Source: Geothrix sp. (GTDB taxonomy: Bacteria > Acidobacteriota > Holophagae > Holophagales > Holophagaceae). Taken from it: a stretch of 64,000 bases of DNA. The position numbers and the translations under genes are program-made. How positions within the stretch are numbered: the stretch's first letter is position 1; each line of letters begins with the position of its first letter. Under the pieces are notes generated by a model. That model saw nothing but the letters and a program-made list of their open reading frames with translations. It was not told the DNA's origin and did no database searches. Shown here in pieces: positions 1 through 64,000 of the stretch. Location of the stretch: assembly GCF_020622065.1 (NCBI RefSeq), contig NZ_JAHRYQ010000002.1, positions 126,867 through 190,866 on the forward strand. Reading direction: 5' to 3'.

Positions 1-575
1 GCGGGCCGGATGCCCGGGGTCAAGCGATGGAAAGCCTCGCCGCAGGCCTCGCGGATGCTGTCCGCCTCCCAGGCCGAGCAGACGACGCCGCCGCAGCCGG
101 CCTGCTGGGCCAGCTTCGCGTAGGCCAGGGCCAGATCTTCAGGCCGGCCCGCGTGGCCCAGGGCCGCCAGGGCCTCCCGGTCCAGGCTGGTCAACACCGT
201 CACCGCCAGCAGCTCCGTGCGGCCCCCGGCGGCCCGATGGGCGCGCACGGCTTCGACCGCGGCCTCCAGCATGGCGGGGCCGCCCTGGGCGTGGACATTG
301 ATGAGGCGGGGATCCAGTTGGAGCAGCACCTCCAGGGCCCGGCGCACGGTGGTGGGAATGTCGTGGAGCTTCAGATCCAGGAACACCGGCACCCGGGTCT
401 GCAACGCCTTCACGAAGGCGGGCCCTTCGGCGCAGAACAGTTCCAGCCCCACCTTCAGCATGCCCACCCGGCCCGCCAGGCGGTCCGCCATGGCCAGGGC
501 CTCCTTGGCCGTGGGCAGGTCGAGGGCCACCACGAGGCGCTCCCGGGGCGTGAGGTTGGCAGGGGCAGGGCTCAA
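1..575 (-). CDS. pyrF: Orotidine 5'-phosphate decarboxylase, C-terminal end cut by the window edge
   Basis: This enzyme decarboxylates OMP to UMP in the last step of de novo pyrimidine synthesis. About 191 codons are visible. The N-terminus reads LVVALDLPTAKEAL, the first beta strand with its substrate-binding Asp. It is followed by the family signature DLKLHDIPTTV carrying the catalytic Lys and Asp, then INVHAQGG and LAVTVLTS. The start is a TTG at 575 preceded by GGGAG about 8 nt upstream; no ATG fits before the conserved N-terminus. The gene runs off the left edge. It diverges from the unknown gene starting at 625. The family call is close to certain. Confidence 0.95.
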   Translation of the reverse strand, partial: MSPAPANLTPRERLVVALDLPTAKEALAMADRLAGRVGMLKVGLELFCAEGPAFVKALQTRVPVFLDLKLHDIPTTVRRALEVLLQLDPRLINVHAQGGPAMLEAAVEAVRAHRAAGGRTELLAVTVLTSLDREALAALGHAGRPEDLALAYAKLAQQAGCGGVVCSAWEADSIREACGEAFHRLTPGIRP

Positions 576-624
576 GACGACTCCCGTATGATGCGGAGGA
601 TCATTCTGCCATCAAGGGAGCTCC

Positions 625-1587
625 GTGTTGCTGACCGTTCCATCCCCTTCCTCGCCCCCGGCTGAGATCCGGCCCGCGCCGCCGACGCCCGCCGAGCGGG
701 AGGAGCGCCTGCTCGAGGCCTACGACTGGGGCCGCCCCCTGCCCCCGGCGCAGCCCGGTCCGGGCGCGGCAGCCGACCGTTGGCTGCGGGCCGCCGCCAC
801 CTTCGACCCCGGAACCGCCCTGCCGGGCAACCCCTTCCCCCCGGGGGCGGCCCACCGGGAGGCGGAAGCGCTGCGGGCCCTCCTGAAGGCCCCCCCCAGT
901 CAGCTCGGGAGGCGCCTCGCGGCCCTGCCCCTCCGCCAATCCGGCACGACCCTGGCCCTCTGGCGCTGGGGCCAGGCCCAGGTCTGCCAAGGGCACTTCC
1001 CCCTCGAGGTGCGGCAGGCCTGGGAGGACCGCCTCCTGGCCGCCGGCCCGGCCCTCACGCGCGGCTATGCCCTGCGCCACGCCCTCTGCTGGGCCCTGGC
1101 GGAGAAGGACGAGACCCGGTTCGCCGCGCTCAAGGCCCTCGCCACCCTGGAGACAGAATCCATCGTGGCGGGCTTCCAGCGCCTCTTCGGCCTGCTGGGC
1201 GGCCCCACCCCCGACCTGCGCCTGTGGAACCTGCCGGGCCTGGATTACCAGGACCTGCGGCTGGACCAGCTGGGGGCTCCCCAGGTGTGGATCTGCCCGG
1301 CCGGCAAGGGACCGCTGCCGGACCTTCCGCCCCGCGTGGCCTGGGTCATCCCCAGCGCCGAGGCCAGCCTGGATGCCCGCAGTGCCAGCCTTCCCGAACA
1401 CCTCCTGGAGGAGGGCCGGGCCCTCGCCACGCGCCTCCTGGCCGCGGGGAGGACCGCCCGCTTCGCCCCCAGCCGCCCGGCCTTCGAGGCGCTGGGTCTG
1501 GTCTGGTTCCCCATCCTCATCGACCTCGACGCCCAGGGAACCGTCAGGACCATCCGCATGGGGGACGCGGCACCACCGCGTCCCTGA
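625..1587 (+). CDS. Protein of unknown function, 320 aa
   Basis: I do not recognise this protein. It starts at a GTG with AAGGGAG four nt upstream. It has no signal peptide or membrane segment and is rich in Ala, Leu, Pro and Arg. The N-terminal 40 residues look disordered and the middle is helical. The last 30 residues (FPILIDLDAQGTVRTIRMGD) resemble the final strand pair of thioredoxin-like folds, but no CxxC is present, so this is only a hint. It diverges from pyrF and converges with the M1 peptidase gene, whose stop lies 21 nt beyond its own. Coding is supported by length, ribosome binding site and codon pattern. Confidence 0.75.
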   Translation: MLLTVPSPSSPPAEIRPAPPTPAEREERLLEAYDWGRPLPPAQPGPGAAADRWLRAAATFDPGTALPGNPFPPGAAHREAEALRALLKAPPSQLGRRLAALPLRQSGTTLALWRWGQAQVCQGHFPLEVRQAWEDRLLAAGPALTRGYALRHALCWALAEKDETRFAALKALATLETESIVAGFQRLFGLLGGPTPDLRLWNLPGLDYQDLRLDQLGAPQVWICPAGKGPLPDLPPRVAWVIPSAEASLDARSASLPEHLLEEGRALATRLLAAGRTARFAPSRPAFEALGLVWFPILIDLDAQGTVRTIRMGDAAPPRP

Positions 1588-1608
1588 GTCCATCCCGCGA
1601 AGGGGATG

Positions 1609-3555
1609 TCACCCGATCCCGCAGCCCTGCAGCCAGCCGGCCACCGTGCCCCAGACCAGGTGCGACCAGTAGTGGAACCCCCGCCGCACGGGCTTCGCGG
1701 TGTAGCTGGCGTGGAGCCGGTCCTTGAGCATCGGGTAGTTGCCATCGGGATCCAGGACCGCCGCCACGACGGGCGAGTTGAACTCGTAGGTGATCCACCG
1801 ATCCTGGCCATCCCAGACGAGCCGCTGCTCCTCCCGGTTCTCCAGCCGCACCCACAGCGTGATCGGCACCTTGAGGCCCCCCCTCCGCTCGAGGGTGATG
1901 GAACCCACCCGGCCAGGCGCGGCGGGCTGCGGCGCGGCGAAGACAGGCCCCTTCTCCGAGATCAGCCAGCCGCCCTGGGTGACCTCCTGGGACTTCGCGC
2001 CGCGGATGGCGTAGTCGAGCACCTCGGTACCCTCGACGAAATCCCGCCAGAACCCTGAGAGATCACGGCCCGACACCCGCTCGGCAATGCGCTTGAAGTC
2101 CTGCCGGACCGGATGCCGGAAGGCCATCTCCTGGGCGTAGGCGCGCATGACCTGCTCCATCACCGGCCGGCCCAGCATCGCCTCGAGCTGGTTGAGGACC
2201 TGGGTGGCCTTGCCGTAGGCCGTGACGAAGTAGCTCTGGGCGTTGAGGGTCTTGAACCCGAAACGCGTCAGGGGATCCGCGGAGGGCTGGTTCCAATAGC
2301 CCACCCATTCCAGAAAATCCGTGGATACCCGGAACCTCCGGCTGCTGAACAGGCTGTGATAGGTGCGTTCCAAAGCCTTGTGCGTGAACCAGGTGTTGAA
2401 GCCCTCATCCAGCCAGGGCTCTTCGAACTCGTTGCTGGCCAGCATGCCGTAGAAGAACTGGTGGCCGAACTCGTGAACGGTCACCTGCTCGGGTTCCAGG
2501 CGGCGCTGCAGGGGGTCGAACCCCACCGACCCGGCGGTGATGAGGGTGGGGTATTCCATCCCGTCGGCGCCTTCGGCCTGCTCGGGTGTGTCAATCACCG
2601 TCAGCGTCGGATAGGGGTACTTGAAGTACCATTCCTCGCTCCAGCGCAGGGCGTTCTCCACGGCGCGCCGCTGCCGCTGGAAGCTTCCCCGGTGGCGGTC
2701 GTCGATGTAGTAGAACACCTGCACGCCCCGATACTCGTGCATGGCGGGTTTCCGCCAGCTCTCCCGGGGCATCACGGCCCAAGCGAAATCATGGACATCC
2801 TCGGCATGGAGGCGCCAGATCACATTCAGCGGCCGCTTGGGATCCTTCTCGATCTCGGTGATGAAGTTGGTCTGGGTGCCGGTATGGGCCAGCCCCAGCG
2901 CGTTCGGCAGGGACAGGGCCACATCGTAGACGCCGAAATCGGCGAAGAACTCCGTGTTGGCGTGATAGGCGTGGCAGTTCCAGCGATCGCCCTGATAGAC
3001 GCCCACCTTCGGGAACCACTGGCCGGACATGAGGAAGTCGCCGGCCCAGCCGCTGCGGGCAAAGACCTTCGGATAGCGGTTCTCCCAGGTGATCTCCAGG
3101 TGGATGGTCTCGCCAGGGACCACGGCCCGCGGCAGCTTCAACCAGTGGACCGTCTCGTCCTCGCCCACATGGCCCTGGAGCTCCCGCCCCTCCATCCGCA
3201 CGCTGATGAGCCGGCAATAGCCCCAGGAGGAAGCTTCGGAGGGCCTGTCCTGATGATCGGAGCGCAGGCGCCCGCCGCTTTCCTTCACGAACAGGCTCTG
3301 GGGGCCCTTGAAGGCGTTCAGGTAGAGGTGCAGCGGCAGCTCCTGGGTGGGGGCCGTGCCCGTGTTGCGCCAGGAGAGGGTCTCCGTTCCCTCCAGCGTC
3401 TTGTGCTCGAAGTCCAGGGTTGCCTCGATGCGGTAGTTGGCGATCCTCGGCGACTTCGCCTTGTCGAACCACTTCTCCGGCGTCCAGGTCCGCGGCCCCG
3501 CCCCCAGCCCCGTGGCCGCAAGCAGCACCAACGCAGCCACCATGTGGCGTCTCAT
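1609..3555 (-). CDS. Secreted M1-family zinc metallopeptidase
   Basis: This is an aminopeptidase-type M1 peptidase, probably periplasmic or outer-membrane associated. MRRHMVAALVLLAATGLGAG is a signal peptide. The zinc site is HEFGH, with the third ligand in WLDEGFN 18 residues later. DGMEYP stands where the GAMEN exopeptidase motif usually sits, as in M1 relatives not confined to classical aminopeptidase activity. The protein is 648 aa with the start at 3555, chosen because GGGAGG lies seven nt upstream; the frame stays open for nine more codons. The C-terminal quarter is beta-rich. It is not in an obvious operon. The next feature upstream is the divergent initiator tRNA. Confidence 0.92.
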   Translation of the reverse strand: MRRHMVAALVLLAATGLGAGPRTWTPEKWFDKAKSPRIANYRIEATLDFEHKTLEGTETLSWRNTGTAPTQELPLHLYLNAFKGPQSLFVKESGGRLRSDHQDRPSEASSWGYCRLISVRMEGRELQGHVGEDETVHWLKLPRAVVPGETIHLEITWENRYPKVFARSGWAGDFLMSGQWFPKVGVYQGDRWNCHAYHANTEFFADFGVYDVALSLPNALGLAHTGTQTNFITEIEKDPKRPLNVIWRLHAEDVHDFAWAVMPRESWRKPAMHEYRGVQVFYYIDDRHRGSFQRQRRAVENALRWSEEWYFKYPYPTLTVIDTPEQAEGADGMEYPTLITAGSVGFDPLQRRLEPEQVTVHEFGHQFFYGMLASNEFEEPWLDEGFNTWFTHKALERTYHSLFSSRRFRVSTDFLEWVGYWNQPSADPLTRFGFKTLNAQSYFVTAYGKATQVLNQLEAMLGRPVMEQVMRAYAQEMAFRHPVRQDFKRIAERVSGRDLSGFWRDFVEGTEVLDYAIRGAKSQEVTQGGWLISEKGPVFAAPQPAAPGRVGSITLERRGGLKVPITLWVRLENREEQRLVWDGQDRWITYEFNSPVVAAVLDPDGNYPMLKDRLHASYTAKPVRRGFHYWSHLVWGTVAGWLQGCGIG

Positions 3556-3607
3556 CGAACCTCCCGAGCGTCCGTCGAGCATACCAACACCCGCCCAAGG
3601 TGCGTCC

Positions 3608-3635
3608 TTGCCGTTCCCGCAATCCCTGCTACACT
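3608..3635 (+). promoter_or_regulatory. Promoter of the initiator tRNA
   Basis: TTGCCG (3608-3613) and TACACT (3630-3635) are separated by 16 nt. The tRNA 5' end lies 11 nt beyond the -10 box. The same TACACT hexamer serves as the proposed -10 of feoA. Confidence 0.6.
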
Positions 3636-3646
3636 CAAGTTCCTAC

Positions 3647-3723
<77 letters not shown>

Positions 3724-3731
3724 AACGCATG

Positions 3732-3758
3732 AAAACCGGAGCCGAGTGCTCCGGTTTT
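3732..3758 (+). terminator. Rho-independent terminator after tRNA-fMet
   Basis: Perfect 11-bp stem AAAACCGGAGC / GCTCCGGTTTT with a 5-nt loop, ending in four T. It lies 8 nt after the tRNA CCA. Confidence 0.8.
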
Positions 3759-3783
3759 CGCGTACGCCCGTACCTGACAGGCG

Positions 3784-3846
3784 GGATTTGGACCTGCGAG
3801 TGGCAGCCGCCGGATGAGCGCCCCGCGACGGCGACGGTTCAAATCC
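3784..3846. repeat. Inverted pair of T-arm-like sequences
   Basis: GGATTTGGACC (3784-3794) is, with one mismatch, the reverse complement of GGTTCAAATCC (3836-3846). The latter is identical to the T-arm core of the tRNA at 3699-3709. No complete tRNA can be folded between or around them on either strand. It may be a decayed tRNA or an old integration scar. Confidence 0.4.
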
Positions 3847-3851
3847 AGTCC

Positions 3852-3871
3852 TTTACTTGTTTTTAAGTAAA
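3852..3871 (-). terminator. Weak AT-rich hairpin after the HicB-like gene
   Basis: TTTACTT / AAGTAAA, a 7-bp stem with a 6-nt T-rich loop, about 35 nt past the stop of the gene ending at 3906 on the minus strand. The whole 3847-3900 stretch is strikingly AT-rich for this genome. Function as a terminator is inferred from position only. Confidence 0.35.
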
Positions 3872-3905
3872 TAAGTCATTTATTTTATTGTATTTAATTT
3901 GATCC

Positions 3906-4235
3906 TCATCCTCTGCGCAAAGGTCCCCCCGGCAGCATCCCACGCATGCGGCGCTCGTAGCGAAGAATGATCGGGGTGAGTTCCTGAAGCGAAAGGGCCA
4001 CGGAGGTCCCAGAGCTGGAAGGCGTCTGCAACAGGAAGTCCCGTGGCGGATGCCCGGCATCCGCCTGATCCAGAAGAGCCTCCAGAGCCAAAGCCCTGAC
4101 CTCGCGGAGGGCCTCTTCCTTGGATGCTTCGCTAACGACACCCAGGAATCCCCCCTTCTTGTCCCGGGCGACCGCGACATGCAACTTGCCGTCTCGGGAT
4201 TCGTCCACTTGGAAAAGCATCGGGGCCTTCTTCAT
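3906..4235 (-). CDS. Small HicB-like protein, 109 aa
   Basis: The start is an ATG at 4235 with GGAGG six nt upstream; the frame remains open upstream but without a ribosome site. The core GGFLGVVSEASKEEALREVR followed by ALEALL resembles the N-terminal strand-helix unit of HicB antitoxins, where a substrate-like beta strand is followed by a helix rich in Glu and Ala. No HicA toxin gene lies on either side, and the C-terminal part (RYERRMRGMLPGG) is not a recognisable DNA-binding domain. It could be an orphan antitoxin or an unrelated small protein with a RNase-H-like half fold. It sits just after the tRNA in a low-GC pocket. Confidence 0.6.
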   Translation of the reverse strand: MKKAPMLFQVDESRDGKLHVAVARDKKGGFLGVVSEASKEEALREVRALALEALLDQADAGHPPRDFLLQTPSSSGTSVALSLQELTPIILRYERRMRGMLPGGPLRRG

Positions 4236-4350
4236 GACTTCCTCCGTTGAACTTGAGGTATTCCCATGGGTTCCCGGCGAGTCCAGGAGATCGCTTCTGG
4301 GCATCCTCGATGGATCGATCAGCGATGGGCCCGTGAGCTTGGCGGGGTGA

Positions 4351-7300
4351 TCAAGGTTTGTCGAAACGGGTCTTAAAGGCGGCATCCCTGGCGAGATCCG
4401 GGAACAGGGGCTGCAGCGGACGAATGTCGGCGTTGTCCTGCGTCGTGGCCGTGACCGCAAAGACCTTCACCCGCGAATCCTTGGGGAGGGTCAGGGTCCT
4501 GGCTCCGGCCGGGATGTCCACGGCGATGGCGAACAGGTAGCAATAGGCATAGACATCATCCTGGCCCTTGGCGTGGTGATGGGAGGCCCACCAGACCGGG
4601 CGGCCGGCCTTCAGGAAAGCCGGCGCGATGCGCTCCAGATCGTTGTTGATCGAGTAGGTTTTCTCATCAACCTCGCCCTTGAACACGCGGTTGTCCCAGG
4701 AACCCACATAGCCGGTCCAGCGTGGGACCTCCACCAACTCGGCCCGGTCCCCGGCCATGAAAGCGGCCTTCACATCCTCGTTGGTCGCGGCCACCAGCAG
4801 GTGCGCTCGCGTGGTTCCCTCGGGAAGAGTCAAGGTCTGGCCTGCACAGGTGAGCGCATTCTTCTGGCCGTCACCGCGGGGGCCGATCTGGAAGCGGATG
4901 CCGCCGGCCTCCACCGCCTCGCCCATCATTTCGGAGGGGTAGCTTGCATAGGGCTCCATGGCCCCGCCCTCCATGCGGTTCGCGTTGGTGCTGAAGACCG
5001 CCGCATCGAACCGGAGCGGCAGGGGCTGTGCCGATGGCGGGGTCAGACGGGCGGGAGCCTCCACCTGCAAGCCGATCGTCCGCAGCTGGTAGGGCGTGAA
5101 AGCCAGCTTCAGGGTCCCCTTTTGCAACGGCAGCTCAGCCAAGGATCGCTCGAGGCCATCCAGTTCCTTCGCGCTGCGGATCGGACCCGCGGCCCTGAGA
5201 TCGATTTCAGTCTGTGAACCCCGGAGCTCCTGAAGGCGGACCACGATGGCCGTTCCATCCTCCGACCGCTTGAGTGCCTGAATGGCCACATCCGGCGTGG
5301 ATGTGCGCAGAAGGCTGAAGCTGCGGCCGAGCGAGCCCGCATGTTTGGGGACGGCGAAGGCGGCCAAGGGCTGATCCTGGCGCAGGGCGAGCCAGGGCGC
5401 GCCCTGCCAGCCCCCGGAATGGCCTGCCAGACCGTAGGTGAAGCTGTGGCGACCCCAGTCCTGCCAGCGTTGTTCGCGGTAATCCTTGCCGACGCCGGGC
5501 GTGTAGAGCAGCGTCAGCCGCAGGGTGTGGTCATCGGGCTTGTCGGTGCCGTATTTGGCTCCCGTCAGCAGGGTCACGCCGTACCCGGCCTGGGCGTCCG
5601 TGAGGTCCATCCAACCGTGGGTGGGCACTTCGTACTTCTTCGGGTCGTTGTTGCCCCGCTCGATGGTGCCCAGGTCCAGGTTGTAGGTGGCCTTCGCATG
5701 GGCGGCGGCCAGGGGGAAGGTGGCCTTCAGGCTGGCCTCCGGCGTCTTCCAGTCCACGAGGTTTGAAATCTCCACGCGGTCCCCGGCGGCCCCGGCGGCG
5801 AGCCGGATGGTCTGGACGAAGCGCGAGCCCTCGCTTTCCCGGACGACCTCCAAGGCGACGCGGACAGGCCCGTCCTCGCTCACACGGATGGCGGCCGGAC
5901 CGGACACATGGGCGCGGGGAGGTTTCTGGCGGTCGGCCCAATCCATGTTCCAGGCCGGCCAGCGCTGCGGTTTCTCAGACTGAAAGGCCAGCCGGGCGGG
6001 TGCGGACAAGAGCTCGCGCTTGAGCTGCTTGTCGAATACGCTCTCGATGTCCCCGGCCCCGTTGAGCTTCACGCGGTAGCGGGCATTCTCCGCCATGCGC
6101 CCTTGCACCTTCAGCTCGCCGGCCGCGGGGGCCTTGCCCGGCCGCAGGCCGTACACCGCGAAGCCCAGGCTGGGCACATGGGCCTGGAACAGCACCCGGC
6201 GGCGGCCATCGGGCCCCGTCGTCATCTGGGTGGGAAGGGCCGCGCCCGCGGCATCCACCGCTGTGACCTGGGATTCGGCTTCGAGTTCACGGGGAAGCAG
6301 GGCCTCCACCAGGTCCTTCCGGGCGATGCCCAGGGCGTTGTAGACCACGATCGGCACGCCCTCCACGCGCGTGTCCAGGCCCCGGGCCACGGCGCCCACG
6401 GCGTCCCCCAGCGTGCCTTCGAAGGCCCTGGCGGCGAGGAGACCATCGTTCCAGGAATACTCATAGGCCTTGGGCAGGCTGGTGCCCGGCAGGATGTCGT
6501 GGAACTGGTTCCTCAGCATGAGGCCCCAGGCTTTCTCAAGGGTCGTGGCCGGATAGGGGCTGGCCTGGAGCAGGTCGGCGGCCACCGAGGCTTTTTCGGC
6601 CGCATCCGCCAGCAGCTCGTCCTGCCGGTTCATCTGCTTCATGAAGGCGGCCGAGGTGAGAGAGCCCGCGGAGTGCTGGGTGAGCAGGAGGTCCCCCTTG
6701 TAGCCCGGCAGCTTGGCCTTCTGACTTTCCGTAATGGCCTCGAACATCAGGTCGGCCCTCCCGGCGATCACCCTCACCGGCCCCTTGGCCGCGAGGCCCT
6801 GCCACAGGGTCCGCAGCGAGTCGTCGAAGGGCGCGCTCCCTTCGTCCCCGTTGCCGTTGTAGAGGTAGTCCACCTTCAGGCCACTGCTGACGCCGTTGGC
6901 ATCCAGCCGCTTCACCCAGGCCTCCCCCGTGAGGGGCGTGGTGAGGTGCGCGTCGTAGCTCCCCGGGTTCAGGGCCGCGATGATCGAGCGGCCGTCGGGG
7001 CCTTCCCAGCGACCCACATTGAAGGGCACGCCGTTGGCCGACCCCCAGGTGAGCTTCTGGGTGGAGAAGCCCTTCAGGCCGCAGTGGGCCAGGATGGACG
7101 GCAGGGAGGCGGGAAAGCCGAAACAGTCGGGCAGCATGTACTCGGAGCTTTCGGTGCCGAATTCCCGCTTGAAGAAGGTGTGGCCCAGCAGCAGCTGGCG
7201 GATCAGGGACTCCGAGGACGGCACATTCACATCCGATTCCTCCCAGGCGGAGCCCGCGGGGAACCACTGGCCTTTGGCCACATATCCCTTCAACCTTGCG

Positions 7301-7572
7301 TACTCGCCCGGAAAATACTCCTGGAACATCTGGTAGCGGCCCGCGCCGCTCCAATTGAAGACATACTCCGGGTGCTGCTCCATCAGCGCGAAGTTGTCGT
7401 ACAGCGTGTTCCGCAGCATCTCCCGGACCACCAGCGGGTAGGACCAGCGCCACTGGGTGTCCAGGTGGGAGTAGTTCATCACATAGAGGGTCCGCTCCTT
7501 CGACAGATCCGGAGGCGCGGCCGCGAGCGCGAGGCCCAGGCCGGTGAGGGCGGCGGTGCGGAGAAGGCGCAT
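4351..7572 (-). CDS. Exported GH38 alpha-mannosidase
   Basis: A 1073-aa glycoside hydrolase of family 38. Metal ligands His and Asp lie in SHLDTQWRW near residue 35. The nucleophile Asp is in LPDCFGFPASLP. The central three-helix domain and C-terminal beta domains follow in the usual order. MRLLRTAALTGLGLALAAAP is a signal peptide, so hydrolysis should take place outside the cytoplasm; the E. coli relative MngB is cytoplasmic. The start at 7572 has AGGAG six nt upstream. It is the last gene of a PTS operon, 28 nt after the HPr-EI-EIIA gene. Likely substrates are alpha-mannosides, possibly mannosylglycerate-like compounds or glycans. The exact substrate cannot be read from sequence. Confidence 0.93.
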   Translation of the reverse strand: MRLLRTAALTGLGLALAAAPPDLSKERTLYVMNYSHLDTQWRWSYPLVVREMLRNTLYDNFALMEQHPEYVFNWSGAGRYQMFQEYFPGEYARLKGYVAKGQWFPAGSAWEESDVNVPSSESLIRQLLLGHTFFKREFGTESSEYMLPDCFGFPASLPSILAHCGLKGFSTQKLTWGSANGVPFNVGRWEGPDGRSIIAALNPGSYDAHLTTPLTGEAWVKRLDANGVSSGLKVDYLYNGNGDEGSAPFDDSLRTLWQGLAAKGPVRVIAGRADLMFEAITESQKAKLPGYKGDLLLTQHSAGSLTSAAFMKQMNRQDELLADAAEKASVAADLLQASPYPATTLEKAWGLMLRNQFHDILPGTSLPKAYEYSWNDGLLAARAFEGTLGDAVGAVARGLDTRVEGVPIVVYNALGIARKDLVEALLPRELEAESQVTAVDAAGAALPTQMTTGPDGRRRVLFQAHVPSLGFAVYGLRPGKAPAAGELKVQGRMAENARYRVKLNGAGDIESVFDKQLKRELLSAPARLAFQSEKPQRWPAWNMDWADRQKPPRAHVSGPAAIRVSEDGPVRVALEVVRESEGSRFVQTIRLAAGAAGDRVEISNLVDWKTPEASLKATFPLAAAHAKATYNLDLGTIERGNNDPKKYEVPTHGWMDLTDAQAGYGVTLLTGAKYGTDKPDDHTLRLTLLYTPGVGKDYREQRWQDWGRHSFTYGLAGHSGGWQGAPWLALRQDQPLAAFAVPKHAGSLGRSFSLLRTSTPDVAIQALKRSEDGTAIVVRLQELRGSQTEIDLRAAGPIRSAKELDGLERSLAELPLQKGTLKLAFTPYQLRTIGLQVEAPARLTPPSAQPLPLRFDAAVFSTNANRMEGGAMEPYASYPSEMMGEAVEAGGIRFQIGPRGDGQKNALTCAGQTLTLPEGTTRAHLLVAATNEDVKAAFMAGDRAELVEVPRWTGYVGSWDNRVFKGEVDEKTYSINNDLERIAPAFLKAGRPVWWASHHHAKGQDDVYAYCYLFAIAVDIPAGARTLTLPKDSRVKVFAVTATTQDNADIRPLQPLFPDLARDAAFKTRFDKP

Positions 7573-7600
7573 GGGGGCTCCTGGAATGGCGTGGGTGGTC

Positions 7601-10090
7601 TTAGGCCGAGAGGTCCGGACGGAGGAGGTCGAGCAGGGCTTCGGTGTCGGGGGCTTCGAGGAGGCCCTGGCGGAAGCCCGCATCCATGAGGCGACGGGCC
7701 AGGCGGGCGAAGATGCGGAGGTGCTCGTCCTCCCCGTCGGGCCGCGAGATGAGGAGGAAGACGAGTCGCGCCTCGGCATCGTCACTCCAGGCGACCGGGG
7801 CCGCCAGCCTCAGGATGGCGATGGCGTTGGCGGCCACGGCCGGGCTCTTGCAGTGGGGTACCGCGAAGCCGAAGCCGAGGCCGGTGGCGTAGGCGGCCTC
7901 CCGGGCCCAGATGGCCTCCTCGAGATCGAGGGGATCCCGGGTACGCCCGGCGCTGGCGAGCCGCTCCACGAGGAGCTTGATCGCCTCCTCCTTCGTGCCG
8001 CAGGCGGCCTCGAGCACCACCAGGTCCGGATCCAGAAGGGGTGGAGCCACACCGGGCCTCAGGGCCTCGTCCAGGAGTCCTTCGACCTCTGTGGCTGTGG
8101 CCGCCCGGAGCGCCCTCCGGGTCAGGTCGAGGCAGGCTTCCAGATCCAGAGGGGCGAGGGCGTGCCGGATGGCGGCCACCGCGGAGGGCGCCACGCTGAG
8201 GTCGTCGAAGCCGAGGCCCAGCAGGAGGGGCAGGAGCTTCGGCCGGCTGGCCATCTCGCCGCAGATGCTCACGGGTTTTCCGGCAGCCCGCGCGCCCTGG
8301 GCGATGTGGGCCAGAAGGCGCAGGGTGGCCGGGTGCCACTCGTGGCAGGCCTTCGCCACGCCGGCATCCCCGCGATCCGCCGCGAACAGGTACTGCACCA
8401 GATCATTGGTTCCCACGGAGAGGAAATCTGCTTCCCGGCCCAGCGCCTCGAGGTTCAAGGCGGCCGCGGGGACCTCCACCATGATGCCGAGGGGAACTTC
8501 CGGAAGGTTCACGCCCTCCGCGACAAGCGAAGCCCGCACCTCCTCCATCAGGGCCCGGACCCAGCGCAGTTCCTCCACCTCGGCCACCATGGGGATCATG
8601 AGCCGAAGGGGGCCATGGGCCGCCGCCCGCAGGGCCGCCCTGAGCTGAGTGCGCACCAGATCCACCTGCTCCGCATACCAACGGACACCCCGGCGTCCCA
8701 GGAAGGGATTCATTTCCGGAAGCAGCGGCAGGTAGGCCAGGGGCTTGTCCCCCCCCACATCGAGCAGCCTCAGGGTGACGGGCCGCCCTGCAGCTTCGCG
8801 GAGGACCCGACCATAGGCCTGGACCTGCTCATCCTCCCCGGGGGGCGCCGGCCGGTGGAGGAACAGCATCTCCGTGCGGAACAACCCGATGCCGTCGGCC
8901 CCTGCCCCCAGGGCGCGGCTGGTCTCCTCGGCGGTGGAGATGTTCCCGAGCACGCGCACCTCATGCCCGTCCTGTGTCCTTGCTCCGACCCAGGCGGCCG
9001 GGCGGCCCCTCTGCTGGCCCATCCGCTGGCGCTGGCCCTCTGCCTCGACACGGTAGTAGGCCTCGACTTCCGGCGTAGGCTCCGCGATGACGAGGCCCCG
9101 CAGGCCGTCCACCAGCAGGCGGCGACCTTCCAAGGCCTCCGGCACCAGCGCGGTCACGCAGGGGATCCCGAAGGAACGGGCGAGGATGGCCGTATGGGAG
9201 GTCCCGCCGCCTTCGGCCAGCACGAGGCCCCGCAGGAGCTCGAGGTCCAGGGCAAGGAGCCTTGAGGGCGCCAGCCGGTCGGCCACCAGCACGGAGGGAG
9301 CCGTGAGACGCAGGCGGGAGGCCTCAGGATCCTCGCCGCAGAGCTCGCGGATCAACCGGTCAGCCACATCCTGGAGATCCAGGGCCCGTTCCCGGATGGC
9401 GGCATGCTCCGAGCGGGCCAGCGGGCCTTCCGCCGACCGCGTGGCAGCCTCCACCGCGCCCGCGGCCGTAAGGCCCTCCAGCAGTGCGGCCTCGATGCCG
9501 TCGCGCCAGGTCGGATCGCCCAGGAGGGCCAGATGCACCTCCAGCACGCTGCGCTGAGCGGGATGCGCGGCGTGCCGAATCTCCTCCTTCAGCCGGTCTC
9601 CCACCGTCTCGAGAGCCAACTGGAGAGCCTTCCGTTCGACCTCGACCGGCGCTTCGCCCAAGAGCCCCTGGGCCGGTCGGGGCGCGGCGACGGTCAGACG
9701 CACGAGCTGCCCGGTGCCCACGCCTTCGGAGACGCCCACCCCCGCCCACCAGCGGCCGCCGGCTCGCTCCACCAGGCGCGGGACGACGGAGGAGGTCCGC
9801 GCCCCAGGCACCGCGCTGCGGTCGCAACTCAGAAAGGGGCCCTGGAGGAAGGCCACCAGGTCGCGGTGGGCCTCGGCCTCGTCGCCGGTTTCCACCCGGA
9901 TCCGGCAAGGGTCGCCCTTGCGGGTGTCCGTGGCCAGCAGTCCCAGGACGCTGTCCAGGGACGCGGTCCGGCCCGTGCGCTCATTCAGGAACTCGAGGCG
10001 GGCGGAGTGGGCTGCGCTCCGCTCACGGAGGGCGGCGGCGGGCCAAGCGTGGAGGCCGCCTGCCAGGGGGAAGTCGAAGGCGTAGTCCAT
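7601..10090 (-). CDS. Fused PTS phosphocarrier: HPr - Enzyme I - EIIA(Fru-type)
   Basis: One 829-aa cytoplasmic protein carries three phosphotransfer modules. Residues 1-90 are HPr-like, with His14 in GGLHAWPAA. Residues 110-670 are Enzyme I, with active His299 in GGGTSHTAI, plus DVGGDKP, NPFLGRRGVR, GTNDLVQY and Cys610 in SICGEM. Residues 685-829 are a fructose-type EIIA with His746 in AVPHCKS. PEP phosphate would flow EI to HPr to IIA within one chain, then to the EIIB encoded next door. The conserved HPr Arg that follows the active His by two (Arg17 in the E. coli protein) is Trp16 here. The start at 10090 is set by the HPr N-terminus and lies 7 nt from the EIIB stop. It resembles FruB/FPr-type fusions, with the EIIA at the C-terminus. 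Confidence 0.95.
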   Translation of the reverse strand: MDYAFDFPLAGGLHAWPAAALRERSAAHSARLEFLNERTGRTASLDSVLGLLATDTRKGDPCRIRVETGDEAEAHRDLVAFLQGPFLSCDRSAVPGARTSSVVPRLVERAGGRWWAGVGVSEGVGTGQLVRLTVAAPRPAQGLLGEAPVEVERKALQLALETVGDRLKEEIRHAAHPAQRSVLEVHLALLGDPTWRDGIEAALLEGLTAAGAVEAATRSAEGPLARSEHAAIRERALDLQDVADRLIRELCGEDPEASRLRLTAPSVLVADRLAPSRLLALDLELLRGLVLAEGGGTSHTAILARSFGIPCVTALVPEALEGRRLLVDGLRGLVIAEPTPEVEAYYRVEAEGQRQRMGQQRGRPAAWVGARTQDGHEVRVLGNISTAEETSRALGAGADGIGLFRTEMLFLHRPAPPGEDEQVQAYGRVLREAAGRPVTLRLLDVGGDKPLAYLPLLPEMNPFLGRRGVRWYAEQVDLVRTQLRAALRAAAHGPLRLMIPMVAEVEELRWVRALMEEVRASLVAEGVNLPEVPLGIMVEVPAAALNLEALGREADFLSVGTNDLVQYLFAADRGDAGVAKACHEWHPATLRLLAHIAQGARAAGKPVSICGEMASRPKLLPLLLGLGFDDLSVAPSAVAAIRHALAPLDLEACLDLTRRALRAATATEVEGLLDEALRPGVAPPLLDPDLVVLEAACGTKEEAIKLLVERLASAGRTRDPLDLEEAIWAREAAYATGLGFGFAVPHCKSPAVAANAIAILRLAAPVAWSDDAEARLVFLLISRPDGEDEHLRIFARLARRLMDAGFRQGLLEAPDTEALLDLLRPDLSA

Positions 10091-10097
10091 CTTGGCC

Positions 10098-10394
10098 CTA
10101 GAGACGCGCGAAGATCTCGGCCGGGTTCTTGATGGCCAGCTGCACGGGAACCTCGAGGATCCGGGCGATGCCGGCGAAGCGCTCCCGGCCCTGCACGGGC
10201 AGATCCGAGGCCAGGATGACAGCATCGGCACCCTCCACATCCGCCTCGGTCAGCCGGTTCTCAATGCCCATGGCACCCTGGGTTTCCACCTTGATGTTGT
10301 GGCCCAACTGCTTGCCTGTGCGTTCCAGCTGCTCGGCGGCCATATAGGTGTGGGCGATGCCGGTGGGACAAGCCGTGATGGCGAGAATCTTCAT
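10098..10394 (-). CDS. PTS fructose-family EIIB component
   Basis: A 98-aa single-domain EIIB. The phosphorylated Cys is in TACPTGIAHTYMAA, the signature of the fructose/mannitol-type IIB. It receives phosphate from the IIA domain of the downstream fusion protein and passes it to sugar bound to EIIC. The ATG overlaps the EIIC stop by 4 nt (ATGA), and the stop lies 7 nt before the next gene, so the three PTS genes should be translationally coupled. Confidence 0.95.
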   Translation of the reverse strand: MKILAITACPTGIAHTYMAAEQLERTGKQLGHNIKVETQGAMGIENRLTEADVEGADAVILASDLPVQGRERFAGIARILEVPVQLAIKNPAEIFARL

Positions 10395-11434
10395 GGGGCC
10401 TCCGCGGAAGGCTGGGCGGAGCGGGCGGGGGCCCGCAGGAGGTTGATGGCCACGGCAACGGCCAAGGTGCCGATGGCGATCGCGGCGAGGTACCAGAGTC
10501 GGTGGTCCACCACGGGCAGGACGATCAATCCTCCGTGGGGCGCGTGATCGCCCACGCTGCCCAGCATGGCGATGACGGCGCCCAGGGCGGAACCGCCCAT
10601 GATGGTGGGGATCACGCGGACGGGGTCGGCGGCGGCGAAGGGAATGGCCCCTTCCGTGATGCCGATGGCGCCCATGGCCAGGGCCGCGAGACCCGATTCA
10701 CGCTCGCTGTCCGTCCAGCGCCCAGGCGCCAGGAGCGTCGCCAGGCCCAGGCCCAGGGGGGGGATGCAGATGGCGGCGGCACAGGCGCCCATGACGCCCA
10801 CATGGCCCTCCCGGATCATGGCCACCCCGAAAAAGAAGGCCGCCTTGTTCACGGGTCCACCCATGTCGAAGGCGATCATGGCGCCCAGCACCAGGCCGAG
10901 GAGCACCTGGTTGCCGCTGCCCAGGTTCTGGAGCGCCTGGGCCAGCCAGGCCATGAGTCCCTTGATGGGCGCCCCCAGCAGGCCATACATGACCAGGCCC
11001 ACCACCAGAGAGGACAGCACGGGGATCACCAGGATGGGCATGATGGGCCGCAGCAGCCGATGTACCGGCAGCCGCCTCAACAGCAGCACCACGCCGCCCG
11101 CCAGGAGTCCCGCCGCGAGCCCTCCCAGGAATCCGGCCCCCACCGCATTGGAGATGAAGCCACCCACGAAGCCGGGTACCAGGCCCGGACGGTCGGCCAT
11201 GCCAAAGGCGATGTAGCCCGCCAGCACGGGGACCACCAGGGAGAACGCGGCCAGGCCGATGTCCATGATCACCTTCAGGACCGGGGCCTGGCTGAAGTCC
11301 GGGCCGGTGCCGGGTCGCATGGGCGCGAAGGCGATGGCCACGGCGATGAGGATGCCGCCGCAGGCCACGAAGGGGATGACATGGGAGACGCCGCAGAGCA
11401 GGTAGGTCTTCAGGCGCTGAAGGCTCGCATGCAT
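10391..11434 (-). CDS. PTS fructose-family EIIC permease
   Basis: A 347-aa integral membrane sugar permease. About nine hydrophobic segments are visible. The family loop GITEGAIPFAAADP, which lines the sugar site, is intact, as is FDMGGPVNKAAF. The start at 11434 has AGGAG with 5-nt spacing; an upstream in-frame ATG at 11515 lacks one and would add a polar tail. It is the first gene of the operon EIIC-EIIB-HPr/EI/IIA-mannosidase. Its family transports fructose, mannosylglycerate and related sugars. The neighbouring mannosidase suggests a mannose-derived substrate, but no 1-phosphofructokinase or other sugar-phosphate enzyme lies in the operon. Confidence 0.93.
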   Translation of the reverse strand: MHASLQRLKTYLLCGVSHVIPFVACGGILIAVAIAFAPMRPGTGPDFSQAPVLKVIMDIGLAAFSLVVPVLAGYIAFGMADRPGLVPGFVGGFISNAVGAGFLGGLAAGLLAGGVVLLLRRLPVHRLLRPIMPILVIPVLSSLVVGLVMYGLLGAPIKGLMAWLAQALQNLGSGNQVLLGLVLGAMIAFDMGGPVNKAAFFFGVAMIREGHVGVMGACAAAICIPPLGLGLATLLAPGRWTDSERESGLAALAMGAIGITEGAIPFAAADPVRVIPTIMGGSALGAVIAMLGSVGDHAPHGGLIVLPVVDHRLWYLAAIAIGTLAVAVAINLLRAPARSAQPSAEAP

Positions 11435-11552
11435 GTCGGCTCCTGAGGACTCGCTGACAGCGTAGTCGCCGGGATGGCTTCTCAAAAAGGGGGAGTTCTG
11501 TCCGTTCATTTGCATTTTTTGGCACCATCATGAGTGCGTCCGGAGACGCCCC
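11435..11552. promoter_or_regulatory. Divergent control region between the PTS operon and its AraC regulator
   Basis: This is the only intergenic space for both transcription units. It contains an A/T-rich stretch (11500-11525) unusual for this genome, where direct or inverted half-sites for the AraC protein would be expected. I cannot assign a clear -35/-10 pair to either direction. Confidence 0.4.
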
Positions 11553-12419
11553 GTGCCCGAATCCCATGCCACCGTCTGGAGAATCCCCTCGACCCACCTG
11601 GACGAGGCCTGGGGGCTCTATGTGAGCGCCGTCGCCTCGGGAGAGGATCAGCCGGGACTGCCCTCGGGGCGTTGGCGCCTGAGATGGGTCGTGCGGGGCG
11701 CCGCCATCCTGGTGGCGCCGGGTCGCCGGCGCCAGCGGGTCGAAGCCGGGGATGTCGTCCTTTCCTCGGCCTCCAGCGGGGGAAACCTGGTGCCCGATCC
11801 CGACCAGACTTGCCGCATCCACCAGGTGGATTTTGGTGGCGCCTGGATGGAGCGTTGGGAGGAGGCGGGCTTCTTCGGCGTACTTCCCCGGGTGATCCGG
11901 GCGGGCTTCGATGAAAGCCTCTTGGGCCTTCTGGTGAAGCTGATGGAATTGGCCAAGGCTCCTGGGCCGGATTCAGGGCGTCTGATGGCTGGGGTGCTCG
12001 GGAACCTGCTCGCCCGCCTGGAATGCGCCAACCGCACCGGCAGTGAAGTCAGCCGAAAGCAGGGCCTCATCCAGGACGCCTATCGGCTTCTTGGGGATCC
12101 GGAGCGGAGCCGGATGGGACTGGAGACCTTCGCCGGAGACCTGGGCGTCAGCTACTCGTGGTTCCGCAGAAGTTTTCGCAACCACACGGGCCTGACCCCC
12201 CAGCGCTATCGCCTTCTGCAGCAACTCGACAGGGCCTGCCAGTTGCTCAGCGATACGAGCCTCCCCGTGGGCACCATCTCCGAGCACCTCGGCTTCAGTT
12301 CCCAGGCCTATTTCGCCCGCAGGTTCCGCAAGGAGACGGGGTTCTCCCCCACGGTCTGGAGGCGGCAGCAATTGGGCGAGGGAGCGCGGGCCGAGGCCAC
12401 GATCCGGGATGCGCCTTGA
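11553..12419 (+). CDS. AraC-family transcriptional regulator of the PTS operon
   Basis: A 288-aa regulator. The N-terminal half is a cupin-like sensor (GRRRQRVEAGDVVLSS). Residues about 165-275 form two helix-turn-helix units, with the second reading TISEHLGFSSQAYFARRFRK followed by TGFSPTVWR, the AraC signature. It starts at GTG with GGAG seven nt upstream. It is transcribed away from the EIIC gene across 118 nt. That layout and the absence of another local target make the PTS-mannosidase operon its likely regulon. E. coli uses a GntR protein (MngR) for a comparable operon, so the control type differs. Confidence 0.92.
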   Translation: MPESHATVWRIPSTHLDEAWGLYVSAVASGEDQPGLPSGRWRLRWVVRGAAILVAPGRRRQRVEAGDVVLSSASSGGNLVPDPDQTCRIHQVDFGGAWMERWEEAGFFGVLPRVIRAGFDESLLGLLVKLMELAKAPGPDSGRLMAGVLGNLLARLECANRTGSEVSRKQGLIQDAYRLLGDPERSRMGLETFAGDLGVSYSWFRRSFRNHTGLTPQRYRLLQQLDRACQLLSDTSLPVGTISEHLGFSSQAYFARRFRKETGFSPTVWRRQQLGEGARAEATIRDAP

Positions 12420-12468
12420 TCCCATCGACAGGCGATCCAGGAAGGTTGCCATGGCTCAGAGCGCCTGC

Positions 12469-12843
12469 TCAGAGGGTCTGGGTGATGGATTCAGGGGTGA
12501 TGACCAGCGTGGCCCTGGCCCAGGTGAACTTGGCCTTCAGCACCTCGAAATCGGCCCCGGAGGTGAGGAAAGCCGCTTGGCCCTTGATCAGGAAGCCTGT
12601 TCCAGGGCCGTGCTGGCCGGCGACCTTGGCGCTCCCCAGGGTGACCAGCACCTGGTCGTTGAAGGCGACATTGGCCTCGGTCCGCTTCATGTAGCCGGCG
12701 GGGATCAGCAACCGCCCATCTTCCGTCAGGCGAATGTAGCTATTCCAGGTATTGACCATGTGCGGGCCGTCCGGGCCCAGCGTGGCGATGGCGACCACCC
12801 CATCCTGCTTCAGGACTTCTATAAGTTTTTCGGGGATGACCAT
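12469..12843 (-). CDS. Pyridoxamine-5'-phosphate-oxidase-like FMN-binding split-barrel protein
   Basis: A 124-aa protein of the PNPOx-like FMN split-barrel superfamily. The first strands read GVVAIATLGPDGPHMVNTW, followed by RLLIPAGYMKRTEANV; this strand order and the Arg/Lys pair fit flavin phosphate binding. Small members of this family are often flavoprotein reductases or heme-related enzymes, and the substrate is unknown here. The start at 12843 has GGAGG five nt upstream. It lies 62 nt after the Rrf2 regulator on the same strand, so the two probably form an operon. It converges with the AraC gene ending at 12419. Confidence 0.85.
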   Translation of the reverse strand: MVIPEKLIEVLKQDGVVAIATLGPDGPHMVNTWNSYIRLTEDGRLLIPAGYMKRTEANVAFNDQVLVTLGSAKVAGQHGPGTGFLIKGQAAFLTSGADFEVLKAKFTWARATLVITPESITQTL

Positions 12844-12905
12844 GACTGCCTCCTGGCATGGGCGGTGGAGCGGCGGTGCTTTTGAAAGGTCGCTGCTGCT
12901 GCAGA

Positions 12906-13430
12906 TCAACCGTTCGGGTTGCGGGGATGTCGTCGAACCCGGGTGTTCTTGCGTTGCTGGAACCAGGTTCCCGTTTCCCGGGTGAAGGCCTTCGGGGCCT
13001 TGCGTTTGAATTCGCAAGCCAGATCCGCCAGCGTTTTCGAGGCGAGGAACTCCTGCAGGACGCGCTCGGCGTCGAGCATGAAGGCATGAATCCGGCAGGT
13101 CCCCGCGGTGGCCCATTCGGGGGCTGTGGCATCAAAGAGGGCGCACTGGCTGCGGATCTCGGCACAGGCGAACAAGGTCCGGTCCGGATCCACCGCCGCC
13201 AGCACCTCCATCACCCGGATCTCTCCAGCTGGCCGGGCGAGCGAAAAGCCCCCTGAGATGCCCTCAATGCTTTTCACGAGATCCGCTTTTTTCAGGCGGG
13301 TGAAGATCTTGGCAAGGAACCGTTCGGGGATTTTTTGATAGGTGGCAAGATCCCGCACGCTGACGGGCTCCGGCTGAGTCGCCAGCGTGAGCAGCGAATG
13401 CAGAGCGTATTCGGCGCCGGCCCCATACAT
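12906..13430 (-). CDS. Rrf2-family transcriptional regulator
   Basis: A 174-aa regulator. The N-terminal winged helix reads GAEYALHSLLTLA through VSVRDLATYQKIPERFLAKI, then the wing IEGISGGFSLAR. Three Cys follow (FACAEIRSQC, then TCRIHAF). The spacing (C-x6-C, then 15 residues to the third) is longer than in IscR or NsrR, so a Fe-S cluster is possible but not certain. The ATG at 13430 has no good ribosome site. A strong palindrome (13437-13471) lies against the start, pointing to autoregulation. Codons after the third Cys end in a basic tail (RVRRHPRNPNG). It is divergent from the alcohol dehydrogenase gene. Confidence 0.92.
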   Translation of the reverse strand: MYGAGAEYALHSLLTLATQPEPVSVRDLATYQKIPERFLAKIFTRLKKADLVKSIEGISGGFSLARPAGEIRVMEVLAAVDPDRTLFACAEIRSQCALFDATAPEWATAGTCRIHAFMLDAERVLQEFLASKTLADLACEFKRKAPKAFTRETGTWFQQRKNTRVRRHPRNPNG

Positions 13431-13436
13431 GGACGA

Positions 13437-13471
13437 GTTCAAACTAGTACCCCATGGGGTGTAGTTTGAAC
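13437..13471. promoter_or_regulatory. Palindromic operator upstream of the Rrf2 gene
   Basis: Outer arms GTTCAAACTA and TAGTTTGAAC are perfect 10-bp inverted repeats. Between them lies a second perfect palindrome ACCCCATGGGGT. The halves differ by one inserted base. It starts 6 nt upstream of the Rrf2 start codon, so bound protein would block that promoter; it also faces the divergent dehydrogenase gene 184 nt away. Confidence 0.75.
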
Positions 13472-13579
13472 AAGCGCCCTCCATGCGTCAAGGCCTCTCC
13501 CGCAGGGACGGGAAGGCTGCGAAGGGGTCGTCGGCCGCTCGTCCGTAGGATTGGGAAAGGATTTCAGAGGAATGGGCAA

Positions 13580-13592
13580 GCTGGGTCCCAGC
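13580..13592. promoter_or_regulatory. Short palindrome upstream of the alcohol dehydrogenase gene
   Basis: GCTGGG-T-CCCAGC, a perfect 6-bp inverted repeat, lies just upstream of TAGACT (13601-13606), a possible -10 box. It may be a regulator site; which protein would bind is unknown. Confidence 0.35.
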
Positions 13593-13654
13593 CCGTTTCC
13601 TAGACTTCCTTCTGTGACCGGTGGTCGGTGAGTCGGCCCCGGATCGGAGGAATC

Positions 13655-14710
13655 ATGCCCTTGAACGCCCTTGGCTACGCCGCGCAGTCCGCCACCGCGG
13701 ATCTGGCCCCCTTCCACTTCGAGCGGCGCGACCCACGCCCCGACGATGTGGTGATCGACATCCTCTACTGCGGCGTCTGCCACTCGGACCTGCACACCGC
13801 CCGGAACGACTGGGGCTGGACCACCTACCCCATCGTCCCCGGCCACGAGATCATCGGCCGCGTCCGCGAGGTGGGCGCCCAGGTGACCCGCTTCAAGGTC
13901 GGCGATGCCGTGGGCGTGGGTTGCATGGTGGATTCCTGCCGTCACTGCAAGCCCTGCGAGAAGGGCGAGGAGCAGTACTGCAAGGAAGGCTCCACCTTCA
14001 CCTATGGCGGCCAGGATCGCCACGACCACACCACGACCCAGGGCGGCTACTCGGACCAGATCGTGGTGTCGGACCGCTTCGTGCTGAAGGTTCCCGATGG
14101 CCTGGACTTGAAGGGCGCCGCGCCCCTGCTCTGCGCGGGCATCACCACCTGGTCGCCCCTGCGGCACTGGAAGGTGGGCCCGGGCAGCCAGGTGGCCGTG
14201 GTGGGTCTCGGCGGCCTGGGCCACATGGGCCTGAAGCTGGCCAAGGCCCTGGGCGCCGAGGTGACGCTCTTCACCCGCTCCAAGGGCAAGGAGGCCGATG
14301 CCCGCCGCCTGGGCGCGGACCACATCGTGCTCTCCACGGATCCCGCCCAGATGGCCGCCGTTGCAGATCGCTTCGACCTGATCGTCGATACGGTTCCCTA
14401 CATTCACGACCTGAACCCCTACCTCCCCACCCTCGCCACAAGCGGCACCCTGGTGCTGGTGGGTTACCTGGGCGGCCTGGAGCGCCTGTTGAACACCACG
14501 CCCATGGTGCTGGGCCGGAAGTCCGTGGCCGGCTCCCTCATCGGCGGCACCAAGGAGACCCAGGAGCTGCTGGATTTCTGTGGCGAGCACGGCATCGTCT
14601 CCGACGTGGAAGTGATCCGCGTGCAGGAGATCAACGCCGCCTACGAACGCCTGCTGAAGGGCGATGTGAAGTACCGCTTCGTGCTCGACCTGGCCTCCCT
14701 GAAAGCCTGA
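13655..14710 (+). CDS. Zinc-dependent NAD(P)H alcohol dehydrogenase, YahK/cinnamyl type
   Basis: A 351-aa medium-chain dehydrogenase that reduces aldehydes to alcohols. The catalytic zinc ligands are Cys and His in CGVCHSD and GHEIIG. The structural zinc Cys cluster is in VDSCRHCKPCEKGEEQYC. The Rossmann motif is VVGLGGLGHMGLKLA. The pattern is that of the YahK/AdhC aldehyde reductase subgroup, which prefers NADPH and broad aldehydes. The start at 13655 has GGAGG four nt upstream. The next gene begins 7 nt after its stop. It contains one of only two ACGT tetranucleotides found in the window (14604), hinting at a different recent history. Confidence 0.94.
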   Translation: MPLNALGYAAQSATADLAPFHFERRDPRPDDVVIDILYCGVCHSDLHTARNDWGWTTYPIVPGHEIIGRVREVGAQVTRFKVGDAVGVGCMVDSCRHCKPCEKGEEQYCKEGSTFTYGGQDRHDHTTTQGGYSDQIVVSDRFVLKVPDGLDLKGAAPLLCAGITTWSPLRHWKVGPGSQVAVVGLGGLGHMGLKLAKALGAEVTLFTRSKGKEADARRLGADHIVLSTDPAQMAAVADRFDLIVDTVPYIHDLNPYLPTLATSGTLVLVGYLGGLERLLNTTPMVLGRKSVAGSLIGGTKETQELLDFCGEHGIVSDVEVIRVQEINAAYERLLKGDVKYRFVLDLASLKA

Positions 14711-14717
14711 GGCGGCC

Positions 14718-15257
14718 ATGGGGAAGAAGGTGCTCATCCTGTCCTCCAGCCCTCGGAGGGGCGGCAACTCGGACACCCTCTGCGACCGCTTCCTCGCAGG
14801 CGCCGTGGAGGGTGGCCATGCCGCCGAGAAGGTCTTCCTCAAAGACAAGACCATCGGCTACTGCACCGGCTGCGGCGCCTGCACCAAGGGGGCGAAGACG
14901 TGCTCCCAGAGGGACGACATGGCGAGGCTGCTCGACCAGATGGTCCACGCCGATGTCATCGTCATGGCCACGCCGGTCTACTTCTACACCATGGCCGCGC
15001 AGATGAAGACCCTCATTGACCGCACCTGCGCCCGCTACCAGGAGATCTCCGGCAAGGAGTTCTACTTCATCCTGGCCGCCGCCGATGGCCACAAGAAGGC
15101 GATGCACCGCACCCTCGAAGGGTTCCGGGGCTTCACCTCCTGCCTCGACCACACCCAGGAAAAGGGGGTCGTCTACGGCACCGGCGCCTGGGAGATGGGG
15201 GACATCAAGGGCAGCCCTGCCATGAAGGAGGCCTACCAGATGGGCCTGTCCCTGTAG
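14718..15257 (+). CDS. Flavodoxin-fold NAD(P)H-dependent FMN oxidoreductase
   Basis: A 179-aa protein of the NADPH-dependent FMN reductase / iron-sulfur-flavoprotein-like family. The FMN phosphate loop is SSSPRRGGNSDTLC. GYCTGCGACTKGAKTCSQRDD has the Cys-rich loop seen in the multimeric flavodoxin WrbA-like subgroup, and TPVYFYTMAAQMKTLIDR is the second flavin loop. It probably donates electrons to quinones, nitro compounds or other electrophiles. The start is 7 nt after the dehydrogenase stop, in the same operon. It carries the second ACGT (14898). Confidence 0.88.
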   Translation: MGKKVLILSSSPRRGGNSDTLCDRFLAGAVEGGHAAEKVFLKDKTIGYCTGCGACTKGAKTCSQRDDMARLLDQMVHADVIVMATPVYFYTMAAQMKTLIDRTCARYQEISGKEFYFILAAADGHKKAMHRTLEGFRGFTSCLDHTQEKGVVYGTGAWEMGDIKGSPAMKEAYQMGLSL

Positions 15258-15335
15258 TGGCCCGAGCCTTCCTCCAAAGAGTCGTTCCATGACCAAGAGC
15301 CTCCACGCAGTCTGGGCATCCACCAGGCGTCCTGA

Positions 15336-16358
<1,023 letters not shown>

Positions 16359-16384
16359 CCCCCGATTTTCAGGAGAGGATTTCC

Positions 16385-16975
16385 ATGAACATACTCATCA
16401 TCAACGCCCACCTTTCCTACCCTGGCTGGTCCGAGGGCAAGCTGAACTTGGCATTCATGGACCAGGCCAAGGCGTTCTTCGCCGAACGGGGACACCAGGT
16501 CGCCGAGACCTACATTGAGCGGGGCTATAAGCCGGAAGAAGAAGTCCAGAAGCATGTATCGGCCGACCTGGTCCTCCTCCAGACGCCGGTCAACTGGTTC
16601 TCTGCACCATGGATCTACAAGAAATATGTGGATGAGGTCTTCAATCTGGGACTGACCACCAAGGCCCTGCTCGAAGGTGATGGCCGCACCCGCCAGGACC
16701 CGACTCGGCAGTACGGCTCGGGTGGCCACATGCAGGGAAAGAAGTTCATGATCTCCGCCACCTGGAATGCGCCAAAAGAAACCTTTGATAACCCCAACAG
16801 CCTTCTATACGGCGGCAAGGGGACGGCGGACCTGTTCCTCCACATCACCTCGAACTACAAATTCATCGGGTTCGACATTCTCCCGGATTTCGGGGTGTTC
16901 GACATCTTCAAGACCCCCGACATCCCGCGTGCGCTGGAGGACTACAGATCCCATCTGGAGAAGCACTGCCTGTGA
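16385..16975 (+). CDS. MdaB-like NAD(P)H quinone reductase
   Basis: A 196-aa flavodoxin-fold enzyme related to MdaB and NQO1-type quinone reductases, which carry out two-electron reduction of quinones. Features are [18 protein letters not shown] (flavin phosphate loop), [20 protein letters not shown] (flavin ring loop) and [16 protein letters not shown] 16385 has AGGAGAGG upstream. It lies 26 nt after the aldo/keto reductase and is the last enzyme gene of the cluster. Confidence 0.9.
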
Positions 16976-17239
16976 CCGGGCACGGAGCTACCCCCACGAC
17001 GGCCATGACCCACATCGTCCTCCAGGCGCAGAGCCAGGGCAAGGCGCTCAACTGGCTGGAGAAGGTCAGTCATGCGCAGGACCCATCAGCCTAAACCCCG
17101 GCCCCCAGGCGGTCATGGTAAGGTCTCAGCCCTCCCGCTGGCCCCACGATCCAGGTGCCACCGCCGAACGCTCATTCACAAGGGACCCTGCGGGGACGAA
17201 CATCCCACCACAACTGTTGTCGTTCTGCGGACACTCTCC
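16976..17239. other. Intergenic region, no supported gene
   Basis: 264 nt between the quinone reductase and the AraC gene. A 29-codon reading frame at 17005-17094 has no ribosome site and no recognisable family, so I do not call it. I see no terminator or clear promoter. Confidence 0.4.
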
Positions 17240-18202
17240 ATGACCAGACTGCACGCCTCTCCTCGCACCACGGATCTGGAAGAAGACTCGACCGATCTGG
17301 CCAAGCTCGCGCGCCGGTTGATGGCCCATGCCCCCTACGACGGGACCTTCGACCTCCGGCTTTCGGGCGTCCATGTATCCAAGGCCTCCCGCATCGAGAA
17401 GGAGATGCACCACGCCGTGATGCAGCCGGCCCTGTGCATGGTGGCCCAGGGCGCCAAGCGGGTCATCCTCGGGAAGGAGATCTACGAGTACGACGCCTCG
17501 CGCATGCTGGTCTATTCCGTGGATGTCCCCATCACCGCCCAGGTCACCCAGGCCAGCCTGGATGCGCCCTACCTTGGCATTCGGCTGGACCTCGACCCTG
17601 CCCGCGTCGCCGACCTGACGGCCAAGGTCTATCCCCTTGGCTTGCCGAAGCGGGACGACGGCCATGCCATCTGCGTGGACCAGGTGGATGAGCATGTGAT
17701 CAACGCGGTCGTACGACTCATGGAGCTCGCGTCCCAGCCCGGGGAGGCCGACCTGCTTGCGCCCCTGGTCATGGACGAGATCCTGATCCGGCTGTTGCGA
17801 AGCTCCCTCGGCCTGCGGCTTGCGATGATCGGCCAGGAGAAGAGCAAGGTCCATCGGATCTCCAAGGCGGTGTCGTGGGTTCGTTCCCATTTCGACAAAC
17901 CGCTGGATGTCGAGCGCCTCGCCACGCTCGTCCACATGAGCCCTTCCTCCTTCCACCAGCATTTCAAGGCCGTCACCGACATGAGCCCCCTGCAGTACCA
18001 GAAGGCGCTGCGCCTGCAGGAGGCCCGGCGCCTCATGCTGCTGACGAAGCTGGATGCCGGGAGCGCCGGCCGCCAGGTCGGCTACCAGAGCGTGTCCCAG
18101 TTCACCCGGGAGTACGGGCGCTACTTCGGAAATGCCCCCACCAGGGACATTGCGCTGCTCCTCCAAAAAGCCAGCGTGGACAACCCCTCCGCGGAGAATT
18201 AG
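17240..18202 (+). CDS. AraC-family regulator with AraC_N domain, YqhC-like
   Basis: A 320-aa regulator. Residues about 50-190 match the AraC_N sensor type (MQPALCMVAQGAKRVILGKE, then the strand ending LVYSVDVPIT). The C-terminal part holds two HTH units (LATLVHMSPSSFHQHFKAVT and RQVGYQSVSQFTREYGRYFG). In E. coli the relative YqhC activates an aldehyde-reducing alcohol dehydrogenase and an aldo/keto reductase in response to reactive aldehydes. Here the same enzyme types lie directly upstream, which supports that role. ATG 17240 has no Shine-Dalgarno; GACACT ends 4 nt before it, so a leaderless start is possible. Confidence 0.9.
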   Translation: MTRLHASPRTTDLEEDSTDLAKLARRLMAHAPYDGTFDLRLSGVHVSKASRIEKEMHHAVMQPALCMVAQGAKRVILGKEIYEYDASRMLVYSVDVPITAQVTQASLDAPYLGIRLDLDPARVADLTAKVYPLGLPKRDDGHAICVDQVDEHVINAVVRLMELASQPGEADLLAPLVMDEILIRLLRSSLGLRLAMIGQEKSKVHRISKAVSWVRSHFDKPLDVERLATLVHMSPSSFHQHFKAVTDMSPLQYQKALRLQEARRLMLLTKLDAGSAGRQVGYQSVSQFTREYGRYFGNAPTRDIALLLQKASVDNPSAEN

Positions 18203-18218
18203 CACATCTCCGCCATCG

Positions 18219-18297
18219 GGATGGACCGGCAAACCCATGGGCCCCGTCCTGCCACAGGAGAGGACCGCCGAGGTTCCCACGGGGAGTAGGTCCATCC
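18219..18297. repeat. Long-spaced inverted repeat between convergent genes
   Basis: GGATGGACC (18219-18227) and GGTCCATCC (18289-18297) are perfect 9-bp inverted repeats 61 nt apart, lying between the convergent AraC and UvrA-like genes. No T-run follows, so this is not a typical terminator. Confidence 0.4.
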
Positions 18298-18303
18298 GTC
18301 CGT

Positions 18304-21300
18304 TCAGAGGATCGCCAGAGCCTGCCCCGTGAAGGATGCGGCACAGGCGGCCACCCGCTCGGGTGACCCCTCGACCACCACGCGTCCCCCGGCGGCACCT
18401 CCCTCGGGGCCCAGGTCGATGATCCAATCGCAGGCGGCGATGAAATCCAGGTCGTGCTCGACCGCCACGACGAGGTGGCCTTCTCCCGCCAGTCTACGAA
18501 GTGCGGCCCGCAGGCGGTCCACATCCTCGAAGCCCAGACCGCGCGTCGGCTCATCCAGCAAGACGGCGACCCTCCCCTTCCTGGGCGCGGCGAGCAGGCC
18601 GGCCAGGCGGAGGCGCTGGCGCTCACCCTCCGACAGGGTGCCCGCCTCCTGCCCCAGTCGAAGGTAGCCCAGGCCGACCTCGCGCAGCGCCCCCAGGCTC
18701 CTGCTCACCGCGGCGTCCTGGGCGAAGGCCTCCGCCAGCTCCGCCACACTGGCCTCCAGCGTGGCGGCGATGGACCGACCTGCCACCAGACACGCCAGCA
18801 CCTCGGGCTGGAAACGCTGGCCCAGGCAGACCTCGCAGCCCACCGTGACATCCGGCAGCAGATCCATGGCCACAGTGATCACGCCGCGCCCCTCACAGGC
18901 CTCGCAGCGACCGCCCGGAGCGGCGGTGGAGAAATGCTTCGCCGAGAGCTTCGAGGCCTTGGCCCGGGGAGTCGCCGCATAGCGCCTGCGGAGGATCTCG
19001 CTCAGGCCCGAGAGGGTGAGGACCGTGCTCCGGCCCACCAGGCCCAGGCCTTCCTGATTCGCCGTGATCACCTCCCCAATGTCCGTGGTCAGCTCGATGC
19101 CCTCGCAGCCGACGGGGCCCCGGCCCTGCAGGTGATTCCGGAGCGAGGGCGCGAGCACATCCAGGACGAGGGTTGATTTCCCGCTTCCAGATACGCCCGT
19201 CACCCCCACCAGGACACCGGCCGGGAAGGCCACATCAATGCCCTGGAGGTTGTGGAGGTGGGCTCCCCGCACCCGGACGGCCGGGCTCCGAGTGGCCCCG
19301 CCCTGCCCGCCAATGACGGTGCGGGAGCGGCGGAGCTGGGCGCCGGTGCGGGATCCCGGGAGCTGCTTCAGATCCTCCGGCGTGCCCACGGCGAGGAGGC
19401 GCCCCCCTTCAGGCCCTGCCCCGGGCCCCAATTCGAGGATCTGGTCTGCCGCGGCGATGAGGCTGCTCTCGTGCTCGACCACCACGACGGCATTGCCGGC
19501 CTCCGCGAGCTTCTTCAGCACACCGCCCAGGCGCTGGATGTCCCGTGCATGGAGCCCCCGGGAGGGCTCATCCAGGATGTAGGTGACCCCCACGAGGCCC
19601 CCGTCCAGGGCGGCCGCCAAACGCACGCGCTGGGCCTCGCCACCCGAGAGGCTCGCCATCTCCCGCCGCACCGACAGATACCCCAGGCCAGCGTCCGCGA
19701 GGGCCTGGAACCGCCGGCGGAGGTCTTCCCGGAGATCGTGCGTGAGCGCATCCATTCGCGGGGAAAGCCCCTGGATGTCCAACCCGCCCAGCCATCCGAG
19801 AGCCTGGTCGATGGACGACCCCGTGGCCTCGGGGAATCGCAGTCCGCCAAAGCGGACGCTCCGGGCAACCGCCTTCAGCCGCTCCCCTCCACACTCTGGA
19901 CAGGGATTGTCCACCAGAAGGGCCTCCAACTCCTCCCCCTTGGGGTCGGCATGAATCCGCTCGTATTCCCGATCCACCAGGGTCGCGAAACCCGGCCACT
20001 CCGTCTGGAGCCGGTGCACGCCCACCACCTTCCCCCGCCGGTAGTGCCAGGCCACCTCGTGCACCGTGCTGCCCGTGCCGGACATCGCCAGCCTGCGTTC
20101 CTCGGGCCCCAGCTCCCGCCAAGGCCGGCCGAGGTCCAGCCCGGCCCCTTCCGCGGCGCGCCGGAGGGTGGCCACGAACTGCCCGTCCGGTTCCCCCAGG
20201 TAGGCGCCGAAGCGGGTGCCGTCCATGGCGCCCCCATCCAGAGGGCGGTCCGGGTGGCTCACCAGCCGCTCGGGGTCGCAGCGCTGGAGGAAACCCAATC
20301 CTTTGCATGACGGGCAGGCACCGCGCTCCGAATGGGGCGAGAAATCCGAGGCCCAGAGCCCGGGGAGCCCCTGCCCGCAGCCGCAGCGGTCGCCCTGGGC
20401 CGGGGCTTCGCAGGCGGGACAGGGGCGCTCGCCGGCCCGGGCGAACAGGAGGCGGAGCAGTTCGTCCAGCTCCGTGACGGTGCCCACCGTGGAGCGGGGA
20501 TTCCGACGGCCCGCCCGTTGGGGCACCGCCACGGCGGCCTGGAGCCCCCGGGCGGCGTCCAGTTCGGCGCCGCCCTTCCGCGGCAAGAGGCGCCGTGCCC
20601 AGGGGGAGATCAGGTCCGCGAAGCGGTTCTGGGCCTCGGCCAGGAGCGTATCGATGACCAGCGAGGACTTGCCGCATCCCGAAGGCCCCGTCACCACGGT
20701 CAGGCCCTGCGCCGGGATGACCAGGTCGAGGTTCCGGAGGTTGTGCGTGCGCACCCCCAGCAGCTCGATGGGCGGATCGTCCTCGCGGATGGCCGTCGGG
20801 AGCAGGGGCGGCAGGACCTCCCGCAGCGCGGCGCCCGTGAGCGAGTCCGGGCACGCGACGAGGGCGGCCGGAGGGCCGGAGGCCACCGCGCGCCCCCCCT
20901 CGGGGCCGCTCCCTGGACCGAGGTCCAGCACGCGGTCCGCGCGACGCACCACCTCCCGGTCGTTGTCCACCACCAGCAGGGTGTGGCCCGCCGCGAGCAG
21001 GTGGTCCCAGGCTGCCAGGAGCACCGCGACATCAGCGGCGTGGAGTCCCGTGGTGGGCTCGTCCAGGGCGATGAGGGCCGGGCCCTTGTCGGCCTTGGCC
21101 AGTTCCGTGGCCAGCTTCACCCGCTGGGCCTCGCCCCCGGAAAGCGTCGTGGCGGGCTGGCCCAGGGGCAGGTAGCCCAGCCCCACCTTCAGAAGCGCAT
21201 CCAGGATGCGATGGAGCCTCGGGTGATCCGCAAAGAGGTCCGCAGCCTCGGCGATGCTCCCTTCCAGGAGGTCCGCCATGTTCCGCCTCCGGTACTGCAC

Positions 21301-23244
21301 CGCCAGAACCTCGGGATGAAAGCGCCGCCCCCCGCAGAGGTCGCAGACCAGATCCACGCTGCCCAGGTACCGCATGCCGATTTCCTGCACGCCCGCGCCT
21401 TCGCAGGCCTCGCAGCGGCCCCCGGCCGTGTTGAAGGAGAAATGCCCCTTGCCCAGTCCCCGCACCTTGGCCTCGGCGGTGGCCGCGAACAGGTCGCGGA
21501 TGAGGTCGAAGGCCCCGGTGTAGGTCGCCGCATTGGAGCGGGGCGTGCGCCCGATCGGATCGGCATCCACCTGGACGATGCGGCGGAAGGCGGCGCCGGG
21601 AACCTGGCCAGCCTGGATGCGGGCCACCACTTCCTCGAGCAGAGAGGTCTTCCCCGCTCCGGACACCCCGCAGATCACATGGAGGGCACCCGGTTCCAGC
21701 TCCAGGGAGAGGTTCTGGAGGTTGTTCCGGTTCAGGCCCTCCACGCGCAGGATTCCCTGGTCCGCGCGGGGTCGGCGCGGGGGCATGGTCCCGGGTCCCG
21801 TCAGCCCGGCCGCCAGCCAGGTCTGCGTGGGTGTGGGTGGCCCCTCGGTCTTTCGCGCGAGGAGTTCCGAAGGCGGGCCGCTCCACAGCAGCTGCCCGCC
21901 CTCCCGCCCCGGCCCGGGCCCCAGGTCGATCAACCAGTCGGCGGAGCGGGCCACGAGGGCATCGTGCTCCACCACCACCACCGTCTGGCCCTGGTCCCGG
22001 AGGCGCTTCAACACCGCGATCAGGCGACCCACCTCGTGAGGATGGAGGCCGGCCGTGGGCTCGTCCAGGACCACCAGCAGGCCCCGCAGCTCCCCCAGCG
22101 CCAGGCTGATCAGGCGCAGCCGCTGGGCCTCGCCGCGGGAGAGGCTGGGGGCCGGGCGGTCCAGGGTCAGATACCCCAGCCCCAGTTCCAGCAGGAGCTC
22201 GCAGCGGGCCAGCAGGTCGGCCCGGATGGGCTCCAGGACGGGCGCTTCCCCGGGCGAGGACACGACCCCCGCCAGGTGGTCCCGGAGCTCACGCACCGTC
22301 ATGGCGGCAAGGTCCACGATGCGCATCCCACGCCAAGTCACCGCCAGCGCCTCGGGCCGCAACCGCGCGCCCTGACAGGCCGAGCAGCTGGAGCTCCGGA
22401 CGAAGCGGAGGATCGAATCGTTGCGCTTGCCGCGCAGGATCTCCTCCATGACCGGCACCAGCCCCCGGTAGAAGCCCTCCTGGCGCGGCCGGGCCGTGAT
22501 CCCCGTCCACTTCAGGCGCGACTCCAGAGGATGCTTGCCGTAGGGGATCTTCAGCCGGTCGGAGCCGAAGAGCACCACCTGGCGCGCCTCCTCGCTCAGG
22601 TCCCTCCAGGGGATGTCCACGGATCCGCCGTGGACCCGCAGCACGGAGTCCAGCACCTGGAGCGTCACCTGCGAGTACATGAGGTAGCCGTTCGGGGTGC
22701 TGACGCGCAGCGCCCCGTCCCTCAAGGACCTGGCGGAATCGGCCACCAGCAGGTTCAGGTCCAGGCGGTCCTCCACGCCGAGCCCCTTGCAGTGGGGGCA
22801 GGCTCCCTCCTCGCCGTTGAAGGAGAACAGGCCCCGGGTCGGATGGACGCCCTCGGGCGCCGTGCCCAGGCGTGCGAAGAGCAGGCGCAGCAGATCCCAT
22901 CCCTCCGTGAGGGTCCCCACCGTGGACCGGGGATGGGCGAGGCTGGCGCGCTGGCCCACGGCCACCGCTGGGCCCAGCCCGCTGATGCTCCGCACCGCCG
23001 GCCGCGCGAGCCCGCCCATGAACTGGCGGGCGTAGGACGGCAGGGTCCCCAGGAAGCGGCGCTGCCCTTCCCGGAACAAGGTGTCGAAAGCCAGTGAGGA
23101 CTTGCCGGAGCCGGACACCCCCGTGATGACCGTGAGGCTCCGGCGCGGAATCCGCACATCGAAGCCCGCGAGGTTATGTTCCTCCGCGCCTCGGACGACG
23201 ATCTCCAGGTTTCCGCGTTCCACCAATGGGCACACCTTCTCCAC
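18304..23244 (-). CDS. Tandem UvrA2-like ATPase with four ABC nucleotide-binding domains
   Basis: A 1646-aa protein made of two UvrA-like halves (about 1-810 and 825-1646). Walker A motifs lie near 42, 526, 852 and 1349 (GVSGSGKSS, GVSGAGKTS, GPSGCGKSS, GVSGSGKST). The matching ABC signatures are SLSRGE, LSGGE, LSGGE and LSEGE, with Walker B at ALDEPTTGLH-type sites. Zinc Cys pairs are visible, for example CEACEGAG with CDLCGG in half one. In both halves only about 10-40 residues separate the LLFAR helix from the GACP(H/S)CKGLG finger; classical UvrA has an additional UvrB-binding domain there. This points to the UvrA2/drug-tolerance class, unlike Chlamydia's tandem UvrA, which serves repair. 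The start is uncertain: GTG 23244, or TTG 23226 / GTG 23223, which have GGAGAAGG upstream. Confidence 0.9.
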   Translation of the reverse strand: MEKVCPLVERGNLEIVVRGAEEHNLAGFDVRIPRRSLTVITGVSGSGKSSLAFDTLFREGQRRFLGTLPSYARQFMGGLARPAVRSISGLGPAVAVGQRASLAHPRSTVGTLTEGWDLLRLLFARLGTAPEGVHPTRGLFSFNGEEGACPHCKGLGVEDRLDLNLLVADSARSLRDGALRVSTPNGYLMYSQVTLQVLDSVLRVHGGSVDIPWRDLSEEARQVVLFGSDRLKIPYGKHPLESRLKWTGITARPRQEGFYRGLVPVMEEILRGKRNDSILRFVRSSSCSACQGARLRPEALAVTWRGMRIVDLAAMTVRELRDHLAGVVSSPGEAPVLEPIRADLLARCELLLELGLGYLTLDRPAPSLSRGEAQRLRLISLALGELRGLLVVLDEPTAGLHPHEVGRLIAVLKRLRDQGQTVVVVEHDALVARSADWLIDLGPGPGREGGQLLWSGPPSELLARKTEGPPTPTQTWLAAGLTGPGTMPPRRPRADQGILRVEGLNRNNLQNLSLELEPGALHVICGVSGAGKTSLLEEVVARIQAGQVPGAAFRRIVQVDADPIGRTPRSNAATYTGAFDLIRDLFAATAEAKVRGLGKGHFSFNTAGGRCEACEGAGVQEIGMRYLGSVDLVCDLCGGRRFHPEVLAVQYRRRNMADLLEGSIAEAADLFADHPRLHRILDALLKVGLGYLPLGQPATTLSGGEAQRVKLATELAKADKGPALIALDEPTTGLHAADVAVLLAAWDHLLAAGHTLLVVDNDREVVRRADRVLDLGPGSGPEGGRAVASGPPAALVACPDSLTGAALREVLPPLLPTAIREDDPPIELLGVRTHNLRNLDLVIPAQGLTVVTGPSGCGKSSLVIDTLLAEAQNRFADLISPWARRLLPRKGGAELDAARGLQAAVAVPQRAGRRNPRSTVGTVTELDELLRLLFARAGERPCPACEAPAQGDRCGCGQGLPGLWASDFSPHSERGACPSCKGLGFLQRCDPERLVSHPDRPLDGGAMDGTRFGAYLGEPDGQFVATLRRAAEGAGLDLGRPWRELGPEERRLAMSGTGSTVHEVAWHYRRGKVVGVHRLQTEWPGFATLVDREYERIHADPKGEELEALLVDNPCPECGGERLKAVARSVRFGGLRFPEATGSSIDQALGWLGGLDIQGLSPRMDALTHDLREDLRRRFQALADAGLGYLSVRREMASLSGGEAQRVRLAAALDGGLVGVTYILDEPSRGLHARDIQRLGGVLKKLAEAGNAVVVVEHESSLIAAADQILELGPGAGPEGGRLLAVGTPEDLKQLPGSRTGAQLRRSRTVIGGQGGATRSPAVRVRGAHLHNLQGIDVAFPAGVLVGVTGVSGSGKSTLVLDVLAPSLRNHLQGRGPVGCEGIELTTDIGEVITANQEGLGLVGRSTVLTLSGLSEILRRRYAATPRAKASKLSAKHFSTAAPGGRCEACEGRGVITVAMDLLPDVTVGCEVCLGQRFQPEVLACLVAGRSIAATLEASVAELAEAFAQDAAVSRSLGALREVGLGYLRLGQEAGTLSEGERQRLRLAGLLAAPRKGRVAVLLDEPTRGLGFEDVDRLRAALRRLAGEGHLVVAVEHDLDFIAACDWIIDLGPEGGAAGGRVVVEGSPERVAACAASFTGQALAIL

Positions 23245-23267
23245 CCATGGATTCTAGGGCCTGTTCC

Positions 23268-23420
23268 CTATTTCCGCCGAGCGGCCGGGCAGCCCCCCGA
23301 AGAGCATTTCCCGCAGCTCCCCCCGGGCTTGCCTCCACGCAGATCCTGGACCGCTCCGCGCAGGAAGTAGAGGGCCGCGAGGCCTGCCGCCGAGGCTGCG
23401 AGGAAGGATTGGACGCTCAT
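23268..23420 (-). CDS. FeoB-associated Cys-rich membrane protein, 50 aa
   Basis: A small protein encoded directly after feoB. It has one N-terminal membrane segment (SFLAASAAGLAALYFLRGAV) and a cytoplasmic Cys-rich tail (GGSCGKCSSGGCPA). This is the layout of the FeoB-associated Cys-rich family, thought to help iron handling at the transporter. ATG 23420 has GAGGTG three nt upstream and lies 7 nt after the feoB stop. The stop is followed 23 nt later by the earliest start of the UvrA-like gene. Confidence 0.85.
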   Translation of the reverse strand: MSVQSFLAASAAGLAALYFLRGAVQDLRGGKPGGSCGKCSSGGCPAARRK

Positions 23421-23427
23421 GGCCACC

Positions 23428-25599
23428 TCACGCGAATCCGAAGGCTCGGCCCACGGCCACGGTGACCCAGGCCAGCCCCCAGCCCAGGACCAGCCCGTAG
23501 GCCACGGTGAAGCCGGCCCAGCCCCAGCTGCCTGCCTCCCGGCGGATCATGGCGATGGTGCCCAGGCACGGGGTGTAGATCAGGGTGAAGACCATGAAGG
23601 CCAGGGCGGTGAGGGGGCTCAGGCCGGAGTTGTCGCGCAGGGCCACCTGCAGGGGGCTGAGGCGCTCGCCCTCCTTGGGCTCGTCACTGGCCTGATGGAT
23701 GACGGCCATGGTGGAGACCACGATCTCCTTGGCCACGAAACCCGCCGTGAGCGCGATGACATCCTTCCAGGCCTCGGCCCGCTTGTGGTCGGGGTCGAGG
23801 ATGGGCCGCAGCAGGGGCTCCACCTTCTGGCCCAGCCGGGCGGCGAGGCTGGTGTTCACGATGCGGCTCTCGTGGGCCAGCTGGAGGGCCCTCAGGCGCT
23901 CGTCGGATTCGGCCTGCGGCAGGCCCAGCACCGAGACGGCCTGGCGCTGCTGCTGGTATTCCAGGGTCCATTCGCGGTTGGCGATGCCGGGATAGCGCGA
24001 CAGGAACCAGATCAGCGTGGCCCCCGCGAAGATGGTGGTGCCGGCCCGGGTGAGGAAGATCGAGCCCTTCTCCCACATGTGGATGAGCGTGGCCTTCAGC
24101 ACCGGCAGCCGATAGGGCGGCAGCTCCATCACGAAGGGCGAGCTGGGTCCGCTGAACAGGGCGCTGCGGAGCAGCCGGCCCATGAGCACCGCCAGGCCCA
24201 GGCCCAGGAAGTGCATGGCGATGATGGCGAGGGCCGCCTTGAAGGGCGTGAAGAAAGTCCCGGCGATGACGATGTAGACCTGCAGGCGCGCCGAACAGCT
24301 CACCAGGGGCGTCACGAGGATCGTGATGAGGCGGTCCTGGCGGCTTTCGATGGTGCGGGCCGCCTGGATGGCCGGCACATTGCAGCCGCTGCCCATGATG
24401 AGGGGGATGAAGCTCTTCCCGTGGAGGCCCATGACATGCATGAGGCGGTCCATGATGAAGGCCGCCCGGGCCATGTAGCCCGTGTCCTCCAGGAAGGCGA
24501 TGCAGCCCATGAGGATCATGATCACGGGCACGAAGACGATCACGGCGCTCACGCCGGGGATCACGCCATCGACCAGCAGGCTGGTCAGCTCGCCCGCGGG
24601 CAGGCGGGCTTCCGCGAAGCCGGACAGCGCCTTGAAACCCTCGGCGATCCAATCCTGGGGGATCTTCCCGAGGATGAACGACACGGAGTACACCAGGGCC
24701 AGGATGCCCAGGAAGATGGGGATGCCCAGCAGGCGGTGGGTGAGGATCGCATCCAGCCGGGAGGTGGGTGTCCGGCCCTCGTCCGGCGCCGTGGCCACTT
24801 CCTTCACCAGGCCATGTGCGAAACCGTAGCGCCGCTCGGCCACCAGCGTGGCGCCGTCGGCGCCCAGGTGCGGCTCCAGGAAGGCGAAGCTCTTCGCCAG
24901 CTGCTGGCTGATCGCCTCGTTGGCGTGGCTCTCCGACACCCGGCGCTTGGCATCGGCATTGTTCTCCAGCAGCTGGAGGGCCAACCAGCGGGGCGGCATG
25001 GCCGCCTCGAGCAGCTCGTCGCGGCAGATCTCGGTCTCGAGCTTCCGCAGCTCGCCCTCGATGTCGTGCCCGTAGTCCACCGTGACGCGCCGGCAGCGGG
25101 TGGATTCCCCCCGGGCCAGGGCGGCCAGCAGGGCTTTCAGTTCGGGAATGCCCTGCTCGCGGTTGCCCACCGTCGGGATCACGGGGCCACCCAGGAGCGT
25201 CTCCAGGGCGGGCACATCGATGCGCACGCCGCGGTTCTCGGCATCGTCCACCATGTTCAGGACGAAGGCCACGGGCTTGCCGAGTTCCAGCAGCTGGGTG
25301 CTGAGGTAGAGGTTCCGCTCCAGGTTCGAGGCGTCGAGCACATTCAGGACCAGGTCCACATCGGGCGAAGCCAGGAAACCGGCGGCCACACGCTCATCCT
25401 CGCTGCGGGCGGCCAGCGAGTAGGTGCCGGGCAGGTCCACCACCTCCAGGGTCGAGCCGTCCTGCTCGAAGGTTCCGCTGCGCCGCTCCACGGTGACGCC
25501 GGGCCAGTTGCCCACATGATGCCGGGCCCCGGTGAGGGCGTTGAACAGGGTGGTCTTCCCGCAGTTCGGATTGCCCGCGAGGGCGATGGTCAGGGCCAT
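23428..25599 (-). CDS. feoB: Ferrous iron transporter FeoB
   Basis: A 723-aa inner-membrane Fe(II) transporter. The N-terminal G domain shows GNPNCGKTT (G1), DLPGTYSL (G3) and LNMVD (G4), followed by the helical GDI-like region. The membrane part has the two Gate regions with the conserved Cys in GSGCNVPAI and LVSCSARLQVY. Its start overlaps the feoA stop by one nt (TGATG), so translation is coupled. Length and domain order are normal for the family. Confidence 0.97.
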   Translation of the reverse strand: MALTIALAGNPNCGKTTLFNALTGARHHVGNWPGVTVERRSGTFEQDGSTLEVVDLPGTYSLAARSEDERVAAGFLASPDVDLVLNVLDASNLERNLYLSTQLLELGKPVAFVLNMVDDAENRGVRIDVPALETLLGGPVIPTVGNREQGIPELKALLAALARGESTRCRRVTVDYGHDIEGELRKLETEICRDELLEAAMPPRWLALQLLENNADAKRRVSESHANEAISQQLAKSFAFLEPHLGADGATLVAERRYGFAHGLVKEVATAPDEGRTPTSRLDAILTHRLLGIPIFLGILALVYSVSFILGKIPQDWIAEGFKALSGFAEARLPAGELTSLLVDGVIPGVSAVIVFVPVIMILMGCIAFLEDTGYMARAAFIMDRLMHVMGLHGKSFIPLIMGSGCNVPAIQAARTIESRQDRLITILVTPLVSCSARLQVYIVIAGTFFTPFKAALAIIAMHFLGLGLAVLMGRLLRSALFSGPSSPFVMELPPYRLPVLKATLIHMWEKGSIFLTRAGTTIFAGATLIWFLSRYPGIANREWTLEYQQQRQAVSVLGLPQAESDERLRALQLAHESRIVNTSLAARLGQKVEPLLRPILDPDHKRAEAWKDVIALTAGFVAKEIVVSTMAVIHQASDEPKEGERLSPLQVALRDNSGLSPLTALAFMVFTLIYTPCLGTIAMIRREAGSWGWAGFTVAYGLVLGWGLAWVTVAVGRAFGFA

Positions 25600-25844
25600 C
25601 AGGCCACCCGCTGGACGAGGATGCAGGCGCTCTCGTCCCGCCGCAGCGACAGGTGGTAGCCCTTGATCACGAGCTCCATGGGATCGCCCAGCGGCGCCAG
25701 CTTCTCAACCCGGAGGCGCGCCCCCCGGATGAAGCCCATCTCCAGCAGACGCTGACGGATCTGACCCTGGGCCTGCACCTGGATGACCTCCCCCTCGTCC
25801 CCCGGTTGGAGGTCGCTCAGGGGGATTGATAGATTTTGAGTCAT
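25599..25844 (-). CDS. feoA: Ferrous iron transport protein FeoA
   Basis: An 81-aa SH3-like cytoplasmic protein that helps FeoB. Typical pattern: LSDLQPGDEGEVIQVQ, RQRLLEMGFIRGARLRV, then KGYHLSLRRDESACILV. First gene of the feoA-feoB-Cys-rich operon. GGAG lies 8 nt before the ATG. The short inverted repeat TTGAG...CTCAA spans the start codon. A proposed promoter lies about 20 nt upstream. Confidence 0.95.
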   Translation of the reverse strand: MTQNLSIPLSDLQPGDEGEVIQVQAQGQIRQRLLEMGFIRGARLRVEKLAPLGDPMELVIKGYHLSLRRDESACILVQRVA

Positions 25845-25863
25845 AATCTCAACTCCACGATCC

Positions 25864-25891
25864 AGTGTAGCTCAGCCTCAGGGTGCTACAA
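25864..25891 (-). promoter_or_regulatory. Probable feo promoter
   Basis: On the minus strand TTGTAG and TACACT are separated by 16 nt, and the -10 ends 19 nt before the feoA start. A classical Fur box (GATAATGATAATCATTATC) is not evident. Confidence 0.5.
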
Positions 25892-25935
25892 GCCGGAAGT
25901 CAAAGGATGTGATCTCCGTCTAAACTAGACCGGAC

Positions 25936-26505
25936 ATGACCTCCTCCAGCCCACTGACTCTGCCCAACGCGCTGACCTTGCTGCGGATCCTGGCGATCCC
26001 CTTTTTCGCCATCGCGGTCTGGTACGGCCACCACTGGCAGGCCTTCGGGCTCTTTGCCGCCGCAGGGTTCACCGACCTGCTGGATGGCCTCATCGCCCGG
26101 GCCTTCAACCAGCGCTCAGACCTGGGGGCCGTGCTGGATCCGGCCGCGGACAAGCTGCTGATGACCACGGCCTTCATCCTCCTGGCCTGGCGCACCCAGG
26201 GCATGGCCGCGCCCATCCCCGTGTGGGTGGCCATCCTCGCCATCACGCGGGATCTGGTGATCTCGTTCTACGCCTTCGCCTCGGTCGATCGTCTCAGCGA
26301 CAGCAAGTTCCACCCGAGCCTGCTGGGCAAGCTCAGTACCGCCATGCAGCTGATCGCCGTCTCGCTCGGCCTGCTCTTCAACGCCCTGGGCTACCGGCCC
26401 TGGATGGATCCCTTCCTCCCCGAGATGTACTGGCTGGTGGCCGCCCTGGTGCTGGCCTCGGGCATCCACTACTTCATGCGGGCCACGCGGACGCCCGTGG
26501 CCTGA
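25936..26505 (+). CDS. pgsA: CDP-alcohol phosphatidyltransferase, PgsA-like
   Basis: A 189-aa inner-membrane enzyme that most likely makes phosphatidylglycerol phosphate from CDP-diacylglycerol and glycerol-3-phosphate. The family motif D-x2-DG-x2-AR-x8-G-x3-D-x3-D is complete (DLLDGLIAR, then DLGAVLDPAADK). The preceding LPNALTLLRILAIP is the typical N-terminus. There are about five membrane segments. No ribosome site is present, and TAAACT ends 9 nt before the ATG, so the mRNA may be leaderless. It diverges from feoA. The exact alcohol acceptor is inferred from family similarity. Confidence 0.88.
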   Translation: MTSSSPLTLPNALTLLRILAIPFFAIAVWYGHHWQAFGLFAAAGFTDLLDGLIARAFNQRSDLGAVLDPAADKLLMTTAFILLAWRTQGMAAPIPVWVAILAITRDLVISFYAFASVDRLSDSKFHPSLLGKLSTAMQLIAVSLGLLFNALGYRPWMDPFLPEMYWLVAALVLASGIHYFMRATRTPVA

Positions 26506-26547
26506 TAGACTGGCTCTTCCGCGTCGGGAGACGCCGAAGGAGCTGCC

Positions 26548-27549
26548 ATGAGAAAGCCCGCCCCGAAGGGGTCCCGCACCGCGCCCACCACCCGCAAGCC
26601 TGCCACCGGCCGTCCGGCCGCCGGCGTAACTCGGGGCTCGGCTTCCGCCCGTCCGGCCCCAGGTCCAGCCCGGTCACCGTCCGCCTCCCGCCCGTCCTCG
26701 AGTGCGGGCGCCCGCCCCTCTGCCGGCGCTCCCACCCGGCGACCGGCCATCGACAAGACCCGACCCGCGGCCAAGCAGGCCCCGCGCAAAGCCGCAGCCC
26801 CTCACCCCAGCGGTGGCGCCTCGCCTCGTCCTCCCCGGACCGGGCAGGACCGCCTGCAGAAGATCCTGGCCGCCGCGGGCATCGCCAGCCGCCGGGCCTG
26901 CGAACAGATCATCCTCGACGGCCGTGTGCAGGTGAACGGGAGGACCGTCACCGAGCTGGGCACCTGCGCGGATCCCCGCCGGGACGAGATCACTGTGGAC
27001 CTGGTCGAGATCCAGCGCGAGGCGCCGGTCTACATCCTCATGAACAAGCCGAAGGGCTATGTGACCACCGTGCGGGACGACCAGGGCCGCCCCACCGTGA
27101 TGGCGCTGCTCAAGGGCGTGCCGGGCCGGCTCTACCCGGTGGGCCGCCTGGACTTCAACTCCGAAGGGCTGCTGCTCATGACCAACGACGGGGCCCTGGC
27201 CCAGGTGCTCATGGGACCTGAACACGAGATTCCCAAGGTCTACCTCGTCAAGGTGCACCGCAACCCCCGGCCCGAACTCCTGAAGGAATTCCAGGAAGGC
27301 TTCCTGCTCAGCGGGCGCCGCCTCAAGCCCTGCCACATCGAGATCGCGGAGAAGGGTGACAATCCCTGGCTGAAGGTGACCCTCACCGAAGGCAAGAACC
27401 AGCAGATTCGTCGCATGTTCGCCGCCGTGGGCCACCCCGTCAGCAAGCTGCGCCGGGTGCAGTTCGGCCCCCTGGCCGATCCCCTGCTGAAGCCCGGCGC
27501 CTGGCGCTATCTGAGCCCCCAGGAGATCGCGGCGATCAAGAGCCTGTAG
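26548..27549 (+). CDS. rluB: Pseudouridine synthase, RluB/RsuA family, with a long basic N-terminal tail
   Basis: A 333-aa protein. The first 95 residues are low-complexity Pro/Ala/Arg/Ser and probably disordered. An S4 RNA-binding domain follows (DRLQKILAAAGIASRRACEQ). The catalytic domain contains the Asp in YPVGRLDFNSEGLLLMTNDG and ends with the usual NQQIRRMF and RRVQFGPLADPLL. It likely modifies large-subunit rRNA (RluB-type site), but RsuA/RluE relatives cannot be excluded from sequence alone. ATG 26548 has AAGGAG five nt upstream. TGATAGACT at 26503-26511 may be an extended -10 promoter. Confidence 0.9.
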   Translation: MRKPAPKGSRTAPTTRKPATGRPAAGVTRGSASARPAPGPARSPSASRPSSSAGARPSAGAPTRRPAIDKTRPAAKQAPRKAAAPHPSGGASPRPPRTGQDRLQKILAAAGIASRRACEQIILDGRVQVNGRTVTELGTCADPRRDEITVDLVEIQREAPVYILMNKPKGYVTTVRDDQGRPTVMALLKGVPGRLYPVGRLDFNSEGLLLMTNDGALAQVLMGPEHEIPKVYLVKVHRNPRPELLKEFQEGFLLSGRRLKPCHIEIAEKGDNPWLKVTLTEGKNQQIRRMFAAVGHPVSKLRRVQFGPLADPLLKPGAWRYLSPQEIAAIKSL

Positions 27550-27551
27550 CC

Positions 27552-27995
27552 TCAGGCCAGGTGGAGGCTCCGGACCGCCAGGAGGATCTCCCGCAGGAAG
27601 AACACGAGCGCCGCCACGAAGGCGGCCATGGCCAGGATGAAGAGCGAGGCCACCGCCCCGGCCACGCTGGCCTTCATCACCGCGCCCAGGAACACCGTGG
27701 CGATGCTGACGCAGACCAGCAGCGCCGCCGTGGTGCCGAAGGTGATGGCCAGGTTGATCAGGTTCCGCCGTCGCGCCAGGGTGTGCATCTCATCATGGAT
27801 GGCCGCGAGTCGGATTTCCGAAGCCGTCTCGAGCAGCTCCTTCAGCGCGCGGGCCCGATCCACGATGCGGGCCAGCCGCGTGGACAGCACGCCCAGGATC
27901 GTCCCGATGGAAGTCAGCAGGAAGACCGGCGCCACCGAGAGCTGGATGACATGCGAAATGTCGTAGATGGTCTGGTCGGAGACGGGTGCGGGCAT
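27552..27995 (-). CDS. DUF2721-type membrane protein
   Basis: A 147-aa membrane protein. The N-terminal DISHVIQLSVAPVFLLTSIG and VLSTRLARIVDRARAL match the DUF2721 family. Three hydrophobic segments flank an amphipathic middle helix. Function unknown. The gene converges with rluB, with the two stops 2 nt apart, and the gene upstream on its strand starts beyond it (ribA ends at 28029). Confidence 0.85.
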   Translation of the reverse strand: MPAPVSDQTIYDISHVIQLSVAPVFLLTSIGTILGVLSTRLARIVDRARALKELLETASEIRLAAIHDEMHTLARRRNLINLAITFGTTAALLVCVSIATVFLGAVMKASVAGAVASLFILAMAAFVAALVFFLREILLAVRSLHLA

Positions 27996-28028
27996 GGCTA
28001 CATAGCTATCAGCTGAACGCCGAATCCG

Positions 28029-28688
28029 CTAGAGCGCCTCTTCCTCGAAATCCAGCATGTGGCCGCTCTTGCGGGCCTTGGTCTTGAGATAGCGCAGGTT
28101 GTGGGGATTGGAAGCCAGCTGGTGGCGCTCCCGCTCGACCTCGATGCCCGCCGATTCCAGCGCGCCGATCTTGCGCGGGTTGTTGGTCAGCAGCTTGACC
28201 TTGGTGATGCCGAAGAACTTCAGCATCTCCACGGCGCAGTCGTAGGTGCGGAGGTCATCGGGGAAGCCCAGCGAGTGGTTGGCCTCCACGGTGTCGAGCC
28301 CCTGCTCCTGCAGCGCGTAGGCCTTGAGCTTGTTCAGGAGGCCGATGCCGCGGCCCTCCTGGCGCAGGTAGAGCACCATGCCACCATGCTCGGCCACATG
28401 GCGAAGGCCTTCCTCCAGCTGCTGCCGGCAGTCGCACTTGAGGCTGCCCAGCACATCCCCCGTCCAGCATTCGGAATGGATGCGCACCGGGATGCGCCGC
28501 CGGGCGTCGATCTCTCCCGCCACGATGGCCAGGTGCTCCTTGCCCGTGGCGTGCTCCAGGAAGCCGTAGACCGTGAACTTCCCGAAGATGGACGGGACAT
28601 TGGCCTTGGCGATGAAGGGGACCTTCTCCGCCTGCAGCTTGCAGAAGAGTTCGAGCTTCGGGGCGCTGCTGGGTTCTTTGGGGGTCAT
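28029..28688 (-). CDS. ribA: GTP cyclohydrolase II
   Basis: A 219-aa enzyme converting GTP to 2,5-diamino-6-ribosylamino-pyrimidinone phosphate, the first step of riboflavin synthesis. The zinc Cys are in SECWTGDVLGSLKCDC. LRQEGRGIGLLNKLKAY is the catalytic/GTP-binding stretch. It is a stand-alone RibA, not fused to RibB. I looked for an FMN riboswitch in the 107 nt upstream and saw none. A possible promoter TTGCCC-17-CAGACT lies there. Confidence 0.95.
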   Translation of the reverse strand: MTPKEPSSAPKLELFCKLQAEKVPFIAKANVPSIFGKFTVYGFLEHATGKEHLAIVAGEIDARRRIPVRIHSECWTGDVLGSLKCDCRQQLEEGLRHVAEHGGMVLYLRQEGRGIGLLNKLKAYALQEQGLDTVEANHSLGFPDDLRTYDCAVEMLKFFGITKVKLLTNNPRKIGALESAGIEVERERHQLASNPHNLRYLKTKARKSGHMLDFEEEAL

Positions 28689-28795
28689 GGGATTCCAGGA
28701 AGGGGTGCGTCCACGCCATTGGATGCCGCCCAGGGGAATAAGAAGTCTGAAGTCAGGGTCTGTTCAGGGCAACCCCATAGTGTCCTACTTATAAT

Positions 28796-29791
28796 CTAGA
28801 CAATATCCTTCGCCATCTGAGCCTGGACGGCGGCCTCCACCTGCGCGATGAAGGCTGGCAGGGGCTGCGCGACCTTCGCGCCCGAAGCCAGCCGGTGGCC
28901 GCCACCGCCGAACAAACGGCAGACCGCGTTCACATCCACCCGCTCGCGGGAGCGCAGGCTGACCTTGGCGCGGCCATCCGCGGTCTCGGAAAAGAGGGCC
29001 GCGACTTCCACTCCGAACAGCTTGCGGGGTTCCTCCACCAGCTCATCCAGATCCTCGTGCGTGGCGCCGCAGGCGGCCAGATCCGCCGCGGTCACGGCGA
29101 CATAGGCGAAGCGGCCGGCGTCCCGCAGCTGGAGTCCCCCCATGGCCCGGCCGAAGAGCTTGAGCTTGGCAGGCGTGGCAGTCTGATAGAGCGCGTTGTA
29201 GGTGCGGGCGGGGTGGACGCCCTGGGCGATGAGATCGGCCGCGGCATGGTGGATCTTCGGCGTGGTGTTGGAGTGCCGGAAATTGCCGGTGTCGCTCACC
29301 ATGCCGGCGTAGAGGGCCTGGGCCATCACGGGCGGAAGGTCGCCGCCGAGGCGGGGCCGCACCAGGTCGTAGACCAGCTCCGTGCTGGCGCTGGCCGTGG
29401 GATCCGTGAATTCGTCATCGAAGCCCTGCGGGGCATCCTTGAGGTGATGGTCGAGGCAGGCGCGTTCGGCCCCGGTGCCCTGGAACGCCGCGAAGAGCGG
29501 CCCCATCCGGTGGGGTTCCGAGGCGTCGATGAGCAGCCAGGCATCGGGCCAGGCGGCCAGGTCCGCATGGACACCGCCGGGCTCGAAGGCCTCGATCCAG
29601 CCCTCGGGATCCAGGAAGCGCAGGTTCTCGGGAAGGACCGGCGTCACCACGATGCGGACCGCCTTGCCCTGCCCTTTCAGGTGGGCGGCCAGAGCGATCG
29701 CCGCGCCCACGCCGTCCCCATCCGGGTTCTCGTGCGTGGTGAGAAGGACCTTGGTGTGGCGGTCGAGAAAGTCGGCGAAGCGATCCAGCAT
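28796..29791 (-). CDS. nrnA: NrnA-type DHH oligoribonuclease / PAP phosphatase
   Basis: A 331-aa DHH-DHHA1 protein that degrades nanoRNA and may dephosphorylate pAp. Motifs are THENPDGDGVGAAIAL (motif I), LLIDASEP, the DHH signature in CLDHHLKD, and DTGNFRHSNT. The C-terminal DHHA1 domain carries GGGGHRLASGAKV. Length and order are standard for NrnA. It is co-directional with add upstream (26 nt) and ribA downstream. Confidence 0.92.
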   Translation of the reverse strand: MLDRFADFLDRHTKVLLTTHENPDGDGVGAAIALAAHLKGQGKAVRIVVTPVLPENLRFLDPEGWIEAFEPGGVHADLAAWPDAWLLIDASEPHRMGPLFAAFQGTGAERACLDHHLKDAPQGFDDEFTDPTASASTELVYDLVRPRLGGDLPPVMAQALYAGMVSDTGNFRHSNTTPKIHHAAADLIAQGVHPARTYNALYQTATPAKLKLFGRAMGGLQLRDAGRFAYVAVTAADLAACGATHEDLDELVEEPRKLFGVEVAALFSETADGRAKVSLRSRERVDVNAVCRLFGGGGHRLASGAKVAQPLPAFIAQVEAAVQAQMAKDIV

Positions 29792-29817
29792 GAATCCTGA
29801 CCTCGAAAGTCAGGATA

Positions 29818-30885
29818 TCAGAGCTGCTCCCGTTTGCTCTCCAGACTGCCCGGCTTGAAGGCCTTCAGCTCGTGCACCACTTCCGCGAGCAGGGCCCGCT
29901 TGAGGGCGTAGGGCAGGAAGGCGCTCTTGAAGCCCATGATGATGAGCTCCTTGATCTCCTCGAGGTTGAAGTTCAGCTCTTCGTGGATGACCTGGAATTC
30001 GCGGCTCACGGTGGTGGCCGTGACCATGCGGTTGTCCGTGTTCACCGTGACGCGCAGGCCCAGGTCATAGAACAGCCGGATCGGGTGATCGGCCATCTTC
30101 TTCACGGCCTTGGTCTGCACATTGCTCGACGGGCAGCACTCCAGCGGAATGCGGTGGTCATTCACATAGTTCAGCAGGTCGCCGTCCTCGATGAGCCGCA
30201 CGCCGTGGCCGATGCGGTGCGCCCCGCAGAGGTGGATGGCCTGGTGGATGCTCTCGGGGCCGTAGGCCTCGCCCGCGTGCAGGGTGCAGTTGATGTTGTT
30301 CTGCAGGACCCGGCCGAAGGCATCCTTGTGGCGCTTGGCGGGAAAGTTCTCCTCGGCGCCCGCCAGGTCGAAGCCCACCACGCCCTTGTTCTTGAAGGCC
30401 ACGGTGAGATCCGCCAGGCGCAGCGAGATGTCGGGCGAGATGTGGCGCATGCCGCAGAGGATGACGCCGGTCTTGATGTTGTACTTCCGCTCCGCCTGGG
30501 CCAGCCCCTCAAGCACCGCCTGGACGATGGCATGAAGCGTGAGCCCCTTCTGCTGATGGAGGATGGGGCTGTACCGCACCTCCATGTAGCGGACATTCTC
30601 CTTGGCCGCATCCTCGGCCAGCTCGAAGGCGGTGCGGACCAGGCTCTCGTAGGTCTGCATCACGGACAGCGTCACATCGAAGGCCCGGAGGTACTCCACG
30701 AGGGACTTGCAGTCCTCGCCGACCTCCACGAAGGGGCGCAGGCCCTCCATGCTGTCCGCCGGCAGCTTCACCTTCTGCTGCTCGGCCAATTCGAGGATGG
30801 TGGGAATGCGGAGGCTGCCGTCGAGATGGACATGCAGGTCCGTCTTGGGAAGGCGCTGGAGATCCTGGAGCGTGAGTTTCGGCAT
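29818..30885 (-). CDS. add: Adenosine deaminase
   Basis: A 355-aa zinc enzyme deaminating adenosine (or a related purine) in salvage. Zinc and active-site motifs: KTDLHVHLDGS, LHAGEAYGPES (catalytic Glu), HRIGHGVRL, SSNVQTKAV and TVNTDN (zinc Asp). An adenine or aminofutalosine deaminase cannot be fully excluded, since this superfamily is broad. Likely operonic with nrnA, 26 nt away. Confidence 0.9.
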   Translation of the reverse strand: MPKLTLQDLQRLPKTDLHVHLDGSLRIPTILELAEQQKVKLPADSMEGLRPFVEVGEDCKSLVEYLRAFDVTLSVMQTYESLVRTAFELAEDAAKENVRYMEVRYSPILHQQKGLTLHAIVQAVLEGLAQAERKYNIKTGVILCGMRHISPDISLRLADLTVAFKNKGVVGFDLAGAEENFPAKRHKDAFGRVLQNNINCTLHAGEAYGPESIHQAIHLCGAHRIGHGVRLIEDGDLLNYVNDHRIPLECCPSSNVQTKAVKKMADHPIRLFYDLGLRVTVNTDNRMVTATTVSREFQVIHEELNFNLEEIKELIIMGFKSAFLPYALKRALLAEVVHELKAFKPGSLESKREQL

Positions 30886-30975
30886 GGCCTAGCCTAGCGC
30901 CTCGCAGGGCCGCGGGCTACGGCCATGAGACTGGAGCATGAGGCCGAGGGACATGCAGCAGCCCTGGATTACCCT

Positions 30976-31476
30976 TCAGACATTCAGCTGGCTCAGGCGG
31001 TGGGCAAGGGTGGGGGCGTCGGTCTCCAGCGCCTGGCAGTCCTTGCAGAGCCCGAAGATCTGGTGGCTGTGGTGCATGGGCTTGAAGCCGTATTCCTGGC
31101 AGATGGTGTCCTGGAGCGCCTCGAGCTTGGGCCGGAAGAACTCGATGATGGCGTCGCAGTTCAGGCAGATCAGGTGGTCGTGGTGCTCATCGCTCCGCAC
31201 CGCCTCGTAGTGGGCGTGCTGGTCACCGAAGCTGCTCTTCCGCACCAGCCCGCACTGCACCAGCAGGTCGAGGGTGCGGTAGACGGTGGCGCGGCTGATG
31301 GCCTTGCCCTTCTGCTTCAAGGCCATGTGGAGCTGGTCCGCGTCGAAGTGGTGGGCCTGGCCGAAGACCTCCTCCACCAGCTCCAGCCGCTCGCCTGTCA
31401 ACTTCAACTGGCGCGAGCGCAGGAAGGTCTCGAAACGCTGCTGTTCTTCGGGGCGGTCGGTCTTCTGCTTTCGCAT
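30976..31476 (-). CDS. Fur-family metalloregulator
   Basis: A 166-aa Fur/PerR-type repressor. The winged helix contains LKLTGERLELVEEVF and KAISRATVYRTLDLLVQCGL. The metal-binding part has HYEAVRSDEHHDHLICLNCD and, near the end, LCKDCQAL (structural zinc CxxC pairs). ATG 31476 is chosen for AGGA upstream; GTG 31509 is an alternative adding 11 residues. It is divergent from the gene at 31582. A 12-bp perfect palindrome lies between them. Confidence 0.93.
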   Translation of the reverse strand: MRKQKTDRPEEQQRFETFLRSRQLKLTGERLELVEEVFGQAHHFDADQLHMALKQKGKAISRATVYRTLDLLVQCGLVRKSSFGDQHAHYEAVRSDEHHDHLICLNCDAIIEFFRPKLEALQDTICQEYGFKPMHHSHQIFGLCKDCQALETDAPTLAHRLSQLNV

Positions 31477-31523
31477 GGGATCCTCGGTGGGGAAGTCTAT
31501 CCGGTCCACCCGGCTAATCGCAT

Positions 31524-31552
31524 TTTACTGCTGAAAAAAGAAAGGGTATGAT
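31524..31552 (+). promoter_or_regulatory. Promoter of the gene at 31582
   Basis: TTTACT (31524-31529), a 17-nt spacer and TATGAT (31547-31552). The palindrome at 31550-31561 overlaps the -10 box and the predicted start site. Confidence 0.6.
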
Positions 31553-31561
31553 GAATTCATC
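31550..31561. promoter_or_regulatory. Palindromic operator between divergent genes
   Basis: GATGAATTCATC is a perfect 12-bp palindrome overlapping the -10 box of the rightward promoter. It is A/T-rich like Fur and PerR boxes but shorter. The adjacent Fur-family protein or the winged-helix protein at 31582 are candidate binders. Confidence 0.5.
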
Positions 31562-31581
31562 GTATACATAGTGGAGCCGCC

Positions 31582-32133
31582 ATGGCCATCGTCATTATCC
31601 AGTCCCCCAATCTTGCACCGGAACAGGAGACCCGCATCGGCGAGCGGATCATTACGGCCCTTCAACAGGAAGGTATCGCACCCGGTTCCGTGGTGGTGAT
31701 GTTCCGGCCCGAGCGGGGCGACATCTATCTGGATGGCCTGCTGGTCCAAGCCGAAACCCCCGCCCGAATTCAGCCTCCTGCGCCGATCGCGGCAAAGCCC
31801 GCCGCCCCGGTGGCGGCCGGGGAACCCGCCGGCTTCAAGACCAAGGCCCGCCGTTCCAAACCCGAACTGGAGGATCTGAAGCAGGGCCTGATGCAGAAGC
31901 TGCAGGACAAGGGTTCCCTCAGCAGTTTCGAGGCCCAGGTGGCCCTGGACCTCAAGGATTGCGACTGGGCGCCGGCCACGCTTCGCCGGCTGTTCACGGA
32001 ACTGGAGGAAGCCAAGCTCATCACCAAGAGCGGCCAGAAGCGGGGCACGCGCTATGTCTGGAAGGGCATGGTGAACACGCCCCAGGTGCCTCCCGCGGTG
32101 AAGCTGGTGAAGGCGGAGTCGGACGAGGAGTAA
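31582..32133 (+). CDS. Unknown protein: small alpha/beta domain fused to a winged-helix-like domain
   Basis: A 183-aa protein with two parts. Residues 1-55 form a compact alpha/beta unit (MAIVIIQSPNLAPEQETRIG, then PGSVVVMFRPERGDIYLDGL) reminiscent of tautomerase-like folds but without the catalytic N-terminal Pro. A Pro/Ala linker (60-90) follows. Residues about 95-165 look like a winged helix (SLSSFEAQVALDLKDCDWAPATLRRLFTEL ending in a wing). GGAG lies close to the start. It diverges from the Fur-family gene and ends in a strong terminator. It could be a small regulator, but no family name can be given. Confidence 0.75.
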   Translation: MAIVIIQSPNLAPEQETRIGERIITALQQEGIAPGSVVVMFRPERGDIYLDGLLVQAETPARIQPPAPIAAKPAAPVAAGEPAGFKTKARRSKPELEDLKQGLMQKLQDKGSLSSFEAQVALDLKDCDWAPATLRRLFTELEEAKLITKSGQKRGTRYVWKGMVNTPQVPPAVKLVKAESDEE

Positions 32134-32166
32134 TGCTCTCCGGAGGTTCCCTCCCAACGCATGCGC

Positions 32167-32191
32167 AGAAGCCCGGCTAAGCCGGGCTTCT
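32167..32191 (+). terminator. Terminator after the gene at 31582
   Basis: Perfect 11-bp stem AGAAGCCCGGC / GCCGGGCTTCT with a 3-nt loop, followed by GCTTT. Confidence 0.75.
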
Positions 32192-32234
32192 GCTTTGATG
32201 CACCGGAAGTCCCATGCCCTGCCACACTCGCGCT

Positions 32235-32951
32235 ATGGATTGGTTCGCCTGGGATTTCGATCACCCCGCCTATTTCCAGATCTACGCGGACAAGGCGGCC
32301 GATGCCGCCCTGGAAGGCCCTGCCCTCGCGGCCCTGCTGGATCTCCCGACCGGAAGCCGCGTGCTGGACCTGCCCTGCGGCTGGGGGCGCCTCCATCCCC
32401 ACTTGAAGGCCCGGGGCCTGGAGGTGGTGGGAGGCGACCTGAGCGCCCTCAACCTGCGCCGCCACGCCGAGGAACACCCGGCGCCCCTGGCCCGTCTGGA
32501 CCTCCGGGCCCTTCCCTTCCGCGGCGGTTGCGCCGACGGCGTCTTCTGCGCGTTCACGAGTTGGGGCTACTTCGCCACGGAGGAGGAGAACCTGCGCCAG
32601 CTGTCGGAAGCCGGCCGGGTCTTGCGCCCCGGTGGCGCCCTGCTCCTGGATCTGGTGGGTCGGGACTTCCTGCGGGCCTCCGTGGCCGAAGTGGAAGGCT
32701 ACTGGCTGGACTTCCCCCACGAGGGCTACCAGGAGCGCGCCACCTGGAGCCCCGACCACCGGCGCATCCTCACCGAGCGGCGCTGCCAGGGCCAGGGCTT
32801 CCGCCACGACATCTGGATACCCACGGATGCCGAGGTGCAAGCCTGTCTCGCACAGGCCGGCTTCCGCGCCATCGAGGCCTACGGTGGCCTGGATGGGCGC
32901 CCCTGGGACGCCGCGGCCGAGCGGTGGATCTACCGGGCCGTCAGGTCCTGA
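32235..32951 (+). CDS. Class I SAM-dependent methyltransferase
   Basis: A 238-aa methyltransferase. The SAM-binding motif I is VLDLPCGWGRLHPHL, followed by VVGGDLS (acidic residue for the ribose) and a typical post-motif strand GALLLDLVGRDF. The substrate is unknown. The start at 32235 is chosen because MDWFAWDFDH begins the conserved part. There is no ribosome site, and CACACT ends 6 nt before the ATG, consistent with a leaderless mRNA. Its 3' end overlaps the convergent MFS gene by 11 nt. Confidence 0.88.
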   Translation: MDWFAWDFDHPAYFQIYADKAADAALEGPALAALLDLPTGSRVLDLPCGWGRLHPHLKARGLEVVGGDLSALNLRRHAEEHPAPLARLDLRALPFRGGCADGVFCAFTSWGYFATEEENLRQLSEAGRVLRPGGALLLDLVGRDFLRASVAEVEGYWLDFPHEGYQERATWSPDHRRILTERRCQGQGFRHDIWIPTDAEVQACLAQAGFRAIEAYGGLDGRPWDAAAERWIYRAVRS

Positions 32952-34095
32952 TGCCCTTCATGGCCAGCAGGTAGGCGGCAAAGCCGAGACCCGACAGACC
33001 CAGGGCCCAGGCCAGCCCCAACCCCTGCACCAGAGCCCCTCCCACCAGAGGGCCCACCATCATGCCTACGGAGTAGGCCAGGTTCAGGATGGAGAAGGCC
33101 GAGGCGAAGCTCTGGCTCCCCAGCCGCTCCACCTGGTCCGCCACGGCGGGACTGCAGGGGCTCATGATGAAGCTCGCCGTGCTGCCCAGCCCCATCATGG
33201 CCACCACCACCATCCAGGACCGGGGCAGCAGGGCGGGAAGGGGCAGCAGGATCGCCGCCAGGACCAGCCCCACGCGCAACACCCGGGCCCGGCCGATGCG
33301 GTCCGACAAACGGCCCATCAGGGGCGAGGTGAGGGTGTGCGCCACGGCCGCCGCCGCGAAACAGAGGCCGATCTGCGTCGGAGACTGGCCCAGCCTGCGG
33401 TTGAAATCCAGTGGCAGGGTGGATTCCAGGAGGGCCCACAGGCAGGAGCCCAGCGCCATGGCGCCGGCGAAGACCCGGATGGTCCGGTTGGACAGCAGCT
33501 GTCGGAAAGGGAGCTTCGGGCCCCTTTTCGGTTCCGTCACCGGCAACAGGAAGGCCCGGCCCGCCGCGTCCAGAGCCACCAGGACCGCGCCCAGCAGGAA
33601 AGGCGTGGAAGGACCGCCATGCTGATCGAGGAAACCCGAAAGCGGAGGCCCGATCAGCACCCCGAGATTCGCGGCGGCGAAGGCCGTGCCCATGGCCTTT
33701 CCCCGGGATTCGGCCGGAAAGTGATCCGCCAGCAGGGCCATGCCCGGCAGCCAAGTCGCCGCGCCGGCCACGCCCTGGAGGAAGCGCGCCAGCACCAGCA
33801 GCCAGTACTGCTTCGACACCGCGAACACCAGCGTCGTGACCATCAGTCCCGCCAGACCCCAGAGCATGGTTCCGCGGCGGCCGTAGCGGTCCGTGAGCAG
33901 AGCGACGGGAAAAGTCGCCAGCAGCAACGCCACGGCGTAGCTGCCGAAGAGGATCCCCACCTCCATCTGGTTCAGCTGCAGGTCGCGGGCATACCGCGGC
34001 AGAAGGGGTACCAGCAGGTAGTAGAGGAGCATGTCCACATGAAAGGCAAGGGCCGTCACGAGGAGCGCAGCAGTGGGGGGTGCGGGGCGACGCAT
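32941..34095 (-). CDS. MFS transporter
   Basis: A 384-aa major facilitator with 12 hydrophobic segments. The loop between helices 2 and 3 is TDRYGRRGTML, the MFS motif A. LARFLQGVAGAATWLPGMAL and the second-half loop MGRLSDRIGRARVL are also typical. It resembles drug-efflux MFS proteins of the DHA1 kind, but the substrate cannot be deduced. It lies upstream of, and converges with, the methyltransferase gene, and is followed by no clear terminator. Confidence 0.9.
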   Translation of the reverse strand: MRRPAPPTAALLVTALAFHVDMLLYYLLVPLLPRYARDLQLNQMEVGILFGSYAVALLLATFPVALLTDRYGRRGTMLWGLAGLMVTTLVFAVSKQYWLLVLARFLQGVAGAATWLPGMALLADHFPAESRGKAMGTAFAAANLGVLIGPPLSGFLDQHGGPSTPFLLGAVLVALDAAGRAFLLPVTEPKRGPKLPFRQLLSNRTIRVFAGAMALGSCLWALLESTLPLDFNRRLGQSPTQIGLCFAAAAVAHTLTSPLMGRLSDRIGRARVLRVGLVLAAILLPLPALLPRSWMVVVAMMGLGSTASFIMSPCSPAVADQVERLGSQSFASAFSILNLAYSVGMMVGPLVGGALVQGLGLAWALGLSGLGFAAYLLAMKGIRT

Positions 34096-34119
34096 CCCCC
34101 CACTATCGCATCGCGCCGA

Positions 34120-34878
34120 TCAGTCCCGGGCCATCTCCACCTTGGGATAGCCCACGCGGAAGCCACAGGCTTCGTACGAACGCTGGCTGGCCGTTCCCGG
34201 CGCCGTGGAGGCGCAGGCAAGGTCGCAGCCGCGCCCTTGCGCGAAGGCCAAGCGGGCCCGGATGAGCACCTTCTGCAGGCCCCGGCCCCGGAAGCGGGGG
34301 ATCACGGCGTCGCCCGACAGGAGGGCCACGCCGTCGACGATCCCAAGCATGCCGCCTCCGGCGGGTTCTCCGTCCACGACGGCCAGGAACCCCCAGGCAT
34401 CTGGGACCGAGAGAGAAACCTCGAAGGGAGGGACCAGACCGCGCCAGTCGTCCCGTCCCAAGAATCCCGCCGCCACGATTCGGTTGTAGGAGCCGGCCTC
34501 CTCCAGTTCCGCTCTGCGGACCTCCGATGGCGGCGGCGCCTCCTCCACCTCGGCCAGGGAGCGGATCCACAGCTGCTGGAACTGCTGCAGGCGATAGCCC
34601 CGCCGGGCGAGCAGGGGCCATAGATCCGGGGCGGCGCCGGGGCTCAGCTCCAGCACGGTCGGCGTGCCGAGAAAGGATTCAATGGCTTCGAGCTCGGCCT
34701 CGGCGATCGGGTCGATCAGACCCAACGCCTGATTCAGAGGATGGCCCGGACCGCGGGCATGGGCGAAGCCGCCACCCACGGAGAGGCTGCGGCCACCGGC
34801 GGCTTGGTTGAAGCGCTCGTTCTGACGGGCCTGGGCGTCCTCGAGGCGACGGGCCAGGCTGGGTAGGTCATGGAACAT
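34120..34878 (-). CDS. GNAT-family N-acetyltransferase
   Basis: A 252-aa acetyltransferase. The acetyl-CoA motif is RFRGRGLQKVLIRARL (R/Q-x-x-G-x-G), preceded by the strand GVALLSGDAVIP. The C-terminal GNAT end is RSYEACGFRVGYPKV. The first 100 residues form an additional helical domain. ATG 34878 has GGAG six nt upstream. It lies 24 nt upstream of the MFS gene on the same strand, so the two may be co-transcribed. Substrate unknown. Confidence 0.88.
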   Translation of the reverse strand: MFHDLPSLARRLEDAQARQNERFNQAAGGRSLSVGGGFAHARGPGHPLNQALGLIDPIAEAELEAIESFLGTPTVLELSPGAAPDLWPLLARRGYRLQQFQQLWIRSLAEVEEAPPPSEVRRAELEEAGSYNRIVAAGFLGRDDWRGLVPPFEVSLSVPDAWGFLAVVDGEPAGGGMLGIVDGVALLSGDAVIPRFRGRGLQKVLIRARLAFAQGRGCDLACASTAPGTASQRSYEACGFRVGYPKVEMARD

Positions 34879-35058
34879 GGGAATCTCCGGGAAACAGGTC
34901 CGTCCGGCCGCCGCGATGGCGGCCCGGTGCGATGCCGCGCCCATGCGTCAGCCGGGGCGCACGACGCCACCACCCGTTCCAGGCGTGCCGAGGTGGCGAT
35001 GGGAGGTGCTGATCAGAGGCCTATCCAGAGAGGAGACCAGCCTACTCCAATCAAATAC
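34879..35058. other. Intergenic stretch left of the tandem repeats
   Basis: 180 nt upstream of the acetyltransferase gene. I see one GC-rich hairpin (GCCGCC...GGCGGC near 34908-34924) and no gene. Part of a 388-nt gene-free stretch whose remainder is the tandem repeats and the rnpB terminator. Confidence 0.4.
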
Positions 35059-35233
35059 GCGCAGCGCGGAATCCTGGAATCGGGGCAAAGCGAAGCAGCG
35101 CCCCGCTGGGCTTCGCGCGGAGTCCAGGGTGTGCGCGCAGCGCGGAGCTATGGAATCAGGGCAAAGCGAAGCACGGCTTCGCCGGGCCGAGCGTGGGGGT
35201 CCGGGGGTGTGCGCGCAGCGCGGAACCCCCGGA
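35059..35233. repeat. Structured tandem repeats, period 76-78 bp, about 2.3 units
   Basis: Units begin GCGCAGCGCGGA at 35059, 35135 and 35213; the third is cut short. Units one and two share a second conserved block GGAATC-GGGCAAAGCGAAGC. In both, GCGAAGC can pair with a downstream GCTTCGC, but the loop differs: 18 nt with an inner stem in unit one, 3 nt in unit two. The pairing is therefore kept while the sequence between changes. They lie between the acetyltransferase gene and the 3' end of rnpB. Confidence 0.75.
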
Positions 35234-35242
35234 GGATACAAG

Positions 35243-35266
35243 CACGGCCCCCTTGCGGAGGCCGTG
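35243..35266 (-). terminator. rnpB terminator
   Basis: On the minus strand CACGGCCTCC / GGGGGCCGTG forms a 10-bp stem closed by the tetraloop GCAA, directly after the mature rnpB 3' end, followed by CTTGTAT. Confidence 0.7.
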
Positions 35267-35621
35267 GTGGATCGGTAAGCCGGGTTCTGTCGTGGAGCGT
35301 CATTCCTCTGGGATGAATGTCACCACCCACCTCGTGCGACCTACCCGCCGGCTCGGTCGGGTCAACCCTCGCCGCTTGCGCGGTGCGCCGGCCTATTTGG
35401 TCTTGCTCCCTGGGGGGTTTACCATGCCCGTCCTGTTGCCAGTCCGGCGGTGGGCTCTTACCCCACCGTTTCACCCTTACCTGTGATCCGAGGATCCATC
35501 GGCGGTCTGTTCTCTGTTGCACTGTCCGTCGGGTCACCCCGCCCTGGCGTTACCAGGCCCAGCACCCTGCGGAGCCCGGACTTTCCTCTGCCCTTGCGGA
35601 CAGCGACGCCCTGACCCACAC
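35267..35621 (-). ncRNA. rnpB: RNase P RNA, bacterial class A
   Basis: The catalytic RNA that removes tRNA 5' leaders. On the minus strand the universally conserved core GAGGAAAGTCCGGGCTCC lies near the 5' end, ACAGTGCAACAGAGAACA in the middle, and AGAACCCGGCTTACCGATC closes the 3' end. P1 can form between GTGGGTC (5') and GATCCAC (3'). Length about 355 nt is normal. The 5' end lies 10 nt past the stop of the TonB-like gene, so its promoter must sit within that gene's last codons. Confidence 0.95.
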
Positions 35622-35631
35622 CTTCACGGTA

Positions 35632-36408
35632 TCACCTCAGCCGGAAGTTCAAGGTGAGCTTGAAGCGGGCGGCCACGGACCGGCCATCGATCCGGGCCGG
35701 CTCGAAGCGCCACTGCCGCGCCGCCTGCAGGGCGGCCTCGTGAAGGGCCTGGGGACCTTCCAGGACCTGCACCTGGATCGGCACGCCCTGATCGTCCACC
35801 GTCATCGAGAGGACCACCGAGCCCTGGATGCGCGCGCGGCGGGCGAAGTCCGGGTACACCGGCTCCACGCGGCGAAGCTCCCTCAGCCCGATCATGGTGA
35901 AGTCTCGAACCCCGGGGCCGGCCGTTCCCACGGACAGGACCGATCCGTTGGCCTGGGCCGATCCATTGGCTTGGGCCAGGGAGTCGGCGCGCCCGGGCCC
36001 CGCCACCGGAAGATCCCCGCGATGATTCTCCGTGGGGAGGCTCGCTGCGGGAATCTCAGGATCCACGCGGGGCGCTGCCACGACCGGAGCCGTGGGGAAG
36101 GCGAGGCCTCCACCCGGGTTCCCGGAAGCGGGAAGCCGATGTTCGATGATCCGCGGCATTCGCGGCCCCTCGAACTCGATGATCCGCTCGGGTCTCGTGG
36201 GGCGATTCACCTGCAGGATGGCGGCGGGCGCGAGCGACGCCAGCGCCAGAGCCGCGCCTCCGATCAGGAGGTAGACCAGCCCGGACAGGGTCGCCGCAAG
36301 CCGGTACTCGGAAGGGGGTGCCGAGGCCGCGATGGCGCAGGGCTGGAGGGTGGGCGGCAGGTCCGCGTAGGCAGGCCCCTGGCCGCGCGGGAACGCGAAA
36401 GGGAACAT
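35632..36408 (-). CDS. TonB-like energy transducer
   Basis: A 258-aa protein anchored by one membrane segment (LSGLVYLLIGGAALALASLA, residues about 35-55). A Pro/Ala-rich periplasmic linker contains two copies of AQANGS. The C-terminal TonB domain follows (RRVEPVYPDFARRARIQGSV, then ARQWRFEPARIDG). No exbB/exbD genes lie nearby, and the linker lacks the long Pro-Lys/Glu stretch of classical TonB. It could serve TonB transport or be a TonB-domain protein of other function. ATG 36408 has AGGAG five nt upstream; rnpB begins just after its stop. Confidence 0.85.
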   Translation of the reverse strand: MFPFAFPRGQGPAYADLPPTLQPCAIAASAPPSEYRLAATLSGLVYLLIGGAALALASLAPAAILQVNRPTRPERIIEFEGPRMPRIIEHRLPASGNPGGGLAFPTAPVVAAPRVDPEIPAASLPTENHRGDLPVAGPGRADSLAQANGSAQANGSVLSVGTAGPGVRDFTMIGLRELRRVEPVYPDFARRARIQGSVVLSMTVDDQGVPIQVQVLEGPQALHEAALQAARQWRFEPARIDGRSVAARFKLTLNFRLR

Positions 36409-36543
36409 GACATCTCCTGTGGGTGGCGTTCCGTGGCCTCCCGCAGATCCGGCAGCCACCGCTGGTGGTGGACATCGGTTGGCGGCAATCCCGGGCCCTG
36501 GATCACACACCGTCTGGAGGAGGTCCAAAGATCGCTTTAATCA

Positions 36544-36572
36544 GGTATCGGCAGCGCAGCGCGGCTGTCAAC
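36544..36572 (-). promoter_or_regulatory. Probable promoter of the TonB-like gene
   Basis: On the minus strand a perfect TTGACA (36572-36567) and GATACC (36549-36544) are 17 nt apart, about 135 nt before the start codon. Confidence 0.5.
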
Positions 36573-36613
36573 CCCATGGGAAACATTCAGCAGATCCGCT
36601 CGTCACAGGCTCG

Positions 36614-39178
36614 TCATGCGGATGGCAACGGAAGGGCCCAGCCCTTCCGTTGCAGGTCCTCCAGGAGCTGCCAGGCCGCCCGATAGGGATCGCTTGATTC
36701 GGCCGCCAGCACCTCATCGCGAAGCCGTGACTGGAAGGGCACCAGCTCGGGATGGAAGGCCCCGGCCAGCTCCAGGTCGGCCTGGAAGAGCCTCAGGAGC
36801 AGCGCCTCGGGATGCGCGTGGGCGAGCCCCATGGCGCAGAGCACGGCGCCTTCCGCCCCTTCGACGGCGCCCGCCTGGATCAGACGGTCTCTGAGGGGAT
36901 GCAGGAGGATCGGATCGGCGTCGACACCCAGGCAGCGGATCCCGGGCCAGCCCTCGAGGCGGTCCGTCACCTCACCCTCGGAAAGCCAGGGGCAAGGGGG
37001 ACGGTGCCCTTCGTAAGGCAGCCATGGCATGAAGCTCTCGTGCCGGTGATCGTCGCGCACCCAGTGGTGGATCAGGCGCATGAGACCCTGCCGCAGCTCC
37101 GGGTGAACCTCGGGGCCGATCCAAATCAGCTGCTGGTGGACCGGGGCCCGGTGCTCGATCTCCCGGAAGCCCTGGGTCCAGGCCTCCACTTCGACCGGCA
37201 TCTCCAGCCGGAGCCCACCCAGGAAGACGGGAAGCCCCGGATAGGGCGTGGCCAGGAGGATGTCGGCGCCCTCGGGGGAGATCCGCAGATCGAGCCCTGG
37301 GAGGCAGGCCACCAGAGGGCTTTCCTTGAGGGTTTCCAGCAGGGAGAGCCGATGGTCCTCGGTTCTCAGCGGTTCGATCAGCTTCAGGCTCCAGATCCGC
37401 GCGTCCGCATCGCAGGACCACGCTTCCACGGCCGAAGGTTCCGGGCGGTCCAGTGCATCCAGCCCCATCAGCCGCAGGCGCACCCCACCGGATTCGTCCC
37501 GACGGCCCATGGGCAGCTGGCCGCCGGGTCCGACCAGGAGACGCGGGTGGCGCTGGGTCCGGGCCCAGACGAGCCGGTTCCCGGGGGATTCCGAAGGGTC
37601 CGTCGGCCCGAGAAGACCCGGCAGCCCGCCCGAGGCGATCTGGAGGTAGGCCTCACTGCGCCGGATCTCCTGATGGCCGATGAGGATGTGCCAGGTCTCG
37701 TCGATGTTCTGCTGGCTGACCCGGGCGAATTCATCGCCCACCTCGACCAGGTGGTGCGCGATCCGGGCCAGGCGTTCCCGCTCCGGAAACACCTTCGCCT
37801 CCACGCCCCACTGCCGTTCCAGAGCCGCTTCGATCGCCGCCGAGCGCTCGCGTACCTCGTGGAGGGAGAGCTCGGCTCGATCCGCCGTCTGGCGCACCTG
37901 ATCCACCAGCCCCAGGTGGGTTTCCAGGGCCCGCTCCATGTCCTGCCCCTGCTGGTCCAAATGCCCAGCCACCCGGAGCAGCTCCTGGATGCCGGAACGC
38001 AGGTGCTGGGTCACCTCCTGGAGGTCCCAGAGGCCGGTGTTCTCCCGTTCCAGTTCCAGCTGGTGCTGGTCCAGGGCGCGCTCCAGGTTCGAGGCGCCGC
38101 CCGAAGTCTGCTCCGCCAAGCTGCGCAGGCGCCCGCCGACGGCCTGCATCCCGGCCCCGCCGCCACCCTGCTGGGCCAGGATCGCCGCATTCACAGCCAG
38201 GAGCCCGGTCTGCTGGGCCGCCTGGTCGATGATCCGAAGGGATCCCTGCGCCCCGCCGAACGATCGGATCCGCTGCTGGGACTCGTCCCGGAAGGCATCG
38301 ATCCGCCGCGCCAGGGCCTCGGCCTGATCCCGCACCCCGTCCGCCGACTTCCGGAACTGCTGGAGCTGGTCGGTCCGGGCCTTGGTCTCTTCCAGGAGCC
38401 GCGGCGTGTGGGCCACCAGCCCCTTCACCGCCAGGCTCAGCCGGGCGCCCTGACGGATGCTGGCGTCCGCCAGCCGGCCGAGAGCATCCTCCTCCCGGCG
38501 CAGGCGGGGGAACGAATCCTGGAGTTCCTCCAGCAGGTTCTCGAACTGATCCAGCCCCCCCTGTGCCTGTTCCAGCGAGGTCCGGAAGGCCTGCCCCTGG
38601 AGGCGATGCTGATCCAGGCGGAGCCGGTAGTTCAACTCGATCTGATCGAACCGGAGGGGGCCCTCGATGCTGCGCTTGAGATCCCGGCCGAAGGTCTCCA
38701 GCCGCTCCCGCGCGGAATCCCGCGCTTCCGCCTCTTCCGCAAGCTGCCGGTGGGCCTGGCCCAGCAGGTCGTCCAGGTCCCGCCACTCCCGTCCGACCGC
38801 CTGCTGGAGCTGCTCCAGGTCCTTCCGGGTCCGGAGGCAGTCCTCGATCAGGGCGTTCAGGGCGGTGGCGGCCAGCCTCGCCTCCTCGCGGAGCCCCGCG
38901 GGGGGGGCGTGGGGCGTCCGGTCTCCCTGGAGGATCAGATGGGCCCAGTCGGCGATGAATCCGTCCGGGACCAGATCTCGGTACCAGAAGAACCAGCGGC
39001 GCCCCAGGAGGATCAATCCCACGGCCACCATCATCAAGGCGGCCCCCTCGGCGGGCCGCAGCGAAGCCGAGGCCCGGAACAGCAGGTAGGCCACGAGGCC
39101 CAGGATCGGAAGCATGGCCGCATCCGCCGTCCAGCGACGGGCCACGATGCGTTTCCAGAAGGAGCCGTTCTGACCCAT
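36614..39178 (-). CDS. Membrane-anchored chemoreceptor-like coiled-coil protein with an unknown C-terminal domain
   Basis: An 854-aa protein. Two N-terminal hydrophobic segments (about 20-35 and 45-62) with almost no periplasmic loop are followed by long coiled coils (95-300). Residues about 313-365 match the methyl-accepting hairpin (IDQAAQQTGLLAVNAAILAQ, GMQAVGGRLRSLAEQTSGGA). The Glu-rich tip that normally contacts CheA/CheW is replaced by QQGGGG, and no HAMP domain is evident. The last 370 residues are a globular region I do not recognise. ATG 39178 has GAGG six nt upstream. It could be a cytoplasm-facing receptor or a scaffold that has lost kinase control. No che genes lie nearby. Confidence 0.75.
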   Translation of the reverse strand: MGQNGSFWKRIVARRWTADAAMLPILGLVAYLLFRASASLRPAEGAALMMVAVGLILLGRRWFFWYRDLVPDGFIADWAHLILQGDRTPHAPPAGLREEARLAATALNALIEDCLRTRKDLEQLQQAVGREWRDLDDLLGQAHRQLAEEAEARDSARERLETFGRDLKRSIEGPLRFDQIELNYRLRLDQHRLQGQAFRTSLEQAQGGLDQFENLLEELQDSFPRLRREEDALGRLADASIRQGARLSLAVKGLVAHTPRLLEETKARTDQLQQFRKSADGVRDQAEALARRIDAFRDESQQRIRSFGGAQGSLRIIDQAAQQTGLLAVNAAILAQQGGGGAGMQAVGGRLRSLAEQTSGGASNLERALDQHQLELERENTGLWDLQEVTQHLRSGIQELLRVAGHLDQQGQDMERALETHLGLVDQVRQTADRAELSLHEVRERSAAIEAALERQWGVEAKVFPERERLARIAHHLVEVGDEFARVSQQNIDETWHILIGHQEIRRSEAYLQIASGGLPGLLGPTDPSESPGNRLVWARTQRHPRLLVGPGGQLPMGRRDESGGVRLRLMGLDALDRPEPSAVEAWSCDADARIWSLKLIEPLRTEDHRLSLLETLKESPLVACLPGLDLRISPEGADILLATPYPGLPVFLGGLRLEMPVEVEAWTQGFREIEHRAPVHQQLIWIGPEVHPELRQGLMRLIHHWVRDDHRHESFMPWLPYEGHRPPCPWLSEGEVTDRLEGWPGIRCLGVDADPILLHPLRDRLIQAGAVEGAEGAVLCAMGLAHAHPEALLLRLFQADLELAGAFHPELVPFQSRLRDEVLAAESSDPYRAAWQLLEDLQRKGWALPLPSA

Positions 39179-39261
39179 GCCCGTCCTCAAAGCCATGGAA
39201 GCCCCATCGGCACGGGCCGTTCCAGGGCCAAGTTTGGTCCGGTCACGGGCGCCCAGGCCCC

Positions 39262-39999
39262 TCAAAGTGTCTGCCAGAGCACATCGTAGCTGCGGAGCCC
39301 CCCGCCGAGTTCCTGGAGGAGCCGGGCCCGGAGCAGGGCCGTCACGGCGGTCTGGGTCTCGTCGGCGGCCGCCACCCTGGGAGCCGTTTCGGCGCCCCCG
39401 ACCCGCAACCGCCGCAGGTACTCACGGCTTCCAGGCGGCAGGGCCTCGGCACGGTCCACCGGCGTGCAGGCCGTACAGCACCAGCCCTGATCCGGGCTGA
39501 GCAGGGCGAGTGGGGCGGTCTCGTTCCCGCAACGCCCGCAGATCCGAGGGTGGGGGAGCAGCCCCATGCAGTGGAGCAGCCAGTGTTCGGCGTAGGCGAG
39601 GATGCCCAGGGCATTGTCCGGCTCGGCTTTGAGCGCCCGTCCGCAAGCGCTCAGCAGGCGGTAGAGCCGGTCGTCCTCCACGCCTTCCCGGGCCACGCGG
39701 TCGAAGAGATCGGCCAGGCAGGCCATCACCAGACTGGACTCCAGGTGACCCAGGGTCAGGGGGCTGAAGGTCAGTTCGCAGCGGGTGACCCGCTTCAGCT
39801 CAGTCTGCTCCTTCCCGAAGAAGCTCACCCGCACCATGCCCAGGGGCTCGAAGGCCGCCACCCACTTGGCCGTGGGCTTCTTCACGCCCTTGGCGAGGCC
39901 CTTGAGCCGCTCCCCGTGCTCGGACAGAAAGGACACCACGGCCCCACCCTCCGAAAAGGGGACCGCTTTGAGGACGATCGCAGCGCAGGTACGGATCAC
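39262..39999 (-). CDS. recO: DNA repair protein RecO
   Basis: A 245-aa recombination mediator that works with RecR/RecF to load RecA. The N-terminal OB fold reads IVLKAVPFSEGGAVVSFLSE and GLAKGVKKPTAKW. The zinc motif is CGRCGNETAPL ... CCTACTP. The start is the GTG at 39999, before the conserved IRTCAAIVLK; the open frame continues upstream but only as a shadow of the gene on the other strand. It is co-directional with the chemoreceptor-like gene 83 nt downstream. Confidence 0.93.
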   Translation of the reverse strand: MIRTCAAIVLKAVPFSEGGAVVSFLSEHGERLKGLAKGVKKPTAKWVAAFEPLGMVRVSFFGKEQTELKRVTRCELTFSPLTLGHLESSLVMACLADLFDRVAREGVEDDRLYRLLSACGRALKAEPDNALGILAYAEHWLLHCMGLLPHPRICGRCGNETAPLALLSPDQGWCCTACTPVDRAEALPPGSREYLRRLRVGGAETAPRVAAADETQTAVTALLRARLLQELGGGLRSYDVLWQTL

Positions 40000-40086
40000 C
40001 TTTCCAGTCTGCCCGGATTCAACCTCTCTGCTCCGCCGGTGTCTCTCATGACGAGGCTGCCGATGACGGCCTCGCAGGAGAAGCCC

Positions 40087-40563
40087 ATGACCCCTCTGAC
40101 CCGTTCCCTCGCGGTCCTCGCCTTCAGCGTGTTTCCCCTCCTGGCCCAGCCTGGCGTCGAGATGCCCGGCCCCGGCTCTGGCTTGGGCTCCGGCCCGCGG
40201 GGCGGGCGCATGGCCCGCGCCCTGGACCTGACCGAAGCCCAGAAGAGCAGCATCCACGCCATCCACGAGAAGCACCGCCCCGAGATGGCCGCCCGCCGCG
40301 AAACCGCACGCCAGGCCCAGACGGCCCTCCAAACGGCCTTCCGCGAGGCCGCCACCCCCGAAGCCCAGCTGCGCGCCCTCCACGACAAGGCCTCGGCGGC
40401 ACGCTTCGAGATGATGCTGGCGGGCCGCTCGATCCGCCAGGAGGTCGATGCCGTCCTCACCCCGGAACAGCGGGCCAAGGCCGCCGACCTGCGCGGCACC
40501 GCCCAGGCTCACCGCCGCGAGCGCATGCACCACCTGCGCAAGGCCGCGGGCATGACCAGCTGA
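40087..40563 (+). CDS. Spy/CpxP-like periplasmic protein
   Basis: A 158-aa exported protein (signal peptide TRSLAVLAFSVFPLLAQ). The mature part is all-helical. LDLTEAQKSSIHAIHEKH and VLTPEQRAKAADLR are the two LTxxQ motifs of the Spy/CpxP family of periplasmic chaperones and metal-stress proteins. Gly-rich GPGSGLGSGPRGGR precedes the first helix. ATG 40087 has AGGAG six nt upstream. It diverges from recO. Confidence 0.85.
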   Translation: MTPLTRSLAVLAFSVFPLLAQPGVEMPGPGSGLGSGPRGGRMARALDLTEAQKSSIHAIHEKHRPEMAARRETARQAQTALQTAFREAATPEAQLRALHDKASAARFEMMLAGRSIRQEVDAVLTPEQRAKAADLRGTAQAHRRERMHHLRKAAGMTS

Positions 40564-40602
40564 AGCCGGTCTCCCGGGCCATCCGGCCGATAGACTGGGG
40601 GG

Positions 40603-42357
40603 ATGCGCGCATCCCCCCTTTTCGTGGTGACCCTCAGCGGAATCGTCCTTTTCGCCCAGGAGGCGCCCCTGCGGAGCTTCCGCCAATGGGTGGGCGGCCA
40701 GGAGATGGGCGGAGCCTCCCAGCAGGCCCGCAGCATAGGCGGTTTCCGTGAGGTCCGCAGCCGCGAATGGATGGTCCTGGCCCGCCTGGGAGAGGAGATC
40801 CGCCAGGAGGTGGATCAGACCGCCCGCCGGGCCGCGGATGGGGCCATCACCTTCACCTGGCGACTCCAGCTCTCCAGGGACCCCTTCGAGGGCCGCGCGG
40901 AATGGTCGCCCGCGAACCCCGGGATCCTCCGGCTCCATCCCGTGAATGGGGCGGCGCTGCAGAAGGAGATCCCCACCGGGGCCATCCTCTGGCCCGAGGA
41001 ACTCGACGCCCGTCTGATGGAGGCCGCCCGCCTGCGCCGGCCCGTGACGGCCACCACTTTCTCCTTCCCCGTCCAGCAGTGGGGCACCCTCAGCCTGGAA
41101 CCGGTGGGGCCGGACCCCCTGCCTGGGTTCCCCGATGCCGTGCGGTTCAAGGGCCAGGAAACCCAAGGCACCGCGACCACGCCCGTGGAGACCTGGATCT
41201 CTCCGACCGCCGGCGAGCTGCGCCAGAAGACCGAGCTGGGCGGACTCACCCTCCTCATGCAGCGGGCGGAACTGCCCCCTCCGGCGCCGTTGGCCAAGGG
41301 GTCGGAAGGATTCTTCGAACGCACCCTCCAGACCCTGCCGCCGCATCCCTTCCAGTCCTGGCTGCGGGAAGCGACGCTGAAGGCGGAGGGGACCGTACCG
41401 GACCTGCCCCAGGATGCCCAGCAACAGCGCCTGCCCGGGGGCCGCTGGCACCTGCGGCGCGCCGCAGCCCCCGATACCCGCGAGGCAGTTCAGCGGCCAG
41501 TGACCGGTCCGCCGGCCGCGGCGGAGGCTCGCTACCTGGCACCGAGCCCCCTGGTGCCGTTCCAAGATCCTGCCTTCGACGGACTGCTCCAGCGCCTGGC
41601 CCTGCCCCCGGGGCTATCCCGGTGGGACTTGGCGAAGCGGGTGACCGGCTTTGTCTTCGAGTGGATCACGGACAAGGACTTCACCGTGGGCTTCGCCTCG
41701 GCCCTGGAGGTTTGTCGCACCCCCCGGGGAGACTGCACGGAACACGGTGTGCTGGCGGTGGCGCTCCTGCGGCGCCTGGGCGTGCCGGCCCGGGGCGTCA
41801 CGGGGTGGGTGGGTCTGGGCGAGACCTTGGGGTTGCATTTCTGGGTGGAGGTGAAGCTCCAGGACCGCTGGGTACCCGTGGACCCCACCTTCGATCAGGC
41901 GCCCGCCTCGGCTCTCCGCATCAAGCTCGGCGACACGGACCTTGCGGACCTCGGCACCGTGGGCTGGGAAGGCGCGGCCATGGCCTTTTCCGGCCTCCGC
42001 TGGGTCCCCGAAAAGGACGGCCCGGCCCCCTGGGGTGCCGGCATCCGCATCGAAGGCGACCAGGTGACCACCCCGGACGGCAGCCAGCTGCGGCTTCCGG
42101 GCGGACAGTGGAGCCTGAAAAAGGGCGTCCTCTCTTTGGGCGCGTGGACGGTCGAGGCCACCCCGCGGCCGACCTCGGCCCAGCTGAAGGGCGCTCAAAA
42201 ACTCGCGGGCCCCCGCACCCTCCGGGAAGGCTGGTGGAATCCCTCGGAGCGGCGGCTCTGGATGAACCTGGGCGGTGGCCGCTGGCTGCGCCTGGACGAT
42301 GTACCGGAAGGAACCGCCTACACCCTCCTGGATCGGTTGATGGTCAAGGTCAGTTGA
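40603..42357 (+). CDS. Exported transglutaminase-like protein
   Basis: A 584-aa protein with signal peptide SPLFVVTLSGIVLFAQ. The middle (about 375-440) is a transglutaminase-like fold with Cys in CRTPRGDCTEHGVLAVALL, His in LHFWVEVKL and Asp in WVPVDPTF. Proteins of this kind are peptidases or amidases of the bacterial cell surface; the substrate is unknown. TAGACT lies 6 nt before the ATG with only G residues between, so it may be leaderless. Its last 8 nt overlap the convergent MarR gene. Confidence 0.85.
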   Translation: MRASPLFVVTLSGIVLFAQEAPLRSFRQWVGGQEMGGASQQARSIGGFREVRSREWMVLARLGEEIRQEVDQTARRAADGAITFTWRLQLSRDPFEGRAEWSPANPGILRLHPVNGAALQKEIPTGAILWPEELDARLMEAARLRRPVTATTFSFPVQQWGTLSLEPVGPDPLPGFPDAVRFKGQETQGTATTPVETWISPTAGELRQKTELGGLTLLMQRAELPPPAPLAKGSEGFFERTLQTLPPHPFQSWLREATLKAEGTVPDLPQDAQQQRLPGGRWHLRRAAAPDTREAVQRPVTGPPAAAEARYLAPSPLVPFQDPAFDGLLQRLALPPGLSRWDLAKRVTGFVFEWITDKDFTVGFASALEVCRTPRGDCTEHGVLAVALLRRLGVPARGVTGWVGLGETLGLHFWVEVKLQDRWVPVDPTFDQAPASALRIKLGDTDLADLGTVGWEGAAMAFSGLRWVPEKDGPAPWGAGIRIEGDQVTTPDGSQLRLPGGQWSLKKGVLSLGAWTVEATPRPTSAQLKGAQKLAGPRTLREGWWNPSERRLWMNLGGGRWLRLDDVPEGTAYTLLDRLMVKVS

Positions 42358-42853
42358 CGGCGCCCACCAGGATTTCCGGCATGCCCTCCTGCTGCTGGCA
42401 GTGCTCCCGCAGGCGCTCCAGCTGATCGGCCATGGCCAGGCATTCCGACTCGTCGCAGCAGCTGGTGATGTGGGTGGACAGGGACTGGACGGGCTCATCC
42501 AGGCGTTCCATGAGGCGACGGCCCTTCGGGGTGATGACCACTCGGCTCACGCGACGGTCCTTGGGATCCGCCACGCGCTTCAGCAGGCCCTGCACCTCGA
42601 GCCGATCCACCAGCCGAGTCACATTGGCGAACCGGTAGATCATCCGCCCCTCGATCTCGTAGATCGGATGACCCTTCACCGGGCCGCCGCGGACGATGCG
42701 CAGGACATTGTACTGCTGGATGGTGAGGCCGTGCGCCTCGAAGAGCCGCTCCTGAACCCGGACCACCGCCTCTCGCGTGAGCATCAGCTGAAGCATCAGC
42801 TGGACCCCCGGGGGCGGGAGCTTCGACAACTGGAGTTCTTCCTGTAGCGTCAT
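42350..42853 (-). CDS. MarR-family transcriptional regulator
   Basis: A 167-aa winged-helix regulator. The core reads GLTIQQYNVLRIV, then ANVTRLVDRLEVQGLLKR and DPKDRRVSRVVITPKGRRL, the MarR recognition helix and wing. The C-terminal helix contains paired Cys (TSCCDESEC), possible redox sensors. Its likely target is the divergent ABC-F gene starting 71 nt away, or itself. ATG 42853 has GAGGA four nt upstream. Confidence 0.92.
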   Translation of the reverse strand: MTLQEELQLSKLPPPGVQLMLQLMLTREAVVRVQERLFEAHGLTIQQYNVLRIVRGGPVKGHPIYEIEGRMIYRFANVTRLVDRLEVQGLLKRVADPKDRRVSRVVITPKGRRLMERLDEPVQSLSTHITSCCDESECLAMADQLERLREHCQQQEGMPEILVGAVN

Positions 42854-42923
42854 GGATTCCTCGGCATCTTCGCGCCAAGGATCACTCCAACTATGGGAAT
42901 CTGAAAGGTCCGAGGAGCCTTTC

Positions 42924-44852
42924 TTGCCGTCCATCGCCCTGAGTTTGATCAATGTCACGAAACGATATGGCGCGACAGCCATCTTGGATGGATTGAGCCT
43001 CGGTCTCTTCCAGGGCGAAAAAGTTGGACTCATCGGCCGCAACGGCGCGGGGAAGAGCACCCTCTTCCGTCTGCTTTCGAACGACGAGACGCCGGATTCC
43101 GGCGAGGTGGTCCTCACCCAGGGGCTGCGGGTGGCGCGGCTGAGCCAGGAACCCCATTTCGCCCCGGGAGCCACGATCCGGCAGGCTCTGGAAGCCTCTC
43201 TGGCCGATCACTCGCTCCTCCTTGCCCGCCACCAGCAGATCCACGAGACCCTCCACGGGGCCTCCGGGGCGGTCGAGGCCCGTCTTCTTGACGAATTGCA
43301 AAGCGTGGAGCATCACCTCGAGCGCTGGGGCTGGGACCTGACCCCCCGCCTCAAGGCCGCGGCCACCGTCTGGAACCTGGACGACCTGGAGGCGGAGGTG
43401 GAATCCCTGTCCGGCGGCTGGCGCAAGCGGGTGGCCCTGGCCCAGGCCTGGCTCAAGGAGCCCGATGTGCTGGTGCTGGACGAGCCCACCAACCACCTGG
43501 ACCCGGACCAGGTGGAGCGCCTCGAGGCCTGGCTGCAGGCCTACGAAGGCGCCCTGCTCCTCATCACCCACGACCGCCACCTGCTGGACGCCGTGGCTAC
43601 CCGGATGCTGGAGCTGGAGGACGGCGCCCTCCGCAGCTACGAAGGAGGCTACAGCGACTACCTGCTGGAGAAGTCCGACCGGGAGTTCCGGGAATCGCGC
43701 CTCACCGAGCACATGCAGAACCGCCTGCGCCGCGAGATGGCCTGGCTGCGCCGCGGGGCCAAAGCCCGCACCCGCAAGTCCAAGCTCCGCATCCAGGAGG
43801 TCCTGGATCTGAAGGACACGGTGGACGACCGCACGCGCCTGGAGATCCGGCAAGGCCTCACCTTCGCCGCCGGCGGCAACCGGAGCGATGCCCTGATCCG
43901 TGCCGAGGGCCTGGGCTTCGCCTACCCCGGAGGGGCCGAGCTGCTGGGCGGACTGGACCTCTCCCTCCAGCGCGGCATGCGCATCGCCCTGCTGGGGCCC
44001 AACGGCTGCGGAAAATCCACCCTGCTCAAGGTTCTGCTCGGGGAGCTGGAAGCCACGGCCGGCGAGGTGGTCCGGCACCCGAAAATGGCCGCCACCACCA
44101 TCTCCCAGGGTCGGGGTGAGCTGGATGGCGCCCGCAGCATCCTCGACAACCTCGCGGACCGGGCCGCGCTGGTGGACACCGGCAACGGCACCATCCTGGC
44201 CCATGTCTACCTCACCCGGTTCGGCTTCCCCGTGGATCAGCAGGCCCGACCCGCCGCCACCCTCAGCGGCGGCGAGCGCAACCGCCTCTTGCTGGCCAAG
44301 GCCATGCTCAGCCCCGCGGACCTGCTGGTGCTGGATGAGCCCACGAACGATCTGGACATCCCCACCCTCCAGAACCTCGAGGAAGCCCTGCTCGGCTTCG
44401 GGGGCACCCTGCTGCTGGTGAGCCACGACCGCTTCTTCCTCGATCAGGTGGCCACGCACACCCTGGCCTGGAACCCCGCGGGAACCCCTCGGTGGGAGCT
44501 GTACGAGGGGGCCCCCTCCACCGTGCGGAGCCTCCGGGAGGCCCGGGCGGCAGCTCAGGAGCCCGTGAAGACCGAGGCCTCCAGGCCGGCCCCCAAGGCC
44601 GATTCGCCCCGGCCCCGGAAACCCGGTCTGTCCCAGAAGGAACAACGGCGGCTCGTGGAGGTGGAGGCAGCCCTGGACGCCCTCCACGCCCGGCTGGCCG
44701 CCGTGGATGCCTGCCTGGCGGACCCCTCGGCCTTCCTCACCTCCGACGGCCCCGGCCACCAGGCCCTCCGGGACCGGGAGGCGGTCCGGGCCGAGCAGGA
44801 AGTCCTTGAGCTGGAATGGCTGGATCTGGAGGAGAAGCGTGGGGGGGCCTGA
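42924..44852 (+). CDS. ABC-F family ATPase, Uup-like
   Basis: A 642-aa soluble protein with two ABC ATPase domains. Domain one: GRNGAGKST, SGGWRKR, DEPTNHLD. Domain two: GPNGCGKST, LSGGERNR, DEPTNDLD. A basic linker joins them (RREMAWLRRGAKARTRKSK) and a C-terminal coiled coil (RLVEVEAALDALHARLAAVD) is like the Uup DNA/RNA-binding tail. These proteins act on ribosomes or on nucleic acids, not in transport. The start is a TTG at 42924 with GAGGAG six nt upstream; the longer frame from 42852 runs into the MarR start and lacks a ribosome site. Confidence 0.93.
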   Translation: MPSIALSLINVTKRYGATAILDGLSLGLFQGEKVGLIGRNGAGKSTLFRLLSNDETPDSGEVVLTQGLRVARLSQEPHFAPGATIRQALEASLADHSLLLARHQQIHETLHGASGAVEARLLDELQSVEHHLERWGWDLTPRLKAAATVWNLDDLEAEVESLSGGWRKRVALAQAWLKEPDVLVLDEPTNHLDPDQVERLEAWLQAYEGALLLITHDRHLLDAVATRMLELEDGALRSYEGGYSDYLLEKSDREFRESRLTEHMQNRLRREMAWLRRGAKARTRKSKLRIQEVLDLKDTVDDRTRLEIRQGLTFAAGGNRSDALIRAEGLGFAYPGGAELLGGLDLSLQRGMRIALLGPNGCGKSTLLKVLLGELEATAGEVVRHPKMAATTISQGRGELDGARSILDNLADRAALVDTGNGTILAHVYLTRFGFPVDQQARPAATLSGGERNRLLLAKAMLSPADLLVLDEPTNDLDIPTLQNLEEALLGFGGTLLLVSHDRFFLDQVATHTLAWNPAGTPRWELYEGAPSTVRSLREARAAAQEPVKTEASRPAPKADSPRPRKPGLSQKEQRRLVEVEAALDALHARLAAVDACLADPSAFLTSDGPGHQALRDREAVRAEQEVLELEWLDLEEKRGGA

Positions 44853-44934
44853 TCCCATCACAAGTTTGCCTCGGACCGGGCGGTTCGCGGGCCTTTTCGC
44901 TACCCTGGGACCTGGACTTTTTTGTGGAGTGGCC

Positions 44935-45942
44935 ATGCGCCCGATGCCTATCGTTCTTTTCTCCGCCGTGGCACTGGTCGCCCAGGCCCCCGCCAGCGCC
45001 GATCTCGCCCAGCGGTTCAACACCGAGCTGCCCGGCATCAACCAGATGCTCAAGACCTTCCGGGCCCAGGAAGCGCTGGTGAAGATGGAGACCCTGGTTC
45101 CCGCCGAGCGCCCTGCCTTCAACGGCGCGAACCTCCAGACCATCGGCCTGAGCCTGGACAACGCCCAGGGCCTCATGTCCCTCTACCGCCTCTGGGCCAA
45201 TGTGGCCGCCGAATCCGGCCAGTGGGAGAAGGCCGTGGAGATCCAGCAGAAGCGGGTCAAGGCCGCCCAGGCCATCCGCGCCGACCTGGACAAGGCCCAG
45301 GCCCCCATCGCTGCCCAGTGGGAGAAGGCCGCCAAGGATTCCCAGGACTACCTCGCCAAGAACGCCTCCCGCCAGCAGGAGCTGCAGGCCAGCCTGAGCG
45401 CCCTCCAGGAGGATGTGACCGCGGTGAACGCCAAAACGAAGAAGCTGGATGCCAAGGGCATGGAGGAGCTCAAGGCGCGGATCGCCAAGGCGCCCCAGGA
45501 GCAGCAGGAGCTCGATCAGATCGCCGCGGCCCTGCCCGTCCACAAGCAGAACCTCGGCAATGCCCCCAAGATCACCAAGGTGCTCGCCGACAACCGCAAG
45601 GAGGCCGACGGCCTGCTGAAGGCCGCAGAGGAGGCCGCCGCCAAGTCCAAGGAGGTCCTGGCCAGCCAGAACGATGAGATCACCAAGTTCAACACCGAGC
45701 AGGTGATCAAGAAGGTGAAGATCGTCGGCAAGAAGAACTGGGTCGATGCGGTGCTTCGCAACCCCGAGAATGTCACCAAGCTCAATGGCTCCCAGGCCCA
45801 GGCGGCCTTCCTCAACCGCCTGCTGGTGCTCGATCCCGGCAATGCCGGTGCCCAGAAGGCCCTGGACAACCTGAAGCAGGGCAAGGAGCCCTTCGTGAAG
45901 GAAGCCAAGGGCGCGAAGAAGGGCAGCGCGAAGAAGAAGTGA
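44935..45942 (+). CDS. Exported helical protein of unknown function (paralogue of the next gene)
   Basis: A 335-aa protein with signal peptide MRPMPIVLFSAVALVAQAPA. The mature part is almost entirely charged helix, with several likely coiled coils (for example 100-260). It ends with LNRLLVLDPGNAGAQKALDN and a Lys-rich tail (KGAKKGSAKKK). The next gene ends in the same way (LQKLDPANKDVVRLVNGLL, KSAPKKKG), so the two look like diverged copies. No family name is recognised. GGAG lies just upstream of the ATG. The pair is one operon with 31 nt between. Confidence 0.75.
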   Translation: MRPMPIVLFSAVALVAQAPASADLAQRFNTELPGINQMLKTFRAQEALVKMETLVPAERPAFNGANLQTIGLSLDNAQGLMSLYRLWANVAAESGQWEKAVEIQQKRVKAAQAIRADLDKAQAPIAAQWEKAAKDSQDYLAKNASRQQELQASLSALQEDVTAVNAKTKKLDAKGMEELKARIAKAPQEQQELDQIAAALPVHKQNLGNAPKITKVLADNRKEADGLLKAAEEAAAKSKEVLASQNDEITKFNTEQVIKKVKIVGKKNWVDAVLRNPENVTKLNGSQAQAAFLNRLLVLDPGNAGAQKALDNLKQGKEPFVKEAKGAKKGSAKKK

Positions 45943-45973
45943 TCGCGCCGAACCCCACCTGGAAGGAGCGTCC

Positions 45974-46834
45974 ATGAGCCGCCTCGGTTTCCTGCTTGCC
46001 TGCGCCCTGGCCACGAGCCTGGGCGCCCAGAACCTTACCGACCGCTTCAAGGAGGTGAGGGGTCCCTGGGAAATCCAGCTGGAACGGGGTGATGCCCCCA
46101 CCGTGCGCCGGGGCGTCGAGGCCCTCCTGGGCCGCGAAGGTCTCACCGTGAATCCCTCGGACTACAACGACATGCACGCCCTGGTGGCCCTGCGCAGCCT
46201 GGCCGCCCGCGCCTGCGTGGCCGAGGGCAGCTGGGAGGACGCGGTCGTCCACCTGCAGAAGGCCCAGGCGGTGGCCGAGGAGAACCTCCACACCGCCGAG
46301 CCCCTGCTGGCCAAGACGCGCATGGAGCATGAGCTCAAGCTCCGCGAGTTCCAGGACGCCATGGCCAAGCAGGCCCCCCGTCTCAAGGAACTCGAAGAGG
46401 CACCCGGGCTGTCCCAGGATCAGATGAAGGTCCGTCAGCAGCTGAAGATCTTCATGGATGAGCAGAAGGCCGCCATCGCCCACAGTGAGCGGGCCCTGAA
46501 GGACATCGAGGGCATCCTGACCCGGCTCCGCCAGACCAAGGACAGCACGGCCAAGGCCGCCGCCGACTGGCAGGCGTTCCTTGCCAAGGAGAAAGCCGAG
46601 ATGGCCGAAGCCGGCGGCACCACCCGCTTCGTGGCCGAGAAGCTCGAGCAGGTGAAGGCCGACGATGCCCGTCCCCAATCCGAACGGCTCACCTACGCCC
46701 GCCGTCTCCAGAAGCTCGACCCGGCCAACAAGGATGTCGTCCGGCTGGTGAACGGCCTCCTGGGCAAGGATGAGGCACCCGAACCGGCGAAACCCGCGAA
46801 GAAGCGGAAGTCCGCCCCCAAGAAGAAAGGCTGA
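45974..46834 (+). CDS. Exported helical protein of unknown function (paralogue of the previous gene)
   Basis: A 286-aa protein with signal peptide SRLGFLLACALATSLGAQ. It shares with its neighbour the same plan: short N-terminal domain, TPR-like pair (VALRSLAARACVAEGSWEDA VVHLQ), long charged helices, a terminal LDPxN repeat and a Lys-rich tail. Function unknown; a periplasmic scaffold role is possible. AAGGAG precedes ATG 45974. A strong terminator follows. Confidence 0.75.
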   Translation: MSRLGFLLACALATSLGAQNLTDRFKEVRGPWEIQLERGDAPTVRRGVEALLGREGLTVNPSDYNDMHALVALRSLAARACVAEGSWEDAVVHLQKAQAVAEENLHTAEPLLAKTRMEHELKLREFQDAMAKQAPRLKELEEAPGLSQDQMKVRQQLKIFMDEQKAAIAHSERALKDIEGILTRLRQTKDSTAKAAADWQAFLAKEKAEMAEAGGTTRFVAEKLEQVKADDARPQSERLTYARRLQKLDPANKDVVRLVNGLLGKDEAPEPAKPAKKRKSAPKKKG

Positions 46835-46855
46835 TACTCCGGCCTTGTTGCTACG

Positions 46856-46882
46856 AAAAAGCGGCCCGATGGGCCGCTTTTT
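46856..46882. terminator. Bidirectional terminator between convergent genes
   Basis: AAAAAGCGGCCC / GGGCCGCTTTTT, a perfect 12-bp stem with a 3-nt loop, with A and T runs on both sides. It serves the gene ending at 46834 and the convergent beta-barrel gene ending at 46901. Confidence 0.85.
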
Positions 46883-46900
46883 CGCAGCAACGGGGACTGT

Positions 46901-47554
46901 TTAGAAGACGAAGCCGAACCCCACCTTCACGAAGTCGGTGGCCGGGGGATCGCCGGCGGCGACATCGTGGCTGGTCAGGGTCTTGTGGAAGGTGGCTTCC
47001 AGGGTGAACCGCATCCCCGCGTCGTAACCGAAGCTGTGGCCGAGGCCCAGCGAACCGCCCATGCGGCTCTTGCGCGTGGTGTCGGTGTAGTCGTACAGCG
47101 GGTCGCCAAAGCTGCGATCAAACTGTTCGAAGTCCGCAGAAAGACCGGCCACGAAATAGAGCCCGCGATGCCGGAAGGCCGTGCCCTGGGGGAAGATCTG
47201 CAGGTCGCCCCCCAGGTTGAACTGCGAGTGGCGGAGGTTGATGCTGGTCTCGCCCGGGGCCCGGTTGGTGCCGTTTTCGGCCGATCCGCTGAGGTTCAGA
47301 CGGATCGCCAAGCTGCGATCCACGGGGAAGCTGACCGTGAAGCTGCCACCCAGGCCCACATCGTAGGTCTCCTTCTGGGGGGCGATGACTCGGCCGGCGC
47401 TGGGGCTGAAGTAGGCGGGATAGGTCTGGCTGGCGAAGTCCCCCGTGGGGAAGAGCAGGTTCAGGCTGAACCCGATGTGCGGGCTCTGGGCCGAGAGGGT
47501 GGCTCCCGAAGCAAGGAGCAGGGGGAGCAGGAGCAGCGGGGCGGGACGGCGCAT
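46901..47554 (-). CDS. Outer-membrane beta-barrel protein
   Basis: A 217-aa exported protein (signal peptide LLLLPLLLASGATLSAQ). The mature sequence is a run of alternating-hydrophobic strands with aromatic girdles, ending in VKVGFGFVF, a terminal strand with C-terminal Phe as recognised by the BAM machinery. It looks like the small OMP_b-brl family of about eight strands. No enzyme or ligand is suggested. It stands alone, divergent from the next gene. Confidence 0.82.
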   Translation of the reverse strand: MRRPAPLLLLPLLLASGATLSAQSPHIGFSLNLLFPTGDFASQTYPAYFSPSAGRVIAPQKETYDVGLGGSFTVSFPVDRSLAIRLNLSGSAENGTNRAPGETSINLRHSQFNLGGDLQIFPQGTAFRHRGLYFVAGLSADFEQFDRSFGDPLYDYTDTTRKSRMGGSLGLGHSFGYDAGMRFTLEATFHKTLTSHDVAAGDPPATDFVKVGFGFVF

Positions 47555-47716
47555 GGGGCCTCCAGGAAAGAGCGGTTTGGATGGCTACGGAGCGAAGGGT
47601 GTGCCAGGTTACGCCAAGTGGCGTCAATCCTTGGATCCCGCGCAGCTTACTCCGGTTGAAGGGGGAGAGCCACCGCGGCGTTTTGCCTCAGGGCGGTGCA
47701 ATTGCAACAGCGGGCT

Positions 47717-47744
47717 TTGGGCCTGGGCCGCGATGGCCTACTCT
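47717..47744 (+). promoter_or_regulatory. Probable promoter of the gene at 47765
   Basis: TTGGGC (47717-47722), 16-nt spacer, TACTCT (47739-47744), 20 nt before the start codon. Confidence 0.45.
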
Positions 47745-47764
47745 GGACAGAATGAGGATGGTTC

Positions 47765-48592
47765 ATGGCGTGGAAGCAGGATCTGGCGAAGTTGAAGCAG
47801 CAGTTGGCTCCTGAAGACCCGGCGCGTCCGGCCGCCAAGCCCTTGCCCAAGCCCGTACCCAAACCCGAGGGGCCGGCCAGCCTGGATGACGAAGATTCGG
47901 TCTTCCTGTCGGCCATGGGTCTGAAGCCAGCCGCCCCCCGGCCTCCGGCCAAGGCCCCTCTGGCCCCCGCCCCGACGGCAGAGGCGCCCCCGCCCCCTCC
48001 GCCCGTCCCCGAAACCTTCCAGGAGGCCCTGAAGGACTTGAAGGGCCTGAAGCCCATGGCCCGGTCGCTCCAGGGACAGCTGGACCGGGAGCCGCCGGTT
48101 CGGGTGCCGACACCCGCACCCGTCCCGGCTCAGAGCCAGGTCCCGCCGCCGCCCCTCCCGCCCCAGCCTCAGCCGCCCGCCCCCCCGACCCTGCTGGTTG
48201 CGGTGCCCTCCCCTGGGCCCGGAAAGACCGCTGCCCCCGTTCCCATGGCTGTTCCCGCGGCTCTTCCCGTGGCCAGTTCCACCTCGGCCCCGGTCCGGTT
48301 CCAGTTGGCGGCGGGCATGGCCCTGGAGGTGGACGGCGTGCTGGATCTGCGTGGGCATTCGGTCCCGGACGCCGTGGAGCGCCTGAAGGACCGGCTGGGA
48401 GATGGCCTGGTGCTGGGCTGGCGCAGCCTCCAGGTCACCCTGGGACCCGATCCGAAGCTTCATGAGGGCCTGCTCGACCTGCTCGCCTCGGGCCAGGTTC
48501 CCATGGTGGCCCGCTATGCCCAGGCCCCGGTCCCCATGGGTGGGAGCCAAGCCTGGCTGCTGTATTTCACCCCTTCCCAGCCCCAATCCTGA
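47765..48592 (+). CDS. Pro-rich protein with a degenerate Smr-like C-terminal domain
   Basis: A 275-aa protein. Residues 1-185 are low-complexity Pro/Ala with islands of charged helix (WKQDLAKLKQQLAPEDPARP). Residues about 190-272 follow the Smr fold order: VDGVLDLRGHSVPDAVERL, the GWRSLQVTLGPDPKL stretch, and VARYAQAPVPMGGSQAWLL. Smr domains are nickases or ribonucleases; here the usual HGKG glycine loop is replaced by LGPDPK, so catalysis may be lost. GAGG lies before the ATG. Same strand as the kinase gene 36 nt downstream. Confidence 0.7.
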   Translation: MAWKQDLAKLKQQLAPEDPARPAAKPLPKPVPKPEGPASLDDEDSVFLSAMGLKPAAPRPPAKAPLAPAPTAEAPPPPPPVPETFQEALKDLKGLKPMARSLQGQLDREPPVRVPTPAPVPAQSQVPPPPLPPQPQPPAPPTLLVAVPSPGPGKTAAPVPMAVPAALPVASSTSAPVRFQLAAGMALEVDGVLDLRGHSVPDAVERLKDRLGDGLVLGWRSLQVTLGPDPKLHEGLLDLLASGQVPMVARYAQAPVPMGGSQAWLLYFTPSQPQS

Positions 48593-48628
48593 TCCAGGCA
48601 CCTGAACTGCGCACATGGAGTGTTTCTG

Positions 48629-49540
48629 ATGAGCTTGCTGGTCGTCGGCAGTGTGGCTTTTGATGATCTGGAGACGCCCTTCGGGCGCCGCGAGCATGCC
48701 CTCGGGGGCTCGGCGACCTACTTCTCCCTGAGCGCCAGCCGCTTCCACCCCGTGCGCATGGTCGCCGTGGTGGGCGAAGACTTCGGCCCGGAGCAGATGC
48801 GGGTCTTCAGCGGCCGGCCCATCGACCTGGCTGGGCTTTCGAAGGTCAAGGGCCTCAGCTTCCACTGGAAGGGCGCCTACGGCTATGACCTGAACGAGGC
48901 CAAGACCCTCGCCACGGATCTCAATGTCTTCGCGGATTTCCGCCCCGATCTGCCTGAGGCCTACCGGGAATCCCAATACCTGTTCCTGGGGAACATCGAC
49001 CCGGCCCTGCAGCTGGATGTGGTGCGCCAGATGGCGAAGCGCCCCCGCTGGATCGCCCTGGACACCATGAACTACTGGATCCGGGGCGCCCGCCCGGCCC
49101 TGGAGGCGGTCCTGAAGGAAGTGGACATCCTTCTGGTCAACGATGCCGAGGTGCGGGAACTGACCCGGGAGCACAGCCTCCTCAAGGCCTACAGGAAGAT
49201 CCAGGCCCTGGGTCCCCGCATCCTCGTGGTCAAGCGCGGCGAGTACGGCATGGCCCTGTTCACCCCCGAGGGCCACTTCGCCGCCCCCGCCTACCCCCTG
49301 GAGAATGTCTTCGATCCCACCGGGGCCGGGGACACCTTTGCCGGCGGTTTCCTGGGCTATCTGGCCTGGATCGAGCGGACGGATGTGACGGCCCTGAAAC
49401 ATGCCTCCCTGGTGGGATCGGTCATGGCCAGCTTCACCGTGGAGCAGTTCTCCACTGAGCGCCTGGAGCAGATCACACAGGACGAAGTCCGCAACCGCTT
49501 GGCATTATTTTCAGATATGATCCGCGTCGAAGACCTATAA
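48629..49540 (+). CDS. PfkB-family sugar/nucleoside kinase
   Basis: A 303-aa ribokinase-fold kinase. The C-terminal signature DPTGAGDTFAGGFLGYL holds the catalytic Asp and anion hole. N-terminal GGSATYFSLSASRF matches the substrate-binding lid region. Substrate specificity is not evident (sugar or nucleoside). ATG 48629 has GGAG eight nt upstream; the GTG at 48620 is too close to it. TATAAT lies over its stop codon (49536-49541) and may be the -10 of the next gene. Confidence 0.88.
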   Translation: MSLLVVGSVAFDDLETPFGRREHALGGSATYFSLSASRFHPVRMVAVVGEDFGPEQMRVFSGRPIDLAGLSKVKGLSFHWKGAYGYDLNEAKTLATDLNVFADFRPDLPEAYRESQYLFLGNIDPALQLDVVRQMAKRPRWIALDTMNYWIRGARPALEAVLKEVDILLVNDAEVRELTREHSLLKAYRKIQALGPRILVVKRGEYGMALFTPEGHFAAPAYPLENVFDPTGAGDTFAGGFLGYLAWIERTDVTALKHASLVGSVMASFTVEQFSTERLEQITQDEVRNRLALFSDMIRVEDL

Positions 49541-49571
49541 TCAGCACCACCTAATCCTCCGGGGGTACCTG

Positions 49572-50735
49572 ATGCACCAGCCCTATCGCCTGCATGTCGG
49601 TCGGCTGCGCTTCCTCTTGGCCGCGCCTGGGCTCGCCGTGGCCTTGGCCCTCGCCCCGGGCCTCCATGCCCAGGAAGCCACCCCTGGCACAATCAAGGTC
49701 GAGGCCCACAGCTCGAAATGGGATTATCCCAAGGAGCTCAAGGTTCCCGAAGGATCCCGGACCCACATTGTCCAGAAGGGCGACACCCTGTGGGACCTGT
49801 CTGGCAAGTACCTGGGCAACCCCTACGCTTGGCCGCAGATCTGGGAACTGAACCAGTGGATCAAGGATCCGCACTGGATCTACCCTGGCGACCCGCTGAT
49901 CATCGACCTGACCCGGGCCGTCGCCACGGCGGGCTCGGTGCCGGATGCCGTCTCGAACCTCCAGCCCGACCAGCGGCGCCTGGACCCCAGCGCCCACCGC
50001 CGGCCCGAGCTGGCCTTCGCCTTCCAGGACTTCATCCAGCTGCCCTTCCTGGCTCCGCAGGGTGCCGAAGCCCACTACAAGAGCCAGGGCGCTTTCACCC
50101 TGACCTCGAACCGCCGCGAAGACCGGCGTCTCCTCCTCGAGGGGGAGACCGTCTACATGAATGGCGGCAGCGAGCAGGGCGTCAAGGTCGGCGACCGCTT
50201 CCTCGTCCTCAAGACCGTGGCCCGCAAGCTCGTGCACCCCACCGCCAAGCGGCACCTGGGGGATGTGGTGCAGCAGGTGGGCGTCATCCGCGTGATCACC
50301 GCCCAGAATAAGGGTTCCGTGGCCACCATCGAGCGCTGCCTCGACGGCGTGGAAGTGGGCGACCATCTCGTCCGCTTCACGGAACCGGCGAACATCCCCC
50401 TTCAGCTCCGGACGGATACGGGCGACCCTGTGAAGGTGGCCTCCGGCGCGGCTGTCGTGGTGTTCGCCCGGGATGAGCATCAGCACACCGCCGCTGGCGA
50501 CATGATCATCGTGGACAAGGGTGGCAACGATGGGCTGAAGGTGGGCGATGTGCTGCTCGCGGTCCGCGTGAAGACCTTCCCCGTGGGCCCCGACGACGAC
50601 AAGAAGGGCGCCACGGAGACCACCACCCACTACCTGGGCCAGGCCATCGTGGTCCGCACCGAGGCGCAGACGGCCACCTGCCGGGTGCTGCGCTCCAATG
50701 AAGAGATCCGGATGGGCGACACCCTCACCCGCTGA
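49572..50735 (+). CDS. Exported LysM-domain protein
   Basis: A 387-aa protein with signal peptide (RFLLAAPGLAVALALAPGLH). One LysM-like module at about 63-110: HIVQKGDTLWDLSGKYLGNP, WPQIWELN, IYPGDPLII, which binds peptidoglycan. The longer second half has several beta-rich repeats (VKVGDRFLVLKTV, LKVGDVLLAVRVK) resembling linked small barrels. Likely a cell-wall-associated protein of unknown partner. A strong terminator follows. Confidence 0.85.
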   Translation: MHQPYRLHVGRLRFLLAAPGLAVALALAPGLHAQEATPGTIKVEAHSSKWDYPKELKVPEGSRTHIVQKGDTLWDLSGKYLGNPYAWPQIWELNQWIKDPHWIYPGDPLIIDLTRAVATAGSVPDAVSNLQPDQRRLDPSAHRRPELAFAFQDFIQLPFLAPQGAEAHYKSQGAFTLTSNRREDRRLLLEGETVYMNGGSEQGVKVGDRFLVLKTVARKLVHPTAKRHLGDVVQQVGVIRVITAQNKGSVATIERCLDGVEVGDHLVRFTEPANIPLQLRTDTGDPVKVASGAAVVVFARDEHQHTAAGDMIIVDKGGNDGLKVGDVLLAVRVKTFPVGPDDDKKGATETTTHYLGQAIVVRTEAQTATCRVLRSNEEIRMGDTLTR

Positions 50736-50750
50736 CCTGCACTGCAAACC

Positions 50751-50779
50751 TGAAAGGCCCCCGGATCGGGGGCCTTTCA
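50751..50779. terminator. Terminator between convergent genes
   Basis: TGAAAGGCCCCCG / CGGGGGCCTTTCA, a perfect 13-bp stem with a 3-nt loop, between the LysM gene and rsmG, which converge. Confidence 0.8.
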
Positions 50780-50782
50780 GCA

Positions 50783-51373
50783 TCAAGAGGGCTGGACCGT
50801 CTGCCTCAGCTCCACCACGACCCGCTGCCCCCGGGTGGGAAGGGCGTAGGGATGGGGGGTGGCCATCCATCCCATCGGCAGGGGCTCGTGGGCCCATTCG
50901 GGTCCCTTGAGGGCCAGGAAGGGGCTCCCGGCCTTCCCGTGCCGCCCCCACCAACCCGCCAGCTGGCCCAGGGCTCCCAGGGCCTTGGCCGTGCCCAGGT
51001 CCGCGCCCAGGGGGGGGAGTTCCTCCAAGCGACCATGGATGGCTTTCAGGTTGGGAACGGGCAATTCCAGGGCCGCCTGCCGGACGAAGGCCAGCTTCTT
51101 GGTCGAAGCGTCGACGGCGAGGATCTCCAGATCGGGGCGGGCCAAGGCCAGGACGACCGCCGGGCAACCCATGCCCGTTCCCAGGTCCGCCACCCGGGCC
51201 CCCGGAGGCAGGCCCTCCAGGAAGGGCAGGAGAATCGCCGCGTCCAGCAGCAGTTCCTCCCGGCGCTCCCCCGGGGGAAGGGCCGTCAGGGCATGGGTCC
51301 GGTTCCAACGGTCCAGGAGGACCAGGAAACGCCCCAGGGGGGCATTGAGGGCTGCAGGAAGGCGAGGCTCCAT
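50783..51373 (-). CDS. rsmG: 16S rRNA (guanine-N7) methyltransferase RsmG
   Basis: A 196-aa SAM-dependent methyltransferase that modifies G527 of 16S rRNA in E. coli numbering. WNRTHALTA is the family N-terminal motif. SAM motif: VADLGTGMGCPAVVLAL. DASTKKLAFVRQAA follows. It is slightly short compared with typical RsmG (about 205-215 aa), and the usual catalytic-region sequence around SRA is TAKALGAL here. It stands alone, away from mnmG or par genes. Confidence 0.9.
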   Translation of the reverse strand: MEPRLPAALNAPLGRFLVLLDRWNRTHALTALPPGERREELLLDAAILLPFLEGLPPGARVADLGTGMGCPAVVLALARPDLEILAVDASTKKLAFVRQAALELPVPNLKAIHGRLEELPPLGADLGTAKALGALGQLAGWWGRHGKAGSPFLALKGPEWAHEPLPMGWMATPHPYALPTRGQRVVVELRQTVQPS

Positions 51374-51610
51374 GCTCCAAGGATGCCAGGGAAGCGGTAG
51401 ACCTCCGCTTGAATTCTTATCATTTGAATTATTTCTTCTTTGTATTCAATACTTTTTGAAATTTTTAGAACTTGTTTCATGCGAAAAACACTCTATTGTC
51501 TGAGGTGTCAACATCGATGCATTTCCTGCATCTAGAATTATGACATTGACGGATCGAGCAATAGATCCGATGATGATTCCCCTTTGATTGATCTTCCACA
51601 GGAGCCGGCT
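51374..51610. other. AT-rich divergent intergenic region
   Basis: 237 nt between rsmG and ybeY. 51410-51480 is far more A/T-rich than anything else nearby and contains several ATTTGAAT/TATTCAA-type words. GATGCA-tttcc-TGCATC (about 51513-51531) is an inverted repeat. No gene is supported. Confidence 0.5.
51546..51574 (+). promoter_or_regulatory. Probable ybeY promoter
   Basis: TTGACG (51546-51551), 17-nt spacer, GATGAT (51569-51574), 36 nt before the ybeY start codon. Confidence 0.5.
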
Positions 51611-52342
51611 ATGAATCAGAACCATCCGCCCTTTCTGGTCGACTGGTCGAGCCGGAGCAAAATGCGCGGGCCCGGCGAGCAGTCTCTCGGCAAGCTCCTT
51701 CAAAGCCTTCGAGATCGCCTCGCTCCGGAGTCCCAAGGCGTATCACTGACTTATGTCGATGATCGCGGCATGAGAAAACTCAACCGCGAACACCGCGGAA
51801 AAAACATGACCACCGATGTGCTGAGCTTCCCCTCCAGCGTGGAGAAGGGCGCCTTCCCGCACCTTGGCGACATCGTCATCAGCCTGCCCACCGCCGAGAA
51901 AATGGCCAAGAAATTCGGAGTGAGCCGCCGCCGCGAGGTGGAGACGCTGGTGATCCACGGCTTCCTCCATCTCTGCGGCTACGATCACGAAAAAGATCAC
52001 GGCGAGATGATGGAGCTTCAAGCACAGCTCGAACGGGAACTCCTCGAAGTCGAGCCCCTGGCCATGAGCCTCAAGCGGGGCCGCAAGCCCGGCAGCAAGG
52101 TCAAGAAGCTCAAGGATGGCAGCCGCGTGGTGGTCACCGGTCGGGCCGCCGCGGCCCTGGTCCGCCGCGAACGGGTGAAGAAGGAGAAGAAGGTCAAGGT
52201 CCGCAAGACGGTCAAGCCCAAGGAGGTCGCGGCGAAGCGCGGACCCGGCCGACCCCGGAAGGAGGCCGTCGCCCCGCCTCCCGTGAAGCGGATGGTCCGC
52301 CGGCGGAAGGCGGCCCCGTCGCGCAGCGGCGTGATCTCGTAA
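51611..52342 (+). CDS. ybeY: Endoribonuclease YbeY with a basic AT-hook-like C-terminal extension
   Basis: A 243-aa protein. Residues 1-150 are YbeY, the metallo-RNase needed for 16S rRNA 3'-end maturation and ribosome quality control. The zinc site H-x3-H-x5-H is HGFLHLCGYDH (116, 120, 126), preceded by TTDVLSFP and LGDIVIS. Residues 151-243 are an extra Lys/Arg-rich tail with GPGRPRK (211-217), the core of an AT-hook, plus several KR-rich patches. YbeY proteins normally end near residue 155. ATG 51611 has AGGAG six nt upstream. Confidence 0.92.
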   Translation: MNQNHPPFLVDWSSRSKMRGPGEQSLGKLLQSLRDRLAPESQGVSLTYVDDRGMRKLNREHRGKNMTTDVLSFPSSVEKGAFPHLGDIVISLPTAEKMAKKFGVSRRREVETLVIHGFLHLCGYDHEKDHGEMMELQAQLERELLEVEPLAMSLKRGRKPGSKVKKLKDGSRVVVTGRAAAALVRRERVKKEKKVKVRKTVKPKEVAAKRGPGRPRKEAVAPPPVKRMVRRRKAAPSRSGVIS

Positions 52343-52360
52343 ATCGCGGAAAGCTCCGCA

Positions 52361-52389
52361 TGGAAAACGGGCCCGAAGGCCGATAAAAT
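52361..52389 (+). promoter_or_regulatory. Probable promoter of the gene at 52431
   Basis: TGGAAA (52361-52366), 17-nt spacer, TAAAAT (52384-52389), 41 nt before the start codon. Confidence 0.45.
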
Positions 52390-52430
52390 GGCCCTTTGGC
52401 CCGGCCACGGGCCGCGCCATCGGAGTCTTC

Positions 52431-53150
52431 GTGATCAATCTCCTGCTCGGCCTGGGCGCCGCCCTTGCCGTGATCCTGCTGTCCAGCCTGCTGAGCATCA
52501 AGCTCTGGATCAGTGTGCCCATCGGCATCCTCGCGGGCGCCGGTCTCTTCATCTGGCAGGGGCGCAAAGTCCAGCAGGAGCTTGAGAAGATCTTCACCCG
52601 CGCCGGTGAGCTGCTGAAGAAGCAGCAGTTCGAGAAGGCCATCGAGGTCATGAAGGAGGGTTACCGGTTCTCCTCCAAGCAGTTCCTGGTGAAGGGCAGC
52701 ATCGACGGCCAGATCGGCGTGGTGCAGTACCTCCGCAAGAAGAACGAGGAGGCCGAGCCGCTCCTGACCTCGGCCTCCATGCAGCACTACATCGCCAAGG
52801 CCATGCTGGGCATCCTCCAGTGGAAGCGCGGCGAAAAGAAGAAGGCCAAGGAGACCTTCAACCTGGCCCTCAAATCCGGCAAGAAGGAGAGCCTCCTGTA
52901 CGCCGTCTACGCCTACATGCTGGTGGAGATGGGCGAACGCGACCGGGCCATCGAGATCCTCAACCAGGGGCTCGGCATCTGCAAGGGCGACGAGCGCCTC
53001 ATCACCAACCGGAACCTGCTGCAGAACGGCAAGGCCCTCAAGATGAAGGTCTACGGCGAGCAGTGGTACCAGTTCCTCCTCGAGCGCCCCATGCTCCGGC
53101 AGGAGGCCCCGCCCTTCGCCCGGGTCTCGCGCCGGGCGCTGCGAGGTTGA
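52431..53150 (+). CDS. Membrane-anchored TPR-like protein of unknown function
   Basis: A 239-aa protein. Two hydrophobic segments lie in the first 45 residues (LLLGLGAALAVILLSSLL and ISVPIGILAGAGLFIW). The rest is helical with TPR-like pairs (GELLKKQQFEKAIEVMKEGY; YAYMLVEMGERDRAIEILNQ). It probably scaffolds other proteins on the cytoplasmic face. It starts at GTG with GGAG five nt upstream. The stop is followed by the inverted repeat CGGAATCG/CGATTCCG near 53160-53186, a weak terminator at best. Confidence 0.78.
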   Translation: MINLLLGLGAALAVILLSSLLSIKLWISVPIGILAGAGLFIWQGRKVQQELEKIFTRAGELLKKQQFEKAIEVMKEGYRFSSKQFLVKGSIDGQIGVVQYLRKKNEEAEPLLTSASMQHYIAKAMLGILQWKRGEKKKAKETFNLALKSGKKESLLYAVYAYMLVEMGERDRAIEILNQGLGICKGDERLITNRNLLQNGKALKMKVYGEQWYQFLLERPMLRQEAPPFARVSRRALRG

Positions 53151-53273
53151 GGCCTGCCCACGGAATCGCCTCCAGCGTCGATTCCGCAGCATTGAAACGA
53201 CTCTTTTAACTTTTCAGCAAACGCGAAGCGATTGCTGCACGGGACGACACGAACGACTGAAGGAGCACACCCC

Positions 53274-54005
53274 ATGTCAGGCCACAGCAAATGGTCCACC
53301 ATCAAGCACAAGAAAGGCGCCGCGGATGCCAAGCGGGGCAAGGTCTTCACGAAGATCCTCAAGGAGATCACCGTGGCCGCCCGCCTCGGCGGCGGCGATG
53401 TGGCCAGCAATCCGCGCCTCCGCCTGGCGGTGGATCAGGCCAAGGGCAGCAACATGCCCAAGGACAACTGGGAACGCGCCATCAAGAAGGGCACCGGCGA
53501 ACTCGAAGGCGTGACCTACGAGGAAGTGGTCTACGAGGCCTACGGTCCCGGCGGCGTGGCCATCATGGTCGAGGCCATGACCGACAACAAGAACCGCACC
53601 ACGCCCGAAGTCCGCAGCTACTTCACCAAGTTCGGCGGGGAACTGGGCGCCCAGGGCTCGGTGGCCTACCTGTTCAGCAAGCAGGGCCAGATCGTCGTCG
53701 AGCCCGAAGTTTCCGAAGACAAGATCATGGAAGTGGCCCTGGAGGCCGGCGCTGATGATGTGATCAACGAGGGGGAGGCCTGGGTCATCAAGACCAGCCC
53801 CGAGTCCTACCAGGCCGTCAAGGATGCCGTGGACGCCGCGAAGCTGCCCGTCATCGAGGCCAAGATCATCATGGACCCCAGCACCAGCACCGCCCTCGAG
53901 GGCTCCAAGCTCACCAGCTTCCTCAAGCTCGTGGATCTCCTGGAAGACAATGACGATGTGCAGAATGTGTGGCACAACGCCGACTACGAGGAACCCGAAG
54001 ACTGA
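53274..54005 (+). CDS. YebC/PmpR-family regulator
   Basis: A 243-aa protein of the conserved YebC/TACO1 family. The N-terminus [20 protein letters not shown] is diagnostic, followed by [19 protein letters not shown] and the typical acidic end. Family members act as transcription regulators or help ribosomes translate stalling Pro stretches; which applies here is not known. ATG 53274 has AGGAG eight nt upstream. A GC-rich terminator follows. Confidence 0.95.
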
Positions 54006-54037
54006 GATACCGGCCACCCACCCTCCGGGTGAACGCT

Positions 54038-54063
54038 GAGCGGCCGGGTCCTCCCGGCCGCTC
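54038..54063 (+). terminator. Terminator after the YebC-family gene
   Basis: GAGCGGCCGGG / CCCGGCCGCTC, a perfect 11-bp stem with a 4-nt loop; the T-run is poor (GCGTCTCT). Confidence 0.55.
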
Positions 54064-54180
54064 GCGTCTCTGGCCGTACTAAGCCGCCGGTCAGTTCATC
54101 CGTTTGATTCCAGGAACCCGTCCTCATCTGGACCTGAACCGATGGCCGCGTCCCGAGGGACCCGTCGTCCTGGAGTAACC

Positions 54181-55839
54181 ATGTCCCTTCGAATCGCGCC
54201 TCTGGCCGTATTCGCCGCAGCCTCCGCCGTAACCTGCGCATGGGCCCAGTCCCCCCAGGCCCTGATCGCCGAAGCAGACCGGGATTATGCCGCGAAGCGG
54301 TACGCCCAGGCCGCCACGACCTACCTTCGGGTCTTTGAACTGGACCCGGCAGAGCCCAGCTTCGCCTACAACGCCGCCTGCTGCCAGGCGCTGCTGGGCC
54401 GGGCCGACGCGGCCTTCCAGAGCCTGGAGCGTGCCGTCGCGGCGGGCTTCGCCAATGCCGACGGCGCCGCCCGCGACACCGACCTCGCCCCTCTTCGCAC
54501 GGATGCGCGCTGGGACGGGCTCCTGGCGCGGATGCGCGACCGGGGCCTGCGGGAGCGCGCCTTCTGGGATTCCTCCGCCATGGCCACGGGCTACCGGGAA
54601 ACCCTCAGCGAAGACGAGCGCATCGCCGGGCTCTCCCGCTTCTGGTCGGAGGTGAAGTTCAACTTCGTGGATACGGACCGGCTGGATGCCCTCGACTGGG
54701 ACGGGCTCTACCTCCGCTACCTGCCGAAAGTCCGATCCACCACCAGCACCGCCGCCTACTACCGGCTCCTCGCCGGACTTTGCGCCCAGCTGAAGGACGG
54801 CCACACCAATGTCTACCCGGCCCCCGAGATCCGGGAGGCCCACAGCGCCCAGCCCCTCCTGCGCACCCGGCTTGTGGAAGGCCGCGTCCTGGTCACCCAG
54901 GTGGAGGATGCCGCCCTCAAGGCCCGGGGCGTCAAACCCGGGGTCGAGGTGGTCACCGTGGATGGACAACCGGTGAAGGCCTACGCGGAGAGCGCCCTCG
55001 CCCCCTTCCAGAGCGCGTCCACGCCTCAGGACCTGGAGACTCGGACTTACACCTACGCCTTCCTGGCGGGCCCCCTCGGGGAGACGCCGAAGGTGGGCTT
55101 CCGGGATGAATCGGGCCGTGCCTTCGAACTACCCGTGCCCCGGGTCGCCGGCGCCATCCGCCGCAAGGCGATGCCCTTGGAGCCGCCCTTCTCCTTCCGC
55201 ATGCTGCCTGGAGATGTGGCCCTCGTGACCCTCGGCACCTTCGGCACCAGCGAGGCGGCCGACCAGTTCATGGAGGCCTTCCCCGGGATCTCGAAGGCCA
55301 AGGCCCTGATCCTGGATGTGCGCGCCAACGGCGGCGGCAATTCCAGCGTGGGCTACCGGATCCTCGCCACCCTCGCGAAAGAGCCCTTCTTCGGCACCAC
55401 CTGGGCCACCCGCGACTACAAGCCGGCCTTCCGGGCCTGGGAACGACCCCGGCAGGTCTACCGCCAGAGCCCGAGCCCCATGCCGCCCGATGGGGCCCGG
55501 CATTTCCCCGGCCCCGTCGCAGTGCTCACCAGCCCGGCCACCTACTCCGCCGCCGAGGACTTCTCCGTGGCCTTCGTGGCCATGAAGCGCGGCCTCGTCA
55601 TTGGGGAACCCACCGGCGGGAGCACCGGTCAGCCTCTCTTCATCCGGCTACCGGGCGGAGGCAGTGCCCGGATCTGCACCAAGCGGGACACCTTCCCCGA
55701 CGGCAAACCCTTCGTCGGCGTGGGCGTCCAGCCCGACCGTCTGGTGCAACCCCGGGTGGAGGACTTCCGCCAGGGCCGCGACACGGTGCTGGAGGCAGCT
55801 CTGGGCGAGCTGACCCGGCAGGTCGGGGTGCGCCCCTGA
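54181..55839 (+). CDS. Exported S41-family peptidase with an N-terminal TPR-like region
   Basis: A 552-aa exported protein (signal peptide RIAPLAVFAAASAVTCAWAQ). Residues 25-110 resemble TPR repeats (YAQAATTYLRVFELDPAEPS). A PDZ-like stretch follows (EDAALKARGVKPGVEVVTVDG). The S41 catalytic domain contains ILDVRANGGGNSS and the nucleophile Ser in SPATYSAAEDFS. S41 enzymes include tail-specific proteases and the tricorn-core type. ATG 54181 has GGAG five nt upstream. It converges with the M14 gene, 10 nt away. Confidence 0.9.
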   Translation: MSLRIAPLAVFAAASAVTCAWAQSPQALIAEADRDYAAKRYAQAATTYLRVFELDPAEPSFAYNAACCQALLGRADAAFQSLERAVAAGFANADGAARDTDLAPLRTDARWDGLLARMRDRGLRERAFWDSSAMATGYRETLSEDERIAGLSRFWSEVKFNFVDTDRLDALDWDGLYLRYLPKVRSTTSTAAYYRLLAGLCAQLKDGHTNVYPAPEIREAHSAQPLLRTRLVEGRVLVTQVEDAALKARGVKPGVEVVTVDGQPVKAYAESALAPFQSASTPQDLETRTYTYAFLAGPLGETPKVGFRDESGRAFELPVPRVAGAIRRKAMPLEPPFSFRMLPGDVALVTLGTFGTSEAADQFMEAFPGISKAKALILDVRANGGGNSSVGYRILATLAKEPFFGTTWATRDYKPAFRAWERPRQVYRQSPSPMPPDGARHFPGPVAVLTSPATYSAAEDFSVAFVAMKRGLVIGEPTGGSTGQPLFIRLPGGGSARICTKRDTFPDGKPFVGVGVQPDRLVQPRVEDFRQGRDTVLEAALGELTRQVGVRP

Positions 55840-55849
55840 GGGGCCCCGC

Positions 55850-57505
55850 CTATTCCTGGGTGCGGGGCTCCGGCAGCTGGGTCGCGGCCGACGCCGGGGC
55901 CGGGGAAGCCGCGAGGCCGACGGCGAGGATGGGGAAGCGCGGTGGTTCGCCCCACATGCCGTTCCCGCGGATCAGGGCGCTGTGGAACAGGCCCCAGTAG
56001 GCCAGGCTGTCAGTGCTGCGCGGATCCAGCAGGTAGAAGGCCAGGCGGCCCAGAGGCTGATCCAGCGGGATGTAAAGGGCCCGGTCCAGGTCGGCGGGCG
56101 TCCAACCCTGTTGCAGCTTCTTCAGCACGGGTTCGGTCTTCCAGCTTCCCTGGAGTTCCAGCGTGAAGACCCCCTGGTAGGCCGAGGGAGACACCTTCCG
56201 GCCCGTTTCCTGAAAGTGGAGGACCGCCAGCCCTCCGGGTCGGGCATCCCCCTTCAGGACCTTCAGGCCGTGGGCCTGGAGCAGGGGCAGCACCGTGGGC
56301 GCGAAGGCCGGGTCCACCAGGTAGCCGGCGGGGGCCGTCACGAAGTCCTGGCCCTCGAAGCCCACGAAGCTGGGCAGCTCCAGGTGGGTGCGGCTCTTCT
56401 CACCCGTCAGGCGGCCCCTCTCGTCCCGGATGGGGTCCACCCAGTCGAAGGCGGCCCGTTCGACCAGCTTGAGCTTCGCGGAAAGGGGCAAGGTCACGGA
56501 GCCCTTCGCCCATGCGCCGGCCCAGCGCGTCTGGGCATCGCGGATCTGGGTACGGATCTCGCTCCGGTGCTCGGCCATCCAGCCCAGGCAGGCCAGCACG
56601 AAGCGTCGGGTGTCGGAGATGCGATCCGGCCAGCTGCGGTAGACATAGCTCTCCGACAACACCGCCAGGCGGTGGCGCAGGGCCGGGTAGTTCGTCAGCA
56701 GCCGGGGGTGGGCGTCGTAGGTCTCCCAGGCCGTGGGCGGTTTCTCCGGCGTGGGCCCATAAGGCACGAAGTTGCCGTAGTCGTAGGTGGGCATGCCTTC
56801 GGCTTTCAGCCGCTCGCGCACCTCCACCAGCAGCTTCCGGTTGAAGGCCAGCAGGGCCTCATCCGCGCCCAGGGTGCAGGCGGGTCCGTGGGTGAGGTGG
56901 AAGCCGTGGGTGCTGCCGTTGGTGGTGTGCAGGTCCAGCACGGCGGCGGGATCGAAGTCCTGCAGCATGGCCAGCAGCCAGCGCGTGTTGGGGGCGGCGG
57001 CCTTCATGAGGTCGCGGTTGAGGTCGAGCCCCAGCGCGCTCTCGCGCCGGCCCACGCCGCTTTCCGAGGGGTTGGGCTGCCAGGGGCGGATGGCGGGATC
57101 CAGGGCATCCGTGCCGTCGGCGTTGTAGGCGGGCATCACCACCAGGTCCAGGTTCCGCCGGAGGGCCGGGTGCTTCCCCTGGAGCAGCTCGCGGATGATC
57201 TGCTGGATGGCTTCCTTGCCCTCCACTTCACCCGCGTGGATGTTGGCGTTCACATAGACCCGCAGCGGATCCGGGCCCCTCCCCTTCAGGCGCCAGGCCA
57301 GCAGGGGCTTGCCGGTTTCCGTGGCGCGGGGCGCGCCCTTGGGCCGGTAGGGCTCCAGGCCGGGCGCCCGCTGGCACAGCTCCTCCATGAAGGCCCGCAC
57401 CTCGGCCACGGTGGAGGTGCGCTGGAGATGCGTGCGCTCCGGAACGGTCTCGGGCCACCCGGCGAGGAGGCCCGTCCCCGCCAGGGCCAACATCAGGTTT
57501 CGCAT
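55850..57505 (-). CDS. Exported M14-family zinc carboxypeptidase
   Basis: A 551-aa exported protein (signal peptide NLMLALAGTGLLAG). Zinc ligands HAGEVEGKE (H-x2-E) and the later His in LDLHTTNGS. Substrate-binding Asn-Arg in LDLNRDLMK. The catalytic Glu lies in VLSESYVYR. The C-terminal 170 residues form a second domain seen in larger bacterial M14 members. It follows a small membrane-protein gene by 3 nt, so the two are surely co-transcribed. Substrate unknown. Confidence 0.9.
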   Translation of the reverse strand: MRNLMLALAGTGLLAGWPETVPERTHLQRTSTVAEVRAFMEELCQRAPGLEPYRPKGAPRATETGKPLLAWRLKGRGPDPLRVYVNANIHAGEVEGKEAIQQIIRELLQGKHPALRRNLDLVVMPAYNADGTDALDPAIRPWQPNPSESGVGRRESALGLDLNRDLMKAAAPNTRWLLAMLQDFDPAAVLDLHTTNGSTHGFHLTHGPACTLGADEALLAFNRKLLVEVRERLKAEGMPTYDYGNFVPYGPTPEKPPTAWETYDAHPRLLTNYPALRHRLAVLSESYVYRSWPDRISDTRRFVLACLGWMAEHRSEIRTQIRDAQTRWAGAWAKGSVTLPLSAKLKLVERAAFDWVDPIRDERGRLTGEKSRTHLELPSFVGFEGQDFVTAPAGYLVDPAFAPTVLPLLQAHGLKVLKGDARPGGLAVLHFQETGRKVSPSAYQGVFTLELQGSWKTEPVLKKLQQGWTPADLDRALYIPLDQPLGRLAFYLLDPRSTDSLAYWGLFHSALIRGNGMWGEPPRFPILAVGLAASPAPASAATQLPEPRTQE

Positions 57506-57508
57506 GGC

Positions 57509-57979
57509 TCAGCGGGCGGTGAAGGTGGTGTCCGCGGTCACCGGCATCACGAGGCCGGACTGGGGCCGGCCACCGAAAAGCGCCTTGTTGTAGACCGTGA
57601 AGCTGGAAGCCAGGAACAGCACCAGGGCCAGCAGCGCGGAGCCGCGCTTCCCGGCGGCCAGGGCCTTGGGCGTCATCTCAGACAGGCCCACCAGCACGAA
57701 GACCAGCAGCAGCTTGATGTGGAAGTAATGGCCGTTCTTCAGGGGGTTCTGGCCGCCCTGCATCATCAGCACCAGCATGAGGATGCCTGCGATGAGCGCC
57801 AGCCGGAAGGACCAGGCCACCACCTTGGACCACACCGTGGCGGCCAGCCCGCGGAGGTCCTCACGGCCCTCCTCGAAGCCCGACAGGAGCAGGGCCACCA
57901 CGGCGGCGCCTCCGCCCACGGCGAGGGTCACGAAATGCAGCCAGCGGACAAGGTTCACGGCTTCGAGCTTGAGATTCAT
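57509..57979 (-). CDS. Small integral membrane protein, four segments
   Basis: A 156-aa protein with four hydrophobic helices (WLHFVTLAVGGGAAVVALLL, FRLALIAGILMLVLM, FHIKLLLVFVLVGLSEM, ALLALVLFLASSFTVY). His residues in helices one and three recall CopD/SirB-like or cytochrome-b-like membrane proteins, but no family can be assigned. It is the first gene of a two-gene operon with the M14 peptidase and diverges from the Gfo/Idh gene. Confidence 0.75.
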   Translation of the reverse strand: MNLKLEAVNLVRWLHFVTLAVGGGAAVVALLLSGFEEGREDLRGLAATVWSKVVAWSFRLALIAGILMLVLMMQGGQNPLKNGHYFHIKLLLVFVLVGLSEMTPKALAAGKRGSALLALVLFLASSFTVYNKALFGGRPQSGLVMPVTADTTFTAR

Positions 57980-58045
57980 GGTGGCCTCGTGAAGAAGAAC
58001 CCCAGGGTAGCAGCCCTGCTAGGCTCGATTGGTCAGGAGGAAGTC

Positions 58046-59011
58046 ATGGCCAAGCTGCGCGTCGCCGTCGTGGGTGTGGGTCACCTGGGTCAGCATCATG
58101 CCCGCATCGCGGCCTCCGCCCCGGAGGCCATCCTGACGGCGGTGGTGGATCCCGACCCGAGCCGCGGCCCGGAGATCGCCGCCAAGTTCAAGGCGCCCTG
58201 GGCCGCCTCCCTGGACCAGATCCTGGCCGAAGTGGACGCCGTGCAGATCGCCGCGCCCACCGGCTTCCACCACGCCCTCGGCCTGCAGGCGCTGAAGGCC
58301 GGCAAGCATGTGCTCATGGAGAAGCCCCTGGCCGCCACCCTCGAGGAAGGCGTGGCCCTGCTCAAGGCCCTGGCCGCGGCCCGCGCCGCGGCGCCCGGGA
58401 TCGTCGCCCAGGTGGGCCATCTGGAGCGCTTCAACCCGGCCGTCACGGCCCTCCGCGATCGCGGTTTCAGGCCCCGCTTCCTCGAAGCCGTGCGCGTCTC
58501 GCCCTTCCCGGCCCGAAGCCTGGAGGTCGATGTGGTCATGGATGTGATGATCCACGACCTGGACCTGCTGCGCGCCCTGGTGGGCCGGCCGGTGATCGAT
58601 GTGGAGGCCGTGGGTGTGCCCGTGCTGACGCCCTACGCCGACCTGGTGAATGCCCGCCTGAAGTTCGAGGGCGGCGCCTTCGCCACCGTCACCGCCAGCC
58701 GAGTCGCCCGGAAGAAGGAGCGCACCCTTCGCGCCTTCGGTGACAAGGAATACGCCAGCCTCGACTTCGCCGCCCAGAAGCTGGAGCTGCTGCGCCTCGT
58801 CATGGGCCCCGACGGCCCCGAGGTCCAGCCGGAAACCGCCGACATCGAGGAGGGCGAACCGCTCCGCCTGGAGATCGAAGCCTTCCACGCCGCCTGCCTT
58901 GGGCACAGCCAGGAGGGCGTCACCTGGGAAGAGGGCCAGGAAGCCATGCGCGTGGCGGACCAGGTTCAGAAGGCCGTGGCGAAGAGCTTGGCGGAGATGA
59001 GCCAGGCGTGA
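58046..59011 (+). CDS. Gfo/Idh/MocA-family oxidoreductase
   Basis: A 321-aa NAD(P)-dependent sugar dehydrogenase. The N-terminal Rossmann motif is VVGVGHLGQHHARI. The catalytic Lys is in HVLMEKPLA. VGHLERFNPAV is characteristic of the subgroup that includes UDP-GlcNAc 3-dehydrogenases (GnnA) of lipid-A amide sugar synthesis. That role is plausible in a diderm, but no gnnB or lpx gene is adjacent. GGAGG lies 6 nt before ATG 58046. Its stop overlaps the next start (GTGA). Confidence 0.88.
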   Translation: MAKLRVAVVGVGHLGQHHARIAASAPEAILTAVVDPDPSRGPEIAAKFKAPWAASLDQILAEVDAVQIAAPTGFHHALGLQALKAGKHVLMEKPLAATLEEGVALLKALAAARAAAPGIVAQVGHLERFNPAVTALRDRGFRPRFLEAVRVSPFPARSLEVDVVMDVMIHDLDLLRALVGRPVIDVEAVGVPVLTPYADLVNARLKFEGGAFATVTASRVARKKERTLRAFGDKEYASLDFAAQKLELLRLVMGPDGPEVQPETADIEEGEPLRLEIEAFHAACLGHSQEGVTWEEGQEAMRVADQVQKAVAKSLAEMSQA

Positions 59012-59964
59012 GCGGGTTCTACGACCTCGCCTCCCTCACCAAGCCCCTGGTGACGGCGCCGCTGGCCTTGGCCTTCCTGGACCTCGAAGCGGACCGGCGG
59101 TGGGCCCTCGGATTCCATGACCGCAAGTCGCCCCTCACGGTGCGCCAGCTGCTGTCGCACAGCTCGGGGCTCCCGCCCTGGCGGCCCTTCACGGGTGAAC
59201 CCGTGGCCGCGCAGTTGCGGCGGGAGGTCCCGGACCACCCGCTGCTGCGCTCTGCCACGCCGGGACCGGTCACCTACTCGGACCTGAACTACCGCCTGCT
59301 GGCTGAGCTGCTGGAGATGGAAACGGGTGTTCCGTTTCCGAAGCTCGGCTCGGCCTCGGGTCTCAGCCCCGCTCCCTGGGCCGTGCCGCCCGTGGTGATT
59401 CCCGATGCGGCTGATGCCGAGGCCTGGCGGCTGGCCACGGACCGGCCCCTTCCGGAGCGGGATCTCCGCCTGCCCCATGATGCCAACGCCCGGGCCGGCA
59501 TGCCGGGCCATGCCGGTTTCGGCACCACCGCCCCGCAGCTGCAAGCGGCCCTGGCCCGGTGGGTGGCCGCGGGCTGGCCCGGGCGCATGGCCGTGGATGC
59601 GGCTGTCGACGGGCCGCGAACCCGCTGGGGGCTGGGCCTCCAGGTAATGTTCTCCGGCGGTGGGTGGTTCGGACAGCTGCTGTCCAACCTCCCCCAGGGT
59701 TTCGGTCTCCGCGTCCTCGAGGATTCCACGGAAGCGCTCCCTCCTGCGGCCCCCCTTCAGGATCCCGATCCTGGCCCGCCTTCGGGCTGGTGGTTCCACC
59801 TCGGCTACACCGGCCCCGCCCTGTTCTACCGGCCCTCGGACCAGAGCTGCCTCGCCCTGCTTGTCCATCGGCAGGGCCCCGCGGGAGGCCTGCTGGAGGT
59901 GGAGGCGCTGCGGGCCCGGCGTTGGGCGGCCCTCGCGCGATTCGTGGGACAATGCGAGGGATGA
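59008..59964 (+). CDS. Beta-lactamase-fold serine hydrolase, short at the N-terminus
   Basis: A 318-aa protein of the class C beta-lactamase / esterase family. S-x-x-K is SLTK near residue 9, Y-x-N-like YSDLNY near 90, and the third motif is HLGYTG near 262. The nucleophile lies only about nine residues from the start, whereas family members usually have 40 or more before it. No signal peptide is present, so it should be cytoplasmic. It begins at a GTG overlapping the previous stop by 4 nt, and its own stop overlaps the next start (ATGA); all three genes are coupled. Confidence 0.82.
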   Translation: MSGFYDLASLTKPLVTAPLALAFLDLEADRRWALGFHDRKSPLTVRQLLSHSSGLPPWRPFTGEPVAAQLRREVPDHPLLRSATPGPVTYSDLNYRLLAELLEMETGVPFPKLGSASGLSPAPWAVPPVVIPDAADAEAWRLATDRPLPERDLRLPHDANARAGMPGHAGFGTTAPQLQAALARWVAAGWPGRMAVDAAVDGPRTRWGLGLQVMFSGGGWFGQLLSNLPQGFGLRVLEDSTEALPPAAPLQDPDPGPPSGWWFHLGYTGPALFYRPSDQSCLALLVHRQGPAGGLLEVEALRARRWAALARFVGQCEG

Positions 59965-62069
59965 AGCCCTTTCTGGTCCCTGCCCTGATCCTCTCGGTCC
60001 TTCCGGTCAGCGCCGCCCAGCCCCCGCTGAAGATCGGCCTCGACACGCAGGCCACGGAATGGATCGTGTCGCTGGAAGGCGGAGGCCAGGTCTGCGACCG
60101 CGCCGGAACGCCCCTGCTGAAGCTGGCGCCGGACGAGAAACTGCGGATCTGGTGGGATAGCCGGGGCGCGGCCGATCCCACCAGCGAATACCGCGTCCAG
60201 GTGGGCCCGCCCCACACTGCCCAGCAGGCGGCGGCCCTCATGAAGCGCCTGAAGGACCTGGGCGAGGCCCCGGACCGCGTGAAGGTTCCCGACGCCGATA
60301 CCTGGCGCGTGCTGACCGGCCACTTCAAGACTGCGCCCGAGGCTGAACCCGTGCTCCAGAAGCTTCAGGATCTGGGCTTCGACGAGCTGTGGGTGGCGAC
60401 GGAATCCCGCGACACCGTGCCCCGCAAGGGCCGGGCCCTCTATGCCGTCAGCGACCGCTACGAGCGCCGGGCCCTCCCCGCGGCCGGCGTGTGGCTGAAG
60501 CCCACGGGCGAACTGACCTCACTGCAGGGCAAGGGCCGCTACCGCGGCAAGGTGGAAATCTTCCCCAATGCCCAGGGCCGACTCACCGTGGTGAACACCC
60601 TGGATCTGGAGACCTACCTGCGCGGCGTGGTGCCCAAGGAGATGGGCGCCTGGGAGTTCCCGTCCCTGGAGGCCCTCAAGGCCCAGGCCGTGGCGGCCCG
60701 CACCTATGCCGTGGCCAACCGGGGCAAGCGCATGGTGGACGGCTTCGACATGGGCGACACCGTGGCCGATCAGGTCTACGGCGGTCGTGACGGCGAACAG
60801 TCGCTCACGGACCGCGCCATCCAGGAGACCGAGGGACTCTTCGCGACCTACGGCGGCAAGCCCATCCAGGCCCTGTTCATGGCCAACTGCGGCGGTCACA
60901 CCGTGGATGTGGCCCATGTCTTCGGCGGCGATGCCCCCTACCTCAAGGCGGCGCCCTGCTACCCAGCCAAACCCATGACCCTGCCCTACGCCTCGGGCCT
61001 GCCGGTCACCGCCGAGGCCCAGCAGCCCTGGCTCAACTGGGAGCTGCTGAGGCTGGCGGCAGGCATCCTGCCCCCCGACTGGCTCAGCGGCGAACGGCTC
61101 GCCCGCCCCGCGCGGGCCGAGGATCTCGCGGCTCCGGTGCGGGCCCTCCAGCAGCGCCTCGCCCTTGATCCGGAGCCCCTGGCCCGGGACGGGAACCTGC
61201 TCCTCGCCCTGGCCCAGGCCCTCGGCTTCCACCGGGTGGTGGACGGCCAGGAGCGGCCCCAGGATGCCGCCTACTTCCTGCCGGGGAACCTGCCCGCCGG
61301 GGATCGCCTCCTGGCCACCTTCCTCACGCGCCGCGGCATCGTCCCCGCCGCGGCCTGGGCCACCCAGGCTCCCCCCACCCTGCGGCAGGCCCTGGTGACC
61401 CTGGGGCGCCTGTGGCAGGACCTCGACCCCCTCACCCCGGGGGAAGGCTCGCTGCTGATGGACCGCCAGGTGCGCCGCAAGCGGGGGGGCCCCGAGCCCC
61501 TGTCCCTGTCGCCCCGGCTCCTCCTCGCGGAGGAGAGTCCGGATGGCGCTCTGCGGCTGGTGGAGAAGGCCGACATCCAGGTGGGCGACCGCCTGAAGTG
61601 GATCCCCGGCGAGGACGGCTCGGCCGCGGTGCTGGTGCGCCGCCTGGATCCCGACGGCGCCGCCTGGGACCGCTACAACCCCACCGCCCACTGGCGGGTG
61701 GACTATGCGGAGGCCGACCTGCTGGCGCTGGTCCGCAAGCGCATCAAGGTCTCCGGCATCCGCGAGCTGCGGGCTCAGCACAACGACCAGGGCCGCGTGC
61801 TGGACCTGACCCTCGTCGATAGCCAGGGGGCACCCCATCGTGTGCGCGGCATGCACATCCGGGGGCTGCTGGGGCTCAAGGACAATGTCTTCCGATTCCT
61901 CACCGTGGGCCAGGGTGCCCAGCGCCATTGGATCTTCTACGGCCGCGGCTGGGGTCACGGCGTGGGCATGTGCCAGACCGGCGCCTACGGCATGGCCCTT
62001 GAGGGGGCTTCGTTCCAACAGATCCTGACGCACTACTACCCGGGCACCGAGCTCCGCCGGGTGGATTGA
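59961..62069 (+). CDS. Exported SPOR - SpoIID/LytB-type lytic protein
   Basis: A 702-aa exported protein (signal peptide FLVPALILSVLPVSAAQ). Residues about 76-146 are a SPOR peptidoglycan-binding domain (YRVQVGPPHTAQQAAALMKR). The SpoIID lytic transglycosylase domain begins near 200 (LRGVVPKEMGAWEFPSLEAL, catalytic Glu227) and ends near 677 with YGRGWGHGVGMCQTGAYGMA. The two parts are separated by some 430 residues, clearly longer than in SpoIID, so an inserted module is likely. It would cut glycan strands lacking peptides. ATG 59961 overlaps the previous stop; ATG 59952 is an alternative. Confidence 0.88.
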   Translation: MKPFLVPALILSVLPVSAAQPPLKIGLDTQATEWIVSLEGGGQVCDRAGTPLLKLAPDEKLRIWWDSRGAADPTSEYRVQVGPPHTAQQAAALMKRLKDLGEAPDRVKVPDADTWRVLTGHFKTAPEAEPVLQKLQDLGFDELWVATESRDTVPRKGRALYAVSDRYERRALPAAGVWLKPTGELTSLQGKGRYRGKVEIFPNAQGRLTVVNTLDLETYLRGVVPKEMGAWEFPSLEALKAQAVAARTYAVANRGKRMVDGFDMGDTVADQVYGGRDGEQSLTDRAIQETEGLFATYGGKPIQALFMANCGGHTVDVAHVFGGDAPYLKAAPCYPAKPMTLPYASGLPVTAEAQQPWLNWELLRLAAGILPPDWLSGERLARPARAEDLAAPVRALQQRLALDPEPLARDGNLLLALAQALGFHRVVDGQERPQDAAYFLPGNLPAGDRLLATFLTRRGIVPAAAWATQAPPTLRQALVTLGRLWQDLDPLTPGEGSLLMDRQVRRKRGGPEPLSLSPRLLLAEESPDGALRLVEKADIQVGDRLKWIPGEDGSAAVLVRRLDPDGAAWDRYNPTAHWRVDYAEADLLALVRKRIKVSGIRELRAQHNDQGRVLDLTLVDSQGAPHRVRGMHIRGLLGLKDNVFRFLTVGQGAQRHWIFYGRGWGHGVGMCQTGAYGMALEGASFQQILTHYYPGTELRRVD

Positions 62070-62146
62070 TTTCCCACCCGTAAATCCCATTCGGGCATTG
62101 ACGGGGTTGGGGATCGGCCCCAGCCTTCCCTCCCCGGGAGGTGGGC

Positions 62147-63103
62147 ATGTCTCTGGATGCGTGGGTCCTCGGAGCGCCGCTGAAGGTCCTGCGCCGGGAG
62201 GATCATCCGTATCACGAGACCACCCTGGCGACCCTGGGCCGCCATGAGCTGGGGCTCTGCCGCCGCCAGACCGCCTCCGCGCAGCCCGGCTGCGAGATCT
62301 TCCTGGATGGGCGGTCGATCTTCCTGCCGGGCGCCCCCGCCCCGGACCGGGCCTGGTTCGACCTTTGCCGGGAGCTGGGCTACGAGCCGGCCCACCACTG
62401 GGACTGGGATCCGGCCCTGATCCTCTTCCATCAAGTGGTTCCCGCCCTCGCCGCGGACTGGCACGAACCGCCCCTCGACCTGGATGCCCTGGGGCTTCCG
62501 GTGGGCGTCCTCAGCCTCGCCGGCCTGCGCCAGACCTTCGCAGAGGCTGTGGCCGACCTGCGACGGCAGAGCCTCGGACCCGTGGGCGCCAAGGTGGCCG
62601 AAACCTTCGAGTGGCTGCCCCTCCGGGCCGTGGTCTTCCACGACGACGCCCAGCTGCCCCTGGATTTCGAAGGCATCGGTCCCACCGGCCGGGCCTCCCT
62701 CTGGCTCGGCATCCACCGCGAGCGGGCCGTGGTGCTGGAAGGGCCGGCCCCTTCCCGTTACCCCGCCCGGCACTGGGTTCCCGAAGGTCTGGGAGAAAGG
62801 CCCAAGGCCGAAGCCTTCCTGCTGGCCGCCGGCCTGGATCCGGAGCCGCCCAAGGGCTTCGAGCCCGCCTTCGAGGCGGCCCTCCACCACCTCTGCCACC
62901 AGTTGGAGGGCCCCCTGGACGCCTATCGGCGCACCTACCCCGTGGGCATCCCCTGGCACCGGGATCCCCGCGAGCGGCTGCTCGGCCGCACCATCGTAGA
63001 TGTGCGCCCCGGCGACCCCACCCTGCTCGTGCTGGATGACGGCACGGAGGTGGCGCTGGAGTCGGCGTCCGCCATCCCCGCCTGGGAGCACGGCGGGATC
63101 TGA
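62147..63103 (+). CDS. Protein of unknown function, 318 aa
   Basis: I do not recognise this protein. It has no signal peptide or membrane segment and is rich in Trp, His and Pro. The last 45 residues (DPRERLLGRTIVDVRPGDPT, then LLVLDDGTEVALES) look like a small beta domain. ATG 62147 has GGGAGGTGGGC directly upstream. A GC-rich stem (GGTTGGGG/CCCCAGCC, 62104-62124) precedes it. It converges with the molybdoenzyme gene, 5 nt between stops. Confidence 0.72.
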   Translation: MSLDAWVLGAPLKVLRREDHPYHETTLATLGRHELGLCRRQTASAQPGCEIFLDGRSIFLPGAPAPDRAWFDLCRELGYEPAHHWDWDPALILFHQVVPALAADWHEPPLDLDALGLPVGVLSLAGLRQTFAEAVADLRRQSLGPVGAKVAETFEWLPLRAVVFHDDAQLPLDFEGIGPTGRASLWLGIHRERAVVLEGPAPSRYPARHWVPEGLGERPKAEAFLLAAGLDPEPPKGFEPAFEAALHHLCHQLEGPLDAYRRTYPVGIPWHRDPRERLLGRTIVDVRPGDPTLLVLDDGTEVALESASAIPAWEHGGI

Positions 63104-63107
63104 GGGC

Positions 63108-64000
63108 TCACCTTTTCTGGAGCCGCACGGCCGTCACCTTGTATTCGGGCGTGCCGGTGACGGCATCCCGGCCTAGCCCGGTGGCGCGGTTCACGAAAGC
63201 GGCCGCGGCATGGAAGGTGGCGAAGGGTTCCCCCGGCCGGACCCGATCCGTGGGATGGGCCCGGAGGATGAAAGCCCCATGCCGGCTTTCCACGCGGACC
63301 GGATCCCCCTCGGTGAGCGCCAGGCCCTCGGCATCGGCGGGATGGATCTCGAGCCGGTCATCCGCCGCCAGCTCCCCGAGGCGGGTCCGGTGGGTCATGG
63401 TGGCGGCGTTGAAGTGGAAGAGGCTCCTCCCCGTGTTCAGCAGGAAGGGGTACTCGTCATCCGGCGACTCCAGGCTGGGCCGCCAGGCGAGGGGCCGGAA
63501 GCGGGCCCGCTCCCCTCGCGGAAACCCCTCTGCATGCAGCACGGCGGTGCCGGGGTGGCCCTCGGTGGGACAGGGCCACTGGAGCCCGCCTTCCCGATCC
63601 AGGCGGGCGTGGCTGATCCCGGCGATGGCGGGCCAGGTGCGCCGGGCCTCATCCCACACCGCCGCGGCGTCGGAAAAACGGAAGTGCGACCCGGCGCCCA
63701 GCCGTTCCGCCAGCTGGCTGAGGATCGCCCCGTCGGTGCGGCTGCCGCCCCTCGGCGGCACCACCTGCCGCACGCGTTGGACCCGGCGCTCGCCGTTCAT
63801 GTAGGTGCCCTCCTTCTCGAAGGGGCTGGCCGCCGGCAGGAAGACCGTACCGAAGGCCCGGGCCGTTTCCGTGAGGAAGAGGTCCACCACGATGAGGGCC
63901 TCCAGTCCGTTCAGATTCTCGGCGGTTTCCAGCGCATTGGGATGGCTCAGCAGGGGATCGTAGCCGATCACCAGCAGCGCCTTCATCCGGCCCTCGCCGG
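63108..64000 (-). CDS. Formate-dehydrogenase-like molybdopterin oxidoreductase, C-terminal part only
   Basis: The visible 297 codons are the C-terminal third of a molybdenum/tungsten bis-MGD enzyme. IGYDPLLSHPNALE, FLTETARAFGTVFLPAASPF, KEGTYMNGERRVQRV and GGLQWPCPTEGHPGT match cytoplasmic formate dehydrogenase alpha subunits. LNTGRSLFHFNAATMTHRT and the final YKVTAVRLQ are the cofactor-binding last domain. The rest lies beyond the right window edge. A NuoG or nitrate-reductase-like assignment is less likely. Confidence 0.88.
   Translation of the reverse strand, partial: GEGRMKALLVIGYDPLLSHPNALETAENLNGLEALIVVDLFLTETARAFGTVFLPAASPFEKEGTYMNGERRVQRVRQVVPPRGGSRTDGAILSQLAERLGAGSHFRFSDAAAVWDEARRTWPAIAGISHARLDREGGLQWPCPTEGHPGTAVLHAEGFPRGERARFRPLAWRPSLESPDDEYPFLLNTGRSLFHFNAATMTHRTRLGELAADDRLEIHPADAEGLALTEGDPVRVESRHGAFILRAHPTDRVRPGEPFATFHAAAAFVNRATGLGRDAVTGTPEYKVTAVRLQKR

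Follow-up and report, generated by a model that had tools for sequence, protein, structure and literature searches.

The window, a 64,000-nucleotide stretch of a Geothrix contig, contains a minus-strand operon in which the genes for EIIC, EIIB, a fused HPr-EI-EIIA protein and a GH38 alpha-mannosidase follow one another in this order from 11434 to 4351, with an AraC-family gene facing them (Table 1). The EIIC and EIIB genes overlap by ATGA, and spacers of 7 and 28 bp separate EIIB from the fusion gene and the fusion gene from the GH38 gene, respectively. The operon and the divergent regulator had been placed here by the original prediction, and both were confirmed by their coordinates and by Pfam and NCBIfam searches; the AraC protein was also conserved in relatives. 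A scan for sigma-70 promoters and terminators gave no match. A tRNA-Met gene was located near the left end of the operon, at window 3647-3723. In the related genome G032 (locus L046), the right-hand neighbours were common with the window and the left-hand genes differed; thus, the left junction of the operon has been rearranged.

Table 1. Genes and candidate operator of the PTS-GH38 locus (window positions)
Feature	Position	Strand	Basis
EIIC, fructose-superfamily PTS permease, FrwC-like	10391-11434	minus	TIGR01427 and E. coli identities
EIIB, fructose type	10098-10394	minus	TIGR00829 and PF02302
Multiphosphoryl transfer protein HPr-EI-EIIA, 829 aa	7601-10090	minus	Pfam domains; collinear with PtsA and FryA
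GH38 alpha-mannosidase, 1073 aa, predicted exported	4351-7572	minus	Four GH38 Pfam domains; fold match
AraC-family regulator, divergent	11553-12419	plus	HTH_18, 1.7e-20
Candidate operator, direct repeat TGCCAAAAAATGCAAAT, 10-bp period	11508-11524	minus	Conserved in the AraC-EIIC gap

The PTS proteins were characterized by their domains, active sites and nearest E. coli relatives. PF00381, PF05524, PF00391, PF02896 and PF00359 were all found in the single 829-residue chain of the fused protein, which was collinear over a full-length alignment with PtsA (37% identity) and FryA (36%). EIIC scored 305.9 bits with TIGR01427 (cut-off, 157.6), and EIIB scored 108 bits with TIGR00829 (cut-off, 76.9) and also matched PF02302. 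EIIC was 48% identical to FrwC, 46% to FruA, 35% to MngA and 26% to FryC. The locus thus combines HPr, EI and a fructose-type EIIA in order in one protein with separate EIIB and EIIC proteins above their subfamily cut-offs, as is characteristic of the Frw/Fry-like PTS class. The equivalog models PRK10478 (360 bits vs. 426) and PRK10474 (111 vs. 135), whose lengths of 359 and 106 suggest that they represent FrwC and FrwB, fell below their cut-offs; accordingly, the PTS was classed as Frw-like rather than as Frw itself. All phosphorylation residues were present, namely, the HPr His, the EI His and Cys, the EIIA His and the EIIB Cys, the last within the conserved motif ACPTGIAHT. In the HPr domain, residues 12-19 read GLHAWPAA, with Trp in place of the usually conserved Arg17. 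This Trp occurred in the window genome and in G032, G044, G012 and G042, and all other homologues compared carried Arg.

The original prediction had also proposed that the phosphorelay is private to this operon. The window genome (3.35 Mb, two contigs, 100% complete) was searched accordingly, and HPr and EIIA_2 gave no match besides the fused gene and the fructose-type EIIC none besides the operon EIIC. The PEP-utiliser C domain was found in the fused gene and in a 1010-residue PPDK-like open frame, and, apart from the latter, no second ptsI or ptsH was detected in this complete genome. Judged from gene content, the relay is private within the limits of these searches and the operon is self-sufficient. 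Any other EII family in the genome would depend on this operon, without other EI or HPr. Moreover, among 47 genomes of the genus, the fused protein was full-length in eight and present as a contig-end fragment in a ninth. HPr was found in 9 of the 47, in eight of them within the fused protein and in one (G034, a genome with 6% contamination) as a stand-alone protein with its own EI. A contig end of G034 carried a GH38 gene adjoining the last residues of a fused protein. From this distribution of HPr, the genus appears to be without a sugar PTS relay apart from this operon.

The GH38 protein belongs to its class by matches to all four GH38 Pfam domains. H36, D38, D149 and H300, which were invariant among homologues, are presumably the zinc and nucleophile positions known from established GH38 chemistry. 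Its N-terminus, MRLLRTAALTGLGLALAAAPPD, was signal peptide-like, as were the N-termini of its homologues, including all GH38s of these operons, the clearer cases being L078, L069 and L081; MngB of E. coli showed no such segment. The enzyme is therefore apparently exported. The AlphaFold2 model (pLDDT 86, pTM 0.91) matched yeast Ams1 best (7dd9_A; VIA Z 31.9, rmsd 2.9, 756 aligned), followed by the GH38s of E. faecalis and S. pyogenes, B. longum Man38A-C and Golgi mannosidase II; the mannose-active relatives by fold include Bl_Man38A with bound mannose. The GH38 core was alike in Ams1, Bl_Man38A-C and SpGH38 (Z 26-32 over about 720-775 residues). However, Ams1 and Bl_Man38 aligned only from about residue 260, their N-terminal part being absent from the window GH38, which in turn has an extra beta-rich C-terminal domain (residues about 835-1073, window 4351-5070) common to the GH38s of Bacteroidales and Aminicenantes. 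Residues 835-1048 matched AziU2/U3 chains (Z 21-22, rmsd 4-5.5), a modelled likeness that should be read as a fold hint only. The nearest sequence relatives outside the family, with 40-52% full-length identity, came from Aminicenantes, Pyrinomonadaceae, other Acidobacteria and Bacteroidales, and none of them had a PTS nearby except that of L078.

An analogy with E. coli mngAB had been drawn by the original prediction. As in mngRAB, a fructose-superfamily PTS lies beside a GH38 gene, but the E. coli system has a fused EIIABC and a GntR regulator and no private EI or HPr. In the case of the window GH38, the score for the MngB equivalog was 61.5 bits against a cut-off of 1138, so that this assignment was rejected, and the identity to MngB was only 21%. 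Likewise, the fused EIIABC model of MngA (cut-off, 763 bits) was matched by three separate proteins with 184 (EIIC), 103 (EIIB) and 72 bits (EIIA), and an AraC protein was present instead of a GntR regulator. The broad pairing would still allow a pathway in which the PTS takes up and phosphorylates mannosylglycerate, or a different mannoside, in intact form, with cytoplasmic cleavage by GH38 to follow. This is improbable given the signal peptide-like start of the GH38 and its homologues, the closeness of its fold to Ams1, its distance from MngB, and an EIIC nearer FrwC (48%) than MngA (35%). Because the EII and fused proteins resemble those of Frw and Fry, the mngAB analogy fails in detail.

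The Frw PTS (ptsA, frwC, frwB, yijO) and Fry PTS (fryA, fryB, fryC, ypdC) of E. coli have the fusion domain order of the window, separate EIIB and EIIC proteins and an AraC-type gene nearby; an HPr-EI-EIIA fusion with a nearby AraC gene thus already exists in E. coli (PtsA, FryA). Unlike the window operon, they include no GH38 gene, their neighbours being pflDC, gldA and fsaB or aminopeptidases, and their products carry 'putative' annotations. In E. coli, EI and HPr are encoded by further genes as well, and EI/HPr fusion proteins with a IIA domain have long been known (PMC2405797).

The arrangement was conserved beyond the window genome. EIIC, EIIB, fusion and GH38 genes occurred in one order in nine further genomes of two genera, comprising four of this genus (G032, G044, G012 and G018) and three of another (G066, G059 and G050) with a facing AraC gene, and G042 and G071, where the same order was cut by contig ends. 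In G071, the GH38 gene (L056:14808-17998) was split over frames, through a frameshift or an assembly error, and the adjoining fused PTS gene was contig-cut. An AraC homologue was in place at all nine other family loci that reach that far, namely, the seven with complete cassettes and those of G037 and G019. The latter two had the PTS and AraC genes without GH38, in whose place TonB-receptor-like and outer-membrane beta-barrel genes were found (L051:1325-6505 and L052:10267-15568). A distant, unclassified bacterium (L078; MAG bin.10) showed AraC, EIIC, EIIB, fusion and GH38 genes in the same arrangement, with another AraC-type gene. In family f27 (G124, G410, G349 and G169), a different, N-terminally extended GH38 gene lay directly 5' of EIIC, and in G391 of family f63 a GH38 gene of the window type lay divergently beside EIIC, in a region with 81% DNA identity to an Aminicenantes contig. 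No GH38 gene was found near the PTS genes of G225, G356 and the f42 genomes, and most f63 and f42 genomes were without one there. Two GH38 types were linked to the PTS, and the linkage recurred across three families of the phylum as well as in one distant bacterium.

Within the genus, GH38 was present in seven of the nine genomes with the fused protein (one of them a contig-end fragment) and in none of the 38 without it. The corresponding Fisher value of 5.7e-7, uncorrected for kinship, is too small because the genomes are related. Kinship alone can hardly account for two GH38 types occurring in different families. A single, clean line of vertical descent was not seen in the fused-protein tree, in which G018 of this genus clustered with G050 from the other genus (100/100); either transfer between genera or an old paralogy is suggested by this grouping. 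G037, G019 and most f63 and f42 genomes have the cassette without GH38, and the sugar carried by the PTS may therefore be independent of GH38. A PTS that carries an unrelated sugar, with GH38 merely a neighbour in the regulon, would account for these loci. It is nevertheless unlikely, as the PTS accompanied every GH38 found in the genus, and GH38s of two types, in different families, are paired with this PTS.

The fate of the imported sugar was then considered. As the original prediction had stated, no sugar-phosphate kinase or isomerase gene is included in the operon, but a candidate for the isomerase was located elsewhere. The window genome gave no match to type I phosphomannose isomerase (two models) or to the bifunctional PGI/PMI (bact-PGI_C domain). 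A cupin protein of 119 residues (PF01050, 68.7 bits), a putative phosphomannose isomerase, adjoins manC and the phosphofructokinase gene pfkA, the three genes lying in a row at about G000:C2:756-759 kb, unlinked to the operon. Judging by its domain, this protein could convert mannose-6-phosphate to fructose-6-phosphate, and it may equally serve GDP-mannose synthesis only.

Fructose was weighed as the transported sugar as well. The exported GH38 might act on an alpha-mannoside in which mannose is joined to the sugar that the PTS imports; from mannosylfructose, for instance, it would release fructose for import as fructose-1-phosphate. EIIC is nearly as close to FruA (46%) as to FrwC (48%), PtsA has been linked to anaerobic fructose use by literature cited in PMC6643234, and mannose and fructose are both transported by ManP of V. 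cholerae (PMC9392796). However, no FruK-like gene was found in the window genome, and of the two PfkB matches one was HldE-like and the other scored far under the cut-off for 1-phosphofructokinase; this route is quite unlikely. A PfkB-family protein encoded at window 48620-49540 scored under every NCBIfam equivalog cut-off.

The AraC-EIIC gap contains the direct repeat listed in Table 1. It was the sole match in the window when at most one mismatch was allowed (0.02 expected), and among 180 loci exact matches occurred at this operon only. Related sequences were found in G018 and in G037/G019, and L078 had no exact copy. As the pattern was derived from the same loci in which it was searched, these matches support conservation of the repeat rather than binding, and the repeat is a candidate operator. 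By analogy, the nearest studied precedent for the regulation is that of V. cholerae, where the AraC-type ManR bound to mannose-6-phosphate activates ManP (PMC9392796). There too, in manR-manPA, an AraC-type regulator adjoins a fructose-family EII that imports mannose, but manA is included in the operon, no private EI or HPr is present there and no GH38 was reported (PMC9392796). A ManP-like system would include a mannose-6-phosphate isomerase within the operon; here the nearest candidate was the cupin protein at G000:C2:756 kb.

Taken together, we somewhat favor a Frw-like, self-contained PTS that acts in concert with an exported GH38 alpha-mannosidase, by which mannose would be imported as mannose-6-phosphate. 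GH38 would leave the cytoplasm and remove alpha-linked mannose residues from the ends of glycans, mannan fragments or small mannosides. The released mannose would pass the inner membrane via EIIC and be phosphorylated by EIIB, with the phosphate passing from PEP along the EI, HPr and EIIA domains of the fusion and then to EIIB, and no outside PTS part would be needed. The cupin isomerase beside manC could convert mannose-6-phosphate to fructose-6-phosphate, which would enter glycolysis via PfkA, and the AraC protein, probably sensing the incoming sugar phosphate, would activate the operon from the repeat at 11508-11524. This model is supported by the linkage of two GH38 types to the PTS in three families and a distant bacterium, by the finding that, in a complete genome, no EI, HPr, EIIA_2 or fructose EIIC was detected outside this operon, and by signal peptide-like N-termini on the operon GH38s and none on MngB. 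It is further supported by mannose-active fold relatives, by the row of cupin isomerase, manC and pfkA genes, and by ManP of V. cholerae, a fructose-family EII importing mannose (PMC9392796). Against it stand the HPr Trp17 in place of Arg, the distance of the isomerase gene from the operon, and the prediction of export from the N-terminal sequence alone.

No published account of this operon was found in the open-licence literature. With somewhat less confidence than an even chance, the operon may be regarded as one transferable cassette, in which a complete PEP-to-sugar PTS, in a genus otherwise without EI and HPr, is dedicated to alpha-mannosides cut by its own exported GH38. If so, mannose released from mannosides would be a natural class of substrate for the Frw-like PTS, and the GH38 partner conserved in another phylum would provide a testable substrate guess for Frw and Fry, which are annotated as 'putative'. 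The operon would also offer a clear example from nature of a PTS that functions on its own, in the absence of a general PTS, and with this single portable cassette a bacterium otherwise lacking a PTS may be able to feed on mannose-containing sugars.
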